DNA of 64,000 bases from Ruminococcus sp. (GTDB lineage: Bacteria; Bacillota; Clostridia; Oscillospirales; Acutalibacteraceae): NCBI GenBank assembly GCA_022768065.1, contig JALELS010000023.1, positions 1 through 64,000 on the forward strand. The letters are read 5' to 3'. Position numbers and translations under genes: made by a program. The notes below the pieces were generated by a model that made no database searches, was not told the DNA's origin, and worked only from the letters and a program-made list of their open reading frames with translations. Shown one piece after another: positions 1 to 64,000 of this stretch; position 1 is the stretch's first letter; each line of letters opens with the position of its first letter.

Positions 1-138
1 ACCTCCTTGATATTTTTAGTCGTGTGGTCGGCAAACCACTTCTAATATACCAAGGAGCTTTTTCCTTGTCTACTCCACTCCTCGCTGTAAGCTATTTCTT
101 TCCCCCCTGCATAGCAGGGGGTTTACTTTGTCACAGAC
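1..138 (-). mobile_element. Left end of an IS200/IS605-like element, cut by window edge
   Basis: Read on the minus strand, this stretch has the layout of the untranslated left end of an IS200-type element. It starts with a compact GC hairpin (about 106-121, CCCCTGC/GCAGGGG). Further hairpins follow, and the stretch ends in a strong ribosome site AAGGAGGT at positions 1-8, directly before the window edge. A CTCCTTG segment (minus strand, near 51-58) is complementary to the ribosome site, as in IS200 leaders where the site is hidden. The transposase gene itself would lie outside the window, so the assignment rests on leader structure only. Confidence 0.5.
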
Positions 139-145
139 AGCAAAG

Positions 146-186
146 GCGAAGCCCTCCGACAAAAACGGAGAGCTTCGCTGTTTTTT
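146..186 (+). terminator. Strong intrinsic terminator in plus orientation
   Basis: A stem GCGAAGC-CTCCG pairs with CGGAG-(A)GCTTCGC around a short A-rich loop and is followed on the plus strand by a run of six T. In minus orientation, as needed by the kinase gene ending at 210, the T tract is poor. It could therefore be a leftover of a plus-strand gene now separated from it, or a weak bidirectional stop. Confidence 0.7.
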
Positions 187-209
187 ATTTATTTGATTTT
201 TAAAACGGT

Positions 210-1328
210 TTATTTCAATGCGTTTTCTGTTATGCGGCGCATTTCGTCCATCTTCTTTTCCATATCGGCTACAAGGGCAAACTGAGTTTTTGCCCTTACG
301 AGGTTGTGCTCGGGATAATCGGTTTTGAAATAGACGTCTCCGTTTAAATAGTCGCCGAGGAAGCGTATACCGCATTCATACGTCATAAGTTTGGCCGAAA
401 ACGCCATATACTCTGTCTCGGTTTCGGTAAGGCTGTCTTTAGCGGAGCTTAAATATCCCATTGTGTATGCCTCGTACAGCGGCAGGCTGAGTGAAACCTT
501 GGAGACATCTTTTTCGTCCTCCGCAGCCGTATTCGCGCCGAAACGTATGCTGTCGCCGAAATCGTAAAGCGAAAGCCCCGGCATTACCGTATCAAGGTCG
601 ATTATACAAATTCCGTCGTTTGAATCTTTATCAAAAAGGATATTGTTAAGCTTTGTGTCGTTATGAGTGACGCGCAGCGGCAGACTGCCGCGGTCTATAA
701 GGTCCAAAAGAACGTGCGTATCATTTTCTCTTTCAACAGCAAACTCAATAAGCTCGCGTACATTATCGGCTCTGCCTGCTCTGTTTTCTTTTACCGCGGA
801 CTGAAAGTCAAGAAATCTCGAGTATGTATCGTGGAACTTCGGAATGGTCTCAAAAAGGCTGTCGATAGGATAATCGGAGAGCTGGCGTTGGAATTCGCCG
901 AATGCTCTGCCGGCATTTTTGAACACCTCGGCGGAGTCGATTATATTGCAGGTATAAACCTTATCTATATATTTGTATACGCGCCAGCAATCGCCGTTTT
1001 CATCGCGGAAATAATATTTGCCGTCCGCCGCTTTAAGAAACGTCAATGTTCCGCGGTCTGCGTCTTTGCCCGTTTTTAAAAGAGCGGAGCGGATATGCGT
1101 TGTAACTCCGACGATATTGCTCATAAGCGCGTCGGGGTCTTTAAATATACCGGTATTTATTTTTTGAAGCGTATATTTTACTGTATTGCCGTTATCGTCA
1201 AACGATATAACGTAAGTGGAATTTATATGCCCGTCATTAAGAGCGGTATATTCTTTAAAATCTCCGTTAATTGAAAAGTTAGCGGTAATACTGTCAATAT
1301 CAAAAGGTAATGCAGACAAATTAAACAC
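210..1328 (-). CDS. N-acetylhexosamine 1-kinase-like phosphotransferase
   Basis: 372 residues of the aminoglycoside/choline kinase fold. The catalytic loop HNDTKLNN lies at about 222-229 (base D224), and the metal-binding IDLDTVMPG motif at about 243-251. This pair and the length match the NahK-type kinases that phosphorylate GalNAc/GlcNAc at C1. It is the last gene of the glycosidase operon, 86 bases after the GH31 gene, with its own promoter in that gap and a GGAAAGG ribosome site. The inferred role is phosphorylation of the hexosamine freed by the two upstream glycosidases, in the cytoplasm. Sugar specificity cannot be read from sequence; another sugar kinase activity is possible. Confidence 0.75.
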   Translation of the reverse strand: MFNLSALPFDIDSITANFSINGDFKEYTALNDGHINSTYVISFDDNGNTVKYTLQKINTGIFKDPDALMSNIVGVTTHIRSALLKTGKDADRGTLTFLKAADGKYYFRDENGDCWRVYKYIDKVYTCNIIDSAEVFKNAGRAFGEFQRQLSDYPIDSLFETIPKFHDTYSRFLDFQSAVKENRAGRADNVRELIEFAVERENDTHVLLDLIDRGSLPLRVTHNDTKLNNILFDKDSNDGICIIDLDTVMPGLSLYDFGDSIRFGANTAAEDEKDVSKVSLSLPLYEAYTMGYLSSAKDSLTETETEYMAFSAKLMTYECGIRFLGDYLNGDVYFKTDYPEHNLVRAKTQFALVADMEKKMDEMRRITENALK

Positions 1329-1363
1329 GCCTTTCCGAAATTGCTTTTTAGTAAAGTTATTTT

Positions 1364-1392
1364 ATTATATTATTTAATGAACGGTAAGTCAA
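1364..1392 (-). promoter_or_regulatory. Promoter of the NahK-like kinase gene
   Basis: Minus strand: TTGACT, 17-base spacer, TATAAT. It lies between the GH31 stop and the kinase start, so the kinase can be made separately from the upstream operon. Confidence 0.75.
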
Positions 1393-1414
1393 CATTTTTC
1401 GACATACGAGCGTT

Positions 1415-3826
1415 TTACAGAGTGTAGTCAAGATCCTCTAAGACCTCAAGCAGCTCGGAGCGCAACGCCGCATTGCCGCAGAGCCGCGCATTGGAAAGAA
1501 GCGCCGCGTCGTCTTTAGCCTTTTCAAAACTTATATAGCGAAGGCTTTTTAAGTTGTTGATACCGTTGAATTTTGTCATAACCTCGCGCACGGCTTCGCG
1601 TTTCGGCTTGTTTTTAAGCACTGTAATGCCGCAAAGCTCAACTTCAACAGGTGCGGAAATTTCCGTCGGGGGAAGTGAAACCGTAACCCTGCCGCCCGTA
1701 TCCGTAAGCGAAAAATCGAGCTTTTCTTCGCCTGACATAACCTTTACGCTCTCGGCGGACACAATATCCGCGAATTCAAACACATACTGTCTTTTAAGCG
1801 GAAGATAAGCCTTTTCTTTTCCGCCGCAGAGATACAGCTTAATGCCGTTTTCGGTTTCGCCGACGGTGACCTCGGTTATTGAAAAGTCGCCGTTTTTAAA
1901 ATTATTTGTCTCGCCGTCGTCCTCATAGAGCGAAAAACTGCCGTTGCCGCGATACACTTTAAATTTCAATACGGTGGGGTTAAGGCAACTGTTTCCTCCG
2001 TCGAGAGACAGCGGAATTACAGCTCCCTCACGCGCGAAAACCGGCATTGTGTTAAGTTCGCTGTGTATTCTGACTGTCTTTGAACCGCGATATATTTTGC
2101 CCGTAAAGATGTCTGTCCAGCGCCCCTTAGGCAGCCAAACGTGAGTTTCGGCGCGGCGCGTTTTTTTGTTTATCTTTGATGTGACGGGGCAAACCAAAAG
2201 CTCGCTGCCGAACATATATCCGTTGCGGCATTTGTAGGCGCCCTCACACTCGGGATTATTGTAATAGAGCGGCTCACAGAGCGCTCTTCCGAACTTATGC
2301 GTGCGGTAATTCATAGAGTAGAGATACGGTATCAGCTCGTGGCGAAGCCTTAAATAGCGTTCTGCCGTCATTTCGGCGTCCCAACCGTAATTCCACGGTT
2401 CCTTGCCCGAGAGCGGATCCTGATTTGAATGCAGGCGCATAATCGGTGAAAATGTTCCGAACTGCACCCAACGGACATACATTTCATCATCGTGTTTGCC
2501 GAAGCAATGGCCGCCTATATCGTGACTCCACCAAGTATATCCGCAATTGGACGCGGTAGAAGTAAAATACGGCTGAAAATCAAGTGCGCGCCAGGTCATA
2601 ACGGTATCACCGGAAAAACCGAGAGGATACCTGTGCGAGCCTATGCCGGCATAACGCGAGAGAATGAGCGGCCGTTTACCGGAACGCTGTCTGTCAAGGT
2701 AATGATAGTGATTGAGCGCCCACAACGGGTCCAGCCCCGGCAGCTTGCTCTTTGTGCCCTGCTGCCAATCTATCCACCAAAAATCGACTCCCTCATCTTC
2801 ATACGGATGATGTGCCGTATTAAAATACGTATTTACAAACTGCGGATCGGTTATATCGAAATTAACGGGCTTTTTCTCGGCAGGGTCAAGCCCCATAGCC
2901 TTTGCCGCTTCGTTGTAACAATTTTCAAATGAACGTATACCGAGAGCAGGATGCAGATTCAGCGTAACTTTAAGCCCCTGCTCGTGCAGGAATTTCAAAA
3001 ATCCCCTGTAATCCGGGAAAAGCTCGGTATTCCAGCTGTATCCCGTCCAGCCGTCCGACCAGAACGCCGGGCGGTTTTTACCGTAGCCCGACTGTGGAAA
3101 CTGCCTTTTTATGTCTACCCAATGCCAGTCCATATCAACTGTGGCAACGGTAAGCGGAATATCTCGTTTTTTAAATTCAAGCATCAGGTTTTGATATTCG
3201 CTCTGCGTATATGCCTTATAGCGGCTCCACCAGTTGCCGAGCGCAAAACGCGGCACCAACGGCACTTCGCCCGTGATTTTGTAAAGAGCGTTTACCGCTC
3301 CTATATAATCGGTGCCGTAGGCAAACACATATATATCGCGTTCTTTTGCCTTGCGCGGTCTCACTTCGCCGTCATCGCACATTATAAGCGATTTGCTGTC
3401 GTCAAATACAGCCGCTCCGTCACGCGAGATAACTCCGTCCTTGAGCGGAACCGCACCGCGTGACTGATCAAGCGTGCGCGCCGTGCCCTTTAAATTCTCG
3501 CCGTTATCGCAACTTGATACCATATCGCCGATTTTGGCGTACACCGCCGTGCCGTTTTTCTTGTTTATGCAAAATTCGGCTTTTTCGGTTTTTATTATGA
3601 TTTTGGTTTTTGTTATTTCAAATGTAAAATCGACCTTGCCGTGATTGCGGAACCATACGCTCTGTGTTGCGTCGTCGCAAAACGATTTTTCGTTTCCGCA
3701 CTCAACCCTTATAAGATTCGGAAATATGACCGTTATCCTTATGCCGCCCGCTATGAGGATGTTATCGGGCTCGGCTTTGCCGTCCGTCTTTGCAACAAGG
3801 CATTCGTGAAGTTTTTTCTCTTCCAT
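1415..3826 (-). CDS. GH31 family alpha-glycosidase
   Basis: 803 residues without signal peptide, so a cytoplasmic enzyme. An N-terminal beta domain (about 1-190) is followed by the GH31 barrel. The nucleophile is D353 in WWIDWQQ and the acid/base D407 in GFSGDTVMTW; WWSHDIGGH follows. The barrel segments around RYAGIGSHRYP and WWIDWQQG resemble what I recall of the bacterial GH31 subfamily that cleaves alpha-N-acetylgalactosaminides, which would fit the neighbouring GalNAc-type kinase. Alpha-glucosidase or alpha-xylosidase activity cannot be excluded. The gene starts 4 bases after the GH36-like stop, so the two are co-translated. Confidence 0.85.
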   Translation of the reverse strand: MEEKKLHECLVAKTDGKAEPDNILIAGGIRITVIFPNLIRVECGNEKSFCDDATQSVWFRNHGKVDFTFEITKTKIIIKTEKAEFCINKKNGTAVYAKIGDMVSSCDNGENLKGTARTLDQSRGAVPLKDGVISRDGAAVFDDSKSLIMCDDGEVRPRKAKERDIYVFAYGTDYIGAVNALYKITGEVPLVPRFALGNWWSRYKAYTQSEYQNLMLEFKKRDIPLTVATVDMDWHWVDIKRQFPQSGYGKNRPAFWSDGWTGYSWNTELFPDYRGFLKFLHEQGLKVTLNLHPALGIRSFENCYNEAAKAMGLDPAEKKPVNFDITDPQFVNTYFNTAHHPYEDEGVDFWWIDWQQGTKSKLPGLDPLWALNHYHYLDRQRSGKRPLILSRYAGIGSHRYPLGFSGDTVMTWRALDFQPYFTSTASNCGYTWWSHDIGGHCFGKHDDEMYVRWVQFGTFSPIMRLHSNQDPLSGKEPWNYGWDAEMTAERYLRLRHELIPYLYSMNYRTHKFGRALCEPLYYNNPECEGAYKCRNGYMFGSELLVCPVTSKINKKTRRAETHVWLPKGRWTDIFTGKIYRGSKTVRIHSELNTMPVFAREGAVIPLSLDGGNSCLNPTVLKFKVYRGNGSFSLYEDDGETNNFKNGDFSITEVTVGETENGIKLYLCGGKEKAYLPLKRQYVFEFADIVSAESVKVMSGEEKLDFSLTDTGGRVTVSLPPTEISAPVEVELCGITVLKNKPKREAVREVMTKFNGINNLKSLRYISFEKAKDDAALLSNARLCGNAALRSELLEVLEDLDYTL

Positions 3827-3830
3827 AATA

Positions 3831-6545
3831 TCAGTCCTTTATTTCATCAAAACCGAATGCGCGGTTAAAAATCTCGATATTTTTAACGCTTGCACCGCAT
3901 TTGATTTCTCCCGTGGCAATATCGGAGCCCGCAAGTCTTGCGTCGTAGCCCGAACAGTCGAGTTTGCCGTCCGTATAGAGCTTAATCATACCGTTTCTTT
4001 CGCGCAAGGCGTATACCTTTACATTGTCTCTGCCTGCGATTACGGTATCGGATTTTGCCTTAATTCCCTTAACGTCGAATACAAGCTTGCCGTTTGCGGC
4101 AAAAAGGCTCATATCTCTGCCGCCGAGAAGTATCATACCGTCTGTGGGAACACCCGAAAGCGTCAGCCTAAGAGCAAAGTCACCGCGCCCCGAAACGCCG
4201 TAGGTTACAGGTATACAGCCGTTTTTGAAATATGTTACCGGTACTTTTTCGGAAAGAGCGTTGCCGTAAATATCTTTAACATCTATATCTATATCAAGCT
4301 TCTGTAAATTTTTGCACTCGGCAGGCAAATATACTCTGACATCGCTGTAATTAGCCCGAAGCTCTTTTTTAAGAGCCGCGCCGTCAAGTGTAAAGGTACT
4401 CATATTTACAGCTATGTGACTGTTAAATCTGAATTCAACGGTCTTTTCGTCGATGAACTTTGCCTCTGTAAGCTTTACCGGGGCTGTATTTTCGTTTGTA
4501 AATTTAAAAATTCGTATTTCATGCGGCTCTAAATCCAACGAAACGGTATCGCCGTATGAGTATTTTCTTTCATCGGGTTTTTCCGTATACGGTAAAACCG
4601 TGACGCACGTCATATTTTCGGCGCCCTCGGCAACTCCTATAATTCTGTCAAGGACAAACGAGAATCTCTGCTTTTTATTCGCCGGATTTCGTACCGAAAC
4701 TATACCGTTTGCGTTTTCCCATGCGGAGTAGCCGTAAACGCTGCCCGTATCGGGGGACTCGCCTATCAGCTTTGAATTTCGCAATATATTGAAATTTTCC
4801 CTGATAAACGACAAAACATCGGCATTGATAAGCCACATATCGGGCGTAAACAGGTTAAAGCTGTAATAAAGCTCCCAAAATGCGGTTCCGCGCGTTGATA
4901 TCATATACATATATTTGCGGAATTCCTCGTCCGTCATATGAATCTTTGCGGAATTTCCGTAAATAGGCTCGTGGTTATACATATTTGACAGCGGGAACTG
5001 ATATTGTCTTTTTCTGTGGAAGTCAAAATATTTTGAATCGCGGTATGTAAGCATTTTATCGATATCACTTCCGCAGAGCTTTTCGCCGTCGGTTGTTTTA
5101 TCTATAAAACCTATGTCGCCGCTGTTTTGCATCCAAAAGCTCTCGCTGTACATAAGATGCCACGGACTTGCGTTGCAATAGCTTGTCTGGTTAATCCAAA
5201 GGTCCTTGCCCTCTTTTTCGCGGAGAAGGTGCATTTTTTCAAATATATCCGTCCAGTTTTCCCAGCAGTCCGTAAAGCAGTACATACCGTGGTTTCCGCC
5301 TACGGGGTGACCGTGATGCTTATTTTTACACGACTTCAGGAGAAATCCGTCGAGTTTCCAGTAATTGATGTCGAATTTTTCCATGCAATCGGTGAAGAAA
5401 TCGAGTACATTTTTTGTGTATCGGTGATCAGCCACGCACACATCGCGGCTCTGCCTGTTATAACCGCCCTTGCCGGAGCGCTCCATTCTTCTGCCGAACC
5501 TGTCGGTTTTCAGGTTATAACCGCCGCGAGGTCCGAGCCAAAGCCCGAACTCCGACGAAAACTTTTTGCTGAGCGCAGAGCTCTCATAGAGTTCATTGGG
5601 GAATTTATCGTTGAAACACCAAAAATCCTTATCGTAATCAACCCAGCCGTCGTCCACGACATAAGAATTGAGAGGCGGTACGCCGGCGCTCGAAAGCCCC
5701 TTTTCTATTTCAAAAAACGAGTCGCGGATATTTTCGCTTGTTATATCAAGCATATGGTCGTACCAGGAATTATACTGAGTGCGAAGATAAATCGGTTTTG
5801 CGATGCCCTTGATATATTCGAGAAAGTCCGCTCTGACAACCTCCATATCAAAGCTGCGCGCCGCACCGCTCACAGCAGGGTGCGAAACGTAAACTTCCTT
5901 GCCTTTTGACAGCTCGTGCAGATTTTTGCCGGCATAATACCTTATGTGCGCCGTTTCATCTTCTATATTATTGTCGGTAGTCGGAAATTCACAGCCGAAA
6001 TACATACCGTTTATATAAATAGGTTGACCGAGAGCGGTCTGAAACTCCGACAGATACGCCTTTTCCATATCGGGTCTTGAAAAGCGCATTTTCACATCGT
6101 CGCCGAGCGCGAGATATTCAAGGTCAATATAATCGATAAACAAATTGTCGGGATTGCTTGACGATACGGTAACATATTTTCTGATGACGGGATCCGAGTC
6201 CCTCGCCTCAAATATCACCTGCACAAATACGTCAGAAGAGTGAATACGGTACGGCTCAAAGCAAAATACGGCTTTTTTAACCGCCCCCTCCTCTTTCAGT
6301 TCCGTGCTTTTCAGCTTACATTCGGAGGACAATATTTTGCCCTTGCCGAATATGCCCTTTTTATAGGATATTATGAATTCCTCGGAGCCGCCCGACGGAG
6401 CAAATGAAGTTTCGGTCATTCGCCTGTTGACTATGCGAACGGTACGCAGAGTTTTACCCGATGTAGATATTTCACGCACCGTATTTTCGTTTCCTATGTA
6501 TACTGTCTCTTCCTCAGAAGAGACAAAAGCCGTATTTTTATTCAT
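3831..6545 (-). CDS. GH36-like alpha-galactosidase/alpha-N-acetylgalactosaminidase with LamG-like C-terminus
   Basis: 904 residues, no signal peptide. An N-terminal beta-sandwich precedes a barrel with the GH36/GH27-clan signatures YVVDDGW (about 295-301), YWKLDG (nucleophile candidate D399) and SGDIGF (acid/base candidate D477). From about residue 760 a concanavalin/LamG-like sandwich follows, as in some large clostridial alpha-N-acetylgalactosaminidases. Second gene of the operon, 42 bases after the C_GCAxxG protein, ribosome site GAGAG. Function is inferred as release of terminal alpha-galactosyl or alpha-GalNAc residues from imported glycans or glycopeptides. Family call is firm; substrate is open. 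Confidence 0.75.
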   Translation of the reverse strand: MNKNTAFVSSEEETVYIGNENTVREISTSGKTLRTVRIVNRRMTETSFAPSGGSEEFIISYKKGIFGKGKILSSECKLKSTELKEEGAVKKAVFCFEPYRIHSSDVFVQVIFEARDSDPVIRKYVTVSSSNPDNLFIDYIDLEYLALGDDVKMRFSRPDMEKAYLSEFQTALGQPIYINGMYFGCEFPTTDNNIEDETAHIRYYAGKNLHELSKGKEVYVSHPAVSGAARSFDMEVVRADFLEYIKGIAKPIYLRTQYNSWYDHMLDITSENIRDSFFEIEKGLSSAGVPPLNSYVVDDGWVDYDKDFWCFNDKFPNELYESSALSKKFSSEFGLWLGPRGGYNLKTDRFGRRMERSGKGGYNRQSRDVCVADHRYTKNVLDFFTDCMEKFDINYWKLDGFLLKSCKNKHHGHPVGGNHGMYCFTDCWENWTDIFEKMHLLREKEGKDLWINQTSYCNASPWHLMYSESFWMQNSGDIGFIDKTTDGEKLCGSDIDKMLTYRDSKYFDFHRKRQYQFPLSNMYNHEPIYGNSAKIHMTDEEFRKYMYMISTRGTAFWELYYSFNLFTPDMWLINADVLSFIRENFNILRNSKLIGESPDTGSVYGYSAWENANGIVSVRNPANKKQRFSFVLDRIIGVAEGAENMTCVTVLPYTEKPDERKYSYGDTVSLDLEPHEIRIFKFTNENTAPVKLTEAKFIDEKTVEFRFNSHIAVNMSTFTLDGAALKKELRANYSDVRVYLPAECKNLQKLDIDIDVKDIYGNALSEKVPVTYFKNGCIPVTYGVSGRGDFALRLTLSGVPTDGMILLGGRDMSLFAANGKLVFDVKGIKAKSDTVIAGRDNVKVYALRERNGMIKLYTDGKLDCSGYDARLAGSDIATGEIKCGASVKNIEIFNRAFGFDEIKD

Positions 6546-6587
6546 AAAAGAACTCTCTTTCGTTTTTTGTGTTGTACCGTTGCTTGA

Positions 6588-7040
6588 CTATTCCGAAAAA
6601 ATCACTTTTTCCGTAGCTCTGACGGCGTCCTCAACTATTTTGGCGCACGGGCGCTTTTTATAATATGCCGCCGTGCGTTTTTCCGCTTCGGGGGAAACGG
6701 CAGTGCCTTTTGAAAGACCCAAAAGTTCGCGGCAGATTATGGACGGATTTGTCTTTTTAAATTCTGCGGCAATTTCCTGAACCTTTTTATACGTATAGGA
6801 TTTTGCCTCTCTGTTTTCGCCCGTATCGTCGCCGTATACCATACCTGCAACCATAGCCGCTCCGCACATAGCTCCGCAGACCTCCCTCATTCTGCCGACG
6901 CCGCCGCCGAGACCCGACGCAACCTTGAGAGCCGTTTTTTCATCCATTCCGAATTTGTCGCAAAACGCCGCAAAAACAGCTTGCGAGCAGTTAAACCCTT
7001 TACCGAAAAGCTCCGCGGCACGCTCTGTATAAACAGACAT
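6588..7040 (-). CDS. C_GCAxxG_C_C family protein
   Basis: 150 residues with the signature cysteines of this family: FNCSQAV near residue 17, then a glycine-rich GLGGGVGRMREVCGAMCGAAM segment at about 43-63 and a later Cys in IICREL. The family is widespread in anaerobes and is suspected to bind a redox cofactor or metal, but has no established function. It is the first gene of the glycosidase-kinase operon and follows its promoter directly. Why a redox-type protein leads a sugar operon is unclear. Confidence 0.85.
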   Translation of the reverse strand: MSVYTERAAELFGKGFNCSQAVFAAFCDKFGMDEKTALKVASGLGGGVGRMREVCGAMCGAAMVAGMVYGDDTGENREAKSYTYKKVQEIAAEFKKTNPSIICRELLGLSKGTAVSPEAEKRTAAYYKKRPCAKIVEDAVRATEKVIFSE

Positions 7041-7132
7041 AAATCATCACCCAATCTTTAGTTTCGTCGCATTAAACCGAGTGTTACAGCCACGCGGTAA
7101 CACCGATAAAAGTTTTATACACAATTTATATT

Positions 7133-7161
7133 ATTTTAACATAAACAGTCTTTATAAACAA
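7133..7161 (-). promoter_or_regulatory. Promoter of the glycosidase-kinase operon
   Basis: Minus strand: TTGTTT, 17-base spacer, TAAAAT. Downstream, the leader holds a small hairpin GTGTTAC/GTAACAC (7081-7103) that could be an operator or an RNA structure. Confidence 0.55.
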
Positions 7162-7234
7162 CATATTTTATAAACCGAGGGCAAAAATCCGCCGATTTTT
7201 CGTCAAAACGCCGCGTTAAAGCTCACATAATCTA

Positions 7235-7263
7235 TTGCACAAAATCGAAAATGTGTGTATAAT
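7235..7263 (+). promoter_or_regulatory. Promoter of ilvE
   Basis: TTGCAC, 17-base spacer, perfect TATAAT. The start codon follows 35 bases downstream, so the leader is short and no T-box or other riboswitch fits in it. Confidence 0.8.
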
Positions 7264-7297
7264 TAATAAAAATACAAATTACGAAAGAAGTAATACT

Positions 7298-8320
7298 ATG
7301 GCGAAGAAAAATATTGACTGGGGTTCAATAGGCTTCAGCTATATCCCCACAGACAAAAGATATGTTGCCAACTTTAAAGACGGCAAATGGGAGGGCGGAC
7401 TTACCTCCGACCCCAACGTCGTTATCAATGAGTGTGCAGGCGTTCTTCAGTACTCGCAGTCTTGCTTTGAGGGTCTTAAAGCGTACACAACGGAAGACGG
7501 CAGAACGGTATGCTTCCGCCCCGACCTTAACGCCGCAAGAATGAAATCATCATGCGAGCGCCTTAAAATGCCCGTATTCCCCGAAGATAAATTCGTAGAG
7601 GCTGTCAAAGAAGTAGTCAAAGCAAATATCGACTATGTACCCCCCTACGGTTCGGGCGCAACACTTTACATAAGACCGTATATGTTCGGCTCAAATCCGG
7701 TTATCGGCGTTAAGCCTGCCGACGAATATCAGTTCCGTATATTTGTAACTCCGGTAGGTCCTTACTTTAAGGGCGGCGCAAAGCCCATTACCATTCGTGT
7801 AACCGACCTTGACCGTGCAGCCCCCAGAGGAACCGGTCATATCAAAGCAGGTCTTAACTACGCAATGTCGCTCTACAACATAGTTGACGCTCATGAGAAC
7901 GGCTTTGATGAAAACCTCTATGTTGATCCTGCTACAAGAACAAAGGTTGAAGAAACCGGCGGCGCTAACTGCATCTTTGTTGATAAGAACGGCACCGTAG
8001 TCGTTCCGAAGAGCCCGTCAATTCTTCCGTCTATAACCAGACGTTCGCTTGTAACCGTTGCAAAAGATTACCTCGGCCTAAATGTTGAGGAAAGAGAAGT
8101 TTACCTCAGCGAGCTTTCCGATTTTGCAGAGATGGGTCTTTGCGGAACCGCTGCCGTTATATCGCCCATAGGTAAGGTATACGACCACGGCAAGGAAATT
8201 TGCTTCCCGTCGGGTATGGATGAGATGGGGCCGACCATCAAGAAGCTTTACGATACTCTCACCGGAATTCAGATGGGCAGAATTGAAGCTCCCGAAGGCT
8301 GGATAGTTGAAATTAAATAA
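7298..8320 (+). CDS. ilvE: Branched-chain amino acid aminotransferase
   Basis: 340 residues, class IV PLP aminotransferase. It transfers the amino group between glutamate and the keto acids of valine, leucine and isoleucine. The PLP lysine is K183 in GHIKAGLNYA; other family blocks are YSQSCFEGLKAY (51-63) and RPDLNAARM (74-82). I chose the ATG at 7298 after GAAAGAAG. An in-frame upstream start at 7235 would place the coding region on top of the -35 box. The gene stands alone between its own promoter and terminator. Confidence 0.93.
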   Translation: MAKKNIDWGSIGFSYIPTDKRYVANFKDGKWEGGLTSDPNVVINECAGVLQYSQSCFEGLKAYTTEDGRTVCFRPDLNAARMKSSCERLKMPVFPEDKFVEAVKEVVKANIDYVPPYGSGATLYIRPYMFGSNPVIGVKPADEYQFRIFVTPVGPYFKGGAKPITIRVTDLDRAAPRGTGHIKAGLNYAMSLYNIVDAHENGFDENLYVDPATRTKVEETGGANCIFVDKNGTVVVPKSPSILPSITRRSLVTVAKDYLGLNVEEREVYLSELSDFAEMGLCGTAAVISPIGKVYDHGKEICFPSGMDEMGPTIKKLYDTLTGIQMGRIEAPEGWIVEIK

Positions 8321-8340
8321 GCTTATACAAATACAAAAAA

Positions 8341-8372
8341 TGCTGTGGAACATACGTTTCACAGCATTTTTT
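8341..8372 (+). terminator. Terminator of ilvE
   Basis: Stem TGCTGTG/CACAGCA (8341-8347 with 8360-8366) followed by six T, 20 bases after the stop codon. Confidence 0.85.
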
Positions 8373-8461
8373 ATGTTTGCTCAAGATTCGGTCACTGAAT
8401 ATAATCCTCAATAAGGATAAGAAAAAACAACCGCAAAAGCATAATCCGCAAAAAAGCACAT

Positions 8462-8496
8462 AAAAAGGACTGTAAAAGACGAGCTTTTACAGTCCT
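8462..8496 (-). terminator. Terminator of the V-ATPase operon
   Basis: Minus strand: perfect 13-bp stem AGGACTGTAAAAG/CTTTTACAGTCCT with a 5-base loop, followed by T5. It lies just after the subunit D stop. Confidence 0.88.
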
Positions 8497-8502
8497 CAAA
8501 TT

Positions 8503-9129
8503 TTATTTTGCCTCGCGTTTTTTCTCCTCTTTTTGATTTTTAACGGCTTTAAGCCTTGTAAAATCTTCACGCTCTTTTTCCTCGAGTGCTTCGGAGATGT
8601 ACTTAATCGTACCCGTAAACTGAGGTATCATTATGTTGTTTAACGCGTTGGCACGCTTTTGCGTTTTTTTGACTGCATCCGCAAGCCGGTAAATCGAAGC
8701 CTCGGTTTCGGCAAGCTTTACGGTCATTTTTTTTGCCTCGTTGAAGTTTATGTAAGCCTCGTCAAGGTGGGAGTTTGTCGAATTAAAGCCGAAATACGGC
8801 ATCAGCTTGCTGCTTTCAAGCGATATTTTCGGTATCTCAACACCCATTACGCTGCGAAAATCAAGGGAAAGCCCGTTATCAACGGGTATGGTTCTTGCAA
8901 AATTACCGCAAACGCCAAGCGTAATATTGGCAAGCTTCAAGGACGAATAAGCCTTGTCGTATACTGCGTTTATATTTGCCTCGACTTCCTTTGCTTCGCT
9001 TATAAGCTGCATCATCTCACGAACAAGAATGTTACGTTTTCTGTCCATCAGCTCATAGCCGAGCTTGGCTAAATCGAGAGATTTCTGCGTCGCCATCAAA
9101 TTGGCTTTTGTCGGGAACACCTGTGCCAT
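8503..9129 (-). CDS. ntpD: V/A-type ATPase subunit D (central rotor shaft)
   Basis: 208 residues, mostly helical. The N-terminus (FPTKANLMATQKSLDLAKLGYELMDRKRNILVREM, split here only by recognition) and the mid segment with PYFGFNSTNSHLDEAY are typical of subunit D, the coiled-coil shaft that turns inside the A3B3 head. The C-terminus is a short lysine/glutamate-rich tail. It is the last gene of the operon, 33 bases after subunit B, with ribosome site AGGAGG, and is followed by the operon terminator. Confidence 0.93.
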   Translation of the reverse strand: MAQVFPTKANLMATQKSLDLAKLGYELMDRKRNILVREMMQLISEAKEVEANINAVYDKAYSSLKLANITLGVCGNFARTIPVDNGLSLDFRSVMGVEIPKISLESSKLMPYFGFNSTNSHLDEAYINFNEAKKMTVKLAETEASIYRLADAVKKTQKRANALNNIMIPQFTGTIKYISEALEEKEREDFTRLKAVKNQKEEKKREAK

Positions 9130-9162
9130 CGGCTTTTCCTCCTTTTCCGAATTTTAAAAGGC

Positions 9163-10536
9163 TCAGTTTTTGCCTTTATAGTACTTATCAAGAGTCTTAT
9201 CATCAACACGGTCGAGCATACGGCGCGGAAGCATTGAAAGAAGCTCCCAGCCGAGGTCGAGAGTCTCGTCAATGGTACGGTTTTCGGTAAAGCTCTGATT
9301 CAAGAACCTGTTGTCAAATTCCTTGCCGAACTTCATAAGAAGCTTATCGTCCGGCGACAGCTCGTCTTCGCCTATTACCGATGCAAGGGATTTTGCGTCC
9401 TGAACCTTGGCGTATGTTGCGAGAAGCTGGTTTGAAAGAGCCGAATGATCCTCTCTTGTAAAGCCCTCGCCTATACCGTCCTTCATAAGACGCGACAGAG
9501 ACGAAAGTACGTTGACCGGCGGATAAATGCCTTTATAGTCAAGGTCGCGGTCAAGAACTATCTGACCCTCGGTAATATAACCCGTAAGGTCGGGAATGGG
9601 GTGCGTAATATCGTCGTTGGGCATTGTAAGAATGGGTATCTGCGTAACAGAGCCCTCAACGCCCTCTATCATACCCGCGCGCTCATAAAGTGAGGCAAGG
9701 TCCGAATAAAGGTAGCCGGGGAAACCTTTACGGCTCGGAATTTCGCCCTTTGACGAGCTGAATTCACGAAGAGCCTCTGCGTATGACGTCATATCGGTCA
9801 AAATTACAAGTATGTGTTTATGAAGAGTAAATGCGAGATATTCCGCCGCGGTAAGAGCGCAGCGCGGAGTCATAATTCTCTCGATTATAGGGTCGTTTGA
9901 AAGGTTTAAGAACATAACAACCCTGTTCATTACATTCGCCTCTTCAAATGAAGTGCGGAAGTAATTTGCAACGTCGTTTTTGACGCCCATTGCCGCGAAA
10001 ACTATTGCGAAGTCCTCGGTATCGGAAATTGTGGACTGACGCACTATCTGAACGGCAAGCTCGTTGTGCTTCATACCGGAGCCCGAGAATATAGGCAATT
10101 TCTGACCGCGTATAAGCGTTGCGAGAGCGTCTATCGACGATATACCCGTCTGGATAAAGTTACGCGGATATTCACGCGATACGGGGTTTATGGGAGCGCC
10201 GTTAACATCGCGCTTCTCTTCGGGATAAACCTCTCCGAGCCCGTCTATGGGTCTGCCGAGTCCGTCGAACACTCTGCCGAGGATTTCGGGCGAAAGGGAT
10301 ATTTCCATAGGTTTACCGGTAAGGCTTGTGGAAGCATTCTGAAGAGAAATGCCGCGTGTTCCCTCAAACACCTGAACCGTGATATGCTCGCCGTCTATCT
10401 TAACTATTCTGCCGGTGCGCTTTGTACCGTCCTCAAGTGTAAAGTTGACTATTTCGTCAAACGAGGCGTCCTTTACGCCGTCAAGCTCAACAAGTGAGCC
10501 GTTGATAGCATCAAGTCTTAAATGTTGAATTATCAT
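9163..10536 (-). CDS. ntpB: V/A-type ATPase subunit B (non-catalytic head subunit)
   Basis: 457 residues from the ATG at 10536. The typical degenerate P-loop of B subunits is present ([11 protein letters not shown]), as are [13 protein letters not shown] and [26 protein letters not shown]-type blocks. Subunit B alternates with A in the hexameric head. A GTG nine bases further upstream (10545) is possible, but AGGTGAG sits at proper distance only from the ATG. It follows subunit A closely in the operon. Confidence 0.95.
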
Positions 10537-10550
10537 TGTGCTCACCTACC

Positions 10551-12314
10551 TTACTTCAGTATTCCGTCCATAACGGCGTCGGTTTCTTTGATGTAATCGT
10601 CGAGCATTCCTATATTGCTGTTCGGTACATCGTATTTCATCTTTGTAAACTTATCAAACAGTCCCGTGGCTGTTATCTTTGAAAGAGGTATCTGCCTTGC
10701 GACTACTTCCTTTGCTCTGTGGTACAAATGGAGTATAACGTGCATCATCTTAAACTGCTTTTCAAGCGGAACGAAAGTATCGTCGGCGTGGAATGCGTTT
10801 TGCTGAAGGAATCCGACTCTTATAACACGCGCCGTTTCGATTACGAGCTTCTGATCGTCGGGAAGCACGTCCGCACCTATCAGCTTTACTATCTCCATAA
10901 GGGAATTTTCCTCAAGTAAAAGCGAGCAAAGCTCTTCGCGGTATTTCATAAAGTCGGGCGAAACATTATCTCTGTACCAGTTTGCAAGGTCGCCCGTGTA
11001 TTCGCTGTAAGAGAGGGTCCAGTTTATTGCCGGATAGTGTCTCGCATAAGCGAGCGATTTATCAAGCGCCCAGAAGCATCTTGTAAAACGCTTTGTATTC
11101 TGAGTTACAGGCTCGGAAAAGTCGGAGCCCTGGGGCGATACCGCACCGATAAGCGTTATTGAACCCTCGGTGCCGTTAAGGTTTTCGGTATAACCCGAAC
11201 GCTCATAGAATTCGGAAAGTCTCGACGGAAGATATGCCGGGAAGCCTTCGTCGGCGGGCATTTCCTCAAGTCGTCCGGAAATTTCTCTGAGTGCCTCAGC
11301 CCAACGTGAAGTTGAGTCTGCCATAAGTGCCGTATCATAGCCCATATCGCGGTAATACTCCGCTATTGTAATGCCTGTGTAAATTGAAGCCTCACGTGCC
11401 GCAACGGGCATATTTGAGGTATTGGCTATAAGCATTGTTCTGTCAAGAAGCGGTCTGCCGGTCTTGGGGTCGGTAATATCCGAAAACTCGGTAAGTACCT
11501 GAGTCATCTCATTGCCGCGCTCGCCGCAGCCGACATAAATTATGATATCGGCGTCGCACCATTTGGCAAGCTGATGCTGAGTCATTGTTTTACCTGTACC
11601 GAAACCGCCGGGGATTGCAGCCGCACCGCCCTTGGCTATCGGGAAAACGGTGTCGATTACACGCTGACCCGTGACAAGCGGTTTAGTGGCGGGAAGCCTT
11701 TTTTTAATGGGTCTCGGATTTCTTATGGGCCACTTCTGCAAAAGCGTAAGCTCTGTTATATTGCCCTTTTCGTCCTTAATTTTTGCAACCGTATCGTTTA
11801 CGGTGTATTCGCCGTCGGGCATTACCTCGGTAACGGTACCCGAAAGCAGAGGACTTAACATTATTTTATGAGTTATTACCGGCGTTTCCGGGCACTCGGC
11901 GTAAATATCGCCGCCGGAAAGGGTGTCGCCGACTTTAACCTTTAAGGTTACTTTATATTTCTTTTCGGTGTCAAGCGGAGAGAACTGGGCGCCCTTGCCT
12001 ATAAAAGCGCCGAATTTCTTTTCGATTGCGGGGAGGGGTCTTTCGATACCGTCGAATATGTTGCCGATTATTCCGGGGCCTAAGGTAACACTCATGGGAA
12101 GTCCCGTTGAATATACCGGTTCACCGGGTTTAAGTCCCGTGGTCTCCTCGTATACCTGAATGGTGGTCATCTTTTTATCAAGGCCTATTACCTCGCCTAT
12201 CAGCTTTTCTTTGCCGACGTAGACCATTTCCATCATACTCAAATCAGTCTCGCCTTTTATGGTAACGACAGGGCCGTTGATACCGAATATTACATTCTCT
12301 GACAAATATATCAC
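10551..12314 (-). CDS. ntpA: V/A-type ATPase catalytic subunit A
   Basis: 587 residues, normal length. It binds and hydrolyses (or makes) ATP in the head. The P-loop is GGFGTGKT at 236-243, followed by QHQLAKW. The non-homologous insert of A subunits (about 110-200) and the GCGERGNEM block are present. The start overlaps the stop of subunit E by four bases, which implies translational coupling. Confidence 0.97.
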   Translation of the reverse strand: MIYLSENVIFGINGPVVTIKGETDLSMMEMVYVGKEKLIGEVIGLDKKMTTIQVYEETTGLKPGEPVYSTGLPMSVTLGPGIIGNIFDGIERPLPAIEKKFGAFIGKGAQFSPLDTEKKYKVTLKVKVGDTLSGGDIYAECPETPVITHKIMLSPLLSGTVTEVMPDGEYTVNDTVAKIKDEKGNITELTLLQKWPIRNPRPIKKRLPATKPLVTGQRVIDTVFPIAKGGAAAIPGGFGTGKTMTQHQLAKWCDADIIIYVGCGERGNEMTQVLTEFSDITDPKTGRPLLDRTMLIANTSNMPVAAREASIYTGITIAEYYRDMGYDTALMADSTSRWAEALREISGRLEEMPADEGFPAYLPSRLSEFYERSGYTENLNGTEGSITLIGAVSPQGSDFSEPVTQNTKRFTRCFWALDKSLAYARHYPAINWTLSYSEYTGDLANWYRDNVSPDFMKYREELCSLLLEENSLMEIVKLIGADVLPDDQKLVIETARVIRVGFLQQNAFHADDTFVPLEKQFKMMHVILHLYHRAKEVVARQIPLSKITATGLFDKFTKMKYDVPNSNIGMLDDYIKETDAVMDGILK

Positions 12315-12913
12315 TCCTCGATGGAAAGTCCCGAATGTTCAAGGAACCATTCTTTTTGCTCTTTGAGCTTTGTATCAAGAGTATCGTCGGCAAGGCAGTG
12401 CGTTTTACGATCCGCCGCTCTCAAACCGCCGTAAACTATATCGTCGCTTTCGGTGACGACGCAACCGTTTTTAAATACCGCCTTGAGATCGTCGGAAAAT
12501 ACGAGATCCTCTTTGCGTAAAAACAACTCAACGTCTCCGCCGTCAAAAGCCTCGGCAACCTCTTTTGCCGATGAGACAAGCTTTTCACGGTAAGAATCGG
12601 TTTTTGTATACTCTTTTATTTTTTCGCCTGCCGCGTCAAATACCTTTTTGCAAAGCTCTGCGCGAAGATCGGTAAGTTCTTTTCTTGACTTTTCTTCACA
12701 TTCGGAAACAGCGCTGTTACACTCTGCCTTTATGCGTGCGGTTTCGTATTCGGTATATGCCTTATAGCGATCCTCAGCCTCTTTTTGGAGAGCGCGCAAA
12801 CGCTCAACGCGCAGACGGTCTGTTTCTTCATCTATATTTTTGCACTCTTCGTCCGCAAGAGCCTTTATGGCAGATAAGAACGCTTCTGTCTTTTTGCTGT
12901 TAATTTCTTCCAT
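12311..12913 (-). CDS. ntpE: V/A-type ATPase subunit E (peripheral stalk)
   Basis: 200 residues. A long charged N-terminal helix rich in Glu, Arg and Lys (about 1-95) precedes a small globular C-terminal domain, the layout of subunit E. It pairs with the G/H subunit to form the outer stalks holding the head to subunit I. Ribosome site GAGGTGAG. It lies between F and A and overlaps A by four bases. Sequence conservation is modest, so position in the operon supports the call. Confidence 0.88.
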   Translation of the reverse strand: MEEINSKKTEAFLSAIKALADEECKNIDEETDRLRVERLRALQKEAEDRYKAYTEYETARIKAECNSAVSECEEKSRKELTDLRAELCKKVFDAAGEKIKEYTKTDSYREKLVSSAKEVAEAFDGGDVELFLRKEDLVFSDDLKAVFKNGCVVTESDDIVYGGLRAADRKTHCLADDTLDTKLKEQKEWFLEHSGLSIEE

Positions 12914-12932
12914 GATCTCACCTCACTGTTCT

Positions 12933-13238
12933 TTAAATCTTAATACCGATGGCGTCGCGGATATATTCGGTAATGGAATCACGGTTTCTGCCGTTTCCGT
13001 CGCCGTCGGGAATTGTAACAAGCAGCGGCCTGTTGCCCTGCTTTAATTTTTTCACCGTTTCGGGGCAAAGCTCGGCAACGCCTGCGGTTATAAGCAGTAT
13101 GCCGATGTCTTCCGCAGACAAAGCCTTTTTGAAAGCCTTTTCGGCTTCATCGCGCGAAGTCACCCGCTTTGCTTCAATTCCGGCAAGACGCATACCGATC
13201 ATAGCGTCGGTATTGTCGCTTATCAAGAAGAATTTCAT
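12933..13238 (-). CDS. ntpG: V/A-type ATPase subunit F (central stalk)
   Basis: 101 residues starting MKFFLISDNTDAMIGMRLAGI, a Rossmann-like fold typical of subunit F, which binds the D shaft. I chose the ATG at 13238 with AAAGGG upstream rather than the longer frame from 13301, whose first 21 residues do not look like the family. It stands between K and E, not between C and A as in Enterococcus. Confidence 0.9.
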   Translation of the reverse strand: MKFFLISDNTDAMIGMRLAGIEAKRVTSRDEAEKAFKKALSAEDIGILLITAGVAELCPETVKKLKQGNRPLLVTIPDGDGNGRNRDSITEYIRDAIGIKI

Positions 13239-13371
13239 AACAATTACCCTTTGTATCCGTAATCTTTTTGGGGAGCCCCCAATGTGCCCTTCGGCAACCA
13301 AAACAGCTCACAGTCTGTCTTTTTTCGGTCATAAGGCGGCCTTTGAAAGAACGGTGCCGCCGCAAATCGTT

Positions 13372-13833
13372 TTAGACCTTCTGGAGAATAAGAATTGAAA
13401 TAACAACACCGTAAAGTGCTATGGACTCACCGAGTGCAACGAATATAATTGACTTACCGAATGACTTGGGGTCCTCTGCGGTAGCGGCTATTGCTGCGGG
13501 TGCGCCTGCGGCAACGGCAATACCGCCGCCGATACCTGCGAGACCTGTTACAAGGCCTGCAGCCAAAAGTCCCATACCCTTTGAATTATCAACAGTCTCG
13601 GTAGCTGTGGTTGCAGCAGAGGCGTCGGCAGCCGAAGCATTGTTATCGTCTGCAGCGAAAACGCTTACCGAAAGAGCGGCAATAAGAACAGTAAGTACAG
13701 CGAAGGTTGCGAGATTTACCGCAACGGAGCGTTTAATGCTTCTGCCCTGATTTCTTTTTTTGATTATTGCATACGCTGTTGCAAGTATTGCTGCGGGTGC
13801 AAGGATGAGAAGTACATAGAAAAGAGTTGACAT
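13372..13833 (-). CDS. ntpK: V/A-type ATPase rotor ring subunit K (c-type) with extra N-terminal segments
   Basis: 153 residues. A c-type hairpin lies at about 86-153, with the ion-carrying glutamate E136 in LGESIALYG. Before it come a membrane helix (about 4-23), a basic loop, and a second hydrophobic stretch ending in VFA-ADD at about 58-63 that looks like a signal-peptidase site. An Ala/Asp/Thr-rich linker then follows (about 61-84). This resembles the Thermus ring subunit, whose leader is removed, but with one more helix. At the position where sodium-type rings carry Gln, this protein appears to have Val107, which argues for protons; E136-S137 and Y141 are sodium-like, so the ion is undecided. 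Confidence 0.9.
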   Translation of the reverse strand: MSTLFYVLLILAPAAILATAYAIIKKRNQGRSIKRSVAVNLATFAVLTVLIAALSVSVFAADDNNASAADASAATTATETVDNSKGMGLLAAGLVTGLAGIGGGIAVAAGAPAAIAATAEDPKSFGKSIIFVALGESIALYGVVISILILQKV

Positions 13834-13852
13834 AATTTTATTCCTCCAACTT

Positions 13853-15790
13853 TTAATTTTGCGCGTTTAATTTTATCGGCTTGAAAGCCGTTCCTCCGCC
13901 CTCATAGAAGCGGCTGAACATCTCGTAATATTCAAGACGAAGTGCCTGTATGCCGGTCAAAAGACCTTCAAGCGCAATGACAAGAATATTGCCGAGGATG
14001 ATAACAAAGATGTTCTCGTGTGCACCGGCGAGTGAGAATACAACCATCATCATACCTGCATGGACAAGTACGAATGCGCCGACACGAAGGAAGGATACCG
14101 TGTTGCTCAAATACGAAAGCACATATTCGAGAAGCTCAAACACATTTTGAAGTATGAAGTCCCCGATGCTCTCCGGCTTCCAATCAGGCTTCCTTTCGAT
14201 AAGACCTATCGGGATATCCTTTATCATAAGCAGAACCGCCGTTACCGCAAGCGTTACGGCGCATACCTTATTCGGTACGGGAGACGGACCGCCCATAAAG
14301 CCGGAAGCGAGATTTACGCCGGACAGATACATCAAAAGTCCCGTAAGTCCGTTTTGACTAAACAGCGCTTCGCCGAACTGTTTACGCTTTATGCATGCGT
14401 AAATATTAAGCAGCATTGCAACTACCATAAGCCCTATGCCTATACCGATAGCTATCAAAAGAACCGTATTTACGCTTTCCATTACGGTCATCGGCTTGCC
14501 CTTCCAGCCGAGAGCATGGTAAACGGGATCGAGCATATGCTCATATCCGAACACGCTGCCGAACATAAAGCCGAAGAACATCGACGAAATTCCGCACGGA
14601 ATAAGTATTTTGCCGAGCTTTATCTTTTTCTTTGCCCACATAAATATGCCTATGAGCATTAAGACGAAGCCCTGACCGAGATCGCCGAACATCATACCGA
14701 AAAGTATTGTATATGTTATAGCCACGAACCCGGTAATATCTATATCGTCATACGACGGTGTGCCGTACATATCGACATAAAATCTGTATGGATCAACAAA
14801 AGCTTTAAACAGCTTCGGCGTCTTTTTGAGTTTAACCGGAACCACGGTCTTGCCGTCATGCGGAGGCTCGCTTATCTCGACTGATATTTCATCGATATTT
14901 TTAAGCTCCTTTTTAAACTTCTTTTCGCTGCCCTCCGGAATAAACCCGGTAAACATAAAGTACTTGTCATTGTGCAGCGCGTAAGAGCGGAGCTCATAAA
15001 GCGAATTCTGATATACAAGATTTGAATAAATCTTGTTGCAATGGTCGTGCTCTGTCTGCCAAAGCTCTCGGATTTTATCGTCCGTCTCTTTTATCTGAGA
15101 CTTGATTATCTCAATGCTCTTTTTAATCTGCTCGATTACTTCCTCAACGGTGCCTGCCGCTCCGGGAACCTCAAACGGTTCAAACAAGAGGAAAGCAAAT
15201 ATACCGTCAATCTCGTTCACCTTGTCACTCGGTGCAAAATATGCGCCCCAATAATCCGTTTTATCCTCGGAGCAAGGATAAAACATAACGTACGGATTAT
15301 CTTTGAACACCGTCTTCAGCTTTTCGTAGCTCTCCTTCGGCATATGACCGAAACGTATTTTGACGAATTCGCATTGCGATACCTGGTCAAGGTCAATACC
15401 AAGGCCCTTAAAGTGCGAATATTTTTCAATACCGCCCTCGCATACCGCCTTTTGGTCGAGCAACGAGCTTCGCTGCTCATAAAGTCCTATAACCTTTTTT
15501 TCAACGTCCTTAAGATAAGACGCGTCCTTTTCGTCAACGTCCGAATCGCTTTCTTCTATGCTTTTAAATTCGAGATCAAATTTTGCAGCTTTCGCTATAT
15601 CACGAAGCTCCGACAGCTCACCGGCATACGGATTGTCATCAACAAACGGTACGAATCCCATTGACGAAGATATGTATTTCGCCGCGGAATCCGGATGAAA
15701 ACACTCGCTCTCGCAAAGCCTTGCACTCAAGTCATAAAGCTTTGTAAGGCTGCCGCTTATTTTGACAAGCTTCATCTTTTCGATAGCCAT
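13853..15790 (-). CDS. ntpI: V/A-type ATPase subunit I (membrane stator)
   Basis: 645 residues. The cytoplasmic arm (about 1-330, partly coiled coil, with CEFVKIRFGHMPKE) is followed by a membrane half with about seven to eight helices. These include GMMFGDLGQGF and a C-terminal LSYLSNTVSFLRVGAF helix that carries the arginine facing the rotor ring. Its role is to anchor the peripheral stalks and form the ion half-channels. It is preceded 37 bases upstream by I-prime, a soluble relative of its own arm. Confidence 0.95.
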   Translation of the reverse strand: MAIEKMKLVKISGSLTKLYDLSARLCESECFHPDSAAKYISSSMGFVPFVDDNPYAGELSELRDIAKAAKFDLEFKSIEESDSDVDEKDASYLKDVEKKVIGLYEQRSSLLDQKAVCEGGIEKYSHFKGLGIDLDQVSQCEFVKIRFGHMPKESYEKLKTVFKDNPYVMFYPCSEDKTDYWGAYFAPSDKVNEIDGIFAFLLFEPFEVPGAAGTVEEVIEQIKKSIEIIKSQIKETDDKIRELWQTEHDHCNKIYSNLVYQNSLYELRSYALHNDKYFMFTGFIPEGSEKKFKKELKNIDEISVEISEPPHDGKTVVPVKLKKTPKLFKAFVDPYRFYVDMYGTPSYDDIDITGFVAITYTILFGMMFGDLGQGFVLMLIGIFMWAKKKIKLGKILIPCGISSMFFGFMFGSVFGYEHMLDPVYHALGWKGKPMTVMESVNTVLLIAIGIGIGLMVVAMLLNIYACIKRKQFGEALFSQNGLTGLLMYLSGVNLASGFMGGPSPVPNKVCAVTLAVTAVLLMIKDIPIGLIERKPDWKPESIGDFILQNVFELLEYVLSYLSNTVSFLRVGAFVLVHAGMMMVVFSLAGAHENIFVIILGNILVIALEGLLTGIQALRLEYYEMFSRFYEGGGTAFKPIKLNAQN

Positions 15791-15827
15791 AGCCCCTACC
15801 GTCTCCTTTCGGTTTTTATAAGGTCAG

Positions 15828-16763
15828 TCAGGATACCTTAATCTTGACTGTTTCCGATTCTGTATAAAATGCACCGTCTATCTCTTTGAGCTTTTGCTCC
15901 GTCTCGTCCTTTGTTGACAGCGGAAGCAAACCGCACAGGATATACGAGTTATTGTTTAAAAGTCCGTTCCTTAATATTTCAAATTTTTCGGACTCGTTCA
16001 CGAGCGTATAGTAAAGTGAATTGCAAAGCTCGAAATGCAGTTTAAAGTAATACTCTTCCATTGCCTCGGCTTCAAGTATCTGTCGGTTGAGAATTTCGAT
16101 ATTTTTATCTATCTGTTCCTCAACCTTTTCGGCTTCGCCCGACGCCGACGGAATATTTATCGGCTCAAACAGCATCGACGCAAAAACGGAATCGACGCGT
16201 TCAAAATCCGACCTCGGCACAAGATAAATGCCCCAGCAATCCGTATCGCTCTCATATGATTTAAAAAATTCTATATACGGGTCGTTTTTATGTATTTCAA
16301 GAAGTCTTTTAAGACAATCCTTCGGCATATGACCGAACCGCGCCTTAACAAATTCACACTCGGTGAGAGTCTGAATGTCTACGGGGAGACCGCTGAACAG
16401 GCGGATTCGTTTCTTGCCCTCCTCGCACTCCTCCTTTTGCTCAAGCAGGAGCTGCTTATCACGTTTAAACTTCTTGTATTTATTGTATATCTCTTCGGTC
16501 TTTGCGTCAAAGTCCTGCGGCAAATCCTGCTTTTTTCCCGGCAAGGTGTATTTCCAGCCGGCATATTTAGCCACAGAAGTAAGCCGCTTTATCGGTTTTT
16601 CGTAAGGGTCGTCGCCCTCGACGCGCCTGAAATCAAGCGCAGCCTCATTTTTGGTCGCGGGAGCTTCGCTTTTGAAATTACCCGACAGCAGAACCGCCAA
16701 AACATCGCGGAGACTGTCTTCGCCGCAAAGCACACGGACTTTTTTAAACTTCTCTTTCTTCAT
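15828..16763 (-). CDS. Membrane-less paralogue of V-ATPase subunit I (I-prime)
   Basis: 311 residues, no membrane helices. From about residue 85 to the end it runs colinear with the cytoplasmic arm of the adjacent subunit I. Shared blocks are CEFVKARFGHMPK (CEFVKIRFGHMPK in I), DCWGIYLVPRSD (DYWGAYFAPSD), LFEPINIPSASGEAE (LFEPFEVPGAAGTVE), and IDKNIEILNRQI (IKKSIEIIKSQI). It ends just where the membrane half of I would begin. The frame is intact, and its ATG shares one base with the stop of subunit C (TAATG), so it is translated as part of the operon. Inferred: a second collar or stalk-capping piece, or a regulator of assembly. I know of no assigned function. Confidence 0.85.
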   Translation of the reverse strand: MKKEKFKKVRVLCGEDSLRDVLAVLLSGNFKSEAPATKNEAALDFRRVEGDDPYEKPIKRLTSVAKYAGWKYTLPGKKQDLPQDFDAKTEEIYNKYKKFKRDKQLLLEQKEECEEGKKRIRLFSGLPVDIQTLTECEFVKARFGHMPKDCLKRLLEIHKNDPYIEFFKSYESDTDCWGIYLVPRSDFERVDSVFASMLFEPINIPSASGEAEKVEEQIDKNIEILNRQILEAEAMEEYYFKLHFELCNSLYYTLVNESEKFEILRNGLLNNNSYILCGLLPLSTKDETEQKLKEIDGAFYTESETVKIKVS

Positions 16764-17818
16764 TACTTATCATCCGACTTTATCAGATATTTCATTATTT
16801 CCTCGGGCGGAAGCGAATATCTTATGCCCTCTATTATATGGGTTACGTTTCGCATTTCGTTTTCCATTATCCCTACATAGCTTAAAAATACCGTTTCGGG
16901 ATGTGTTGAATAGCGAAGCTGCTTTTCGTTTATGCGAAGCTGCATAATTGCGGTCTTGCGCTCAATTACCATATCGCCGTCGGGAAGATATTTGCCGTAG
17001 CGCGTCTTTTTAAGCAGTTCCAAAACCTCGTCCGGAGACGACGCCGCCAAAAGACCCACAAGCTCTTTTTCGCTGAATGAGGTAACCCCCGAGTTAAAGA
17101 AATTACCTGTATGTATATCGGAACCGCTGCCGTAATATTTTTTGAGCCTGTAAATGCTCTCGATAGTCTTCATATCTGACCTCATACGGAAGAAATCAAG
17201 CAGTTCCTCGCGTTTTTTGCCTTTTTTGTACTTTTCGCATATTATCGACGAAGCCTCTGTGTACAGATAATTGTAAAGCACGTTTTCAAGAAGCTGAACG
17301 GAAAAATCCGTTTTGCCGTTCATCGCCTTTTTTATTATGCTCTCATACCTGGTGCCGTGAAGCCCGGAAAGCAGCTCATCAAAATTACGCGCTCTTTCTA
17401 AGGGGAGCATGGTAAGCTCCGAATGTTCTTTAAAGAAATCCGGAATAAACAAAAGGTATTCGCCTATATTGTCGCTGTCAAGATAATCGGCGCAGGTTAT
17501 TATGCAGTCAACGTCGTTTTTAAGGAGCAGTATCTCATAAAGATTCTGACCTATTGCCTTTTCAAAAGAACAAAGCGACGCTATACGCGAGAGCATATAG
17601 CGTTTTAAAACAGCCTCGAGGCGGGCACGGTGTATTTTGACATTGGGCACCGAAACAAACGCTTCGCTGTATGAAGTCCTGCTCTTGAGATAATTGGCAG
17701 CCTCGTTGATGGTGCGGCAGTTTGCAAGATCAACATAATTTTCATTTGTCAGCGTGCCGGCGTACATTGCCCTCGCCTTGGCGAGAATGGCGTTTTGTGA
17801 CAGATCGGAAAAGCTCAT
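16763..17818 (-). CDS. ntpC: V/A-type ATPase subunit C (rotor-shaft socket)
   Basis: 351 residues, largely helical, beginning with NAILAKARAMYAGTL and carrying three repeat-like helical bundles ending in YVGIMENEMRNVTHIIEGIRYSL. Subunit C (the d subunit of eukaryotes) sits on the ring and holds the D/F shaft. Ribosome site AAGGAG. It stands second in the operon, before I-prime and I, unlike the usual F-I-K-E-C order. Confidence 0.9.
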   Translation of the reverse strand: MSFSDLSQNAILAKARAMYAGTLTNENYVDLANCRTINEAANYLKSRTSYSEAFVSVPNVKIHRARLEAVLKRYMLSRIASLCSFEKAIGQNLYEILLLKNDVDCIITCADYLDSDNIGEYLLFIPDFFKEHSELTMLPLERARNFDELLSGLHGTRYESIIKKAMNGKTDFSVQLLENVLYNYLYTEASSIICEKYKKGKKREELLDFFRMRSDMKTIESIYRLKKYYGSGSDIHTGNFFNSGVTSFSEKELVGLLAASSPDEVLELLKKTRYGKYLPDGDMVIERKTAIMQLRINEKQLRYSTHPETVFLSYVGIMENEMRNVTHIIEGIRYSLPPEEIMKYLIKSDDK

Positions 17819-17852
17819 TTTCTGCCGCTCCTTTCGTTAATTTGTTTCTTTT

Positions 17853-18161
17853 TCAGCCTATGACGGCTTTAACGATGTCTTCGACCCACTTGTCGCAGTT
17901 TTCATCATAGATTTTTTTGAGCGTGTCGGACCTTTGTTTGGTCTGACCCTCAAGCTCAAGCGACGCACGGTTTACTTTGAGCTCCGCCTTTTCACGCGCC
18001 TTTTTTACGGCGTCCTCGGCGTTCTTTTTATGAGCGGCGTCTATTTCCGTTTTGCGGCGGGAAAGCTCCTCGGTGAGATTTTCACGGCGCTCTCTTGCCT
18101 TTTCGACGCTGAGCCTTGATGCCCTGTCTGCGTCTACAATACGTCTTAATGTATTTTCCAC
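17853..18161 (-). CDS. ntpF: V/A-type ATPase subunit G/H (peripheral stalk coiled coil)
   Basis: 102 residues, almost entirely one charged helix (Arg, Lys, Glu rich), as in the small stalk subunit that wraps around subunit E. First gene of the operon; the start is a GTG with AAGGAGG 9 bases before it. Sequence alone would only say coiled coil; operon position makes the assignment. Confidence 0.85.
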   Translation of the reverse strand: MENTLRRIVDADRASRLSVEKARERRENLTEELSRRKTEIDAAHKKNAEDAVKKAREKAELKVNRASLELEGQTKQRSDTLKKIYDENCDKWVEDIVKAVIG

Positions 18162-18220
18162 AAAAAAGCCTCCTTTTTGTCTTCAAAGACCTTTATTTAC
18201 ATCTTTATTTACATCTGTGT

Positions 18221-18248
18221 ATTATACCACTAAACGTAGAAAATTCAA
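18221..18248 (-). promoter_or_regulatory. Promoter of the V-ATPase operon
   Basis: Minus strand: TTGAAT, 16-base spacer, extended TGGTATAAT. The transcript would have a leader of about 50 bases containing a direct repeat of ATGTAAATAAAG/ATGTAAATAAAG type. Confidence 0.75.
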
Positions 18249-18330
18249 CGTCAATTTGTGCAAACAAAAAGATAGTTTTGACAATAAATTAGTACATTTT
18301 ATCTCGTCATTGTTCATAAAAAATACACAA

Positions 18331-18359
18331 TTGTTTTTGCCATATATATGTGATATAAT
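18331..18359 (+). promoter_or_regulatory. Promoter of the GH13 gene
   Basis: TTGTTT, 17-base spacer, perfect TATAAT, 38 bases before the GTG start. It diverges from the V-ATPase promoter within a 236-base intergenic region; no operator is evident. Confidence 0.75.
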
Positions 18360-18397
18360 GCAAATATTAAATTTGTATTCAGAGAGGTGTATTAAAA

Positions 18398-20068
18398 GTG
18401 GATAATACTTGGTATAAAGAGGACGCCTTTTATCAGATATGGTGCCGTTCTTTTAAAGACGGAAACGGCGATGGTATAGGCGACCTTTACGGTGTTCTTG
18501 ACAAGCTCGATTACATAAAGAGCCTCGGCGTAGACGGCATCTGGTTCTCGCCCATATATCCGTCCCCGAATGCGGACTACGGATATGACATTTCCGACTA
18601 CAAAAACATATCGCCCGACTACGGCGACCTTGATTTATTCAAAAAGGTTCTTGACGAGGCGCACAAAAGAGGGCTCAAAGTTCTTATGGACCTTGTCGTG
18701 AACCACACCTCGGATGAGCACGAATGGTTCAAAGAGAGCAAAAAGGGCGACGACAACCCTTATCACGACTACTATTTTTGGCGCAAAGGCAAAGGCAAAG
18801 ACGGCAAACGTCCGCCCAACAACTGGCTCTCCACATTTGAGGGCGGCGCTTGGGAATACGACAAAGACCTCGACGAATACTACCTGCACGTATTCGCGAA
18901 AAAACAGCCCGACCTCAATATGGATAATCCCAAGGTTCGCGAGGAAGTTAAGAGCATTATGCGTTTTTGGCTCGACATGGGCGTTGACGGTTTCCGCGAG
19001 GACGTTATTACATTTATATCGAAAAAAGAGGGACTGCCCAACGGTTTCCCGCTGCCGATAGCTACCGGTATAGAAAATTACAACAAGGGTCCGCATATCC
19101 ACGAGTACCTCAAGGAGTTCCGCCACGACGTACTCAACCATTACGACTGCTTTGTCGTCGGTGAATCGCCGATGACCGGAGCAGACGACGCACTCAGCTT
19201 CACAGAGGGTCAGGATAAAGAGCTTGATATGATGATAAGCTTTGACCATATGCAGGCAGACTGCTTTATGACCGACACAATTGCAACGCCCTTTAACCTT
19301 AAAAAGATGAAAGCGGCGTTTACACGCTGGCAGAAAAAGCTCTACGGCAGAGCTTGGAACGCGCTTTACCTTGAAAACCACGACCACCCGAGAATAATAA
19401 GCCGTTACGGCAGCGAGAAATTCCGCAACGAGAGCGGCAAGATGCTCGCCACAATGTGTTATATGCAGAGCGGCACGCCGTTTATTTATCAGGGTCAGGA
19501 AATAGGTATGCTCAACAACCACCTTGACAGCATCGACAAATTCAAAGACGTCGTCACCTTTAACAATCAAAGGCTCTTTAAGAAGTTCGGCTTCTCGGAC
19601 AAAAAATATCTCGAAATCGCAAATAAAACAAGCCGTGAAAACGCACGCACGCCCGTTCAGTGGGATTCAAGCGAATACGGCGGATTCTCTACGGCAGAGC
19701 CGTGGTTCGGCGTAAATCCCAATTATACCGAAATAAACGTGGCGCAGCAGGAAAAGGACCCCGATTCCATTCTCAACTATTACAGAAAGCTTTTAAAGGT
19801 AAGAAAGGAAAATCCGATAATCATTTACGGCGATTATGAGGAGCATTACCACGAAAGTAATGAGATTTACTGCTACGAACGCAACTTTAACGGTCAAAAA
19901 GCCCTTATAGTGTGCTCGTTTGCCGACCACACCGTAACATTCCGCGCACCGAAGGGCTTTGACCTTACAAAAGGCGAAGTGCTTATTTCAAACTACCACG
20001 ACGCTCCCGCAAAAAAAGACATATGCGCTTTACGTCCGTATGAAGCGAGGGTATACCTTTATAAATAA
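18398..20068 (+). CDS. GH13 oligo-1,6-glucosidase/alpha-glucosidase
   Basis: 556 residues, cytoplasmic. The four GH13 regions are visible: VVNHTSDEHEWF (100-111), GFREDVI with nucleophile D202, VVGES with acid/base E256, and ENHDHPR with D329. Length and the HTSDEHEWF block place it with the oligo-1,6-glucosidase/alpha-glucosidase subfamily that cuts isomaltose or short maltodextrins to glucose. Start is the GTG at 18398 after AGAGAGG. It has its own promoter and terminator. Trehalose-6-phosphate hydrolase is a less likely alternative. Confidence 0.9.
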   Translation: MDNTWYKEDAFYQIWCRSFKDGNGDGIGDLYGVLDKLDYIKSLGVDGIWFSPIYPSPNADYGYDISDYKNISPDYGDLDLFKKVLDEAHKRGLKVLMDLVVNHTSDEHEWFKESKKGDDNPYHDYYFWRKGKGKDGKRPPNNWLSTFEGGAWEYDKDLDEYYLHVFAKKQPDLNMDNPKVREEVKSIMRFWLDMGVDGFREDVITFISKKEGLPNGFPLPIATGIENYNKGPHIHEYLKEFRHDVLNHYDCFVVGESPMTGADDALSFTEGQDKELDMMISFDHMQADCFMTDTIATPFNLKKMKAAFTRWQKKLYGRAWNALYLENHDHPRIISRYGSEKFRNESGKMLATMCYMQSGTPFIYQGQEIGMLNNHLDSIDKFKDVVTFNNQRLFKKFGFSDKKYLEIANKTSRENARTPVQWDSSEYGGFSTAEPWFGVNPNYTEINVAQQEKDPDSILNYYRKLLKVRKENPIIIYGDYEEHYHESNEIYCYERNFNGQKALIVCSFADHTVTFRAPKGFDLTKGEVLISNYHDAPAKKDICALRPYEARVYLYK

Positions 20069-20086
20069 ACAAATTTAAACTTTTTT

Positions 20087-20117
20087 CGGGGCGATGTTTA
20101 CATCGTCCCGTTTTTTT
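20087..20117 (+). terminator. Terminator of the GH13 gene
   Basis: 10-bp stem CGGGGCGATG/CATCGTCCCG (one G-T pair) with loop TTTA, followed by T7. Confidence 0.9.
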
Positions 20118-20189
20118 AGTACAATATATAATTGATAAATACAGCATACGGGCTTGTACCCGACAAAACAGCAAAAGGAAGTCATAGCT

Positions 20190-20672
20190 TTGGCAAAGGA
20201 ACAGAAAACAAACGTAATGAGAATACTCGACAAGGCCAAAATACCCTATACGGCTCATTACTATGAGCACAACGACAACGAACCGTTTGACGGAGTCGGC
20301 GTCGCAAAGAAATTGGGTCAGGATCCGGCGCTTGTTTACAAAACGCTTGTAACAGAGGGCAAATCAAAAGAGCATTATGTTTTTGTAATCCCCGTCGCAC
20401 AGGAACTCAATCTAAAAGAGGCGGCGTCATCGGTAAGCGAGAAATCGGTTGAGATGATACACGTTAAAGATATTAACAAAATAACCGGATATATACGCGG
20501 CGGCTGCAGCCCGATAGGAATGAAAAAGCAGTTTAAAACCGTAATAGATTCGTCCGCCGAGGCGCTTGACAAGATGGTTGTCAGCGGCGGCAAAATAGGC
20601 ACTCAGGTTGAACTGTCACCGAAGGAGCTGTCGGAGCTTATAGGTGCTGAGTTTCACAATATAACTATGTAA
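20190..20672 (+). CDS. ybaK: Cys-tRNA(Pro)/Cys-tRNA(Cys) deacylase YbaK/EbsC type
   Basis: 160 residues of the YbaK/ProRS editing-domain fold. The protein hydrolyses Cys mischarged on tRNA(Pro). Conserved blocks are KTLVTEGKS, ELNLKEAA and GYIRGGCSPIGMKK, the last being the family signature with the active-site loop. I chose the TTG at 20190 with AAGGAAG 8 bases upstream; the frame continues upstream only to an unsupported start. It lies 34 bases before the GH35 gene, so the two may be co-transcribed although functionally unrelated. Confidence 0.88.
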   Translation: MAKEQKTNVMRILDKAKIPYTAHYYEHNDNEPFDGVGVAKKLGQDPALVYKTLVTEGKSKEHYVFVIPVAQELNLKEAASSVSEKSVEMIHVKDINKITGYIRGGCSPIGMKKQFKTVIDSSAEALDKMVVSGGKIGTQVELSPKELSELIGAEFHNITM

Positions 20673-20706
20673 AGTAATTTATCTTTACTTAAAAGCGGAG
20701 GATATT

Positions 20707-22470
20707 ATGCTGACTTACAAAGGAAAAGACTTTTATCTGGACGGCGAAAAGCTGAAAATTTATTCCGGTGCAATCCACTATTTCAGAACCGTTCCCGAAT
20801 ATTGGGAGGACAGGCTTCTGAAATTAAAGGCAGCCGGATTTAACACGGTAGAGACATACACCTGTTGGAATCTGCACGAAAAAAAGCCCGGCGAATTTGA
20901 CTTTGACGGAATACTCGACATAGTAAAGTTCCTTGAAACGGCAAAAAAAATCGGGCTCTACGCTATTGTAAGACCCGGCCCCTACATATGTGCCGAATGG
21001 GATTTCGGCGGACTTCCGGCGTGGCTGTTAAAAGACAAAAGCATGCGCGTTCGCTGTATGTACAAGCCGTATCTTGACGCGGTTTCAAATTACTACCACG
21101 AGCTTTTGCCGCGCCTTTTGCCGCTCTGCCACGAAAACGGCGGCAATATAATAGCCATGCAGGTTGAAAACGAATACGGCAGTTACGGCAACGATAAGGA
21201 ATATCTCAGATTTATAGTTGACCTTATGAGAGACTGTGGTGTAAAGGAACTGCTCTTTACATCTGACGGCGCTCAGGACGATATGCTCAGCGGCGGAACT
21301 CTGCCCGACATACTCAAGGTTGCAAACTTCGGCTCAAGAACATCGTATTCATTCAGAAAGCTCAAAGAATATCAGGGCTTTAAAGCTCCGAGTATGTGCG
21401 GTGAATTTTGGAACGGTTGGTTTGACCACTTCGGTGAAAAGCACCACCACAGAGCTGCCGCCCCCGTTATATCGGAGCTTAAAACCATGCTCAGAAGCGG
21501 CGCAAGCTTTAACTTTTATATGTTCCACGGCGGCACAAACTTCGGCTTTACCGCCGGCGCAAACTACGATAAATACTACCAGCCCACAATAACAAGCTAC
21601 GATGACAACGCACTTTTAAACGAGTGGGGCGGATACACCGACAAATATTACGCCGTTCGCAAAGAGCTTTTGAGCGCTCAGTCACTCCCTGAAACCGAGC
21701 TTCCGCAGGAGCCGCTCCGCCAGACAATCGGCGACGTTAAGCTCACAAAATATGCCGCATTTATCGACAATATTGAAGCGCTCGGCGAAAAGCATGAGAG
21801 CGTAAGCCCCGAGAGCATGGAGCAATTCGGTCAGAATTTCGGCTTCATCTGCTACCATCACCACCTTGTCGGAAAATACGGCGGCAAGCTCTACCTTGAC
21901 GGTCTTGCGGACAGGGCATATGTATTTGTCAACAAGGAGTACAAGGGCGTTATTGACAGAAACGACAAAAAACAATGTATGGATCTTCACGGTCTGTCGG
22001 GTGAAAACGACATAGACATTTTGGTAGAAGCCATGGGCAGAGTAAACTACGGTCCGCACCTTTTGGACAGAAAAGGCGTAGAGCAGATAAGGATAAATTA
22101 TCAAATTCTCTCGCATTGGGACATATACACTCTTCCGCTTGACAATATCGACAAGGTTAATTACACCGATTCAAAGGGTCTTGACACCCCGACGTTTATG
22201 AGAGGAACATTCAAAGCAACGAGCCGTGCCGACTGCTTTGTGCACACGGCCGGGCTTAAAAAGGGATATATTTTTATAAACGGATTTTGTCTCGGCCGTT
22301 ATTGGGACATAGGGCCGCAGGAATCGCTTTATATCCCCGGAACGATACTGAAAGACGAAAACGAAATAGTTGTATTGGAGCTTGAGTGCAGTTTGAAAAC
22401 CACGGTACGTATCGACGACAGGCACAACCTCTCGGGCGGAAAAAGAAGAAAGAAATTTCTCTTTTTCTGA
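20707..22470 (+). CDS. GH35 beta-galactosidase
   Basis: 587 residues, no signal peptide. The N-terminal barrel holds YSGAIHYFR, GPYICAEWDFGGLPAWLL, acid/base E156 in VENEYGSYG and nucleophile E233 in CGEFWNGWFDHFG. Two beta-sandwich domains fill the C-terminal third. The short, cytoplasmic form is typical of Firmicutes GH35 enzymes acting on imported beta-galactosides such as lacto-N-biose type or plant-derived oligosaccharides. Ribosome site GCGGAGG. Function firm at family level. Confidence 0.93.
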   Translation: MLTYKGKDFYLDGEKLKIYSGAIHYFRTVPEYWEDRLLKLKAAGFNTVETYTCWNLHEKKPGEFDFDGILDIVKFLETAKKIGLYAIVRPGPYICAEWDFGGLPAWLLKDKSMRVRCMYKPYLDAVSNYYHELLPRLLPLCHENGGNIIAMQVENEYGSYGNDKEYLRFIVDLMRDCGVKELLFTSDGAQDDMLSGGTLPDILKVANFGSRTSYSFRKLKEYQGFKAPSMCGEFWNGWFDHFGEKHHHRAAAPVISELKTMLRSGASFNFYMFHGGTNFGFTAGANYDKYYQPTITSYDDNALLNEWGGYTDKYYAVRKELLSAQSLPETELPQEPLRQTIGDVKLTKYAAFIDNIEALGEKHESVSPESMEQFGQNFGFICYHHHLVGKYGGKLYLDGLADRAYVFVNKEYKGVIDRNDKKQCMDLHGLSGENDIDILVEAMGRVNYGPHLLDRKGVEQIRINYQILSHWDIYTLPLDNIDKVNYTDSKGLDTPTFMRGTFKATSRADCFVHTAGLKKGYIFINGFCLGRYWDIGPQESLYIPGTILKDENEIVVLELECSLKTTVRIDDRHNLSGGKRRKKFLFF

Positions 22471-22489
22471 TTAAGCAAGAAAAACGAAT

Positions 22490-22537
22490 AACAAAAAAAC
22501 GAACCCGAACTTTTTAAAAGTTCGGGTTCTGTTTTTT
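22490..22537. terminator. Bidirectional terminator between GH35 gene and pheT
   Basis: A perfect 13-bp stem GAACCCGAACTTT/AAAGTTCGGGTTC is flanked by T6 on the right and A7 on the left, so it serves both converging genes. Confidence 0.88.
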
Positions 22538-22552
22538 CAAGACTTAATTTAC

Positions 22553-24934
22553 TCAGCTTCTGAGAGTTGCGCCGAGTTTTTCGATAGCCTTTACGGCTTT
22601 TTTCATAGCGGAATCCGCGTCATCATCGGTCAATGTCTTATCCTTTGAACGGAGTTTAAGGCTGAATGCAACGCTCTTTTTGCCGTTTTCTATCTGATTG
22701 CCCTCATAGACGTCAAACAGCGAGATGTTTTCAAGATTTTTGCCTACCGCCGTCTGGATTTCTTTTTCGAGGCTGAGCACCGGCATTGCCTTGTCGCAAA
22801 CAACGGCAAGGTCACGTGTAACAGCCGGGAATTTCGGGAGCGGAGTGTATACCTTTTCGGTACCTCTGTTTTCAAAGAGAACATCCATTGATACTTCCGC
22901 AACGTAACTGCGTGTACCTATTGAGAAATTCTTTGCGGTCTCGGGGTGAACTTCGCCGAGCAACGCAAGGGTTTTGCCGCCTACCGTGATGCGCGCCGCT
23001 CTGCCGGGGTGAAGTATCGGGTCGTCCGTAACGCGTTCAATATCGTAATCGGCAATTCCGGTTTTATAAAGGAGTTCCTCTATAACGCCCTTTAACGTGA
23101 AGTAATCGTATTCTTCGCCGTAAAGACCCATAACAATATTTTTGGGCTCTTCGGGAAGCTCCTCCGTGCCGCGCGGCTTAAACGATACGGCTATTTCAAA
23201 CAGAGCCGCCTTGGGATTGCGGTTATTGTAGTTGCGCGAAAGCACCTCAAGCATCGAGGGGATAGCGGTGGTTCTCATAATGCTTGTGTCTTCGCCGAGA
23301 GGATTCATTATTTTTACGCTGTCTCTTCTCGGAGAATCCGCAGGCAGACGAAGTTTATCGTATTCTTTGGGGCTGATGAAAGTATATGTGCATACTTCGG
23401 AAAGACCCTCCGAAAGCATAACGTCGGTAACGAGCTTTTCAAGCTTCTGTCTGTCGGTGTATCTTCCGTCGGCTACGCCGGAAAGCGCTCTGTCGGGTAT
23501 TTTGTCATATCCGTAAAATCTTGCAATCTCTTCGGAAATATCCGCCTGATGTTCAATATCGTTTCTGAACGAGGGGGCGGTAATTACGCCGTTTTCTACC
23601 TTGAAGTCTATTTTTTCAAGAATCTTTTTCTGCTCCTCGGCCGATACGTCAATTCCTATGAAGTTATTTACCCATTCCGGTTCAAACGGAAGAGTGACGG
23701 GTGTTTTATCGCTGTGGTCGCAGTCAACCACACCGCCCACTATATCGCCGGCGTCAAGCTCTTCAACAAGCTGCAGCGCTCTTGTGAGCGAACGAAGGCA
23801 GCCGGTGGCGTCAAGCTCTTTTTCGTATCTTGCCGAAGCCTCGGTTCTCATACCGAGAGCCTTTGCGGTTCTTCTTACGGAAACGCCGTTGAACATTGCG
23901 GACTCAAAAACTATGGTGGTTGTGTCATCCATAATTCCCGAATACTCGCCGCCCATTACGCCTGCTACGGCAACCGGCTTATTTTCGTCGGCTATAACAA
24001 GCATTTCGGGTTTCAAATCTCTCTCTATACCGTCGAGAGTTGTGATTTTTTCGCCGTCGAGCGCCCTTCTTACAATTACCTTGTGACCGTCGAGATAGCG
24101 AAGGTCAAAAGCGTGCATCGGCTGACCGTATTCGAGCATTACAAAGTTTGTAATGTCAACTATATTGTTTATGGGTCTTACGCCGCAGGCGCGAAGTCTC
24201 TCGCGCATCCAACGGGGCGAGGGCTTAACGCGGACATTTTCGACTACCGCGCCGGCATATCTGTAACAAAGCGACGGCTCCTTGATTTCTACCGACAAAA
24301 AGTCGTTTACATCGCCGTGAGTCTTTTTAACCGTCGGCTCGGGAATAACGAGCTTTGAGTCGAAGGTTGCCGCGGCCTCTCTTGCAAGGCCGGTTATCGA
24401 AAGGCAGTCGGCTCTGTTTGACGTTATTTCAAATTCGGTGATAACGTCGTCAAGACCTATTGCCTCGTGTATATCCTTGCCGAGAGTTTTGTCGCAGTCA
24501 TCGCCGAGAACAAAAATTCCGTCCTCAACGGCATACGGAAAATCGTGAATTGTAAGGCCGAGCTCGCCGAGTGAACAGAGCATACCGTTTGACTCTTCGC
24601 CGCGAAGCTTGCCTTTTTTAATATGATGACCGCCGCTGACAAAGCTATCGTCCATTGCCACGGGAACAACATCGTTTTCCTTTAAGTTCTGTGCGCCGGT
24701 AACTATTTGTATAGTGTCCTTTGCTCCGACATCAATTTGACAAATCCACAGATGGTCGGAATTAGGATGCTTTTTAAGAGATACAACCTTGCCGACAATT
24801 ACATTTTTAATGTCGGCGCCCTCGGTCTTAAACGACTCGACCTTAGAGCCGGAAAGAGTCATATTGTCTGCGAACTGTTTGTCCGACACATCTAAGTTTA
24901 CATAGTCGTGAAGCCATCTTTTAGATAAATTCAT
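22553..24934 (-). CDS. pheT: Phenylalanyl-tRNA synthetase beta subunit
   Basis: 793 residues, full length. Order: EMAP/tRNA-binding domain (about 40-155), B3/B4 editing domain (about 210-390), B5 domain, catalytic-like core, and the C-terminal anticodon-binding domain (about 700-793, PLPKFPAVTRDLAVV). It forms the alpha2beta2 enzyme with PheS and removes misacylated tyrosine. It starts 15 bases after pheS and shares the T-box leader. Confidence 0.96.
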   Translation of the reverse strand: MNLSKRWLHDYVNLDVSDKQFADNMTLSGSKVESFKTEGADIKNVIVGKVVSLKKHPNSDHLWICQIDVGAKDTIQIVTGAQNLKENDVVPVAMDDSFVSGGHHIKKGKLRGEESNGMLCSLGELGLTIHDFPYAVEDGIFVLGDDCDKTLGKDIHEAIGLDDVITEFEITSNRADCLSITGLAREAAATFDSKLVIPEPTVKKTHGDVNDFLSVEIKEPSLCYRYAGAVVENVRVKPSPRWMRERLRACGVRPINNIVDITNFVMLEYGQPMHAFDLRYLDGHKVIVRRALDGEKITTLDGIERDLKPEMLVIADENKPVAVAGVMGGEYSGIMDDTTTIVFESAMFNGVSVRRTAKALGMRTEASARYEKELDATGCLRSLTRALQLVEELDAGDIVGGVVDCDHSDKTPVTLPFEPEWVNNFIGIDVSAEEQKKILEKIDFKVENGVITAPSFRNDIEHQADISEEIARFYGYDKIPDRALSGVADGRYTDRQKLEKLVTDVMLSEGLSEVCTYTFISPKEYDKLRLPADSPRRDSVKIMNPLGEDTSIMRTTAIPSMLEVLSRNYNNRNPKAALFEIAVSFKPRGTEELPEEPKNIVMGLYGEEYDYFTLKGVIEELLYKTGIADYDIERVTDDPILHPGRAARITVGGKTLALLGEVHPETAKNFSIGTRSYVAEVSMDVLFENRGTEKVYTPLPKFPAVTRDLAVVCDKAMPVLSLEKEIQTAVGKNLENISLFDVYEGNQIENGKKSVAFSLKLRSKDKTLTDDDADSAMKKAVKAIEKLGATLRS

Positions 24935-24949
24935 TTTATACTCCTCCCC

Positions 24950-25969
24950 TTAAAACTGATTTAAGAAACGAGCGTCATTTTCAAAAAGGAGACGCATGTC
25001 GTCGATATTGAAGCGGAACATGGTGAGTCTCTCAAGACCTACGCCGAAAGCATAGCCCGAATATACTTCGGGGTCAACGCCGCCGTTTTTAAGCACCTTC
25101 GGGTGAACCATACCGCCGCCGAGTATCTCTACCCAGCCTTCGCCCTTGCACATCGGGCAGCCCTTGCCGCCGCACTTAAAGCAGGTAACATCCATTTCGC
25201 ATGACGGTTCGGTGAACGGGAAATGGTGCGGACGAAGTCTTATCTCGGTATCCTCGCCGTAAAGTCTTTTTGCGAACTGCATAAGACTGCCTTTGAGGTC
25301 GCCCATGGTAATGCCCTTATCGACAACCAAGCCCTCTATCTGATGGAAGAACGGCGAATGTGTAGCGTCAACCGCATCCGAACGGTAAACTCTGCCGGGG
25401 GCAATAATTCTTATCGGCGGCTCCTGTTTTTCCATTACACGAATCTGCACGGGAGAAGTCTGAGTGCGAAGAAGCATTTTTTCGGTAATATAAAAGGTAT
25501 CCTGCGTATCTCTTGCCGGATGATCTGGCGGAAGATTAAGTGCCTCAAAGTTATAGTAATCCCACTCAACCTCGGGACCTGTCGCTATCTGAAAGCCCAT
25601 ACCGACAAATATATCCTTAACCTCGTCAAGCACTATTGAGAGCGGATGTTTATGACCTATCTCATGCTTGTGACCGGGGAGCGTGACGTCTATTGTCTCT
25701 TTTTTGAGCTTTGCCTCCTGCTCTCTGCCTTTAAGCTCGGCGGTTTTTTCTTTGAGCATTGCTTCGATGCTCGCGCGCACCTCGTTGGCAAGCTGACCCA
25801 TTTTCGGTCTCTCTTCGGCGGAAAGCGTACCCATCTGTTTTAAAATACCGGTGAGCTCGCCCTTTTTACCGAGCACCTGCACTCTGAAGTTTTCAAGCTC
25901 CGACGCGTCGCGAAGCTCGGAAAGTTCTTTTTCGGCACGCTCGCGTATTTCCATAAGCTTTTCTTTCAA
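24950..25969 (-). CDS. pheS: Phenylalanyl-tRNA synthetase alpha subunit
   Basis: 339 residues. The N-terminal coiled coil (about 1-85) is followed by the class II core with [12 protein letters not shown] (motif 2 region), the [24 protein letters not shown] segment and [12 protein letters not shown] (motif 3). It activates phenylalanine and charges tRNA(Phe). Expression is predicted to depend on uncharged tRNA(Phe) through the upstream T-box. Confidence 0.96.
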
Positions 25970-26011
25970 TGCGATCTTCCTTTCAATTTAAACTTTAAAT
26001 TGCAAATTCCG

Positions 26012-26047
26012 AAAAAAATCTCCGTCCCGAAAAAGGGACGGAGATTT
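26012..26047 (-). terminator. T-box terminator hairpin
   Basis: Minus strand: AAATCTCCGTCCC pairs with GGGACGGAGATTT around a T-rich loop and is followed by a T run. It is the regulated terminator of the pheST leader. Confidence 0.9.
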
Positions 26048-26275
26048 ATACACCGTTTAACCACCCGATTTCAAAGGAGCCTATACTCCCCTCGCCCGTA
26101 ACGGGGGCGAAACCGTTGCAGCCTACTGCGTTTTTCAGCCGCACCGCTCGAAAGTGAAATTTCGGCATATAAACCGCAGGACGCGCTCTCAGCCGACGGC
26201 GCGGGCTCTCTTTTGCGGCAGCATATATACCTACTGTCTTTGTCACAGCGTTTTCGGAATTATCTTTTATCTTAT
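26012..26275 (-). ncRNA. T-box leader controlling pheST (Phe specifier)
   Basis: Minus-strand leader between promoter and pheS. The AGTA element sits near the start (ACAGTAGG). The specifier UUC (forward 26156-26158) lies in the usual context, UUC followed by A, five bases and GAGC. The T-box bulge GGGTGGTTAAACGG (forward 26051-26066, slightly short of the consensus TGGNACCGCG) contains TGGT, which pairs with the ACCA end of tRNA(Phe). It ends in a 12-13 bp terminator stem plus T7. Low charging of tRNA(Phe) should favour read-through into pheST. Confidence 0.92.
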
Positions 26276-26280
26276 TTGTT

Positions 26281-26308
26281 AGTATAACACATTTTTTTCG
26301 ATTTGCAA
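26281..26308 (-). promoter_or_regulatory. Promoter of the T-box-pheST transcript
   Basis: Minus strand: TTGCAA, 16-base spacer, TATACT. It sits directly upstream of the T-box leader. Confidence 0.65.
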
Positions 26309-26318
26309 GAGCGAAACA

Positions 26319-26510
26319 TCAGTTTTGTCTGCTTACTATTTTATATTCGTCATACGGGTCAAAATACGGGCAGTATGAACCCGGTCCGCTTATAAAGCGC
26401 ATAAACTCGTCCTCATCCATATTTGCGGAGCAAACATACTCCTCCGAATATTCGTCATAATCGTAATATGAGCACTGTTCGCAGCAGGACGCTCTTTTTT
26501 GCTTATTCAT
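26319..26510 (-). CDS. Small Cys-rich protein, DUF6472-like
   Basis: 63 residues with four to five cysteines (CCEQCSYY at 9-16, a Cys in YVCSANMDEDE at about 32, CPYF near 47) and many Tyr/Asp/Glu. It matches my recollection of a short conserved clostridial family of unknown function (DUF6472); the spacing suggests metal binding. It overlaps the upstream flavoprotein gene by 8 bases and is the last gene of that operon. No terminator is visible before the T-box promoter. Confidence 0.75.
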   Translation of the reverse strand: MNKQKRASCCEQCSYYDYDEYSEEYVCSANMDEDEFMRFISGPGSYCPYFDPYDEYKIVSRQN

Positions 26511-28053
26511 CTTTATCGCCTTTCTCGTGATATTCTTCGTCGGTGTTTACATTCCAGACCTCGGTTTTGTCATTTTTACCCGAAAGTATATTATCCACAG
26601 CCAAAAGCGACGTCATCATGGAATGGTCCATATTGTTATAACGGTGCTGACCGTTTCTGCCTACGCAGTAGAGATTATCAAGCTTGCTCAAATATTTTAT
26701 AATTTCCGGCAGTTCGGCGTAAGAATCAAAATATGCCGGATACGCTTTTTTCACCCTCTCGCGATGCGCGCTCAAAACCGCTCCGCAGTCGATAACGCCT
26801 ATTCTGACAAGCTCGTCCGACGCCAGCGCTATGCACTCTTCCTCAGGCATATTCCAGAAGTCGTCGCCCTCGTTGCAGAAATATTCAAGCCCCAGAGAAA
26901 TGGTATTTTCGGGGTCTTTTACCATATAGGGCGACCAGTTGTTGAATATCTGAATTCTGCCGAGCTTTACGTTTTTATCCTGAACGTATATCCAACAGTC
27001 CGGTACAATGCCGTTTACCGTTTTTATATGGGTCTTGTTTTTAAGAAGCATACGGTCAACAAGAAGCCCTACCGTAACGAAATCACGGTACGGCAGATGC
27101 TCTGCTGCGTCCTTCACCTTATCGGGAACTTTTTCCCCCGAAATTCCGCCGACCAAATCCTTTAACGGCATAGACGAAAAGAAAATATCGCCCGTAAACT
27201 CCTTTTCGCCGTCGGAAGTGTCGGCGGTTACGCTAAGAACCCTGTCTCCCGAAACATTTATCTTTTTCACCGAGGTGTTTTTCAGTATTTTGCCGCCGCG
27301 CTTTGTAAATTCACATGCCGCAGCCTCCCACAGCTCGCCGGGGCCGAACTTAGGATATTTAAATTCCTCTATCAGAGATGTCTCGTTGCTTTTGCCTTTA
27401 TGTAAAACCGACGACAAGACCTCTTTTACGGAAAGTCCCTTGACCCTCTGAGAACCCCAATCGGCTGAGATGTCGCGCGGGTGCCTGCCCCAGAGCTTTT
27501 CGGTGTAATCCTCAAAGAACATCGAATAGAGTTTTTTGCCGAAGCGGTTTATATAAAAGTTTTCGAGAGATGTTTCGGGCTTTTTGAACATCATCGCAAA
27601 AAGATAGCTGAAACCTGCCTCAAGCGTTCTGAAAAATCCGAGATTTATGAGCGTTCCGATTTTCATGGTCACGGGGTAATCAAAAAACTTATTCAGATAA
27701 TATATGCGCGACACCCTGCGGCGATAAAGCATAACCTTATCGGTCTTTTCGGGGTCGGCGCCGCCTTTTACGAGATGCGCCTCGCGCTTTAGGAGCTTAT
27801 CGTCCTTTGACGGCGCACCCTGAAGCGGCAAAATGCTTTGCCACCACTCGTTTACACGCGGCTCTTTTGAAAAGAAACGATGACCGCCTATATCCATACG
27901 GTTGCCGTCGATATTTACCGTGCGCGAAATTCCGCCTATCGAGTCGCTCTCTTCGAGTACCGTCACGTCGTATTCGTTTTTACCTCTGCGAAGAAGCTCA
28001 AGAGCCGCCGTTATGCCGGCAGGCCCCGCTCCTATAATTACAACTTTTTTCAA
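26503..28053 (-). CDS. FAD-dependent oxidoreductase, UDP-galactopyranose mutase/amine oxidase-like
   Basis: 516 residues. An N-terminal dinucleotide fold KKVVIIGAGPAG is followed by RMDIGGHRFFSKEPRVNEWW, the flavin-binding style of UDP-galactopyranose mutase relatives, and a C-terminal CVGRNGQHRYNNMDHSM block. I chose the TTG at 28053 with GGAAAGG; a longer frame would run into the preceding gene. Members of this family are found next to cell-surface sugar genes, but no glycosyltransferase is adjacent here, so the substrate is open. Confidence 0.8.
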   Translation of the reverse strand: MKKVVIIGAGPAGITAALELLRRGKNEYDVTVLEESDSIGGISRTVNIDGNRMDIGGHRFFSKEPRVNEWWQSILPLQGAPSKDDKLLKREAHLVKGGADPEKTDKVMLYRRRVSRIYYLNKFFDYPVTMKIGTLINLGFFRTLEAGFSYLFAMMFKKPETSLENFYINRFGKKLYSMFFEDYTEKLWGRHPRDISADWGSQRVKGLSVKEVLSSVLHKGKSNETSLIEEFKYPKFGPGELWEAAACEFTKRGGKILKNTSVKKINVSGDRVLSVTADTSDGEKEFTGDIFFSSMPLKDLVGGISGEKVPDKVKDAAEHLPYRDFVTVGLLVDRMLLKNKTHIKTVNGIVPDCWIYVQDKNVKLGRIQIFNNWSPYMVKDPENTISLGLEYFCNEGDDFWNMPEEECIALASDELVRIGVIDCGAVLSAHRERVKKAYPAYFDSYAELPEIIKYLSKLDNLYCVGRNGQHRYNNMDHSMMTSLLAVDNILSGKNDKTEVWNVNTDEEYHEKGDKDE

Positions 28054-28073
28054 ATTAAAACCTTTCCCGGAAT

Positions 28074-28688
28074 TTACGCTTCCGGCTTGCCGCTCCAAAA
28101 TACATAATCGGTTATGAGCAGTGCCCTTACGGGAGACGCCTCTGCCGACTCTATTTTTAACGGCGGCGCTATCAGAAAATACTCTCCGTTTTTGACATTT
28201 GATAAATCGAGTCCCTCGAGAATAACTATATTTTGCCCGAGAAGAGCCTTATGAGTCTCATAATTTTCGCTCTGCGGCGGCTCGACGTCAAGCCCGTCGG
28301 TGCCGACAAGCTTGTATCCGAGGTATGCCATGGCGTCGGCGGCGCTGCGATGTATAAACGCCCTGCCCCCGGACTTTAAAAGTAACCGCTCGGTCTTGCG
28401 CGGAAAATACTCCTCAACCACGGAACCGGTTATGATTCCCGGCGAAACCTCAAGCACGGTGCAAGGCCCTATAAAGGCGTCGGCCTTTACCCTGTCGATT
28501 CCGTCGGCACCGTCGAGAAAATGCAGCGGTGCGTCCATATGAGTTCCGTTGTGAAGCCCCATACTGATGGCATTGAGATTGTATCTGTCCCCGTTTTTCA
28601 TGGAAGCCAGACTTGTAAGCTCCGGAACGGGATCGCCCTCGTAAACCTCTGCCGACAAAATTTCATTTGTAATATCTGTTATTCTCAT
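28074..28688 (-). CDS. Cyclase family protein (kynurenine formamidase-like hydrolase)
   Basis: 204 residues with the family metal motif HNGTHMDAPLHFL at about 47-59 and later LLGQNIVILEGLDLSNV. The fold hydrolyses formamides or cyclic amides with zinc or manganese; KynB (N-formylkynurenine) is the best-known member. No other tryptophan catabolism gene is nearby, so the substrate is unknown. Co-transcribed, 26 bases after the Nim-type gene. Confidence 0.85.
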   Translation of the reverse strand: MRITDITNEILSAEVYEGDPVPELTSLASMKNGDRYNLNAISMGLHNGTHMDAPLHFLDGADGIDRVKADAFIGPCTVLEVSPGIITGSVVEEYFPRKTERLLLKSGGRAFIHRSAADAMAYLGYKLVGTDGLDVEPPQSENYETHKALLGQNIVILEGLDLSNVKNGEYFLIAPPLKIESAEASPVRALLITDYVFWSGKPEA

Positions 28689-28714
28689 CGCCGTATCTCC
28701 TTTTTCGGAGTTTG

Positions 28715-29182
28715 TTATGCGTTCGGTTTTTTACGTCTTGCCTTGCCGGTTATCCTCTCTATGGTGACAGCCCAAACGGCTGTTCTGCCGCCCCATTCGC
28801 TTATGTACTTTTCGCCCTCTTTTATAAAATCGGGGCTGTATTTTTCCACGAGCAGTAAAAGAGCATGCGCTTTATTTTTCTCTTCCTGTTTTGCCGTTCC
28901 GAACACTACCGCACTCTCGTATTCGGTGCTGAATTTTTCGGGCAAAAGATGCGTTTTACCGACAGACGTAAAACACACCTTGGGATTTCTTCGGATATTT
29001 TCGGCTTTCAGACCGCCCTCGGGAGTACCGTGAAAGTAGATTTTATCGCCTTCGACGGCATAATTTACCGGCACCGCATAAGGGTAGCCGTCCTCGCATA
29101 CGGTCGCGACAAAGCCGTATTCACCGTTTTTGAGTATATCATAAGCTTCGTTTTCGCTTATCTGCCTGTCTTTTCTTCTCAT
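28715..29182 (-). CDS. Pyridoxamine 5'-phosphate oxidase fold flavoprotein, NimA-like
   Basis: 155 residues. The split-barrel begins after a short N-terminal helix, with GEYGFVATVCEDGYPYAVPVNY and IYFHGTPEGGLKAENI, typical of the Nim (nitroimidazole reductase-like) branch. It likely binds FMN or heme; physiological role unknown. It lies 42 bases after the methyltransferase gene in the same direction. Confidence 0.85.
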   Translation of the reverse strand: MRRKDRQISENEAYDILKNGEYGFVATVCEDGYPYAVPVNYAVEGDKIYFHGTPEGGLKAENIRRNPKVCFTSVGKTHLLPEKFSTEYESAVVFGTAKQEEKNKAHALLLLVEKYSPDFIKEGEKYISEWGGRTAVWAVTIERITGKARRKKPNA

Positions 29183-29224
29183 ATTTTACCTCCCGAACGA
29201 TAAAACCGCGGTTTCAGCGGAATC

Positions 29225-30424
29225 TTATCTTTTTTCGTTTTTTCTTATTATTTGAGCCACACATTCAACGTGATTTGTGTGCGGAAACATATCGACCGGC
29301 TGTATTTTTTTGACCTTATATCCGTTTCTGACAAGAAACATAAGATCTCTTGCCAGCGTTTCGGGATTGCACGACACATACACAACGGTTTTCGGCGCGA
29401 GCTTTACAACCGATTTCAAAAACTTTACCGTACTGCCGCTGCGCGGAGGATCCATTATAACAACATCGTATTTCTCGTTTGAAGAAGCGGCGTCCGCCAA
29501 AAACTCGCCGGCGTCCGCATTGTAAAACTCCGTATTTTCGGCGGAATTGAGCTTTGCATTTACGCGCGCGTCTTTTACGGCGTCGGGATTAAGCTCCACG
29601 CCCACTACCCTCGCGGCTTTCGGGGAGGCAAAAATTCCTATTGTTCCCGTGCCGCAGTAGGCGTCTATAACCTTTTCTTTGCCCGTAAGCCCGGCAAATT
29701 CGAGCGCCGTATTATACAGAACCTCGGTCTGTACGGGGTTTATCTGATAAAACGCTTTCGGCGAAATTCTGAAAACGAAATCACCGAGATTTTCGGTTAT
29801 ACAGCCGTCGCCGAAAAGGACCTCGCTCCTGTCGCCGAGAACCATACTTGTTTTTTGATTGTTTACGTTTTGCACTATGGTGGTAATTTCCGGGCGAATT
29901 TTCAAAAGGGTTGCTATAAAATCCTTTTTCTTCGGGAAATCCCTTGTCCCGGTAACGAGCACCACCATTACCTGACCGCTTCTGAAGCCGCGCTTTACAA
30001 GCACATGGCGCAAAAATCCCTTGCCCGTATCCTCATTGTAAGGGCGCAGCTTAAAGTTTTTCAAAAGGCGGCGCACCGTGCCTATTATCTCGTCCGCTTT
30101 TTCGTCCTCTGTCATACAGGTTGTAACGGGAACTATCTTGTGCGACGACGACTGATATACGCCCGAAATTATATTGCTGTGCCTGTCAAGAGCGAAAGCC
30201 GCCTGAACCTTATTGCGATAGTGATAAGGATTTTCCATTCCTATAATCTCGCCGACGCGGCAGAATTTTCCGAGCAGCCTTATGCACTTTACCTGCTTAT
30301 ATCGCAGCTGCTGCTCATATGTTAAATTCTGGAGCTGGCACCCGCCGCATTTTTTATACAGAGGGCAGCTTCCCGGTTTAATGCCGCTTTTATTTTTGCT
30401 GTTTGACTTTTTCTTCTCGGGCAT
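29225..30424 (-). CDS. 23S rRNA (uracil-C5) methyltransferase, RlmD/TrmA family
   Basis: 399 residues. A four-Cys iron-sulfur segment begins CPLYKKCGGCQLQ at about 20, followed by the methyltransferase core: VIDAYCGTGTIGIFAS (SAM site), DPPRSG, and VSCNPETLARD with the catalytic Cys. The N-terminal TRAM domain found in many homologues is absent, replaced by a short Lys/Ser-rich start. Predicted to make m5U in rRNA with SAM. First gene of the minus operon from the promoter at 30458. Confidence 0.9.
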   Translation of the reverse strand: MPEKKKSNSKNKSGIKPGSCPLYKKCGGCQLQNLTYEQQLRYKQVKCIRLLGKFCRVGEIIGMENPYHYRNKVQAAFALDRHSNIISGVYQSSSHKIVPVTTCMTEDEKADEIIGTVRRLLKNFKLRPYNEDTGKGFLRHVLVKRGFRSGQVMVVLVTGTRDFPKKKDFIATLLKIRPEITTIVQNVNNQKTSMVLGDRSEVLFGDGCITENLGDFVFRISPKAFYQINPVQTEVLYNTALEFAGLTGKEKVIDAYCGTGTIGIFASPKAARVVGVELNPDAVKDARVNAKLNSAENTEFYNADAGEFLADAASSNEKYDVVIMDPPRSGSTVKFLKSVVKLAPKTVVYVSCNPETLARDLMFLVRNGYKVKKIQPVDMFPHTNHVECVAQIIRKNEKR

Positions 30425-30457
30425 TTTAAAAGCTCCCTCACGTTATATTTAAATAGT

Positions 30458-30486
30458 ATTGTAGCATAATATTGTATTCTTTTCAA
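30458..30486 (-). promoter_or_regulatory. Promoter of the RlmD-type operon
   Basis: Minus strand: TTGAAA, 17-base spacer, extended TGCTACAAT. Confidence 0.7.
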
Positions 30487-30524
30487 CACGGTGTTCTACG
30501 GAGGCAAAAGAATGTAATAAAGTC

Positions 30525-30553
30525 TTGACAAAGCTATACCGTTCTGTTAGAAT
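30525..30553 (+). promoter_or_regulatory. Promoter of rplU-prp-rpmA
   Basis: Consensus TTGACA, 17-base spacer, TAGAAT. Confidence 0.85.
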
Positions 30554-30559
30554 ATCATA

Positions 30560-30646
30560 GCCGCATATTAGGGGGCAGTATGTCCGCATACTACTAAGCG
30601 AAGTTTCCGCCTCCGATAGCGAGTCTATATTAAGGCAGGTAAAAAA
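30560..30646 (+). ncRNA. Probable L21 leader of the rplU operon
   Basis: The untranslated leader contains a stable hairpin AGTATG/CATACT with loop TCCG (30577-30592), flanked by GGGGG and CCTCC segments able to close an outer stem. Position and layout fit the autoregulatory L21 leader known in Firmicutes. I could not compare it with the covariance model, so this is an inference. Confidence 0.5.
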
Positions 30647-30958
30647 ATGTACGCAATAATCGAAACAGGCGGCAAGCAGTATAAAGTCGAAAAAGGCGAC
30701 GTTATATTTGTTGAAAAGCTTGCAGCAGACGAAAATGCCGATATTACTTTTGACAAAGTAATCGCAGTCGGCGGCGACGACGGTCTCAAAGTCGGTGCAC
30801 CCTATGTTGACGGTGCTTCGGTAAGCGCTAAAGTGCTTAAAAACGGCAAGAGCAAAAAGGTCGTTGTTTTCACCTACAAACCCAAAAAGAACGAGAAACG
30901 CAAGATGGGTCATCGTCAGCCGTACACCAAGGTTGAAATAGCCGACATCAAAGCGTAA
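30647..30958 (+). CDS. rplU: 50S ribosomal protein L21
   Basis: 103 residues starting [18 protein letters not shown] and ending in [22 protein letters not shown], both diagnostic of L21, which binds 23S rRNA. First gene of the conserved rplU-prp-rpmA cluster. Confidence 0.98.
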
Positions 30959-30963
30959 GTAAA

Positions 30964-31281
30964 ATGATAACCGCAAAATTCGTTTATTCGGGCGACGTTA
31001 TCACGGGGTTTTCCGTATCGGGCCATTCCGGCAGCGCCGAAAGAGGCAAAGATATAATTTGCTCGGCGGTTTCGTCGGCAGCTTATATGACGGTCAATAC
31101 GCTGACCGAAATAATGCTGTTAAATCCCGAAATAACCGAAAAAGACGGTTTTCTCGGAATTCGCCTTACACAAAAAGAGGCTGCGGCGGCAAATGACCTT
31201 TTACGGGGCTTTGAGCTGCATTTAAAAGAGCTTTCCGAGATTTATCCGAATTACATCAAAATTGAAAGAGGTGCTGAATAA
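30964..31281 (+). CDS. prp: Ribosomal-processing cysteine protease Prp
   Basis: 105 residues with the catalytic pair in [18 protein letters not shown] (His21 region and Cys33 region). Prp removes the N-terminal extension of L27 in Firmicutes. It lies between rplU and rpmA, and its stop shares one base with the rpmA start (TAATG). Confidence 0.93.
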
Positions 31282-31565
31282 TGCTTAAAATAAACATCCA
31301 GTTGTTCGCTCATAAAAAAGGTATGGGTTCTACAAAGAACGGCCGTGATTCTGAATCCAAGAGACTCGGCGTTAAGCGTGCGGACGGTCAGTTCGTTCTC
31401 GCAGGCAACATCCTTGTTAAACAGCGCGGAACTCACATTCATCCCGGTACAAACGTAGGCAAGGGCTCTGACGATACCCTTTTCGCTAAGGTTGACGGTA
31501 CCGTTAAGTTTGAGAGACTCGGCAAAGACCGCAAAAAGGTCAGCGTTTACGAAGTTGAGCAGTAA
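31281..31565 (+). CDS. rpmA: 50S ribosomal protein L27
   Basis: 94 residues. The N-terminus [14 protein letters not shown] carries the Firmicutes-type extension before the mature AHKKG; the cleavage site of Prp lies after the LFA segment's Phe. L27 reaches the peptidyl transferase centre. The remaining sequence ([30 protein letters not shown]) is fully conserved. Confidence 0.98.
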
Positions 31566-31580
31566 TTTTTAAAAGTTATA

Positions 31581-31609
31581 AAAAAGGCAGGTTTACCTGC
31601 CTTTTTTTG
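31581..31609 (+). terminator. Terminator of rplU-prp-rpmA
   Basis: Stem AAAAAGGCAGGT/ACCTGCCTTTTT with loop TT, then a T run. Confidence 0.92.
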
Positions 31610-31668
31610 TTACCCGTTACAAGTGCCCGTAAGAAGCAGTTATATACATAATACGCAATATATGGGTA

Positions 31669-31697
31669 TTGATTTTTCAAAATGAAACATTTATACT
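31669..31697 (+). promoter_or_regulatory. Promoter of the THUMP-methyltransferase gene
   Basis: TTGATT, 17-base spacer, TATACT, 38 bases before the start codon. Confidence 0.7.
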
Positions 31698-31734
31698 ACA
31701 ATAAGATTATTTTCGATACTGCGAAGGACTGATT

Positions 31735-32850
31735 ATGAATATGAATTTTACCGCTCCGTGCATATTCGGGCTTGAAAGCCTTGTTTCGGACGAACTTAAA
31801 AAGATGGGGGCGGAAAACGTCGCCGCCGAAAACGGAAGAGTGTTCTTTTCGGGGGACGAATATTTAGCTGCACGCGCAAATCTGCGTTCAAGATTTTCCG
31901 AACGCATAATGATAGTGGTAGGCTCTTTTGAAGCTCATTCGTTTGAAGAGCTTTTTGAGGCCACAAAGGCACTCCCGTGGGAAAATTTCATAGGAGAATT
32001 TGACGAATTCCCCGTTAAAGGCCACAGCGTAAATTCAGACCTTTTCAGCGTCAGCGACTGCCAATCGATAATTAAGAAAGCAATAGTCGAGAGACTTAAA
32101 ACAAAATACAACGTACAATGGTTTGAGGAAACCGGCGTAAAATTCCAGATAGATTTTTCCATAATGAAAAACAAGGTTCACCTGATGATAGACACTACCG
32201 GTACGGGGCTGCACAAGCGCGGATATCGCCCGGTTGCAAACGAAGCGCCTATCAAAGAGACTCTTGCGGCGGCAATGTGTGCCCTGTCGCATCTGCGCCC
32301 GTACCATACCCTCTACGACCCGATGTGCGGTTCCGGCACGATTCTTATAGAGGGCGCAATGCTTGTACACAATATAGCGCCGGGGCTCAAACGCCATTTC
32401 GCATCGGAGAGATTTCCGTTTATCCAGTATGAAATCTGGGAGAGCGAACGTGAAAAAGCCGAGAGCGAAATTATAACCGAAAGCGACTTTAAAGCATACG
32501 GCTTTGATATAAACAGGCAAACTCTTGAAACGGCAAGGGAGAACGCGATTCGCGCGGGAGTTGCCGACAAAATCGAGTTTGCGCGCGCAGACATAAGAGA
32601 TTTTGCGCCGAGATCCGAAAAAGGCACGGTGATAACTAATCCGCCTTACGGTGAAAGAATGCTGTCACAAAAGGAGGTAGACGATTTAATACGGTCAATG
32701 GGAAGAGTTTTTCCGAGAAAGCACGGTTGGTCGTACAGCATAATAAGCCCGTCGGAGACTTTTGAAGAGTCCTTCGGCAGGAAAGCGGATAAACGCCGTA
32801 AACTTTACAACGGCATGATTAAATGCCAACTGTATTTTTACTTTAAATAA
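31735..32850 (+). CDS. THUMP-domain RNA guanine-N2 methyltransferase (YpsC/RlmL-like)
   Basis: 371 residues. An N-terminal THUMP RNA-binding domain (about 1-160) precedes a Rossmann methyltransferase with YDPMCGSGTILIEGA (SAM motif I at about 198-212) and TNPPYGER (motif IV at about 301-308). It is the Firmicutes YpsC type, expected to methylate a guanine of 23S rRNA. It lies 58 bases before the lipid kinase gene and may be co-transcribed with it. Confidence 0.9.
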   Translation: MNMNFTAPCIFGLESLVSDELKKMGAENVAAENGRVFFSGDEYLAARANLRSRFSERIMIVVGSFEAHSFEELFEATKALPWENFIGEFDEFPVKGHSVNSDLFSVSDCQSIIKKAIVERLKTKYNVQWFEETGVKFQIDFSIMKNKVHLMIDTTGTGLHKRGYRPVANEAPIKETLAAAMCALSHLRPYHTLYDPMCGSGTILIEGAMLVHNIAPGLKRHFASERFPFIQYEIWESEREKAESEIITESDFKAYGFDINRQTLETARENAIRAGVADKIEFARADIRDFAPRSEKGTVITNPPYGERMLSQKEVDDLIRSMGRVFPRKHGWSYSIISPSETFEESFGRKADKRRKLYNGMIKCQLYFYFK

Positions 32851-32908
32851 TAGTTATAAGTGCTGTGCCGTTTTTCAGACGCGGTACGGTGCAATAAAGG
32901 AAGTCATT

Positions 32909-33874
32909 ATGAAACATATATTTATAATCAATCCGACTGCCGGTAAAGGGAGAGCCGCAAAGAAAATAATTCCCGTTATCAACAGTTACTGTAAAACACA
33001 CAAGCTGGAATCACAGCTTTACGTCACCAAATTCAGCGGCGACGGAATGAAATACGTTGAAAAAATCGCAAAACGAGGAGATCCGGTAAGATTTTATTCC
33101 TGCGGCGGCGACGGCACCCTGTATGAGGTCATAAACGGAGCTTACAAATACCCGAACGCAGAAGTCGCCTCACTGCCGTTAGGCTCCGGCAACGATTTTG
33201 CGAGACTTTTCGGCAAAGCAAAAGACCTTACAGACCTTGATTCTCAGGTAAACGGCACGGTACATAAGCTCGATCTCATTAAGTGCGGCGACAAGGTAGC
33301 GGTTAACCAATGCTCCATGGGCATTGACGCAGAGGTCTGTGCAAAGCAGGCATATTTCAAAAAAATTCCGGCGCTCACCGGCGAAGCCGCCTACACGGCG
33401 TCACTCCTCTACTGCCTCGGAAAACGCCTTAACAGCGACTTCAAAATAACCATTGACGACGACAAGGTCATAGAGGGAAAAATGCTGTTTGCGCTCTGCG
33501 GAAATTCGCGCTGGTACGGCGGAGGATATATGGGCGCGCCGAAAGCCATTCCCGACGACGGTCTGCTCGATTTCATAATAGTGCGCAAAACCGTGGGCAG
33601 ATTAAAGCTTGCAGGGCTCATAAACGCCTACAAGCGCGGCGAACATCTCGATTGGGATTTCACTACATTCCTGCGCGGCAAAAAGATGCACATAGAGAGC
33701 AAAGAACCCGCCGCGGTAAACGTTGACGGCGAATGTGAATATGTGACGGAGAGTACGTTTGAAATTTTGCCGTCGGCTTTGAATTTTGTAATTCCGGTAA
33801 ATTCCGCTTTTTACGAAAATGTAGGCCGTCCATCTCCCGAAGAAGACGAAAAAGAGCCTGCCGCAGCGCTTTAA
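32909..33874 (+). CDS. Diacylglycerol kinase family lipid kinase (DagK/YegS type)
   Basis: 321 residues. The catalytic domain shows FIINPTAGKGRAAKKI (4-19), CGGDGTLYEVINGAY (about 65-79) and PLGSGNDFAR (about 90-99), the nucleotide-binding motifs of this kinase superfamily. It recycles diacylglycerol to phosphatidate or phosphorylates a related lipid. Ribosome site AAGGAAG. A Glu/Pro-rich C-terminal tail (last 15 residues) is not part of the fold. Confidence 0.9.
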   Translation: MKHIFIINPTAGKGRAAKKIIPVINSYCKTHKLESQLYVTKFSGDGMKYVEKIAKRGDPVRFYSCGGDGTLYEVINGAYKYPNAEVASLPLGSGNDFARLFGKAKDLTDLDSQVNGTVHKLDLIKCGDKVAVNQCSMGIDAEVCAKQAYFKKIPALTGEAAYTASLLYCLGKRLNSDFKITIDDDKVIEGKMLFALCGNSRWYGGGYMGAPKAIPDDGLLDFIIVRKTVGRLKLAGLINAYKRGEHLDWDFTTFLRGKKMHIESKEPAAVNVDGECEYVTESTFEILPSALNFVIPVNSAFYENVGRPSPEEDEKEPAAAL

Positions 33875-33923
33875 CGCCTTAGAAATGTAAAATTTTCACT
33901 GCTGTTTTTGTAAAATATATCAG

Positions 33924-33952
33924 TTGAATTGTGTTGTTATTTAAGATATAAT
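33924..33952 (+). promoter_or_regulatory. Promoter of the first GPH transporter gene
   Basis: TTGAAT, 17-base spacer, TATAAT. The transcript would start near 33959. Confidence 0.8.
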
Positions 33953-33967
33953 TCTTGTTATGTCTGT

Positions 33968-34002
33968 GAAGGGTGCTGGCACTTCGGCACCCTTCCTTTT
34001 TT
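33968..34002 (+). terminator. Terminator-like hairpin inside the transporter leader
   Basis: Stem GAAGGGTGC/GCACCCTTC with a 10-base loop and T6, between the promoter and the AAGGAGG ribosome site of the gene at 34019. As placed, it would stop the transcript before the gene unless read-through is controlled. Confidence 0.75.
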
Positions 34003-34018
34003 ATTAAGGAGGTCTTTT

Positions 34019-35485
34019 ATGAAAAGGTACATGAAGAAGTCCGAAATTTGGACTTTCGGCATAGGTCTTTTCGGCGTCAGTCTTCTCACCGGTTGGATGC
34101 CGGATTACACCTATACCTTTTTCAACGATTTCGCGTTTAAGGGAAGCGGCATAGACCCCGCCTCCATAACCAAAATGCTCGCCTATGTATTCGGCTTTGC
34201 CGGAATAGTCGGTGCGGTCTGCGAACTTGTTATCGGTTATCTCGTTGACAGAACGAGAACCAAATGGGGCAAAATCCGCCCGTGGATAGGCTTCGGCGTT
34301 ATCCCTATGGCGGTAGTTGCAATGTTCGTATTTATCGCTCCCAAAACAGGCAATTACAAGCTCGCCGTAGCCTGGATGTTTATAATATACGCTCTTTACA
34401 CAGCGGCGGCGTGTGCCGTAGAAAGCCCTGCCGGATGTTTCGGCGCGTGCTGCACACCAAACCCCGAAGAGCGCGGCGACGCAATTTCAATAGCAAGTAT
34501 ATTTAAAGCCATAGGTCAGTCCGGTGGTATGGCGGTTCTTCCTGCCGTAGGATTTGCAATGAAGGCTATAATGGGCAAGCAGCAATATAAAACTGCCGAG
34601 GGACAGGGTCTTGACCTTGTGATTTCAACGGCGGTTTGCGCGCTCGGATGTGTTCTTTTCACAATGATATTCTTCCCCAACAACAGAGAGAGAGTACCCT
34701 ATACCGAGGAAAAGGTCAGCCTTAAAGAAAGCCTCAAGTTTGTATTTACAAACAAAAACCTGCTTATGGTTTCGCTTACAAAATTCACCGGCTTCGGAAG
34801 AGGCGTATACAGCACCGTAAGCCTTTACATAGCCGTTTATCTGCTCGGCTCAAAGGACCTTAAAATAGCTCTTCTTTTGCCGATGGGTATAGGCACGGCG
34901 GTAGGTATGCTTATAGTCAAAAAGCTCCTTAAAATGCTTGATACCAAAAAGGTTTACATTGTCTGCTGTCTTTACGGCGCGCTTTCGCTCACGGTACTGT
35001 TTGTGGTATCAAAGGCAATAGGTTTTGTTCCCAAGGAGCTTACAATACCGTTCCTTATCATCAACTTCTTTGTCGGACTCCAGCACGGCAACACCAACCT
35101 TACGCCCAACGTAATGATTGCCGACTGCGTCGACGAGATTGAATGGAAAACAGGCAAACGCCAAGAGGGTCTTTGCTATGCAGGTTTCGGGTTCTTCTCA
35201 AAGGTTGCCGCAGCGCTCACAAAGTCTTTCGGCCCTGCGCTTGTTGTATGGGCAGGCTATGTTACCTCGACAAACGCAAATGTTGCTTATGCCACTCAGT
35301 CACAGACGACTCTTGACAGGTTCCTTATGATATACACCATAATACCGGCAATATTTGTTTTGGGTCAGATGATTCCGATATTCTTCTATGACCTCAACGG
35401 CAAAAAGCGCGATATGATAGCAAAAGAGCTTCAGGAACGCCGCGAAAAAGCCGCAGCATTAAAGACCACGGGAGAGGAGGCATAA
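34019..35485 (+). CDS. GPH-family sugar:cation symporter (MFS)
   Basis: 488 residues, about twelve membrane helices. The GPH signature DRTRTKWGKIRPW lies in the second cytoplasmic loop (about 77-89), and a related ECVDEIEWKTGKRQEG-type motif sits near 370-385. The family imports glycosides, pentosides or hexuronides with a cation. I chose the ATG at 34019 behind AAGGAGG; the longer frame covers the leader hairpin. The next gene starts 2 bases after its stop. An unusual Cys-rich loop GCFGACCTPNPEERG (about 137-151) is present. Confidence 0.9.
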   Translation: MKRYMKKSEIWTFGIGLFGVSLLTGWMPDYTYTFFNDFAFKGSGIDPASITKMLAYVFGFAGIVGAVCELVIGYLVDRTRTKWGKIRPWIGFGVIPMAVVAMFVFIAPKTGNYKLAVAWMFIIYALYTAAACAVESPAGCFGACCTPNPEERGDAISIASIFKAIGQSGGMAVLPAVGFAMKAIMGKQQYKTAEGQGLDLVISTAVCALGCVLFTMIFFPNNRERVPYTEEKVSLKESLKFVFTNKNLLMVSLTKFTGFGRGVYSTVSLYIAVYLLGSKDLKIALLLPMGIGTAVGMLIVKKLLKMLDTKKVYIVCCLYGALSLTVLFVVSKAIGFVPKELTIPFLIINFFVGLQHGNTNLTPNVMIADCVDEIEWKTGKRQEGLCYAGFGFFSKVAAALTKSFGPALVVWAGYVTSTNANVAYATQSQTTLDRFLMIYTIIPAIFVLGQMIPIFFYDLNGKKRDMIAKELQERREKAAALKTTGEEA

Positions 35486-35487
35486 CG

Positions 35488-36453
35488 ATGGCTGTTAAAG
35501 AAAAAAAGAAAAAGACAAAACCGCAGGCGGAATACGAAAAGCAGCCCGAAAGTCCCACAAAGAAATTTGATGTGACGTATGCAATAATTTCGGTAATAGC
35601 GATAATCGTTTTGTTCTCGGTTCTCGTTACCGTGTATTACAAAAACAATTACATAATGTTCTCACCCGAAAAGGTTGCCGAGCAGTATGTTGAAAACACC
35701 GCCGAAAATGACGGTTATGACGCACTCAAATACACGGTGCTTATAAAGAACACAAAGTTCGGCAATTTCATCTCAGAGAACTATATGGACAAATACATTG
35801 ACGAAAACGCCGTAGCTCCCGCAATGACTGCCGAAGAAAAGGGCGACAAGCTGACCCTTCTTCTTGACAGAATGTATCCCGTATTCACAGACCTTGTGGA
35901 TCTCTACGGATTTGAAAACTACGACAAGCTGTTTTCGGAGTATTTTGCGGAATATGTCCCCTGCTACGAGGAAATATACGGCAACAAGGCATTTACAACC
36001 GACGATATGTTCTCGGCATTTGAGGGTAACCTCAGCACATATATGGACGAGTACGCATATAACTGCGAAGTGCTTTACGGCAAGGGTAAAGATTACGCCG
36101 AATACTATCTCGGCAAAAACAAGGCCGTTCTCTCTGACGATGATGAAAAATACAGCGCAGGTTATACCATAACGGCGACTACCTCTCTTGTACGCGAATA
36201 CGATGACGACGAGGTCAAAGCTTACACATCATCGCTTACAAGCAGTCAGAAAGCCGCTTATGAGCAGTTCGGTATTTCCGAAAACGACATCTCCGCGGTA
36301 GCCGAAGTCAAAACGGTAAGAGTGCTCTCGGGCGTCGGAGACCAGGACGCAATAGCGCAGAAAAACGTCGAATTTGCGGAGCACCCGGAAATGATAACGC
36401 TCGTTAAGATAGGTCACCAATGGTATGTTGACTTTACGGCGGATATAGACTGA
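35488..36453 (+). CDS. Membrane-anchored extracytoplasmic protein of unknown function
   Basis: 321 residues, not recognised. A Lys-rich cytoplasmic N-terminus (1-28) is followed by one membrane helix (about 31-51) and an acidic, Tyr/Asp/Glu-rich outer domain of about 260 residues that ends in HQWYVDFTADID. The end is reminiscent of domains found after NTF2-like or lumazine-type folds, but I cannot assign it. It starts 2 bases after the GPH transporter with ribosome site GAGGAGG, so the two are made together; a role in substrate capture or transporter control is possible. Confidence 0.8.
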   Translation: MAVKEKKKKTKPQAEYEKQPESPTKKFDVTYAIISVIAIIVLFSVLVTVYYKNNYIMFSPEKVAEQYVENTAENDGYDALKYTVLIKNTKFGNFISENYMDKYIDENAVAPAMTAEEKGDKLTLLLDRMYPVFTDLVDLYGFENYDKLFSEYFAEYVPCYEEIYGNKAFTTDDMFSAFEGNLSTYMDEYAYNCEVLYGKGKDYAEYYLGKNKAVLSDDDEKYSAGYTITATTSLVREYDDDEVKAYTSSLTSSQKAAYEQFGISENDISAVAEVKTVRVLSGVGDQDAIAQKNVEFAEHPEMITLVKIGHQWYVDFTADID

Positions 36454-36480
36454 TGCTTTCATCGGCTGAATAACAGTATA

Positions 36481-36516
36481 AAAAAGCGACTGTAAAAACT
36501 TACAGTCGCTTTTATT
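36481..36516. terminator. Bidirectional terminator
   Basis: Perfect 14-bp stem AAAAGCGACTGTAA/TTACAGTCGCTTTT with loop AAAC, between converging genes. Confidence 0.88.
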
Positions 36517-36554
36517 ATCGCTTTTTCGGTGCTGCACCGAATCGGCACAGTGCG

Positions 36555-36830
36555 TCAGGCTATCGGGCGAACTGCCGACAGCACGTTTTCAAGTGAACCG
36601 ATTGTAACGCCGGAAGCTATCATAATAACCGCAGCTACGGCTATTATAATATAGACGCACCAATACGAACGCGCAAAGTTTCTGCGGTTAATATTGGCGT
36701 CGCTCACGCTGAAGATGATGAGGAAAATAAATCCCACCACGGGGAGCGAAAACAGAATTGACAGTCCGAAATAAGCCCACGGGCTGAGCGGCTTAAAGAC
36801 ATCCGGTCCGTTATAATTGATTTTTGACAT
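36555..36830 (-). CDS. Small membrane protein of unknown function
   Basis: 91 residues with two membrane helices (about 20-42 and 58-78) joined by a basic loop NINRRNFARS. Similar short proteins are common in Clostridia, but no function is known to me. The start is the ATG at 36830 after AGGAGGG-like bases. It stands alone. Confidence 0.7.
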   Translation of the reverse strand: MSKINYNGPDVFKPLSPWAYFGLSILFSLPVVGFIFLIIFSVSDANINRRNFARSYWCVYIIIAVAAVIMIASGVTIGSLENVLSAVRPIA

Positions 36831-37015
36831 TTTATTGCCCTCCTTTATTTTATAAGCAGCTTAACATTACCCGATATACAGAAAAATATTATTTAAAGCC
36901 ATATCGGGCAACGCCCGGCCTATTTAATTCATTGTAAAATATCATACGCGAAAAAGCAAGAAATTTGTAATAAATACATCTTGAATAAAATCTCAGAAGT
37001 GATACCCTATAAAGC

Positions 37016-37897
37016 ATGAAAAAATTAAAGTTAAACAATACAAATAAGGGAATTATCCTGATAATAGCTTCGGCATTTTGCTTTGCGCTGATGGGAATGT
37101 TTGTGCGCCTTGCCGGAGATTTGCCAGCAATGCAAAAAAGCTTTTTCAGAAATATAGTCGCGCTGTTTTTCTCTTTGGCGGTTCTTTTAAAAGAACACGA
37201 AAAAATAACGCTCCCGAAAAGCGCCGTAAAATATCTTTTTTTGCGCGCATTTTTCGGAACGATAGGCATAGTGTGCAATTTTTACGCCATAGGCAAGCTT
37301 GTACTCGCGGACGCATCGATACTTAATAAGATGTCGCCGTTTTTTGCAATACTCGGAAGCCTCGTAATATTGAAAGAAAAGATAAGCCCGAAAAAAGCGG
37401 CAATAGTAATAATCGCATTTATCGGCTGTCTGTTTGTGATAAAACCGACGTTTCGCAATGCGGAGCTTATCCCATCGCTTATCGGTCTGCTCGGCGGTTT
37501 CGGTGCCGGTATGGCATACACAATGGTTCACAAGCTCGGTCAGGAAAAGGTTAAGGGTTCATTTATAGTATTTTTCTTCTCGGCATTTTCAACATTGGTT
37601 TTCCTGCCGTTTATGATAGTCGAATATAAGCATATGACCGTAATGCAGCTCGTCTTTTTACTGCTTGCCGGTCTTTCCGCAACCGGCGGTCAATACACCA
37701 TAACGGCGGCTTATATTTTTGCTCCGGCACGTGACATTTCGGTTTATGATTATTCTCAGATAATTTTTTCTTCCTTACTCGGCCTTTTCGTTTTCGGTCA
37801 GGTACCGGATATTTTCAGCATTATCGGCTATGTTATCATAATAGCCATGGCGGCGGCAATGTTCTTTTTAAACCGCAAAAACGCAAAAAACGCATAG
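37016..37897 (+). CDS. EamA/DMT-family transporter
   Basis: 293 residues, ten predicted membrane helices in two EamA repeats (about 10-140 and 150-285), typical of drug/metabolite exporters such as RhaT or YdcZ relatives. The ATG has no clear ribosome site (CCCTATAAAGC precedes it), so expression may be low or the start may differ. Substrate unknown. Confidence 0.88.
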   Translation: MKKLKLNNTNKGIILIIASAFCFALMGMFVRLAGDLPAMQKSFFRNIVALFFSLAVLLKEHEKITLPKSAVKYLFLRAFFGTIGIVCNFYAIGKLVLADASILNKMSPFFAILGSLVILKEKISPKKAAIVIIAFIGCLFVIKPTFRNAELIPSLIGLLGGFGAGMAYTMVHKLGQEKVKGSFIVFFFSAFSTLVFLPFMIVEYKHMTVMQLVFLLLAGLSATGGQYTITAAYIFAPARDISVYDYSQIIFSSLLGLFVFGQVPDIFSIIGYVIIIAMAAAMFFLNRKNAKNA

Positions 37898-37920
37898 CGT
37901 GTGCAAAATCACGGTGTAAT

Positions 37921-37964
37921 AAAAGCACAGGGACTGCAGGAATCAGTAGTCCTTGTGCTTTTTT
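37921..37964. terminator. Bidirectional terminator overlapping a stop codon
   Basis: Stem AAAAGCACAGGGACT/AGTCCTTGTGCTTTT (one mismatch pair) with T6 on the right. The minus-strand DUF5662 gene ends inside the hairpin (stop at 37943-37945), so the stem includes its last codons. Confidence 0.85.
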
Positions 37965-38482
37965 AATTCTTTTCTTATATATTGGAAGGTCTTTTCCTCG
38001 CCCTCGTCTCGCAGCATAATAAGCAATTTTTCAAGCAGCGCCGAGGTTTCGGGATCAATGCTTCTTGTCTTTTTACCCCTCTCGAAATATTCGAGAGGAT
38101 AAGCATCGGTATATTTGTCTTTCATATACGTTTTGCTCGCGGCAACGCGGTCGCAAAACATTTCTATAACATATTTAAGAGGCATTTTTATGGGCATTAC
38201 GCATTTTTTTACGGGATTGTAATCCGTCCAATATTCAAAATGGTGCTTGTTTCTGCCCTTGTGATGAAGCCATGCCTCTGAATAGCCCTTATCGGCACGC
38301 TCAAGTTCATTCGGACTGCGCGAGCCGTCGTAATATTTAGCCCCGTTTAAAAACTCCACCGGCGCATACTTTGAAAGGTCGTGCCGAAGACCCTGAAGCG
38401 GTATGCCGGCTCTGAAACAGTTTTTGATTACCGCATGGCGGTGTTTATTGATAGTTTTTAAATGCCCTATGGGATTTGCCAT
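37943..38482 (-). CDS. DUF5662 family protein
   Basis: 179 residues. Histidine- and aspartate-rich: HRHAVIKNC, LRHDLSKYAP, WLHHKGRNKHHFEYW. This pattern recalls an HD-type metal hydrolase and matches my memory of the DUF5662 family in phages and Firmicutes; activity untested. I chose the ATG at 38482 with AGAGGTAG; the frame upstream overlaps the TrmO gene. It follows TrmO by 8 bases in the same operon. Confidence 0.8.
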   Translation of the reverse strand: MANPIGHLKTINKHRHAVIKNCFRAGIPLQGLRHDLSKYAPVEFLNGAKYYDGSRSPNELERADKGYSEAWLHHKGRNKHHFEYWTDYNPVKKCVMPIKMPLKYVIEMFCDRVAASKTYMKDKYTDAYPLEYFERGKKTRSIDPETSALLEKLLIMLRDEGEEKTFQYIRKELKKHKDY

Positions 38483-38490
38483 AAATCTTT

Positions 38491-39171
38491 CTACCTCTTG
38501 ATTTTTTCTATATCGGAAACGCACAGCACGTCGCCTTCAACAGAGACTTTAATATTGTATCCCGCAAAGTTCAGCCCGTAAATCTTTTCCGGCGAATCGT
38601 CGTATCCGGGACGCGGGTCAAGGCTCAAAATTTCTTTCAGCGCAGACAGCTTATCTTCGGGAAACAGCTTTTTTATCTCACTCGGAATATTCACCGTAAG
38701 AATATGTCTGCGTGTTGTTTCGGTGTATCCCTCCAGAGCGTCCGTGCGACAATCCGACAGCGGAATATACGGCTTTATGTCAAATATCGGCGTTTTATCC
38801 TGCATATCCGCTCCGAGGACGGTTATCGTGGGCTCGCCGGAAGAAGAATATTCTATATTTTTGATTTTTACGCACGAAAGCCCCAGCCCGTTCGGGCGAA
38901 ACGGAGAACGCGACGCAAAAACACCGACCCTTTTATTACCGCCGAGACGCGGCGGACGAACCGTGAGCGACGACGTCGGAGGATTTTCGGAGAACTGCCA
39001 TATAAGCCAGATATGGGAAAACTCTTCGAGCCCCCTTACGCTCTCGCGCTTTGCAAAGTCGGGCTCAAATTCTATTTTCCCCTCAAGAAGCGGACATAGA
39101 CCGCTTTGACGCGGTATACCGAATTTTTCATCGAAATCGGTTCTCATGTGCGCTATCGGTCTTATTTCCAA
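38491..39171 (-). CDS. trmO: tRNA (t6A37) N6-methyltransferase TrmO
   Basis: 226 residues. The beta-barrel of the TsaA/YaeB family shows PIAHMRTDFDEKFGIPRQ (5-22), EEFSHIWLIWQF and VGVFASRSPFRPNGLGLS. It methylates the N6 of threonylcarbamoyl-adenosine at position 37 of tRNA(Thr) using SAM. The C-terminal 60 residues form the usual small extra domain. First gene of a two-gene minus operon. Confidence 0.93.
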   Translation of the reverse strand: MEIRPIAHMRTDFDEKFGIPRQSGLCPLLEGKIEFEPDFAKRESVRGLEEFSHIWLIWQFSENPPTSSLTVRPPRLGGNKRVGVFASRSPFRPNGLGLSCVKIKNIEYSSSGEPTITVLGADMQDKTPIFDIKPYIPLSDCRTDALEGYTETTRRHILTVNIPSEIKKLFPEDKLSALKEILSLDPRPGYDDSPEKIYGLNFAGYNIKVSVEGDVLCVSDIEKIKR

Positions 39172-39317
39172 ACCCTTTCTCCCCTTTTATCGAAAATGAC
39201 GTCGATACATATAGTTTTATCATAAAAACAGACTCAATACAATACTTATTAACAATCAAAGGACAATAAATATGAAAACGGGCAGTAATATCGGATTTGA
39301 TTTTGCAAAAAAACACA

Positions 39318-39355
39318 TTCGTAAAATATGTGTAAAATTTTTGTTATATGTGTAA
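39318..39355 (+). promoter_or_regulatory. Candidate operator/activator site upstream of the second GPH transporter
   Basis: Two direct copies of ATATGTGTAA (39326-39335 and 39346-39355) lie exactly 20 bp apart, just upstream of the -35 box at 39372, as expected for a DNA-binding dimer on one face of the helix. An inverted ACACAT/ATGTGT pair overlaps. A close copy of this segment occurs at 62796-62830. Confidence 0.45.
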
Positions 39356-39371
39356 TTTCTACAATCGGTTG

Positions 39372-39400
39372 TTGCAATTGCCGCAATAATTTGTTATTAT
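39372..39400 (+). promoter_or_regulatory. Promoter of the second GPH transporter gene
   Basis: TTGCAA, 17-base spacer, TATTAT, 59 bases before the start codon. Confidence 0.65.
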
Positions 39401-39458
39401 TATAGATAGTGTTATATCCGACGGGGAAAACACTATTAAGATTGAAAGGGAGAAAGAA

Positions 39459-40985
39459 ATGGAAAGTAAATACTTCTGTGCCAAAAGCAACGGCAAACTG
39501 AACTATTGGCACACAATTCTCACCGGATTTGGCTTTATGGCCTCATCCATAGCGTGGGCCATATACGACCCATACATAACAAAGATACTTAACAGGCTCC
39601 TTAACGAAAGCGCCGTCATTACTTCGTGGAGCGCAAAGCTTAACGCGGCATTTCCCGCTCTCGCGTCCTTTGCGGAAGCTAACGGCGAAGACGTAGGCAC
39701 AGCCGCCGGAGGTATAACTCTTGTACCGTTGTTCATCGGTATAATAATGACCTTTGACAACATCTTCGGTGTAATTTTTCAGCCGACATTCGGCAAGCTC
39801 TCGGACAACACTCATTCGCGTTTGGGCAAACGCCGTCCGTTTGTTGTTTACGGCGCGCCGGTCTCCGCATTGTTGTTTGCGATAATTCCCATTATCGCCG
39901 TCAAATTCAATTCGCTCGGCTTCACAATGCTTTTCATAATTCTGTTTGTATTTGTAATGTCCCTGTGGAGAGCGCCGGTAGTTGCTCTTATGCCGGATTT
40001 AACGCCGAATGAGCTCAGAAGTGAAGGCAACGCCGTTATCAACCTTATGGGCGGTCTCGGCAGCGCTCTCGGACTCTTTGCCGGAACAATAGTTACCGCC
40101 ATTTACTGTGCGGCTACCGGCATTTCGTCGAAGTCTCCCGAATTTGACGAATACGATACTTTCCCCTATGTTTTCCTGCTCGGCGCAATAGTTATGGTAA
40201 TCGGTATGCTCGTCATACTCTTCTTTGTTAAAGAGCCCGACAGCCGATTAAAAATCAAAGCCGATATGGCTGAGGCTGCCGACGAAGAGGCTAAACGCAA
40301 AGCCGAAAAAGAGGCTAAAAAGGCAGAAAAAGAAAGAATGAAGGCGGAAAAATTAAACCCCGGCGAAAAGAGAAGCCTTGTATTTATGCTTATGGGTCTG
40401 TTCTTCCTCTTCTGCGGAACAAACGCAATATCGACATTCTTTGCCCTCTTTGCCGCAGAGATACTTCATAAAACCACGGCTCAGGCAACCATAATGACCA
40501 CCGCTTTTGCCGCCGCTTCCGCACTTGCCGCTCTTCCGGCAGGCTGGCTCGGCAAAAAAATCGGCAGAAAAAAGACCATACTCGGAGGTCTGTTTATATT
40601 TGTTCTTGCGTTTGCGGCTTATCTTGTAACCCATATACTCGGCATCGACGCTTTGAGCGGCGCTCTTATTTGGGTAGCTCTTATAGTAGGCGGCGCGGCA
40701 AATATGTTTATAACCGTTAATACGCTTCCCCTTGTACTTGAAATCGGCGGCGTTGATAAAGTCGGCACATATACCGGTTACTACTACACCGCCACATTCT
40801 CCGCACAGATAGCTACGCCCATAATCTACGGTATAGTTCGTATGTTTACAGGCACATATCTGTCGCTGTTCTATTACTGCCCGATAGCGTTTATTCTCTC
40901 GATACTTTGCATACTTGTTGTAAAGCACGGCGAGGCTATACCGCAGGAAATAATAGACAAAGTCAAGGAAGAAAACGAAGACTGA
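39459..40985 (+). CDS. GPH/SLC45-like sugar transporter (MFS)
   Basis: 508 residues, twelve membrane helices. The loop motif KLSDNTHSRLGKRRPF (about 108-123) is that of GPH and plant/animal SUC-type (SLC45) symporters. The central cytoplasmic loop (about 265-305) is very long and charged, with repeats of EAKKAEKE type, perhaps a docking site. Ribosome site GGGAGAAAG. It is preceded by its own promoter and a repeat-type candidate operator. It stands alone, so the sugar cannot be inferred from neighbours. Confidence 0.88.
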   Translation: MESKYFCAKSNGKLNYWHTILTGFGFMASSIAWAIYDPYITKILNRLLNESAVITSWSAKLNAAFPALASFAEANGEDVGTAAGGITLVPLFIGIIMTFDNIFGVIFQPTFGKLSDNTHSRLGKRRPFVVYGAPVSALLFAIIPIIAVKFNSLGFTMLFIILFVFVMSLWRAPVVALMPDLTPNELRSEGNAVINLMGGLGSALGLFAGTIVTAIYCAATGISSKSPEFDEYDTFPYVFLLGAIVMVIGMLVILFFVKEPDSRLKIKADMAEAADEEAKRKAEKEAKKAEKERMKAEKLNPGEKRSLVFMLMGLFFLFCGTNAISTFFALFAAEILHKTTAQATIMTTAFAAASALAALPAGWLGKKIGRKKTILGGLFIFVLAFAAYLVTHILGIDALSGALIWVALIVGGAANMFITVNTLPLVLEIGGVDKVGTYTGYYYTATFSAQIATPIIYGIVRMFTGTYLSLFYYCPIAFILSILCILVVKHGEAIPQEIIDKVKEENED

Positions 40986-40988
40986 TGA

Positions 40989-41296
40989 CAAAAAAACACC
41001 CGCCTTTGGGCTTGAGTGTTCATAAGGAAGTATCGGTTTCTCGCATGAAAAACCCTTATGCTTTTGTCAAAAAGCCTCGCAAGGCGACAGCCTTGCTTCA
41101 TTTCTTGACTTCGGCATAAAAAATTTTTATAGCTATGAAACTGCAAAACACTTCAAAATGATGTATTTTTGATACAGGAAACAGTTAACCCATCAGATGA
41201 GCCCGGGCTCATCTGATGGGTTAATTATTGTTGTGCAAAAAATGTTTTTAAAGCAAAACTGCCTTATAAACACTCAGCCGGGCGGGTGTTTTTTTG
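40989..41296. mobile_element. Possible non-autonomous element with long terminal inverted repeats
   Basis: This gene-free stretch of about 310 bases is bounded by imperfect inverted repeats of about 40 bases. The left arm begins CAAAAAAACACCCGCC; the right arm, read on the minus strand, begins GCAAAAAAACACCCGCC. Both arms continue with GGCT(T)GAGTGTT and ATAAGG. Inside are a perfect 40-bp palindrome, an 8-bp ATAAAAA/TTTTTAT palindrome and a GCAAGGC/GCCTTGC hairpin. Each arm also resembles a terminator with T7 facing outward. No target duplication is obvious, so a pair of distant terminators remains an alternative. Confidence 0.4.
41185..41224. repeat. Perfect 40-bp palindrome
   Basis: 20 + 20 bases with no loop, centred on CCCGGG between 41204 and 41205; the arms read TTAACCCATCAGATGAGCCC and its complement. 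As RNA it gives a very stable hairpin; as DNA a cruciform or a dimer-binding site. Confidence 0.95.
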
Positions 41297-41297
41297 C

Positions 41298-42632
41298 CTA
41301 AAAGCTGATTTTAATTTTCGTTCCGACATTCTCGACGCTCTCAAGGTCGATTTTGGCGCCGTGGTAAAGGGCGGCGTGCTTAACTATCGAAAGCCCCAAA
41401 CCCGTACCGCCTATTTCCTTGGAATGGCTTTTATCAACGCGGTAAAAACGCTCAAACACCCTCGGTTGAGACGACAGCGGAATACCTATTCCGGTATCGG
41501 AAACCGTAATTGTTTTATCTCTTACCGTAATATCCACTCTGCCGTGGGGGCGGTTATATTTGACGGCATTGTCGCAGAGATTATAAACCATCTCGTCAAT
41601 TATATCATAAACTCCCCTGACGCACGACGGTTCGCCGTCAACATTTATCGTGATGTCATTTTTAGACGCGACGCTCTGCAAAGATTTTGCCGTTTTTCGA
41701 GCTATCTCAAGCAAATCGACATCGGTTTTTTCCGCTCCGACAAGCCCCTCGTCAAGTTGTGATATTTTTATAATGTCGCCGACAAGCGTTATAAGTCTTG
41801 CGCTCTCATTATATATATTCTCCGCAAAATGCCTTACATCTTCGGGCTTTGCTATACCGTTCATTATTATCTCGGCAAATCCCGAAATCGATGTCAGCGG
41901 AGTTTTTAACTCATGCGAGACATTTGCCGTAAATTCGCGGCGCAGCTGTTCGCCCTTTTCGCGCTCCGTAACGTCGAGAACAACTATTACCGCGCCCACT
42001 ATTTTTTCGCCGTTGACTACGGGATTTGCAAAAACGCTGTAAATTCTGTCGTGCATTTTCAGCGTCATTTCGCCGTGCCTGCCCGAAAGTGCGTCGTTTA
42101 CCGCGCTTTTAAAGCGGTCGCTTTGATTTACCGTGAAAACGTTCTCGTGCTTTTTGATATTTTCAACACCGAATATTTGCTTTGCGCTGCGGTTAAACGA
42201 AAGTATGCTGTGCTTAAGGTCGATTATTATAAGGCCCTCCGACATATTTTCGGTTATCATTTTAAATTCCTGCTGACTGCGTTCAAGCTCGCGCAGCTGA
42301 GACTGTATTTGCGAATTTTGACTGCGGATTTTATAGAACAGCAAAGAGAGCTCGGTGCCGAAATTACTGTCGTTTGGGTCGTCTAAATTTATGTCGTTGA
42401 GTTCTTTTAAAGTCCGCTTTGACACTACGTGTGCCGTAAAAAGCGCGGCGACAAAGGATATTACTGCGGAAACAAGCACAGCCAAAAGAAAATCGGATGG
42501 CAGCTTTCCCGCTCCCAAAGCGCCTACGTCAGCCTTAAAACGGTTATAAAGAACCGCAAGCGACAAGGTGGCACAGCAGATATTTACCGCAAGCGACACA
42601 AAAAACACCGAGCGTGAGATTCGTTTTTTCAT
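41298..42632 (-). CDS. Sensor histidine kinase, PhoR-like
   Basis: 444 residues. Two membrane helices (about 9-29 and 49-69) enclose a very short outer loop, followed by a linker, a PAS domain (about 122-222), the dimerisation/phosphoacceptor helix with H240 in ANVSHELKTPL, and the ATPase domain with GTGLGLSIVKH. The layout is that of PhoR-type kinases responding to phosphate or envelope state. It starts 5 bases after the response regulator gene and acts with it. Confidence 0.93.
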   Translation of the reverse strand: MKKRISRSVFFVSLAVNICCATLSLAVLYNRFKADVGALGAGKLPSDFLLAVLVSAVISFVAALFTAHVVSKRTLKELNDINLDDPNDSNFGTELSLLFYKIRSQNSQIQSQLRELERSQQEFKMITENMSEGLIIIDLKHSILSFNRSAKQIFGVENIKKHENVFTVNQSDRFKSAVNDALSGRHGEMTLKMHDRIYSVFANPVVNGEKIVGAVIVVLDVTEREKGEQLRREFTANVSHELKTPLTSISGFAEIIMNGIAKPEDVRHFAENIYNESARLITLVGDIIKISQLDEGLVGAEKTDVDLLEIARKTAKSLQSVASKNDITINVDGEPSCVRGVYDIIDEMVYNLCDNAVKYNRPHGRVDITVRDKTITVSDTGIGIPLSSQPRVFERFYRVDKSHSKEIGGTGLGLSIVKHAALYHGAKIDLESVENVGTKIKISF

Positions 42633-42637
42633 TCGGT

Positions 42638-43321
42638 TCAGTCTCCTATTTTATAACCTATACCGCGGACGGTTTCTATGTATTTCCCCGCTTCGCCGAG
42701 CTTTTGGCGAAGAGTTCTGACGTGCACATCCACGGTTCTGCTCTCGCCGTCGAAGTCATAGCCCCAAATTTTATTAAGAAGCTTATCACGCGTGTCACGC
42801 GTGAAAACAGTACCCTTATTTTGCAAAAGCAGACACAAAAGGTCAAATTCCTTCAGAGTCAGCACCACGTTTTCGCCGCTCACCTTGACGGAATATTTGG
42901 AGGGCGTAACGCTGAGACAGCCGATATTAAGGGTCTTGCCGTCATCTTTTTCCGGCTCCTTTGTGCGGCGCAAAAGAGCTTTAACTCTCGCTATCAGCTC
43001 CATCATTCCGAACGGTTTTGTCATATAATCATCGGCGCCCGTATCAAGCCCCACGACCTTATAGTATTCGGAGCCTTTGGCGGTCAGCATCATCACGGGG
43101 ATATGCTTTGTTTTTTCGTCGGCTCTCAAATTTTTAAGCATTGTAAGTCCGTCGCATTCTGGAAGCATTATATCAAGTATAACAAGATTTGCGTCGTCCG
43201 CTTTAAATTCCTTATAAAACTCACTCGGTCTTTCAAATCCGGTTGCCGGAAGTCCCGAATTATTAAGAGTGTAAACCAGAAGTTCTCTTATGCTCTTATC
43301 GTCCTCAACAAGATAAATCAT
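42638..43321 (-). CDS. Response regulator, OmpR/PhoB family
   Basis: 227 residues. The receiver domain has phosphoacceptor D50 in LVILDIMLPECDG, the acidic pair EDD (6-8) and the KPF lysine near 103. The C-terminal winged helix (about 130-227) ends in RGIGYKIGD. First gene of a two-gene operon with the PhoR-like kinase; its promoter lies 42 bases upstream. Confidence 0.95.
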   Translation of the reverse strand: MIYLVEDDKSIRELLVYTLNNSGLPATGFERPSEFYKEFKADDANLVILDIMLPECDGLTMLKNLRADEKTKHIPVMMLTAKGSEYYKVVGLDTGADDYMTKPFGMMELIARVKALLRRTKEPEKDDGKTLNIGCLSVTPSKYSVKVSGENVVLTLKEFDLLCLLLQNKGTVFTRDTRDKLLNKIWGYDFDGESRTVDVHVRTLRQKLGEAGKYIETVRGIGYKIGD

Positions 43322-43716
43322 ATTTTTCTCCTATGGGCATAATTTTTTATTTTAACAATATCAGTATAATCTGTTTTTGTATCGGTTGCAAGACTGCCGC
43401 CGTATATTTCATTTTATCCGCGAACGGTAAAATCCGTTGTATGCAGTATGTAAAATCTCTGTAAAGTGATATGCCGACTGCCGCGCCCGACACATTTTGC
43501 CGCCTTTTGTCATATTATGTGCTGTAAGCAGGTCTCCGCCTTAAAAATATGTGACGCAAAAATTTATTTATATGTTTATAGTTTCCTTTTATGGGCAAAA
43601 TTAAGTTAAGCAGGAAAAAGTCAAATCCGATATGCCTAAAAGGCATTTTAAAACCATATTCCATATTACATTCGGCTTTCGATTGCTTAAGGGAATTAAA
43701 ACAGGAGAGTGAGAAA
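43322..43716. other. 395-base intergenic region
   Basis: Divergent region between the response regulator and mazF. The left 70 bases hold the response regulator promoter. I found no small gene with a ribosome site, no antitoxin frame for MazF, no tRNA and no clear promoter for mazF. An in-frame ATG for mazF at 43591 lacks a ribosome site. Confidence 0.6.
43363..43391 (-). promoter_or_regulatory. Promoter of the two-component operon
   Basis: Minus strand: TTGCAA, 17-base spacer, TATACT. Confidence 0.7.
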
Positions 43717-44073
43717 ATGAATATTAAGCGCGGCGATATTTATTACGCCGATTTAAGCCCCGTAGTAGGTTCGGAGCAAGGCGGAATAAGGCCGGTACTT
43801 ATAGTTCAAAACGACGTAGGCAACAAATACAGCCCTACCGTAATTGCGGCGGCAATAACAAGTCAAAAATACAAAACCAAGCTGCCGACGCACATAAGCG
43901 TTGACGCGGTGGGCTGCGGGCTGCAAAAGGATTCTATTGTTTTGCTTGAACAGGTCAGAACGCTCGACAAAAAACGGCTTAAAGAACGTATGGGAAATTT
44001 ACCTACGGATGAAATGAACAAAGTCAATAAGGCTCTTTCCGTAAGCTTCGGACTCGGACAAACGCTGCGTTAA
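43717..44073 (+). CDS. MazF/NdoA-type endoribonuclease toxin
   Basis: 118 residues of the MazF/PemK fold: [21 protein letters not shown] (recognition loop start), [11 protein letters not shown] with the catalytic Arg, AAITSQ with the catalytic Thr, and [10 protein letters not shown]. It is closest to the chromosomal NdoA (EndoA) type that cuts mRNA at short motifs. I chose the ATG at 43717 behind AGGAGAG; the longer frame from 43591 lacks a ribosome site. No MazE-like antitoxin gene precedes or follows it, which is unusual. Confidence 0.9.
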
Positions 44074-44080
44074 AAAACAA

Positions 44081-44118
44081 AAAGTGATTCTCCGCCAAAA
44101 AACGCAGAGAATCACTTT
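44081..44118 (+). terminator. Hairpin after mazF
   Basis: Perfect 12-bp stem AAAGTGATTCTC/GAGAATCACTTT with a 14-base loop, 7 bases after the stop. The T tract is short, so termination may be partial. Confidence 0.6.
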
Positions 44119-44164
44119 AATCTTACATTACTGTTATATTAAACCGAACGGGGAAATTTTTACA

Positions 44165-44350
44165 ATGCTTTTAAACAGCTCTCTCGAAATATTAAAAGAA
44201 TGCCTGCCGATGGAGGCCACAGCCGTGATGAAATTCAAGGAGGGCGCCGTAAACACCGACGACGCCATACTTCGCGGACTTTATGAGCAGGCTGCGGCAC
44301 AGCATTTAAACCATTACAATACTCTTTTAAATATCTTAAACGGGAAATGA
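44165..44350 (+). CDS. Small helical protein, spore coat CotF-like
   Basis: 61 residues, all helical: LLNSSLEILKECLPMEATAVMK followed by a second helix ending in HLNHYNTLLNIL. It recalls short members of the CotF/ferritin-like spore coat family of Clostridia, but the match is by eye. I chose the ATG at 44165 behind GGGGAA. It lies 4 bases before a second small helical gene, forming a pair. Confidence 0.55.
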   Translation: MLLNSSLEILKECLPMEATAVMKFKEGAVNTDDAILRGLYEQAAAQHLNHYNTLLNILNGK

Positions 44351-44354
44351 AAAT

Positions 44355-44633
44355 ATGAATAAAGAAAAACAAAGCAATCAAAACAGGCTCTTATTCCTGA
44401 ACCTTTTATCGGTTCAGAGGTCACTCTCGGTAAAATACAACGAGTGCTCCCTTAAATGCGCGGACGAGCCTTTGCGCGAGGACATTTTAAATATACTGCG
44501 CGAGGACCACTCGATGTACCACACGCTTTTTGACGAAAGCCGAAACAGAGGCTGGGAAAAAGAAAGCGCCGCCGAAAACGATGAAGTCACGGCGGCGTCG
44601 GAAAATTTCACACGTATTAAAGGGTCACTTTGA
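44355..44633 (+). CDS. Small helical protein, possibly CotF-like coat protein
   Basis: 92 residues, helical, with two cysteines (NECSLKCADE). The EDHSMYHTLFDESRNRGW segment resembles the helical hairpin of CotF-type coat proteins. It is co-transcribed with the 61-residue gene upstream, and its 3' end overlaps the converging dnaI gene by 9 bases. Function uncertain. Confidence 0.5.
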   Translation: MNKEKQSNQNRLLFLNLLSVQRSLSVKYNECSLKCADEPLREDILNILREDHSMYHTLFDESRNRGWEKESAAENDEVTAASENFTRIKGSL

Positions 44634-45608
44634 AAGGCGCTTTTTTATCTGGCGAACATCTCTGCCTTCAAACAAAAGCAGTTCGTAATTGCCGATAATT
44701 CTTGATGTAACTCTGGCACCGTAAAGCCCGGTAAGCTCGTCAAGAGTCACATTTGAACTGATTACGGTGGGTCTGCCGTAAGAAATACGGCTGTTGATTA
44801 TATTATATATCTCGGAGAGGACATATTTTGTATCAAACTCGGCGCCGAGATCGTCCAAAATAAGCAAATCGCAGTACAGCACCGTATCCTCGGTATTGCC
44901 GTCCTCCCTGCCGAAACGCTCTTTTTCGAGCCGCGTAAACAGGTTTTGCGCGGAATCATACACTACGCTGAAGCCTTTTTTTATAACCTCATTGGCTATG
45001 GCAAGCGAGAGATGGGTCTTACCGAGACCCGTTTCCCCGTACATAAAAAGGTTCGGCGAATCCTTGCTGAAATCGGCGGCATAATCGCGGCAAAAATCAT
45101 AGACGGCGCTCATACGCTTACGCGGAGAAATTCCGCCGCTGTACGGCTCGGTGGGATAATAAGACAGGTCAAAATCCTCAAATCTTGAAAGCCTGAGCGG
45201 AGTTTTGTATGACAGCTCTTCGCTTGCGAATTTTTTGAGCAGCTCTGTTCTGCACGAACACATCTTACCGTCAACATAACCTGTATCCTTGCATTTTTCG
45301 CAGGTATAATGGGGCTTTAGATAGTCCTTATCGAGCCCTGCGCTCAAAAGCAAATTTTCACGGTCCTTTTGGAGTTGTAAATTTGACTCCCTGAGAGCGT
45401 CAATCGTCTTTTTTACGTCACTGCTTCCGCCGAGAACGGTTTTTACGGCGTCAAGAGCGGTCTTCGACATCTCTTCTTCTATCAGGAGCAGTTCGGGATG
45501 AGATTTCGCGAACTCGGCGTGTCTTTGCTCCGCCTGCGTTTCCGCTTTGATACGGCGCGAGTCGAGAACCGATTTTGTTTTTTCGTAAACTTCTTTTGAA
45601 TAAGTCAA
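44625..45608 (-). CDS. dnaI: Primosomal helicase loader DnaI-like ATPase
   Basis: 327 residues. An N-terminal helical part is followed by a zinc-binding cluster (C103, C106, C117, C119) and an AAA+ domain with Walker A GETGLGKT at 191-198 and Walker B LLILDDLGAE. It loads the replicative helicase onto DNA. The start is a TTG right after the dnaD stop, so the two are coupled. Alternative family names are DnaC or IstB-like loader. Confidence 0.9.
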   Translation of the reverse strand: MTYSKEVYEKTKSVLDSRRIKAETQAEQRHAEFAKSHPELLLIEEEMSKTALDAVKTVLGGSSDVKKTIDALRESNLQLQKDRENLLLSAGLDKDYLKPHYTCEKCKDTGYVDGKMCSCRTELLKKFASEELSYKTPLRLSRFEDFDLSYYPTEPYSGGISPRKRMSAVYDFCRDYAADFSKDSPNLFMYGETGLGKTHLSLAIANEVIKKGFSVVYDSAQNLFTRLEKERFGREDGNTEDTVLYCDLLILDDLGAEFDTKYVLSEIYNIINSRISYGRPTVISSNVTLDELTGLYGARVTSRIIGNYELLLFEGRDVRQIKKRLSK

Positions 45609-45609
45609 A

Positions 45610-46638
45610 TTACTCAGCGCCTTTCTTCTTATACTTTACAACGCCCGAACCGGCGTCTGATATCGCCTCGTCAATGCTGAACGACGTCCCCTTTTGCTTT
45701 CCCGCCTGTTTCTTTTCGCGGAATAGCTTCTCGCCGTTTTCCACGTCCTCAGGAGTTTTGTATCCGGCGTTATGCCAATTCAGAAGGACTTTATCCATAT
45801 AGTTAAAAGAGATTTTGCCGGTGCGCTCCGCCGTCTCGTCATACGCCCTTGCGATTATCGGAGCGTCAAATCCGAGAGCGAGCCACGACAAAATATATTC
45901 CGTCTGTTTCTGTGTGGGCCGCGGAGTTGACAGACCCGTAAGCTCACGCAGAACGGAAAAGGTTCTTTCGGCTTCGGTGCTTTTTTCAATGTAATCGGCG
46001 GCAAGCTCCACCGTGTTTATCTCTTTTTCAGCCCAAACCTTGCCGAGCTTTGCAACATATGCCGTTGACGAGCGCGACTGATGCACGCAAAATTCAAGCA
46101 GCATAAATATAACGTCGACACTGAGACCGTATGTATCGTAAAGCATAAGAAGCGTGCTCTGCATATCGAAGCCTATTGTTCTGCCGAGTATACTCTGTGC
46201 TTCGGTCATAAGGCGAAGCACGTCTTCGCTCTCTTCCATACGCTTTGTGAGCTGTTCGAGCGTGGGTTTGGAGATTTTAATATCCGGAAGTTCCCTCTTT
46301 ACGGGAACGACAGCCGGCACAGCTTTTGCGTTCGGTTTATGTTGCGTCGGAACGCCGACGTCGGGCTTTTTCGGCTCTTCTGTTTTAACCGAAAAGCTGC
46401 CGCCGGTTTTAATAAGCACGTTTTCGCTTATCCAATATTCAACGGCGTCAAGCGTATCGGCCTTGCCGTAGCCGATTCTTTTTGAAAGCTCTTCTACGGA
46501 AAGCTCCTCGCCCGGGGCGCGCAATATTAAAAGCAACACCTTTATTGCGGCAGGCGAAGCAAGCTTTAAATATTTATCTGTCAGCGCGGACGGAACCGCA
46601 AAAACGGAGCCGTACAGCGCAGGGTTTACATTAAACAT
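45610..46638 (-). CDS. dnaD: DnaD-domain replication initiation protein
   Basis: 342 residues. An N-terminal winged helix (about 20-85, with LTDKYLKLASPAAIKVLLLILR) is followed by a variable Lys/Pro/Val linker (about 86-120) and DnaD/DnaB2 domains, with YILSWLALGFDAPIIARAYDE and a LNWHNAGYKTPEDV motif near the end. It remodels DNA for primosome assembly at restart and initiation. It lies between nth and dnaI, as in other Firmicutes. Confidence 0.9.
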   Translation of the reverse strand: MFNVNPALYGSVFAVPSALTDKYLKLASPAAIKVLLLILRAPGEELSVEELSKRIGYGKADTLDAVEYWISENVLIKTGGSFSVKTEEPKKPDVGVPTQHKPNAKAVPAVVPVKRELPDIKISKPTLEQLTKRMEESEDVLRLMTEAQSILGRTIGFDMQSTLLMLYDTYGLSVDVIFMLLEFCVHQSRSSTAYVAKLGKVWAEKEINTVELAADYIEKSTEAERTFSVLRELTGLSTPRPTQKQTEYILSWLALGFDAPIIARAYDETAERTGKISFNYMDKVLLNWHNAGYKTPEDVENGEKLFREKKQAGKQKGTSFSIDEAISDAGSGVVKYKKKGAE

Positions 46639-46653
46639 ATCTATGCCTTCAAA

Positions 46654-47280
46654 TCAGATTTTCTTTTTGCAAAATTCGGAAAGACAACATTTTTCGCACA
46701 TTGCCCGTCTCGCGGTACAGACCTCTCTGCCGTGCAAAACAACTCTGTGGCAAAAATCATTGCTCTCCTCGGGCGGAAGTATTTTTTTCAGCTCAAATTC
46801 AACCTTTTTCGGATCCTTTGTGTTTACAAGCCCTATGCGGTTGGATATTCTGATAAGATGCGTATCCGTGACTACCGCCGGCTTTTTATATACGTCGCCG
46901 ACTATCAGATTGGCGGTCTTTCTGCCGACTCCGGGGAGTTTTATGAGGTCGTCGATATTATCGGGCACCTCGCCTTCAAAAGACGAACGTATCATACGGC
47001 ACATACCTATTATATCACGCGCTTTACCGTGATAGAAGCCGCACGAATGTATAAGCTTTTCCACATCCTCCTGCTTCGCCTCGCAAAAGGCGTCAAGAGT
47101 GGGATAAGATTCAAATAAAGCGGGAGTTACCAAATTAACTCTCGCGTCGGTACACTGCGCCGAAAGGCGGGTGGCTATTAAAAGCTGAAGCGGCGTTCTC
47201 GCCGTAAGAGAACAAATAGCGTCGGGATACTCTTTTTTAAGAGCCTCGACGCACTTTAAAGCAAGTTCTTTTTTATTCAC
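46654..47280 (-). CDS. nth: Endonuclease III (DNA glycosylase/AP lyase)
   Basis: 208 residues. The helix-hairpin-helix LPGVGRKTANLIVGDVY holds the catalytic Lys, VVTDTHL the catalytic Asp, and the C-terminal CTARRAMCEKCCLSEFC the four cysteines of the 4Fe-4S cluster. It removes oxidised pyrimidines. I chose the GTG at 47280 with GGAG upstream; it overlaps the preceding regulator gene by 8 bases. The longer frame from 47331 adds residues unlike the family. Confidence 0.93.
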   Translation of the reverse strand: MNKKELALKCVEALKKEYPDAICSLTARTPLQLLIATRLSAQCTDARVNLVTPALFESYPTLDAFCEAKQEDVEKLIHSCGFYHGKARDIIGMCRMIRSSFEGEVPDNIDDLIKLPGVGRKTANLIVGDVYKKPAVVTDTHLIRISNRIGLVNTKDPKKVEFELKKILPPEESNDFCHRVVLHGREVCTARRAMCEKCCLSEFCKKKI

Positions 47281-47500
47281 GGTAATACTCCATATCATCG
47301 GGCAAGCCGAGCAAATAGTCGGCGGAAACACTGAAATAACGGCAGATGGCCGAGAGATCTTTTAAAGAGGGCTCGGTAACACCCGTCTCCATAAAAGAGA
47401 TTTTACGTTGCGAGACCCCTATGGCATTTGCAAGGTCAGTCTGCGTCAGCGGCGGAAGCTTAGACTGCCGCAGCAATCTCAGTCTGTCACAAAAAGCCAT
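47273..47500 (-). CDS. XRE-type helix-turn-helix regulator
   Basis: 75 residues, a lone HTH domain (TQTDLANAIGVSQRKISFMETG) plus the FSVSADYLLGL end common to Cro/CI-like regulators in Firmicutes. First gene of the XRE-nth-dnaD-dnaI operon. An inverted CCAC-TTTTT-GTGG lies between its own -35 and -10 boxes (47567-47579) and could be an autoregulatory operator. Confidence 0.88.
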   Translation of the reverse strand: MAFCDRLRLLRQSKLPPLTQTDLANAIGVSQRKISFMETGVTEPSLKDLSAICRYFSVSADYLLGLPDDMEYYRE

Positions 47501-47553
47501 TTACATTCATCTCCTCAACGAAAAATCGTACTTCCGTACTCAAAAACGCATTT

Positions 47554-47582
47554 ATTTTAGCATAAACCACTTTTTGTGGCAA
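47554..47582 (-). promoter_or_regulatory. Promoter of the XRE-nth-dnaD-dnaI operon
   Basis: Minus strand: TTGCCA, 17-base spacer, extended TGCTAAAAT, with an inverted CCAC/GTGG pair in the spacer. Confidence 0.7.
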
Positions 47583-47687
47583 GAAAATTTAAGTAAAATT
47601 TTAACTAACAAATTTGTGCAACAATTTGCTTGACACAAAATGTTGTATAACGGAATTTTTTATGGTCAAAATAAAGAATTATATCTA

Positions 47688-47716
47688 TTGTATTGGCAAA
47701 AATTTTTTGCTATAAT
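47688..47716 (+). promoter_or_regulatory. Promoter of the GDPD-like gene
   Basis: TTGTAT, 17-base spacer, extended TGCTATAAT, 45 bases before the start codon. Confidence 0.8.
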
Positions 47717-47760
47717 ATTACAGAAAAAAATTATTTTTGAGCTTTTTCGGAGATATAATT

Positions 47761-49065
47761 ATGAAGAAAAGTTTTACAAAACAACTGATAAGTCTCATTT
47801 TGGCAGTCGGTTTCGCATTTTCTTTCCCGGCTCTTTCATTCGCCGCGGAAAGTACCCAAGACAACGGCGAAGTGAAAAGCGATTCGGTTTATACCGAATT
47901 TAAAAAGGCCGACGGCGAGCTTATTTGCGTATCCAAATACGGCGACACCGATAAGTTCCCCGAAAATTCCGCGGAAGCCGTTGCGGCGGCTGCGGAAGAT
48001 GGCGCCGACGTAATTTGCGTTTCCGTAAAAAAGACCTCCGACGGATATATAGTGCTTATGGCGGACAGCGATCTCTCGAGAATGTGCGTTGACGAGCTCG
48101 GCAACACCGTAAACAAAAACATCGGCGACGTGGGCTATCACGAGCTTTCGACATACCACCTGAGAGCCGGCACGGGCAGTCTGCACGAACCGATAACCTC
48201 ATGTAAAATACCTACTCTCGCCGAAGCCATACAGTATCTCGGCGGCAACGCAATGCTGCTTATCTCGGACGGTTGGGAATACAGAGATGAAATTTACGAC
48301 ATACTCTCAAGCGAAAATGCGCTTTCAAATTCAATAATTTTAGCTACGGGCGATAAAAAAGAGATTTCCTCATGGCTCGCCTCAAAAACCGCCATGCCGC
48401 TCGTAATATCGTCAAACGCCAAAAACGGTAATGCCAAAAGCTATGTTTCAAAAACACTTTCGGCGGGTTGCATCGGCACGCTTCTCTCAGCCAAAAACCC
48501 GTACAGCTCCGTATTCAAAAACGGAGTTCAATCTAAATTCAAAGACGCCGGAAGAGCCGTTGTCGATATGACAAACGGTGACGTCTGCGGCGGCAGAGAA
48601 GATAATCCTACCGGTTGGAACGATATAACGAAACGCGGATTCTCGGTAATTATCACAAACGATATTGCTGGATTTAACGCATACCGCGCAAGGGTTAAGA
48701 GCTACAAATCGAGTCTTACATCGGATCTTGAAAAAGCCCAGTCAATAGACACCACCCTTTGCAGTACCTCAACCGCAAACAAACTTAAAAAGACCGTTAC
48801 GGAAGCTAAGAGCACGCTTTCATCATCGATGTCGGAATCGGAGCTTATGGAAGCGGATTATTCGCTGAGGCTCGCAATGGAAGCGCTTGCAAACCGCACC
48901 GAAAATGACAACGGCAAGACCGTAACTCCCGGCAGGATAACGGCGGTTGTACTTGTTGTAGCAGCTCTTATAATATTTGAAATCGTGTTTGACACGCTCC
49001 GCCGCAAAAAGGTTGCCAAACGGCGCGCCGAAAACGGAAGAGCTCATTCCTCGGCACGTAAATAA
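47761..49065 (+). CDS. Membrane-anchored GDPD-fold protein lacking catalytic residues
   Basis: 434 residues. A signal peptide (1-29, cut near SFAAES) precedes a glycerophosphodiester phosphodiesterase-like domain (about 45-310) and a FIVAR-like helical segment (about 325-385). A C-terminal membrane helix (about 395-415) with an Arg/Lys-rich tail completes it. The domain keeps the PENSAEAV block, but the HRG catalytic site reads KYG, the E-x-D metal ligands read C-V-S, and the HD motif reads AD. It is therefore probably a surface-exposed binding protein, not an enzyme. It has its own promoter and terminator. Confidence 0.82.
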   Translation: MKKSFTKQLISLILAVGFAFSFPALSFAAESTQDNGEVKSDSVYTEFKKADGELICVSKYGDTDKFPENSAEAVAAAAEDGADVICVSVKKTSDGYIVLMADSDLSRMCVDELGNTVNKNIGDVGYHELSTYHLRAGTGSLHEPITSCKIPTLAEAIQYLGGNAMLLISDGWEYRDEIYDILSSENALSNSIILATGDKKEISSWLASKTAMPLVISSNAKNGNAKSYVSKTLSAGCIGTLLSAKNPYSSVFKNGVQSKFKDAGRAVVDMTNGDVCGGREDNPTGWNDITKRGFSVIITNDIAGFNAYRARVKSYKSSLTSDLEKAQSIDTTLCSTSTANKLKKTVTEAKSTLSSSMSESELMEADYSLRLAMEALANRTENDNGKTVTPGRITAVVLVVAALIIFEIVFDTLRRKKVAKRRAENGRAHSSARK

Positions 49066-49080
49066 AAACGAACAAAACCA

Positions 49081-49123
49081 AAGGATGCCTATCGCAAAAT
49101 GACAGGCATCCTTATTTTTTTAT
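49081..49123. terminator. Terminator after the GDPD-like gene
   Basis: Stem AAGGATGCCT/AGGCATCCTT with a short inner extension, followed by T7 on the plus strand. Confidence 0.85.
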
Positions 49124-49132
49124 TATTCGGCT

Positions 49133-50737
49133 TTACCAGCCCTCGCCCTCATCGAGCAATACCGCCTCGGCACAGCGAATACCGTCCACACCGGCGGACA
49201 CAATTCCGCCTGCATACCCGGCGCCCTCGCCGCAGGGATAAAGTCCGCGCACATTTGACTGCAAAAGCTCGTCGCGTATTATGCGAACGGGAGAGGAACT
49301 TCGCGTTTCGGGTGCTGTAAAAAGTGCATCTTCAGAAGCAAAGCCCGGAAGCATTCTGTCCATTTTCGGCAACGCCTCAAGTATTGTCTCGGTAACCTTA
49401 GGCGGAAGCAGGTCGCGCAGATTTGTGAGCCTTACACCCGTGGGGCAGCTCGGTTTTACGCTGCCGAGCGAAGAAGAAGCGAGATTGTTCATAAAATCGC
49501 CGACCTTCTGTGCAGGTGCGGTGTAATCTCCGCCGCCCATTTTAAATGCGTGACGCTCTATTTCGCGCTGCATATACATTCCCGAAAGCACGTCCGAGCT
49601 CGGAAAAAGCTCCGGCTCTATGCCGACAAGCAATGCGGAATCGGCATTTTCCCCGTCTCGCGCATACTCGCTCATTCCGTTTACCACAACGCCGCCCTCT
49701 TCGCTTGACGCGCAAACCACGGTTCCGCCGGGGCACATACAAAACGTATATGCGCCTCTGCCGCCCTGCGGGTGACAGGCGAGTTTATAATTTGCGGCAT
49801 TAAGCTTGGGATGCGAAGCAAACTTGCCGTATTGGGTCTTATTTATCATTTCCTGCTTATGCTCTATCCTGACGCCGACGGAAAACGGCTTCTGCATCAT
49901 ATTGACGCCCTTTGAGCGAAGCATTTCGAGCGTGTCGCGCGCCGAGTGACCTATCGAGAGAATAACGGTGTCGGTTTCGATATCCTCTCTGTCGCCGTCC
50001 CTGCGGCAAACCGTGACGCCCTGAATATGCCCGTTATAAATTATAAGGTCGCAAAGCTTCGTATTAAACATAAACTCTCCGCCGCGCTCTTCCACCGTTT
50101 TGCGGATTGCCTTTACCACTCCCGAAAGGCGGTCTGTGCCTATATGCGGCGTTGCGGAATACATAATCTCTTTAGGTGCGCCGTGCTCGCAGAACATCTC
50201 AAACACATGACGGCAACGTTTGTCCTTTATACCGGTCGTAAGTTTGCCGTCCGAAAAAGTACCTGCACCGCCCTCGCCGAATTGGACGTTTGATTCGGGA
50301 TTTAAAACTCTCGTCTGCCAGAAGCTTTTGACGGACGCCGTTCGCTCATCCACCGTTTCGCCGCGCTCGATAATAATCGGCGAAAGCCCGGCTTCGGTTA
50401 AGGTCAGAGCCGCAAACATACCGGCAGGGCCGAAACCGACTATAACGGGTCGCAAAGCGCTTTTACGTTTTACCGGCGGTAAAGTATAAACATTTTTTTC
50501 GCTTAACGATACCTTGCTGCCGGCTCTTGAGACTGCCTTTTTTTCGTCGATGTCAAGTGAAACATCGACGCTGAAAATAAATTTAATATCGTCCTTTTTA
50601 CGACAATCCACCGATTTTTTGCATATTGTCAGCTCTTTTATATGCTTCTCGCTTATTTTAAGAGCCTTTGCGGCAAGGCGGCCAAGCTCTCTCTCGTCCT
50701 CATCGAGAGGTAATTTAAGTTCGTTTATTCTTATCAT
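49133..50737 (-). CDS. FAD-dependent dehydrogenase-like protein (COG2509 type)
   Basis: 534 residues. An N-terminal ferredoxin-like/RNA-binding-like stretch (about 1-90) precedes an FAD domain with RPVIVGFGPAGMFAALTL, NVQFGEGGAGTFSDGKL and a C-terminal YPCGEGAGYAGGIVSAGVDG. This is the large conserved flavoprotein family of unknown reaction found across Firmicutes. It starts exactly after the stop of the HI0933-type flavoprotein gene; ribosome site AAAGGAG. Confidence 0.88.
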   Translation of the reverse strand: MIRINELKLPLDEDERELGRLAAKALKISEKHIKELTICKKSVDCRKKDDIKFIFSVDVSLDIDEKKAVSRAGSKVSLSEKNVYTLPPVKRKSALRPVIVGFGPAGMFAALTLTEAGLSPIIIERGETVDERTASVKSFWQTRVLNPESNVQFGEGGAGTFSDGKLTTGIKDKRCRHVFEMFCEHGAPKEIMYSATPHIGTDRLSGVVKAIRKTVEERGGEFMFNTKLCDLIIYNGHIQGVTVCRRDGDREDIETDTVILSIGHSARDTLEMLRSKGVNMMQKPFSVGVRIEHKQEMINKTQYGKFASHPKLNAANYKLACHPQGGRGAYTFCMCPGGTVVCASSEEGGVVVNGMSEYARDGENADSALLVGIEPELFPSSDVLSGMYMQREIERHAFKMGGGDYTAPAQKVGDFMNNLASSSLGSVKPSCPTGVRLTNLRDLLPPKVTETILEALPKMDRMLPGFASEDALFTAPETRSSSPVRIIRDELLQSNVRGLYPCGEGAGYAGGIVSAGVDGIRCAEAVLLDEGEGW

Positions 50738-51928
50738 TTAAAGCTCCTTTAAAACAGACTCCGCCGCAAGAAGCGCCGACGACCACGCCCAACCGAGGTT
50801 ATATCCTCCGCACGGACCGTCAACATCAAGCGCCTCTCCCACGGCATACAGGTGTTTTACTTTTTTTGATTCGAGAGTATTTTTATCAAATTCCGAAAGA
50901 GCCGCTCCGCCGCGCGTTACCTGAGCAAAATCAAATCCGCGAACGCCTGTCACGGAAAACTCCAGCGATTTTATCGCAGAAGCAATCTGTAAAGTCTTGT
51001 TGCTTGACAGATTGCTAAACGGCTCGTCCTTTTTAACATTGCATTTCAAAAGAATATAGTTTGAAAGGGCTCGCGGCAAAATTCCGCACAGGACGTCGCC
51101 CGACGGCTCACAGTATTTGTGGGATTGCAAAAATTTTGTAACCTCGTTTTTTGTAAGCGACGGCAGGCAATCAAGCGTAACCGCAGCTTTGCCTTTGCCT
51201 ATAAAGCGCGAGAGCTGCATTATAGGTATGCCCGAAAGTCCGTAATCATTAAACTGCACTTCGCCCTCTTGACAATACTTTTTTTCACCTAAAGAAACGG
51301 TGCATTTGCAGTATTGTCTGAGCCCCTTTAGTGAAAAGGGCATATCCTTTACACTCAATCCGGTGAGCGCAGGATAAAGCTCCGTAACGCGAATCCCTAG
51401 AGACTTAAAAAGGTCAAAGGACGTGCCGTCTGTCCCCTGCTTTGGGGCTGCGGCACCGCCGCAGGCGAGAACGACAAAATCAAATTTCCTATCGTTGTTT
51501 ATTATAAATCCGCCTTTTGCCTGCCTAATGCTTTTGATATGTGTATCGGTAATAACCTTTACACCCTCTCTTTCGGCAGCCGACGAAATTACGCATACAA
51601 CCGAGGCGGCAGACTGTGAAATCGGGTACGCTCTGCCCTCGTCGCCGCGCATAATGACAAGCCCTATGCCGCGGAAAAATTCCGTAATGCGCTGCGGAGT
51701 ATATTTTTCCGTTGCGGGGCGCACAAAATCACGCGCACCGAAATAGTCGTCCGCGCTCGCATCAAAATTAAGTATGTTACACCTGCCGTTGCCGGTCACG
51801 AGTATTTTTTTGAGTGCTTTCGGATTTTTCTCAAATACGGTAACCTCGGCGTCGGGTCTTTTAAGCTTTAAGGCTACGGCAAACGCCATACCCGAAGCGC
51901 CGGCTCCTATTACGGCAACGGAAGGCAT
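50738..51928 (-). CDS. HI0933-family flavoprotein (YhiN-like)
   Basis: 396 residues. VAVIGAGASGMAFAVALK (4-21) binds FAD; VTGNGRCNI is the family signature; the C-terminus has VGEALDVDGPCGGYNLGWAW. Predicted NAD(P)/FAD oxidoreductase without assigned substrate. It forms a tight operon with the COG2509 flavoprotein downstream and a 49-residue Cys-rich membrane protein upstream, whose stop lies 4 bases before its start. Confidence 0.9.
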   Translation of the reverse strand: MPSVAVIGAGASGMAFAVALKLKRPDAEVTVFEKNPKALKKILVTGNGRCNILNFDASADDYFGARDFVRPATEKYTPQRITEFFRGIGLVIMRGDEGRAYPISQSAASVVCVISSAAEREGVKVITDTHIKSIRQAKGGFIINNDRKFDFVVLACGGAAAPKQGTDGTSFDLFKSLGIRVTELYPALTGLSVKDMPFSLKGLRQYCKCTVSLGEKKYCQEGEVQFNDYGLSGIPIMQLSRFIGKGKAAVTLDCLPSLTKNEVTKFLQSHKYCEPSGDVLCGILPRALSNYILLKCNVKKDEPFSNLSSNKTLQIASAIKSLEFSVTGVRGFDFAQVTRGGAALSEFDKNTLESKKVKHLYAVGEALDVDGPCGGYNLGWAWSSALLAAESVLKEL

Positions 51929-51932
51929 ATAT

Positions 51933-52082
51933 TCATCTCCTGTTTTTAAAATTCTCTTTGCCGAACGGACAGTTTCGGCACGAAGCGTCGCAGCCTCGTT
52001 TTTTCCGTTTCCTTTTAAAAAGAACTACGGCAAAAATCATCACGATAATACAAACTATTATAATTATATCAGCCGAAGTCAA
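51933..52082 (-). CDS. Small Cys-rich membrane protein, FeoB-associated-like
   Basis: 49 residues. It begins MTSADIIIIVCIIVMIF, one membrane helix (about 6-22), then a basic stretch KRKRKKR and a cysteine cluster GCDASCRNCPFGK (30-42). The start is a TTG with AGGGG 8 bases upstream; the stop lies 4 bases before the HI0933 flavoprotein start, whose ribosome site overlaps its end. The layout matches the FeoB-associated Cys-rich membrane proteins, yet no feoA or feoB is in view. It may bring metal or electrons to the following flavoproteins. Confidence 0.72.
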   Translation of the reverse strand: MTSADIIIIVCIIVMIFAVVLFKRKRKKRGCDASCRNCPFGKENFKNRR

Positions 52083-52173
52083 TTATTGCACCCCTTTTCT
52101 CACAAATTCTTTAAAGGCTATGAAAAAAAGTGCAAAAAAATGCCGCATAAGCTCCGGATAAACAAGCGATAAT

Positions 52174-52212
52174 AAAAAAGAACCGTAAAAATCGCTTTTA
52201 CAGTTCCTTTTT
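52174..52212 (-). terminator. Terminator of the XRE gene at 52249
   Basis: Minus strand: AAAAAGGAACTGTAAAAG pairs, with one mismatch, with a complementary arm ending in GGTTCTTTTTT. Confidence 0.75.
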
Positions 52213-52248
52213 AAGCTTTTTATAATTTTATTTTCGATGGTTTTTGCC

Positions 52249-52629
52249 TTATTCGTCCGTCTCAAGCTCTACCTTGCGGACGCTCTCAAGAATTGCCTTT
52301 TTCCTCTCGGCGTCGCACTGACGGTAAAGACCTATCAGGATTTTTTCATCAGAGGTAAGCTGTGAAACGATACCCTCTTTTTTATGACGTCTTTCGTATT
52401 CCGCCGTTTGATCGCGCAGACGGTAAATATTTTTATCGTCCAGCCCCAGAATATAATCCACGCTGACATTAAAAATTTTTGCAAAACGCTGCACCGCAAA
52501 AACATCCGGTCGATTTCTGCCGGTTTCGTATGAAGCGTAGGTAGACCTTTCTATTTTTAATATTTCCGCTATCTGGCGCTGTAAATATCCGTTATAATTG
52601 CGAATAAGTTTCATCTTTTCACCCAGCAT
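52249..52629 (-). CDS. XRE-family transcriptional regulator
   Basis: 126 residues. The N-terminal HTH (about 5-60: YLQRQIAEILKIERSTYASYETGRNRPD) is followed by FNVSVDYILGLDD and a charged helical tail with KILIGLYRQCDAERKKAILE (about 90-115), probably for dimerisation. Single-gene unit with a terminator downstream. Target unknown. Confidence 0.9.
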   Translation of the reverse strand: MLGEKMKLIRNYNGYLQRQIAEILKIERSTYASYETGRNRPDVFAVQRFAKIFNVSVDYILGLDDKNIYRLRDQTAEYERRHKKEGIVSQLTSDEKILIGLYRQCDAERKKAILESVRKVELETDE

Positions 52630-52797
52630 AATAAGTACCTCCTCACCTGTACTTTTATACTGTTTATTATATAAAAAATTTTTAAAACATACGAAAGTTG
52701 TTACTTATTCACACAAAATAATATCCGAATTTATGCTTTAAGGTAACATTTATGCGTACCGAAAAGCTCGGAAACCTGAGCACCGCAAAAGCAAATA

Positions 52798-54042
52798 TCA
52801 TTTAAGATAATGTATAAAAAGTCCGCTCAGGAGTTTCGGCTCAAACCAAGTTGACTTCGGGGGCATTGTCATAGACTTATCGGCTATGTTCATAAGCTCG
52901 TCAAGCGTTGTCGGGAACATAGAAAACGCGAGCTTTTCTTCACCCGAATCGACGCGCTTTGAAAGTTCGGAAAGACCCCTGATACCGCCGACAAAGTCTA
53001 TTCTTTTATCGGTTCTCGGGTCGTCTATACCGAGAATGGGAGAAATGACGTTGTTTTGAAGAATCGAAACATCAAGGCTGCCAACCGCGTCGGACGTGTC
53101 TATTGTTTCCGGCTTTGCAAAAAGAGCATACCATTCGCCCGATAGATACATTCCGAAAGAATGTGCCTTTTGCGGACGGTACTCATTTTTCCCCTGCTTT
53201 TCTATATCGAATTTACTACCGAGTTTAAGTAAAAATTCCTCGTCCGAAAGCCCGTTTAAATCTTTTATTATACGGTTATAATCGAGTATGCGCAGCTCGT
53301 CGCTCGGGAAAATTACGGATAAGAAGAAATTAAATTCCTCCGTGCCAGTATAATTCGGATTTTGCTCACGGCGGCGAAGCCCGACCTTCACCGCTGACGC
53401 GGCTCTGTGATGACCGTCCGCAATATAGAGGGACGGTACATTTTCAAACTGCTCGGTTATAAAATCTATCGTGTCATTTTCCGACACAACCCAAACTCTT
53501 TCACGAACATCGTCCGACACAAAGTCATAAACCGGTTCGTTTTTCGCCTTGATGTCTGCCGTAATCGATGAAATTTTCTCGTTCTTTCTGTATGTCAGGA
53601 AAATAGGACCGGTATTTGCGTCGAGAGTATCGACGTGGCGTATGCGGTCTGCCTCTTTATCGGCTCTTGTCTTTTCATGCTTTTTGATAACGTCGTTTAT
53701 ATAATCGTCAATAGCCGTGCAGCCCACTATACCCGTCTGCGTTCTGCCGCGCCAGGTCTGCTCGTAGATATACAGACACGGCGTTTCATCCTGCTTCATA
53801 ACGTCCGCCGAGACGAGCTTTGATAAATTTTCGCGCGCTTTTTCATACACGCGGTCGTCATAAATATCAACCGTCTTGGGAAGGTCGATTTCCGCCTTAT
53901 CAACATGCAGGAAAGAATACGGATTGCCGAAAACCATTCTTCGCGCCTCGTCCGAATTCATAACGTCGTACGGCAACGCCGCCACTCTGGAAGCGTATTC
54001 CGGAGTCGGCCGAAGTGCCCTGAACGCTCTCAAAACTGCCAT
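52798..54042 (-). CDS. DUF1015 family protein
   Basis: 414 residues. Family blocks: LRPTPEYASRVAALPYDVM, NPYSFLHVDKAEIDLP, and the central YIADGHHRAASA (about 208-219), the ParB/Srx-like motif shared with serine kinase SbnI/SerK-type proteins. In many Firmicutes it neighbours serine biosynthesis genes; here it follows a VanZ gene by 4 bases. Biochemical role not established; a kinase or hydroxyacid-related function is a guess from the fold. Confidence 0.88.
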   Translation of the reverse strand: MAVLRAFRALRPTPEYASRVAALPYDVMNSDEARRMVFGNPYSFLHVDKAEIDLPKTVDIYDDRVYEKARENLSKLVSADVMKQDETPCLYIYEQTWRGRTQTGIVGCTAIDDYINDVIKKHEKTRADKEADRIRHVDTLDANTGPIFLTYRKNEKISSITADIKAKNEPVYDFVSDDVRERVWVVSENDTIDFITEQFENVPSLYIADGHHRAASAVKVGLRRREQNPNYTGTEEFNFFLSVIFPSDELRILDYNRIIKDLNGLSDEEFLLKLGSKFDIEKQGKNEYRPQKAHSFGMYLSGEWYALFAKPETIDTSDAVGSLDVSILQNNVISPILGIDDPRTDKRIDFVGGIRGLSELSKRVDSGEEKLAFSMFPTTLDELMNIADKSMTMPPKSTWFEPKLLSGLFIHYLK

Positions 54043-54046
54043 AATA

Positions 54047-54505
54047 TTACCTCGCTTTATTTTTATGAATGTGACTGTATACAGTATATAATATAAAAAA
54101 CACCAAAAGCCCGAATGCCGCGCCGAGACAATCTATAAACACGTCTCGCGGCTGACACGCTCTGCCGGAAACAAAATACTGATGAAGTTCGTCCGACGAA
54201 GCGTAAAGCGCCGCGGACAGAAACGAGAGCGCATACCGAGGAATCGAAAACACCGACAGCCAGCTAAAAGAAAACAAAAAGCAAAGCGCCGTATATTCGA
54301 GTGCGTGTGCGGTTTTTCTGACCGTGTGCTGTGAAAGCGTGATATGAAAAAGCTCTGTTATGCGCGCGATAACACCGGAGCTGAGCCCCGATGATTTTGA
54401 CGAGACCTGAGAAGACAGGTAAAATATCGTCACCATCAGCGCCGCCGTCAGAAGCCAAGATATTGCTATAAAGATTTTTTGCGATACGCCGTATTTTTCT
54501 TTCAT
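54047..54505 (-). CDS. VanZ family membrane protein
   Basis: 152 residues with four membrane helices. The VanZ signatures VRKTAHALEYTALCFL (about 61-76) and SSDELHQYFVSGRACQPRDVFIDCLGA (about 103-129, with the conserved Asp-Glu and His) are intact. VanZ gives low teicoplanin resistance in enterococci; most chromosomal homologues have no known role. Middle gene between the peptide-binding lipoprotein and DUF1015. Confidence 0.92.
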   Translation of the reverse strand: MKEKYGVSQKIFIAISWLLTAALMVTIFYLSSQVSSKSSGLSSGVIARITELFHITLSQHTVRKTAHALEYTALCFLFSFSWLSVFSIPRYALSFLSAALYASSDELHQYFVSGRACQPRDVFIDCLGAAFGLLVFFILYTVYSHIHKNKAR

Positions 54506-54520
54506 TTTAAATACCGTCTC

Positions 54521-56107
54521 TTACGATTTTTTTGCGTTTATAAAATAGACGTTATCCGCGGACGAATAGAAATATATACCGCTTGTTTTTTTGGAAGTTA
54601 CAAAATAACTGTTCTCGTAGAACACGGGCATTATTACCGCTTCGGAAACAAGGTAGTTCTCCGCATCGGCAACGGCGGAACGCTCACCCTCAAGGCTGCC
54701 CGAATTGTTTTTGATATTACGGATTTTCTGCGATAAAACATCGGACTCATATCCGAATATATTGTTTTGGTCAAATCCCTCTATAATCTCGCCGGCAAAA
54801 GCCGATTTTGCCTTAAACGGATAAAACGCCACACTGTAATTGCCGTCGTTTACCGCCGCCTCAAGGTCGGATTCCGAAACGGCCTTTACCGTGGAGACAA
54901 ATTTCACGCCGAGTGTTTTCTGGAGCTTTTGCACCATCTGCTTGACAAACGACTCATACTGCTCGGTACAAAGTATTGTAGTTTCGACCGACGATGTGCC
55001 GAGCTCCAAAAGCGCGTCGTTGAAGTTCTTTTTTGCAAGCGTCTCGTCATAAGACAAAAGGTTCGCTCCGTTTTCGCCTCGGTAATCCTCGCCGCCTATT
55101 TTGCATGACGGCGGCACTATGCCGTCGGCCTTTGAAATATCGCTTTGCGAATCAAACAGCGACGAAGTATCGCACGAGCGACAAAATGCAAGCCGCATAT
55201 TTTTATTGCGGTAATTATTGTCGTTTTGATTGAATATGAAGGAGTACGTCACGTTTTGAACGGCAACGGAATTCAAATCCTTTTTGTTTTCAACAGACGA
55301 GAACTGCGACGATGAGAGGAAAGCCGCGTCATATGTAACGGAATTCATCTTATCGGCAACTTCGGAATCGTCATTGTTTATATAGAACGTCACGGATGAC
55401 GGCGAAACCGCGGTCTCACCGTTGTACTCGTTATTCTTAACCAACTTTACGGAAGTCTTTTCCGTCCATTTGGACACATGAAAAGGTCCGTTGCACAGCA
55501 GATATTTTGCGTCAAGACCGTACTTACCGTTTGTGAGATTGAAAAATTCTTCGTCGCAAGGCATAGCGCCGGGGCTTGTCAGCGCATACATGAAGTTATC
55601 GTCGGCATACGAAAGATTGAACACTACGGTGAAATCATCCGGCGTACTTATGCTCTTCACCGCCGAAAACAGCGGAGCGTCGGCGGAACCGGTTTGTTCC
55701 GAGAGGGTTCTCTCAATGCCGAATTTAAAGTCTTCCGCCTTTACGGTTATATCAAATGTATCCTCATAATTTTCGCCGAGCACAGCCTTGTGCCCCGAAA
55801 ACATAGCCCAATGCGAATTATTGCGAAGCTTAAACGTATATGTAAGACCGTCGTCGGAAACATTCCAATCCGTGGCAACGCCCTTGCCTATGGTGCCGTC
55901 CGCCATTATGCGGACAAGCCCCTCGTAGCAGTTTGCCGCAACGAGCTTTTCGGAATTTGAATCCGCTATCTGCGGGTCAAGGCTCGTCGGCTCGTCCATT
56001 ATCGGCATTGAAAAGGCTTCACCCGACTTTTTTCTGCCGAAACAGCCTGTAAAGGCAGATACAATTACACACAGCAATATCAAAATTGAAATAATTTTCT
56101 TTGTCAA
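54521..56107 (-). CDS. Peptide-binding ABC transporter lipoprotein (OppA-like, SBP family 5)
   Basis: 528 residues. A lipoprotein signal peptide ends in the lipobox SAFTGC (Cys at about 21). The SBP_bac_5 fold follows: MDEPTSLDPQIADSNSEKLVAANCYEGLVRI near the start and many NNSHW/LCNGPFHVSKW-type blocks. It should capture oligopeptides outside the membrane. No permease or ATPase gene is adjacent, so it either serves a remote transporter or acts as a peptide sensor. The start is a TTG with AGGGG upstream. Confidence 0.88.
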   Translation of the reverse strand: MTKKIISILILLCVIVSAFTGCFGRKKSGEAFSMPIMDEPTSLDPQIADSNSEKLVAANCYEGLVRIMADGTIGKGVATDWNVSDDGLTYTFKLRNNSHWAMFSGHKAVLGENYEDTFDITVKAEDFKFGIERTLSEQTGSADAPLFSAVKSISTPDDFTVVFNLSYADDNFMYALTSPGAMPCDEEFFNLTNGKYGLDAKYLLCNGPFHVSKWTEKTSVKLVKNNEYNGETAVSPSSVTFYINNDDSEVADKMNSVTYDAAFLSSSQFSSVENKKDLNSVAVQNVTYSFIFNQNDNNYRNKNMRLAFCRSCDTSSLFDSQSDISKADGIVPPSCKIGGEDYRGENGANLLSYDETLAKKNFNDALLELGTSSVETTILCTEQYESFVKQMVQKLQKTLGVKFVSTVKAVSESDLEAAVNDGNYSVAFYPFKAKSAFAGEIIEGFDQNNIFGYESDVLSQKIRNIKNNSGSLEGERSAVADAENYLVSEAVIMPVFYENSYFVTSKKTSGIYFYSSADNVYFINAKKS

Positions 56108-56207
56108 TTTAAATTACCCCTATAAAGTAATGGTGTTGTGCCCCATAGGGTATAGCACTATATTCATTTTAGCACAAAAGGCTCTTAAAATCCACACATT
56201 TGTTATA

Positions 56208-56236
56208 TTGACTCAGGTCTTTATCTCACCTATAAT
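56208..56236 (+). promoter_or_regulatory. Promoter of rmuC
   Basis: TTGACT, 17-base spacer, TATAAT, 31 bases before the start codon. Confidence 0.85.
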
Positions 56237-56266
56237 ATATTATAAAGAATAAAGGAGACTGAATTT

Positions 56267-57580
56267 ATGCAGACGTTTGAAATAATATTATCCGTAATTT
56301 CCGTTCTGTCGCTTATTTGCGCGCTCGGAGCTTTGATTTTTTCTAAAAGAGCGGCAAAGCAAAGCTCCTCCGAAGACTTTGCCGTATTGAACTCCAAAAT
56401 AGCAGATCTTACAAAAAACACATCGGACGAATTTCAGCGCAGCAGAATAGAAACTAACCGAAGCCTTGAAAATATGTCGGCAAAGCTTGAGGCAATGACA
56501 AAGCTGAGTTACGAAAACCGCGAAAAGATGAACGAGACCATAGCGCAGTCGCTCAATATGATACGCGATAAGAGCATTGAGCAAAACGAGCGTCAGTCTA
56601 AAATAATAGAATCAAGTATTCAAAAGATGCAGGAAAGCAATGAAAAGAAGCTTGACCAAATGCGTATGACAGTTGACGAAAAGCTCACCTCAACTCTTAC
56701 AACGCGCCTTGACAGTTCGTTTAAAACCGTCTCCGAACAGCTTGAAAAGTTGTATAAATCGCTCGGCGAGATGAAAGAGCTTTCAAACGGCGTTACAAAC
56801 AATGTCACAACTCTCAACCGCGTCCTTACAAATGTTAAAGCGCGCGGCACTTGGGCAGAGGTTCAGCTCAAAGGCATACTCGACCAGACCATACCTACCA
56901 TGTACGAAGAGAATGTGGCAACAGGTGAAAAATCCACCGAGCGCGTTGAATTCGCAATAAAAATACCGTCCGGCGAAAAGGGCGCAGAGCCGGCGCTTCT
57001 CCCGATAGATTCAAAATTCCCGATGGAGGATTACATACGCCTTTGCGACGCCGCCGACAACGCCGATGCCGCTGCCGTAGCCGCCGCCAGAAAAGCGCTT
57101 GAGGACAGGATTCTCAGCGAGGCAAAGGATATACGCAAATATATAAACGTACCCAAAACCACACCGTATGCCATTATGTATCTCGCAACCGAGGGGCTGT
57201 ACGCCGAAATTGCGTCTTCGCGTTCGGGACTTCCCGAAAAGTTGCAAAATGAATACAACATTATGATAGCAGGACCCATTACCATAACCGCGCTTTTGAA
57301 TTCGCTGTCAATGGGCTTTAAGACCGTAGCCATAAACGAAAAGGCAAACGAGGTCAGAAAGCTGCTCGCCGCATGCAAAACGCAGTATGATATTTTCGGC
57401 ACCGTGCTGCAAAAAGCAAAGAAAAAGATAGATGACGCAGGACGTTCGCTTGACGACGCACAGCACCGCAATTCCATAATTCAGAAAAAACTTCGCGGCG
57501 TCGAAGATATAGAGCGCTCCGAGGCAGAAAATATATTGTCGATAGACCAAGGCTTCGCCGACCCGGAAGACGACAATTAA
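56267..57580 (+). CDS. rmuC: RmuC domain protein (DNA recombination-linked)
   Basis: 437 residues. An N-terminal membrane helix (about 4-25) precedes a long coiled coil (about 40-190) and the RmuC nuclease-like domain from about 195: ARGTWAEVQLKGILDQ, LLPIDSKFPMEDY. In E. coli RmuC limits DNA inversions at short repeats. Ribosome site AAAGGAGA; single gene between its promoter and terminator. Confidence 0.93.
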   Translation: MQTFEIILSVISVLSLICALGALIFSKRAAKQSSSEDFAVLNSKIADLTKNTSDEFQRSRIETNRSLENMSAKLEAMTKLSYENREKMNETIAQSLNMIRDKSIEQNERQSKIIESSIQKMQESNEKKLDQMRMTVDEKLTSTLTTRLDSSFKTVSEQLEKLYKSLGEMKELSNGVTNNVTTLNRVLTNVKARGTWAEVQLKGILDQTIPTMYEENVATGEKSTERVEFAIKIPSGEKGAEPALLPIDSKFPMEDYIRLCDAADNADAAAVAAARKALEDRILSEAKDIRKYINVPKTTPYAIMYLATEGLYAEIASSRSGLPEKLQNEYNIMIAGPITITALLNSLSMGFKTVAINEKANEVRKLLAACKTQYDIFGTVLQKAKKKIDDAGRSLDDAQHRNSIIQKKLRGVEDIERSEAENILSIDQGFADPEDDN

Positions 57581-57637
57581 ATAATGTGCAGAAAAATGTC
57601 TAAAAGCTAATTTCGATATTTTTGTTTGCTCATAATA

Positions 57638-57682
57638 AATCCCCCCGACGCGATTATTATTCTGTGTCGGGGGGATTTTAGT
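57638..57682. terminator. Terminator after rmuC
   Basis: Stem AAATCCCCCCGAC/GTCGGGGGGATTT with a 14-base loop, then TTTT; probably bidirectional for the converging DUF805 gene. Confidence 0.85.
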
Positions 57683-57787
57683 TTATTGTAAGGTTTTATC
57701 GGTTAAGCCTAAACTCTTTAACATTGTCAAGACAAAGAATCAAAGGTTCGGCTTAGATTTTGCTCAAATATATTATATGTCGAGCCT

Positions 57788-58456
57788 TCAGACTTTTTTC
57801 GGGCCGTACTTATTGTCGGGTGTGCTGTCGGTGAGCATATAAACAAGAAGAATGATAGGGCCGGCAAAGGGTATAAGTCCCATAAATATATAACCGCCGC
57901 TCTTGCCTATATCGTGAAGCCTGCGTACCATAAGAGACAGAGACGGAAGGAATACGGCGATACAATATAATATCATCAAGACATAGAATATTGCACCCGC
58001 GCCCATATACGCTATGCTTACGTCGCCGTCGATTACGGCTCCTGCCAATGAAGCGCCGCCGGCAATCGAAAACAATATGCTCAAAACGGTATAAACTATA
58101 ATATTAAACAGATAAACCCACCAGTATTCGCTTCTTGTGGCTCTGCCGTTAAAGTTTACGTAGTTTTTAAAAAACAGCTTTACTGCCTCACCGAAACCGA
58201 TTTTTCGGGTAGGCCTATACACGTAACCGTTCTGCTGATCGCCGAAGTTCTGCGGCACTCCATACGGCGGTGCGCTCTGCCCGTTGCCGAAGTTCTGCGG
58301 CGCTCCATACGGCGGTGCGCTCTGCCCGTTGCCGAAATTCTGCGGTGCTCCGTATTGCGGTGCGCTCTGTTGAGGAGCAGAAGCAGGCTCAGCCTTAGCT
58401 CCGCAATTAGGACAATATTGCCCGTCAAAATTTGTTCCACAATTTTTACATATCAT
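57788..58456 (-). CDS. Zinc-ribbon DUF805 membrane protein with tandem repeats
   Basis: 222 residues. An N-terminal zinc ribbon CKNCGTNFDGQYCPNCG (3-19, C-x2-C-x9-C-x2-C) is followed by three 15-residue repeats of the APQNFGNGQSAPPYG type (about 30-74). A DUF805 membrane domain with four helices comes next (about 95-215, with FNGRATRSEYWW and MVRRLHDIGKSG). I chose the ATG at 58456; an earlier in-frame ATG (58519) lacks a ribosome site and precedes the ribbon by 21 odd residues. Function of DUF805 is unknown. Confidence 0.88.
   Translation of the reverse strand: MICKNCGTNFDGQYCPNCGAKAEPASAPQQSAPQYGAPQNFGNGQSAPPYGAPQNFGNGQSAPPYGVPQNFGDQQNGYVYRPTRKIGFGEAVKLFFKNYVNFNGRATRSEYWWVYLFNIIVYTVLSILFSIAGGASLAGAVIDGDVSIAYMGAGAIFYVLMILYCIAVFLPSLSLMVRRLHDIGKSGGYIFMGLIPFAGPIILLVYMLTDSTPDNKYGPKKV
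58241..58375. repeat. Three tandem 45-bp repeats within the DUF805 gene
   Basis: Units 58241-58285, 58286-58330 and 58331-58375; the first two differ at one base, the third has diverged more. They encode the Gly/Gln/Pro/Tyr-rich linker. Confidence 0.95.
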
Positions 58457-58543
58457 AAAAATGCCCCCTGTTATATTATTTGGCAATCCCATTTTATAAT
58501 ATATTTTACAAAAAATCAATCGTTTTCAGAAAGTTTTTAGACA

Positions 58544-59449
58544 CTATTGCCGTTTTTTGATGCTTTTGTTCCTTTTTATTGCAAATTTCGGCTTAGTCTC
58601 ATTCAAAACAATCCCCGCAAAGATGATTAAGAACCCGACAGCGGTTTGCAAAGTCGGTCTCTCGTGATAAAAAATCATTGAAAAAAGTATTCCGAATACC
58701 GACTCCAAGCAGAGTATAAGCGACGAGCTTGCCGCAGTTGTATGTTTTATACCCACGTTCATAAACACAAAACAAAGCGCTGTTACAAATACGGTAACAT
58801 ATACAAGCGATAATACCGAGGCCGAAGAAATATGTTTCGGCATTTTTTCGCTTGAAACGAAGAAAATAAAGCAGATGAGAAACGCCGTGAAGAACTGTAT
58901 AATCGTATGCAGTATAACGTCAAGATCGCCGCACCATTTTTCGACCGCCACAATCTGAAGCGCGAAGAATATACCGCATATCAGCGTAAAGCCCTCGCCG
59001 AGAAAAGAAAATGACATTTTTCCGTCCAGGCAGACAAGCCCTATGCCCGTTATACATATTGCCGCGGCAACAAAATTATATGCGTCCGGGCGTTTTTTAC
59101 TTACAGCCCAGCTTAAAAACGGCACTATAACGCAATAGACCGTCGTCAAAAACGCATTGGTCCCGGGGGTTGTGTGAGTAAGTCCTATGGTTTGGAATAT
59201 GTAAGCAAGCCCCAAAAACACGCCCGTAACCGCTCCGGTCCAAAGATACTTAAGATTAAACAATTTCCATTTTTTAAAAAATACTATGCTTAAAAGAATT
59301 GCCGAAAATAAAAATCTTACACACAGCAAAAAATACACCGGTAATTCATCCAGTGTATTTTTTAATATAAAGAAAGAACTGCCCCATATAACGGCACTCG
59401 AAAAAAGCATAAGCTTTGCGGCAAGGGTGCGCTTTGTTTCACTTTTCAT
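58544..59449 (-). CDS. EamA/DMT-family transporter
   Basis: 301 residues, ten membrane helices in two EamA repeats, with the WGSSFFILKNTLDELP start common to RhaT/YdcZ-like exporters and a Lys/Arg-rich C-terminal tail. It overlaps the HAD gene by 11 bases and ends the operon of transporter, phosphoesterase and phosphatase. Substrate unknown. Confidence 0.9.
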   Translation of the reverse strand: MKSETKRTLAAKLMLFSSAVIWGSSFFILKNTLDELPVYFLLCVRFLFSAILLSIVFFKKWKLFNLKYLWTGAVTGVFLGLAYIFQTIGLTHTTPGTNAFLTTVYCVIVPFLSWAVSKKRPDAYNFVAAAICITGIGLVCLDGKMSFSFLGEGFTLICGIFFALQIVAVEKWCGDLDVILHTIIQFFTAFLICFIFFVSSEKMPKHISSASVLSLVYVTVFVTALCFVFMNVGIKHTTAASSSLILCLESVFGILFSMIFYHERPTLQTAVGFLIIFAGIVLNETKPKFAIKRNKSIKKRQ

Positions 59450-60101
59450 ACAGCATCTCCGAAAAAGAACTTATATACAAATCAGCCCGATTTTTAATTT
59501 CCTCGGTCTGCTCTGCGGCAGACGGGTCATATACGCCGACAGTCTTAAAGCCGCCGAGAGAAGCGGATTTTATCCCCGTGAGGCTGTCTTCAAACACAAC
59601 AGTATTTTGCGGCTTTGTGCCTATCTTTTTACATTCCCTTAAATATATATCCGGAAATTCCTTTCCCCTTGATACCTCGTCAATTGAAGTCGTCGCCGAA
59701 AAAAGCCCCGATATTTCGAGTCTTTTAAGGCACGGCACAAAAAGCTCGTCGGAAAGAGCCGTGGCTACGCCCAAAAGCTTGCCTCGGTTCTTTAAGCTTT
59801 GCAAAAATTCCCTTGCCCCCGGCTTTAACCGCACCGTATTTTCATATTTATCTTTTGACATGGCATTCCACATGTCGACTATATCGTCTTTTTTCACAAC
59901 ATTTTCAAGATGAAAAGTTTTAACCGTGTATTCGGCTCCGTCGTCAAGGCTCATATGATTCACATTAAAAAGATAGTCTTTCGGCGCCTTGATGTTAAAT
60001 TCGCCGAGCACCTTTACATATATGTCGTTCCAAAGCCCCATGGAATCAAGAAGCGTTCCGTCAAGGTCGAATATGTAGCCTTCAAAAGAATATATATCCA
60101 T
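59439..60101 (-). CDS. HAD-family phosphatase, beta-phosphoglucomutase-like
   Basis: 220 residues. Motif I DLDGTLLDSMGLW at about 12-24 (nucleophile first Asp), motif II in GVATALSDELF, and motif IV VFEDSLTGIKSA. The helical cap between motifs I and II puts it with beta-phosphoglucomutases and sugar-phosphate phosphatases. Its ATG shares one base with the stop of the metallophosphoesterase frame. Likely dephosphorylates a small sugar or polyol phosphate. Confidence 0.9.
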   Translation of the reverse strand: MDIYSFEGYIFDLDGTLLDSMGLWNDIYVKVLGEFNIKAPKDYLFNVNHMSLDDGAEYTVKTFHLENVVKKDDIVDMWNAMSKDKYENTVRLKPGAREFLQSLKNRGKLLGVATALSDELFVPCLKRLEISGLFSATTSIDEVSRGKEFPDIYLRECKKIGTKPQNTVVFEDSLTGIKSASLGGFKTVGVYDPSAAEQTEEIKNRADLYISSFSEMLYEK

Positions 60102-61350
60102 CAGTATTTAATCTCCGGTGCAAATTTTCTGCGGTAAATTTTGTTTCGGCGAATCTCGGCGGCGTCTATCTTTGTGCAGTTGTCGCTCATATTTCCGAAA
60201 GAATCCACAGCATATATTTTGATATTATACACTCCCGGAGCTTTAGAGTAAACAGGCAGTTTCACGCTATTTGCGGCGCCGCAGCCCTTATAGAAATCGG
60301 AGAAATAATCTCTGCGCGTTCCGTCGTCGTAGAGCACGGCATAGCTGTGTACCGCGTCTTCACTCTCACCCTTATCAAAGCAAAGATATGCGGTGCCTTT
60401 CTCATCATATTCGGTATGGCCGTATGTGTTCGGCATAACAGGCAAAGAATTGCCGTTTCTTTTCGGGACAAAATCCGCCTTTTTCACCGAATACGGTATT
60501 TTAACGCTCATATTAGGTTTTTCCTCTTTATCAAGGCGGAAATTCATACGCCTGACGGTTATATTTTCGCTCCCGAAGTCGAGTATGTAACCCATGGGGA
60601 ACATATATGCGTCGGGCGGTACGGTGCCGTTGACCTTTCCGCGCTCAAGCTCCGTGTACGATACCGACTGCGTACCGAATGCGGTAAACGCCCCCTGCCA
60701 TACGCTTCTCTCGTCGAGAAGCGAGTAGTGTGAATGTCCGGCGAAATTCACAACATTCGGATATTGCGAAAACGCGTCAAAAAGCGATTTATCGCCCCAA
60801 TCATCGCTGCCGTATACGGTATTTTCGGGAGAATTGTGCGTCGTAACAAAAATAGGTCTGTCGCCGCACTCTTTTTCGCAATTTCAATTTCGTTTTTGAG
60901 GTACGGCAAAATTTTTCTGTACCCATCGGACATTTTTGCACAGTCGGGCGAAGCACCGATAAAATGAAAACCGTTTACCGTATAGTGCGTAAAGGCACTG
61001 TCCCCTGTTTTATGCAAAAAGAGGCGTCTGCAGCCTTTTGCGGTACGCGCACCGTAATAATCGTGGTTACCCATTATGCTTTGAACCACGGGCATTTTTT
61101 CGCCGAAAACACTTTTAAACGCATCCATATATGTGTCATACGCATAGGCGCTTGCCATATTGCATATATCGCCTGCAAATATAATCATATTGCAGCCTTG
61201 ATTTTTAAGGGATGAAAGCGACAAGACGAGGTTCTTTCGGAACGTCGTCTCGTTTTTTCTGCGAGCGGGGCTGAGCTGCGAATCGGAAATTACGCCGACC
61301 TTCAGCTTTTCCCCGATATTAAAAGTTTTCCTTTCAAAATTAAATTTCAT
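60101..61350 (-). pseudogene. Metallophosphoesterase split by a frameshift
   Basis: Two frames together make one calcineurin-like phosphoesterase. The first (61350 down to 60748) has VISDSQLS, IFAGDICN and GNHDYYG. The second (60875 region down to 60101) continues with THNSPENTVYGSDDWGD and FAGHSHYS and a C-terminal beta domain. They join only by a -1 shift at GAAAAAG (forward 60870-60876), giving IAKKECGDRPIF. A lost A, a sequencing error in the A run, or programmed slippage on AAAAAG are all possible. The second half starting at 60751 would lack the first metal site if translated alone. It overlaps the transporter stop by 11 bases. Confidence 0.85.
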
Positions 61351-62716
61351 TTCTGATTACCTTTCTTTTTACGGCAAGTTCCGACAAGATCGTTTCTTTT
61401 TCTCTGCCGCTGAAATTATAAAAACAAATCGGAATGAGCGAGAGTAAAAATCCGAGTCCCGGAATTACCGTGACGAGCGAAAAAAGACCCGTAACGGTAG
61501 AAGCACTCTGCACGGACGGTACTCCTGCCGCGGACGGCTCGACAAAACCAAATAACGTGAGCGCCGCGGAAAGCCCGATAAAGCCCACCGCATTATTAAA
61601 TTTTGTGACAAATGAATTGAGCGAAAAGCACACGCCCTCCATTCTCTCGCCGGTTTTCCATTCGAGATAATCGAGGCTGTCGCCGACCATAGGATAAGGA
61701 AGAACATTATAAGAGCCGAGAGCTATACCGCCTATTGTCATAAACGGCAATGCAAAATATATATTCATTTTACCGAGAAAGAACGCCGCCGTAAGGCTTA
61801 CGCCGCCCGTTAAGGCAGCTATTATGCAGGTCGTTTTATAGCCGAGCTTTTTATACGCAATCGGGGTCAAAAGTATGCCTGCAAACATACCGCTGCCGAC
61901 AATGAGATACAAAAGCAGCAAAACCGTTCCGGAATTTAACCCCGGAATATTTATAACATACGTTGCAATATACAGCGCAGCCGGCATTATAAGATAACGC
62001 GGCGACGCCGCCATCGACATAAGAAGCGCCATCATCATAGGCTTGTTTTTGCACGCTGCCTTTATCATATCGCGCACGGCAATTTTTTCGGTGTGCGTAG
62101 AAAAGCGTTCTTTTGAATTTTTAAACAGAGCAAGATATGCCGACGAAGTTATTATACCGACAAATATCGACATTGCAAAGTATACATATTTTTCCGGAAT
62201 AAAAGATTGAAATACCGTGAGCAGTCCTACGGGTAAGAGACTGCCTACCGAACCCACCGTCACATAAAACGACAAAAGAGACGCTCTTTCGTCGCTGTTC
62301 GGCGTAGCCACGCTCATAAGCCCCATTGCAGGCACGTCGGTAAGCGTATAAGCCATGCCGAAAATTATATATGATACGGCGGCAAATATCATTTTAAATG
62401 TTTTCGGCGCCCCCGTCAATGGCATAAACAGCACCACGGTAGTGGCAAGCATCAAAAACGAGCCCGCCAAAACATACGGTCTCATTTTTCCGTATTTTGT
62501 GTTTGTTCTGTCTACTATAACTCCCATGATAGGGTCGTTTACGGCGTCCCAAATTCTCGCGACTATCATCAGCATCATAACGAAAGACGACGGAATTATA
62601 AGTATGTCCGTAAAGAAATACATAAGGTATGACTGCGTTATGCCTGCGACCATATAACTGCCGACCGCGGCAAACCCATAAGAGGCTTTTTCTTTTTTTG
62701 AAATATATTTTTCCAT
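61340..62716 (-). CDS. GPH-family sugar:cation symporter (MFS)
   Basis: 458 residues, twelve membrane helices, with the GPH motifs DRTNTKYGKMRPY (about 69-81) and DYLEWKTGERMEGV (about 346-359). First gene of an operon with the metallophosphoesterase, HAD phosphatase and EamA transporter, each overlapping or touching the next. Together they suggest import and breakdown of a phosphorylated or phosphodiester-linked sugar, but the substrate is unknown. Start ATG at 62716. Confidence 0.9.
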   Translation of the reverse strand: MEKYISKKEKASYGFAAVGSYMVAGITQSYLMYFFTDILIIPSSFVMMLMIVARIWDAVNDPIMGVIVDRTNTKYGKMRPYVLAGSFLMLATTVVLFMPLTGAPKTFKMIFAAVSYIIFGMAYTLTDVPAMGLMSVATPNSDERASLLSFYVTVGSVGSLLPVGLLTVFQSFIPEKYVYFAMSIFVGIITSSAYLALFKNSKERFSTHTEKIAVRDMIKAACKNKPMMMALLMSMAASPRYLIMPAALYIATYVINIPGLNSGTVLLLLYLIVGSGMFAGILLTPIAYKKLGYKTTCIIAALTGGVSLTAAFFLGKMNIYFALPFMTIGGIALGSYNVLPYPMVGDSLDYLEWKTGERMEGVCFSLNSFVTKFNNAVGFIGLSAALTLFGFVEPSAAGVPSVQSASTVTGLFSLVTVIPGLGFLLSLIPICFYNFSGREKETILSELAVKRKVIRNEI

Positions 62717-62795
62717 AGCTTCACCCTGTTTTTGATTTTATGAAAAAATTATAGCCGCCGAAAATATAACGTCTCTATCAAACGGCTGTTAAATC

Positions 62796-62830
62796 TTCGT
62801 AAATTCGTGTAAAACTTTTGTTGTGTCACA
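62796..62830. promoter_or_regulatory. Copy of the candidate operator upstream of a GPH transporter
   Basis: The segment reads TTCGTAAATTCGTGTAAAAC, then TTTTGTTGTGT. It matches 39318-39349 at nearly all positions with one base deleted; the core GTGTAAAAYTTTTGTTRTRT is shared at 17 of 20 exact bases. It lies in the divergent region between the GPH operon and the Cys-rich gene, 80-114 bases from the transporter start. Confidence 0.4.
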
Positions 62831-62935
62831 CATTTGGGGAGGCGTCATAAAATGTTATTGAAGTTTACAAACTCAGTACCGTACCGAGCGCGACAAATAC
62901 GGTACGGCACATAAATAATTACAGGAGGGCTTTTT

Positions 62936-63790
62936 ATGGCAGAAACCAAATCGTGCTGTAACGACAAGGTACCCGGCAGAATTCGTGAAGCCGTGTGTAT
63001 AGACACGAACCGAGTTTACGACTCCTGCGCGGATAAGGATTGTCTTGCGGACCTGAGAGTTTATTTTCCGCCGCAGTATCAGCAAACAGTAGACAGAGCT
63101 ACAAACGTCAGGTGCAGGGGCTGCGACATACTTAACGTCTTTATCGACGTAGAGAGAGTTCCCTTTAACCGCGGATTCTATTCCGTGGACATCACGTTCT
63201 TTTTCAAGGTCACTCTCGATGCATATTCGGTAGCTACCGCTCCGCCCGAGACCATAAGCGGATTTACGACATTCTCAAAGAAATGCATACTCTACGGCAG
63301 CGAGGGTAAGGTAAGAGTATATTCCTCGGAATTCCGCGCCGACTCGGACGACCGCCAGATAATACCGCAAAACACAAATCCGAGAGCTAAGGTTCAGGTG
63401 GTAGACCCCATATGCCTTGAGGCAAAGCTCTGCCGCCCGTGCGACTGCTGCGACTGTCTCGGCGACTCGTGCATACCGGTTCCGACGTGCGTAAAACGCG
63501 CTTTCGGCGACGAATTTCCCGATGATTTCGGTCACCGCCCCGTTGAAAAAGCGGTTGCCGTTACAATAGGTATTTTCACAATAGTACAGCTTGAACGCGA
63601 CGTTCAGATGCTTATACCGGCATACGACTTCTGCATACCCGACAAAGAATGCAGCTGCGACACGGACGATCCGTGCGAATCCTTCCGCAAGATACAGTTC
63701 CCCGTGGACGAATTCTTCCCGCCTAACGAGGCAAATTTACAGTCCGGCACAGGCGTAAAACCGTCGTGCGGATGCGAACGAAGCGAATAG
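62936..63790 (+). CDS. Cysteine-rich protein of unknown function (conserved in Clostridia)
   Basis: 284 residues, no signal peptide or membrane helix. Conserved-looking blocks: REAVCIDTNRVYDSCADKDC (18-37), VPFNRGFYSVDITFFF (about 80-95), LYGSEGKVRVYSSEF, a cluster CRPCDCCDCLGDSC (about 167-180) and AYDFCIPDKECSC (about 231-243). About 25 cysteines. I recall relatives as uncharacterised proteins in many spore-forming Clostridia; a spore-surface or metal-binding role is plausible only. Ribosome site AGGAGGG; own terminator. Confidence 0.85.
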   Translation: MAETKSCCNDKVPGRIREAVCIDTNRVYDSCADKDCLADLRVYFPPQYQQTVDRATNVRCRGCDILNVFIDVERVPFNRGFYSVDITFFFKVTLDAYSVATAPPETISGFTTFSKKCILYGSEGKVRVYSSEFRADSDDRQIIPQNTNPRAKVQVVDPICLEAKLCRPCDCCDCLGDSCIPVPTCVKRAFGDEFPDDFGHRPVEKAVAVTIGIFTIVQLERDVQMLIPAYDFCIPDKECSCDTDDPCESFRKIQFPVDEFFPPNEANLQSGTGVKPSCGCERSE

Positions 63791-63799
63791 ACAAAATCA

Positions 63800-63830
63800 G
63801 AAAGCCGGCCCTTACAGGTTCGGCTTTCTT
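63800..63830 (+). terminator. Terminator of the Cys-rich gene
   Basis: Stem AGAAAGCCG/CGGCTTTCT with a loop of about 10 bases, then TT-GAC-TTTTT. Confidence 0.75.
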
Positions 63831-63891
63831 GACTTTTTAACCATGTAATGATAAAATTCTATCAAATTATTGTATAAAGAGGGGAATTTTT

Positions 63892-64000
63892 GTGAACGTA
63901 TATGATTTTGACAACACCATCTACGACGGCGAGAGCGGATTTGACCTTTTTATGTTTTATCTCAAAAAAGACCCCAAAGAGATAGCTAAAATAATTCCGC
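63892..64000 (+). CDS. HAD-family hydrolase, 5' end only
   Basis: The first 36 codons are in the window: a GTG start behind AGAGGGG, then NVYDFDNTIYDGESGFDLFMFYL with the HAD motif I DFDNT (nucleophile first Asp). This start is typical of SerB-like HAD-IB phosphatases of Firmicutes. The gene continues beyond the window. Confidence 0.8.
   Translation, partial: MNVYDFDNTIYDGESGFDLFMFYLKKDPKEIAKIIP

Follow-up and report, generated by a model that had tools for sequence, protein, structure and literature searches.

A soluble copy of the subunit I arm in a clostridial V-ATPase operon as a candidate additional dock for a peripheral stalk

Questions of stiffness, coupling and rotor alignment in rotary ATPases are linked to the number of peripheral stalks and to whatever determines it. 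A-ATPases are reported to have two stalks and V-ATPases three, the third touching only the head of subunit C (PMC6131620); more specifically, the Thermus and Enterococcus enzymes are described with two stalks and the eukaryotic enzyme with three. The two globular subdomains of the Thermus arm are reported to bind the proximal and distal EG stalks (PMC7367684), and each end of the eukaryotic arm to meet one stalk, with eight transmembrane helices in the membrane domain of subunit I/a (PMC10313074). Docking of the third EG stalk in eukaryotes is attributed to subunit C (PMC6131620, PMC3470569), and in vitro the yeast distal lobe is reported to bind EG weakly and the head of C to bind it strongly (PMC3470569). 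In Thermus, the asymmetry of the two stalks has been linked to distortion (PMC5758568); for Enterococcus hirae, the rotor's off-axis position has been linked to two stalks plus a d/c-ring mismatch, as opposed to the symmetric three in eukaryotes (PMC10382590). In the titles and the beginnings of abstracts of the open-licence literature, we found no description of a short, soluble or duplicated bacterial subunit I, nor of a two-arm or extra-lobe subunit I.

The window analyzed here is a stretch of 64,000 nucleotides from a genome whose genus we took as Candidatus Fimenecus, class Clostridia; the records of this genus are metagenome-assembled or uncultured genomes. The V-ATPase operon on its minus strand runs G, C, I', I, K, F, E, A, B, D (Table 1). 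The original prediction had proposed that I' is a second, membrane-less subunit I and no decaying duplicate, and alignment, hydropathy and dN/dS bear this out. The frame begins with ATG and contains no internal stops, and base 16763 is common to the end of subunit C and the start of I', reading TAATG; both the intact frame and the coupling to subunit C described earlier can be seen in the sequence. A BLASTP comparison with the adjacent subunit I gave 159 bits (E 2e-48) and 98/302 identities (32%), with residues 1-296 of I' placed on residues 1-300 of I. The match to the arm stands as predicted, and its proposed extent of "about 230 residues" was too short, as the 302 columns cover essentially the whole cytoplasmic arm; the likeness of CEFVKARFGHMPK (I') and CEFVKIRFGHMPK (I) that had been quoted is found in this alignment.

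Table 1. Coordinates of the V-ATPase operon genes and of the parts of I' within the window
Feature	Position	Strand	Basis or remark
Subunit G, peripheral stalk coil, 102 aa	17853..18161	-	weak family matches and position
Subunit C (Pfam AC39), eukaryotic d equivalent, 351 aa	16763..17818	-	stop overlaps I' start
I', soluble copy of the subunit I cytoplasmic arm, 311 aa	15828..16763	-	BLASTP, hydropathy, predicted model
I' residues 1-84, N-terminal part of proximal lobe, divergent	16512..16763	-	model
I' residues 85-122, first rod helix (model helix 85-121)	16398..16511	-	
I' residues 123-205, distal lobe, most conserved part	16149..16397	-	model, conservation
CEFVKARFGHMPK in I' distal lobe	16320-16358	-	
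I' residues 206-266, second rod helix (model helix 211-265)	15966..16148	-	
I' residues 267-309, C-terminal part of proximal lobe	15837..15965	-	model
Subunit I, 645 aa, complete	13853..15790	-	arm ~14786-15790, membrane half downstream
Subunit K, proteolipid, 153 aa	13372..13833	-	
Subunit F (presumed)	12933..13238	-	start taken at internal ATG (MKFFLISDN...)
Subunit E, peripheral stalk, 200 aa	12311..12913	-	one operon copy
Subunit A (presumed), catalytic, 587 aa	10551..12314	-	
Subunit B (presumed), 460 aa	9163..10545	-	
Subunit D (presumed), 208 aa	8503..9129	-	

I' has no transmembrane segment, its maximal hydropathy over 19-residue windows being 0.98, compared with 54 windows above 1.6 in I; among 11 I' tested, that of G037 alone has one window just above 1.6. 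The C-terminal membrane domain of the subunit I (a) family is missing, and the 311 residues end before the membrane half would start, in agreement with the earlier claim. At E ≤ 1, exactly two matches were found in the window's own genome, namely I' and I. Chance, frameshift or pseudogene as the origin of I' is ruled out by the BLASTP match, the genome matches and dN/dS. I' was undetected by Pfam V_ATPase_I, and the best of the NCBIfam subunit-I models gave 44.3 bits, far below the cut-off of 670; the window's full-length I also falls below that cut-off (208 of 670) and passes in Pfam (108.8 of 30.7). Proteins of this kind thus pose an annotation issue, as I' is invisible to Pfam and far under the NCBIfam cut-offs.

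As for the remaining operon genes, the names F, A, B and D are those we take to apply. The internal ATG was taken as the start of subunit F because the F subunits of most relatives are 100-103 aa long, and the family matches of subunit G (E 0.0029 and 0.0019) lie below curated cut-offs. In subunit K, approximately 85 residues precede the proteolipid hairpin (Pfam 90-149), comprising by eye two hydrophobic stretches and an Ala/Asp-rich linker; the K subunits of genus relatives are of similar length (131-163 aa). A search for the F-type a subunit (PF00119) gave no match in the window's own genome (0/1; controls 9/14 positive), so the V-ATPase may be its only rotary ATPase, as judged by PF00119 only.

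The predicted model of I' (pLDDT 89.6) has the two-lobed dumbbell form of an I arm. Compared with five orthologues, the window I' is most conserved in its distal lobe (44%), followed by rod 1 (31%), the N-terminal part of the proximal lobe (24%), its C-terminal part (23%) and rod 2 (20%). Ordinary I gives the same regional ranking (distal lobe 73%, elsewhere 43-53%, for the window I against five genus I arms), so conservation of the distal lobe is not specific to I'. We also checked, in 11 I', 17 reference columns kept at ≥90% among 59 I arms. Nine of them, in or beside the distal lobe, were kept in 11/11 I', and distal-lobe columns 180, 194 and 197 as well as column 274 were variable. The proximal-lobe residues Gly13, Phe30, Gly278 and Pro281 were kept in 5, 9, 9 and 9 of the 11, respectively; Gly13 is kept in 58/59 I arms, and the window I' has Cys13.

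In six pairs of near genomes, NG86 dN/dS of I' was 0.198, 0.262, 0.152, 0.169, 0.228 and 0.194, and that of the I arm in the same order 0.034, 0.119, 0.110, 0.094, 0.156 and 0.054; I' was thus the faster by dN in 5/6 pairs and by dN/dS in 6/6. For the more distant pair G748/G713 the values were 0.621 (I') and 0.325 (I arm), and for the window and G002, also more distant, I' gave 0.378 at a dS of 1.96, with the I arm saturated. These data demonstrate that I' is under purifying selection, looser than that on I, and with the intact frame they uphold the statement that it is not a decaying duplicate; nor is it a frameshifted full-length gene.

We surveyed related genomes at several ranks. Among 39 genomes of the genus, 30 have a match and eight have two; in all eight two-match operons (the window and seven others) I' lies between C and I, and C adjoins I in the ten opened of the 22 single-match operons. 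Of the nine genomes without a match, four were re-searched with a profile, and this returned nothing in three and a partial match in a 661-aa frame in G006. As I' is carried by 8/39 genus genomes (30 having any match), the genus as a whole can do without it. Querying with an alignment of nine I' yielded 38 loci, among which eight (L056-L063, corresponding to the seven genus relatives and to G171) have a short I as a separate gene. In the family sample (398 genomes, 216 with a match, 16 with two or more), six have an extra arm or lobe: the window and G171, of another genus, with a separate I'; G118, G299 and G356 (g81) with two arms; and G046 with a doubled lobe. The order sample (394 genomes, 144 with a match) includes separate I' in G000, G038, G171, G748 and G713, a lobe in a loop of the membrane half in 8/9 matching genomes of genus g182 (G758 lacking it), and a doubled lobe in G675 and G444, giving at least 15/144 with an extra arm or lobe among opened loci. 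A second family, that of G748 (197 genomes, 119 with a match), has separate I' in nine genomes of five genera (G748, G1142, G1247, G713, G1256, G1186, G1270, G1151 and G1150), all opened and all in the order C-I'-I, doubled lobes in G675, G1273, G1220 and G1163, and loop lobes in G494, G532, G1163 and, as its only distal lobe, G1179, i.e., an extra arm or lobe in at least 16/119. G1247 has two C-I'-I operons, perhaps via 3% contamination. The family samples overlap with the order sample.

Taken together, separate I' was opened in 18 genomes, the order is C-I'-I in all 18, and subunit I keeps its complete arm in 18/18, which disfavors the suggestion that the soluble protein replaces the arm of I. 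Nor is I' a random duplicate found only here, as the survey found it in many genomes and with several origins: a separate arm recurs in these operons and is under selection. As regards the counting, most second matches in the family follow-up proved to be other full-length I (632-730 aa frames) or arms broken over contig ends or frames; the long frames of G519, G611, G555, G477, G443, G650, G1237, G1185 and G1286 hold one lobe, and the short frames of G184, G970, G780 and G593 run off the contig. The counts exclude the short frames of G245, G147, G173 and G625 and the order-sample second matches of G238, G158 and G073, the latter three lying outside the matches listed, and the weakest lobe calls included are those of G1220 (E 1e-7), G1273 (1.5e-7) and G444 (2.5e-10, 55 residues). 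Some relatives have a second, distinct full-length I (~683-aa frame; e.g., G034:C13:50082-50417 and G035:C4:35373-35711), which suggests a second V-ATPase.

In the class sample (371 genomes, 160 with a match, 147 of these outside the order), an extra lobe was not apparent outside the order among the frames listed, with one oddity. In G1118 (L126:4902-5786, 5792-7615) and G896 (L127:8959-9831, 7528-8946), of another family of the class, the arm seems broken over two genes: a 290-294-aa protein consists of the first arm half and a coil, which shows a weak resemblance to subunit G in one of these genomes (PF03179, E 0.1), and the next gene, I, is without the first arm half, no separate G gene lying just upstream of C. 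The short protein is possibly a half-arm fused to its stalk.

The forms carried within subunit I differ in where the module sits. The proteins of G118, G356 and G299 (945-950 aa) run arm-arm-membrane, the second arm domain scoring E 8e-32 to 8e-27. In g182, I is 769-783 aa long with a second distal lobe at ~545-660 (domain E 2e-10 to 4e-24), bounded by the last hydrophobic segment before it and the first hydrophobic segment after it; a helix count from hydropathy and sequence would place it in the TM6-TM7 loop, and an even-numbered loop of the membrane half should be cytoplasmic because the arm is. In the 910-aa subunit I of G1163 (L160:3631-6363), the arm contains two distal lobes and the same membrane-half loop as in g182 a third. 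In G1179 (L161:6717-8876, minus strand; 719 aa), the arm matches the profile only at 1-113 and 232-312, its distal lobe being missing, and the sole distal lobe lies at 468-569, again in that membrane-half loop. In G1152 (L165:6196-7164, 5214-6326, minus strand), an arm of 322 aa and a membrane half of 370 aa occupy overlapping frames, either because I is genuinely split in two or through a frameshift or an error of assembly.

To trace the origins of these forms, we built two arm trees, one of 76 rows, which leaves out G046, G675 and G444, and one of 69 rows, which lacks six g81 arms, 14 I arms and both G1247 operons and gains 13 second-family rows; their results agree. I' falls into four groups: (i) the window and five Fimenecus genomes (support 100/100); (ii) G001 and G036 (100/100), nested in the Fimenecus set of I (100/99); (iii) G171 beside its own I (100/99); and (iv) the second-family I' (100/100; two rows in the first tree and eight in the second). 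Supported (starred) branches of the 69-row tree force at least four changes (bootstrap range 4-4). A single ancient I' is rejected by AU tests, both for all 11 I' of the first tree in one clade (p 4.7e-87) and for second-family I' together with G171 (p-AU 0.0015). One clade for the eight Fimenecus I' gave p-AU 0.010, a weak rejection, and gene conversion from I could mimic two origins inside Fimenecus; this grouping and that of the second family with G171 were chosen once the first tree had been inspected, which the AU test ignores. The window I' forms a long branch (1.41). For the second family, the branching of I' largely mirrors that of I, the pattern that vertical descent would give. A recent local duplicate is also ruled out, since I' shares 32% identity with the I beside it and clusters with I' from five other genus genomes. 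One origin each was not rejected for loop lobes (p-AU 0.19) or in-arm lobes (p-AU 0.12), each of which may have arisen once. By this count I' has at least four split origins, and the three other forms have at least one each.

We give about an even chance to the reading, drawn from these comparisons, that I' is an additional stator subunit of the V-ATPase that adds at least one distal lobe as an EG stalk dock. It would join the collar between V1 and Vo and be present in the assembled complex, its distal lobe serving as a putative dock for an EG peripheral stalk, and the enzyme would be held more stiffly or acquire a third stalk, which would be placed on the free side of V1; I' would work like eukaryotic subunit C. 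Provided that lobes act as stalk docks, each added lobe supplies a further dock. Counting against this reading, the operon has one E gene and one G gene; moreover, as I' keeps both lobes, there would be four lobes to three AB interfaces, leaving at least one lobe with another job. It also weighs against it that the genus as a whole can do without I', that distal-lobe conservation is not peculiar to I' and three further columns of this lobe vary among I', and that the yeast distal lobe is reported to bind EG weakly in vitro; the reported contact of this lobe with rotor subunit d in isolated Thermus Vo suits a brake equally well. More tentatively, and with somewhat less than even confidence, we propose that the V-ATPases of many Fimenecus-related Clostridia departed from the two-stalk plan of bacteria, a movable lobe having given rise to three-stalk enzymes in parallel to eukaryotic subunit C. 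The distal lobe would have acted as a mobile module, gained on at least four occasions as a separate subunit and otherwise as a duplicate arm, as an insert within the arm or as part of a membrane-half loop; eukaryotic subunit C may itself have come about by a comparable step.

The earlier suggestions had ranged over a stalk cap, an assembly factor and an inhibitor. Comparative data favor a permanent stator part that supplies a lobe for stalk docking, because in relatives this module is covalently built into I; the braking and assembly readings are retained at lower probability. As a brake or regulator, I' would touch the rotor with its lobes at C, which corresponds to d, and would prevent idle rotation or the leakage of ions. 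In isolated Thermus Vo, both arm lobes are reported to touch d and to impede rotation (PMC7367684), the I' gene immediately follows that of subunit C, and the V-ATPase may be the only rotary ATPase of this genome; a reversible brake is nonetheless less natural, though not impossible, where the extra lobe is covalent in I, and several I' have lost proximal-lobe signature residues. We regard this explanation as unlikely. We think it improbable that I' is an assembly factor that binds EG or V1 ahead of docking onto I and is missing from the completed enzyme: its solubility and its position between C and I, directly before I, would suit such a role, but the versions inside subunit I cannot leave the enzyme.

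A further alternative is constructive neutral evolution, whereby duplicates of the arm or lobe were tolerated and some became needed after losses elsewhere, with no function gained. Patchy presence fits this idea (8/39 genus genomes and, within one second-family genus, I' in G1150 and not in G1253), as do the faster evolution of I' relative to I and the case of G1179, in which the loop lobe is kept and the arm's own lobe is gone, i.e., duplication followed by loss of the original. Against it, the whole arm has been retained at one and the same position under purifying selection after each of at least four split origins, with the I arm kept too, and we consider neutral origin rather unlikely. 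Under the stator-subunit reading, the V-ATPase pumps of I'-bearing relatives may be braced differently from the textbook bacterial version. Repeated gain of extra stalk-docking lobes, with close relatives lacking them, makes the stalk question testable within one genus, and a bacterial lineage with extra lobes is a present-day counterpart to how the eukaryotic collar arose.

Among known proteins, a Foldseek comparison of the I' model ranked eukaryotic subunit C (1u7l) 33rd, with E 3e-7 and a weak fit (TM 0.26-0.29, rmsd 13.7), and subunit C was not among the 50 matches listed in a further comparison. A phmmer search of PDB chains to E 10 gave no V-ATPase chain and no sequence match to subunit C, the sole hit being a nucleotidase (E 0.046). 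In general form, the eukaryotic subunit C (Vma5) is a soluble, elongated, two-domain stator protein, and I' is likewise soluble and, in the model, elongated. The closest likeness is to the cytoplasmic arm of subunit I or eukaryotic a (Thermus 6r0z_N; 3rrk), whose two-lobed form is predicted for I' as well; unlike subunit I/a, I' lacks the membrane half and is a separate gene alongside a complete I. The two-arm and extra-lobe subunits I of related Clostridia (G118, G046, g182, G1163 and G1179) bring the same arm or distal-lobe module into the stator within one polypeptide with I, whereas I' supplies it from a gene of its own.
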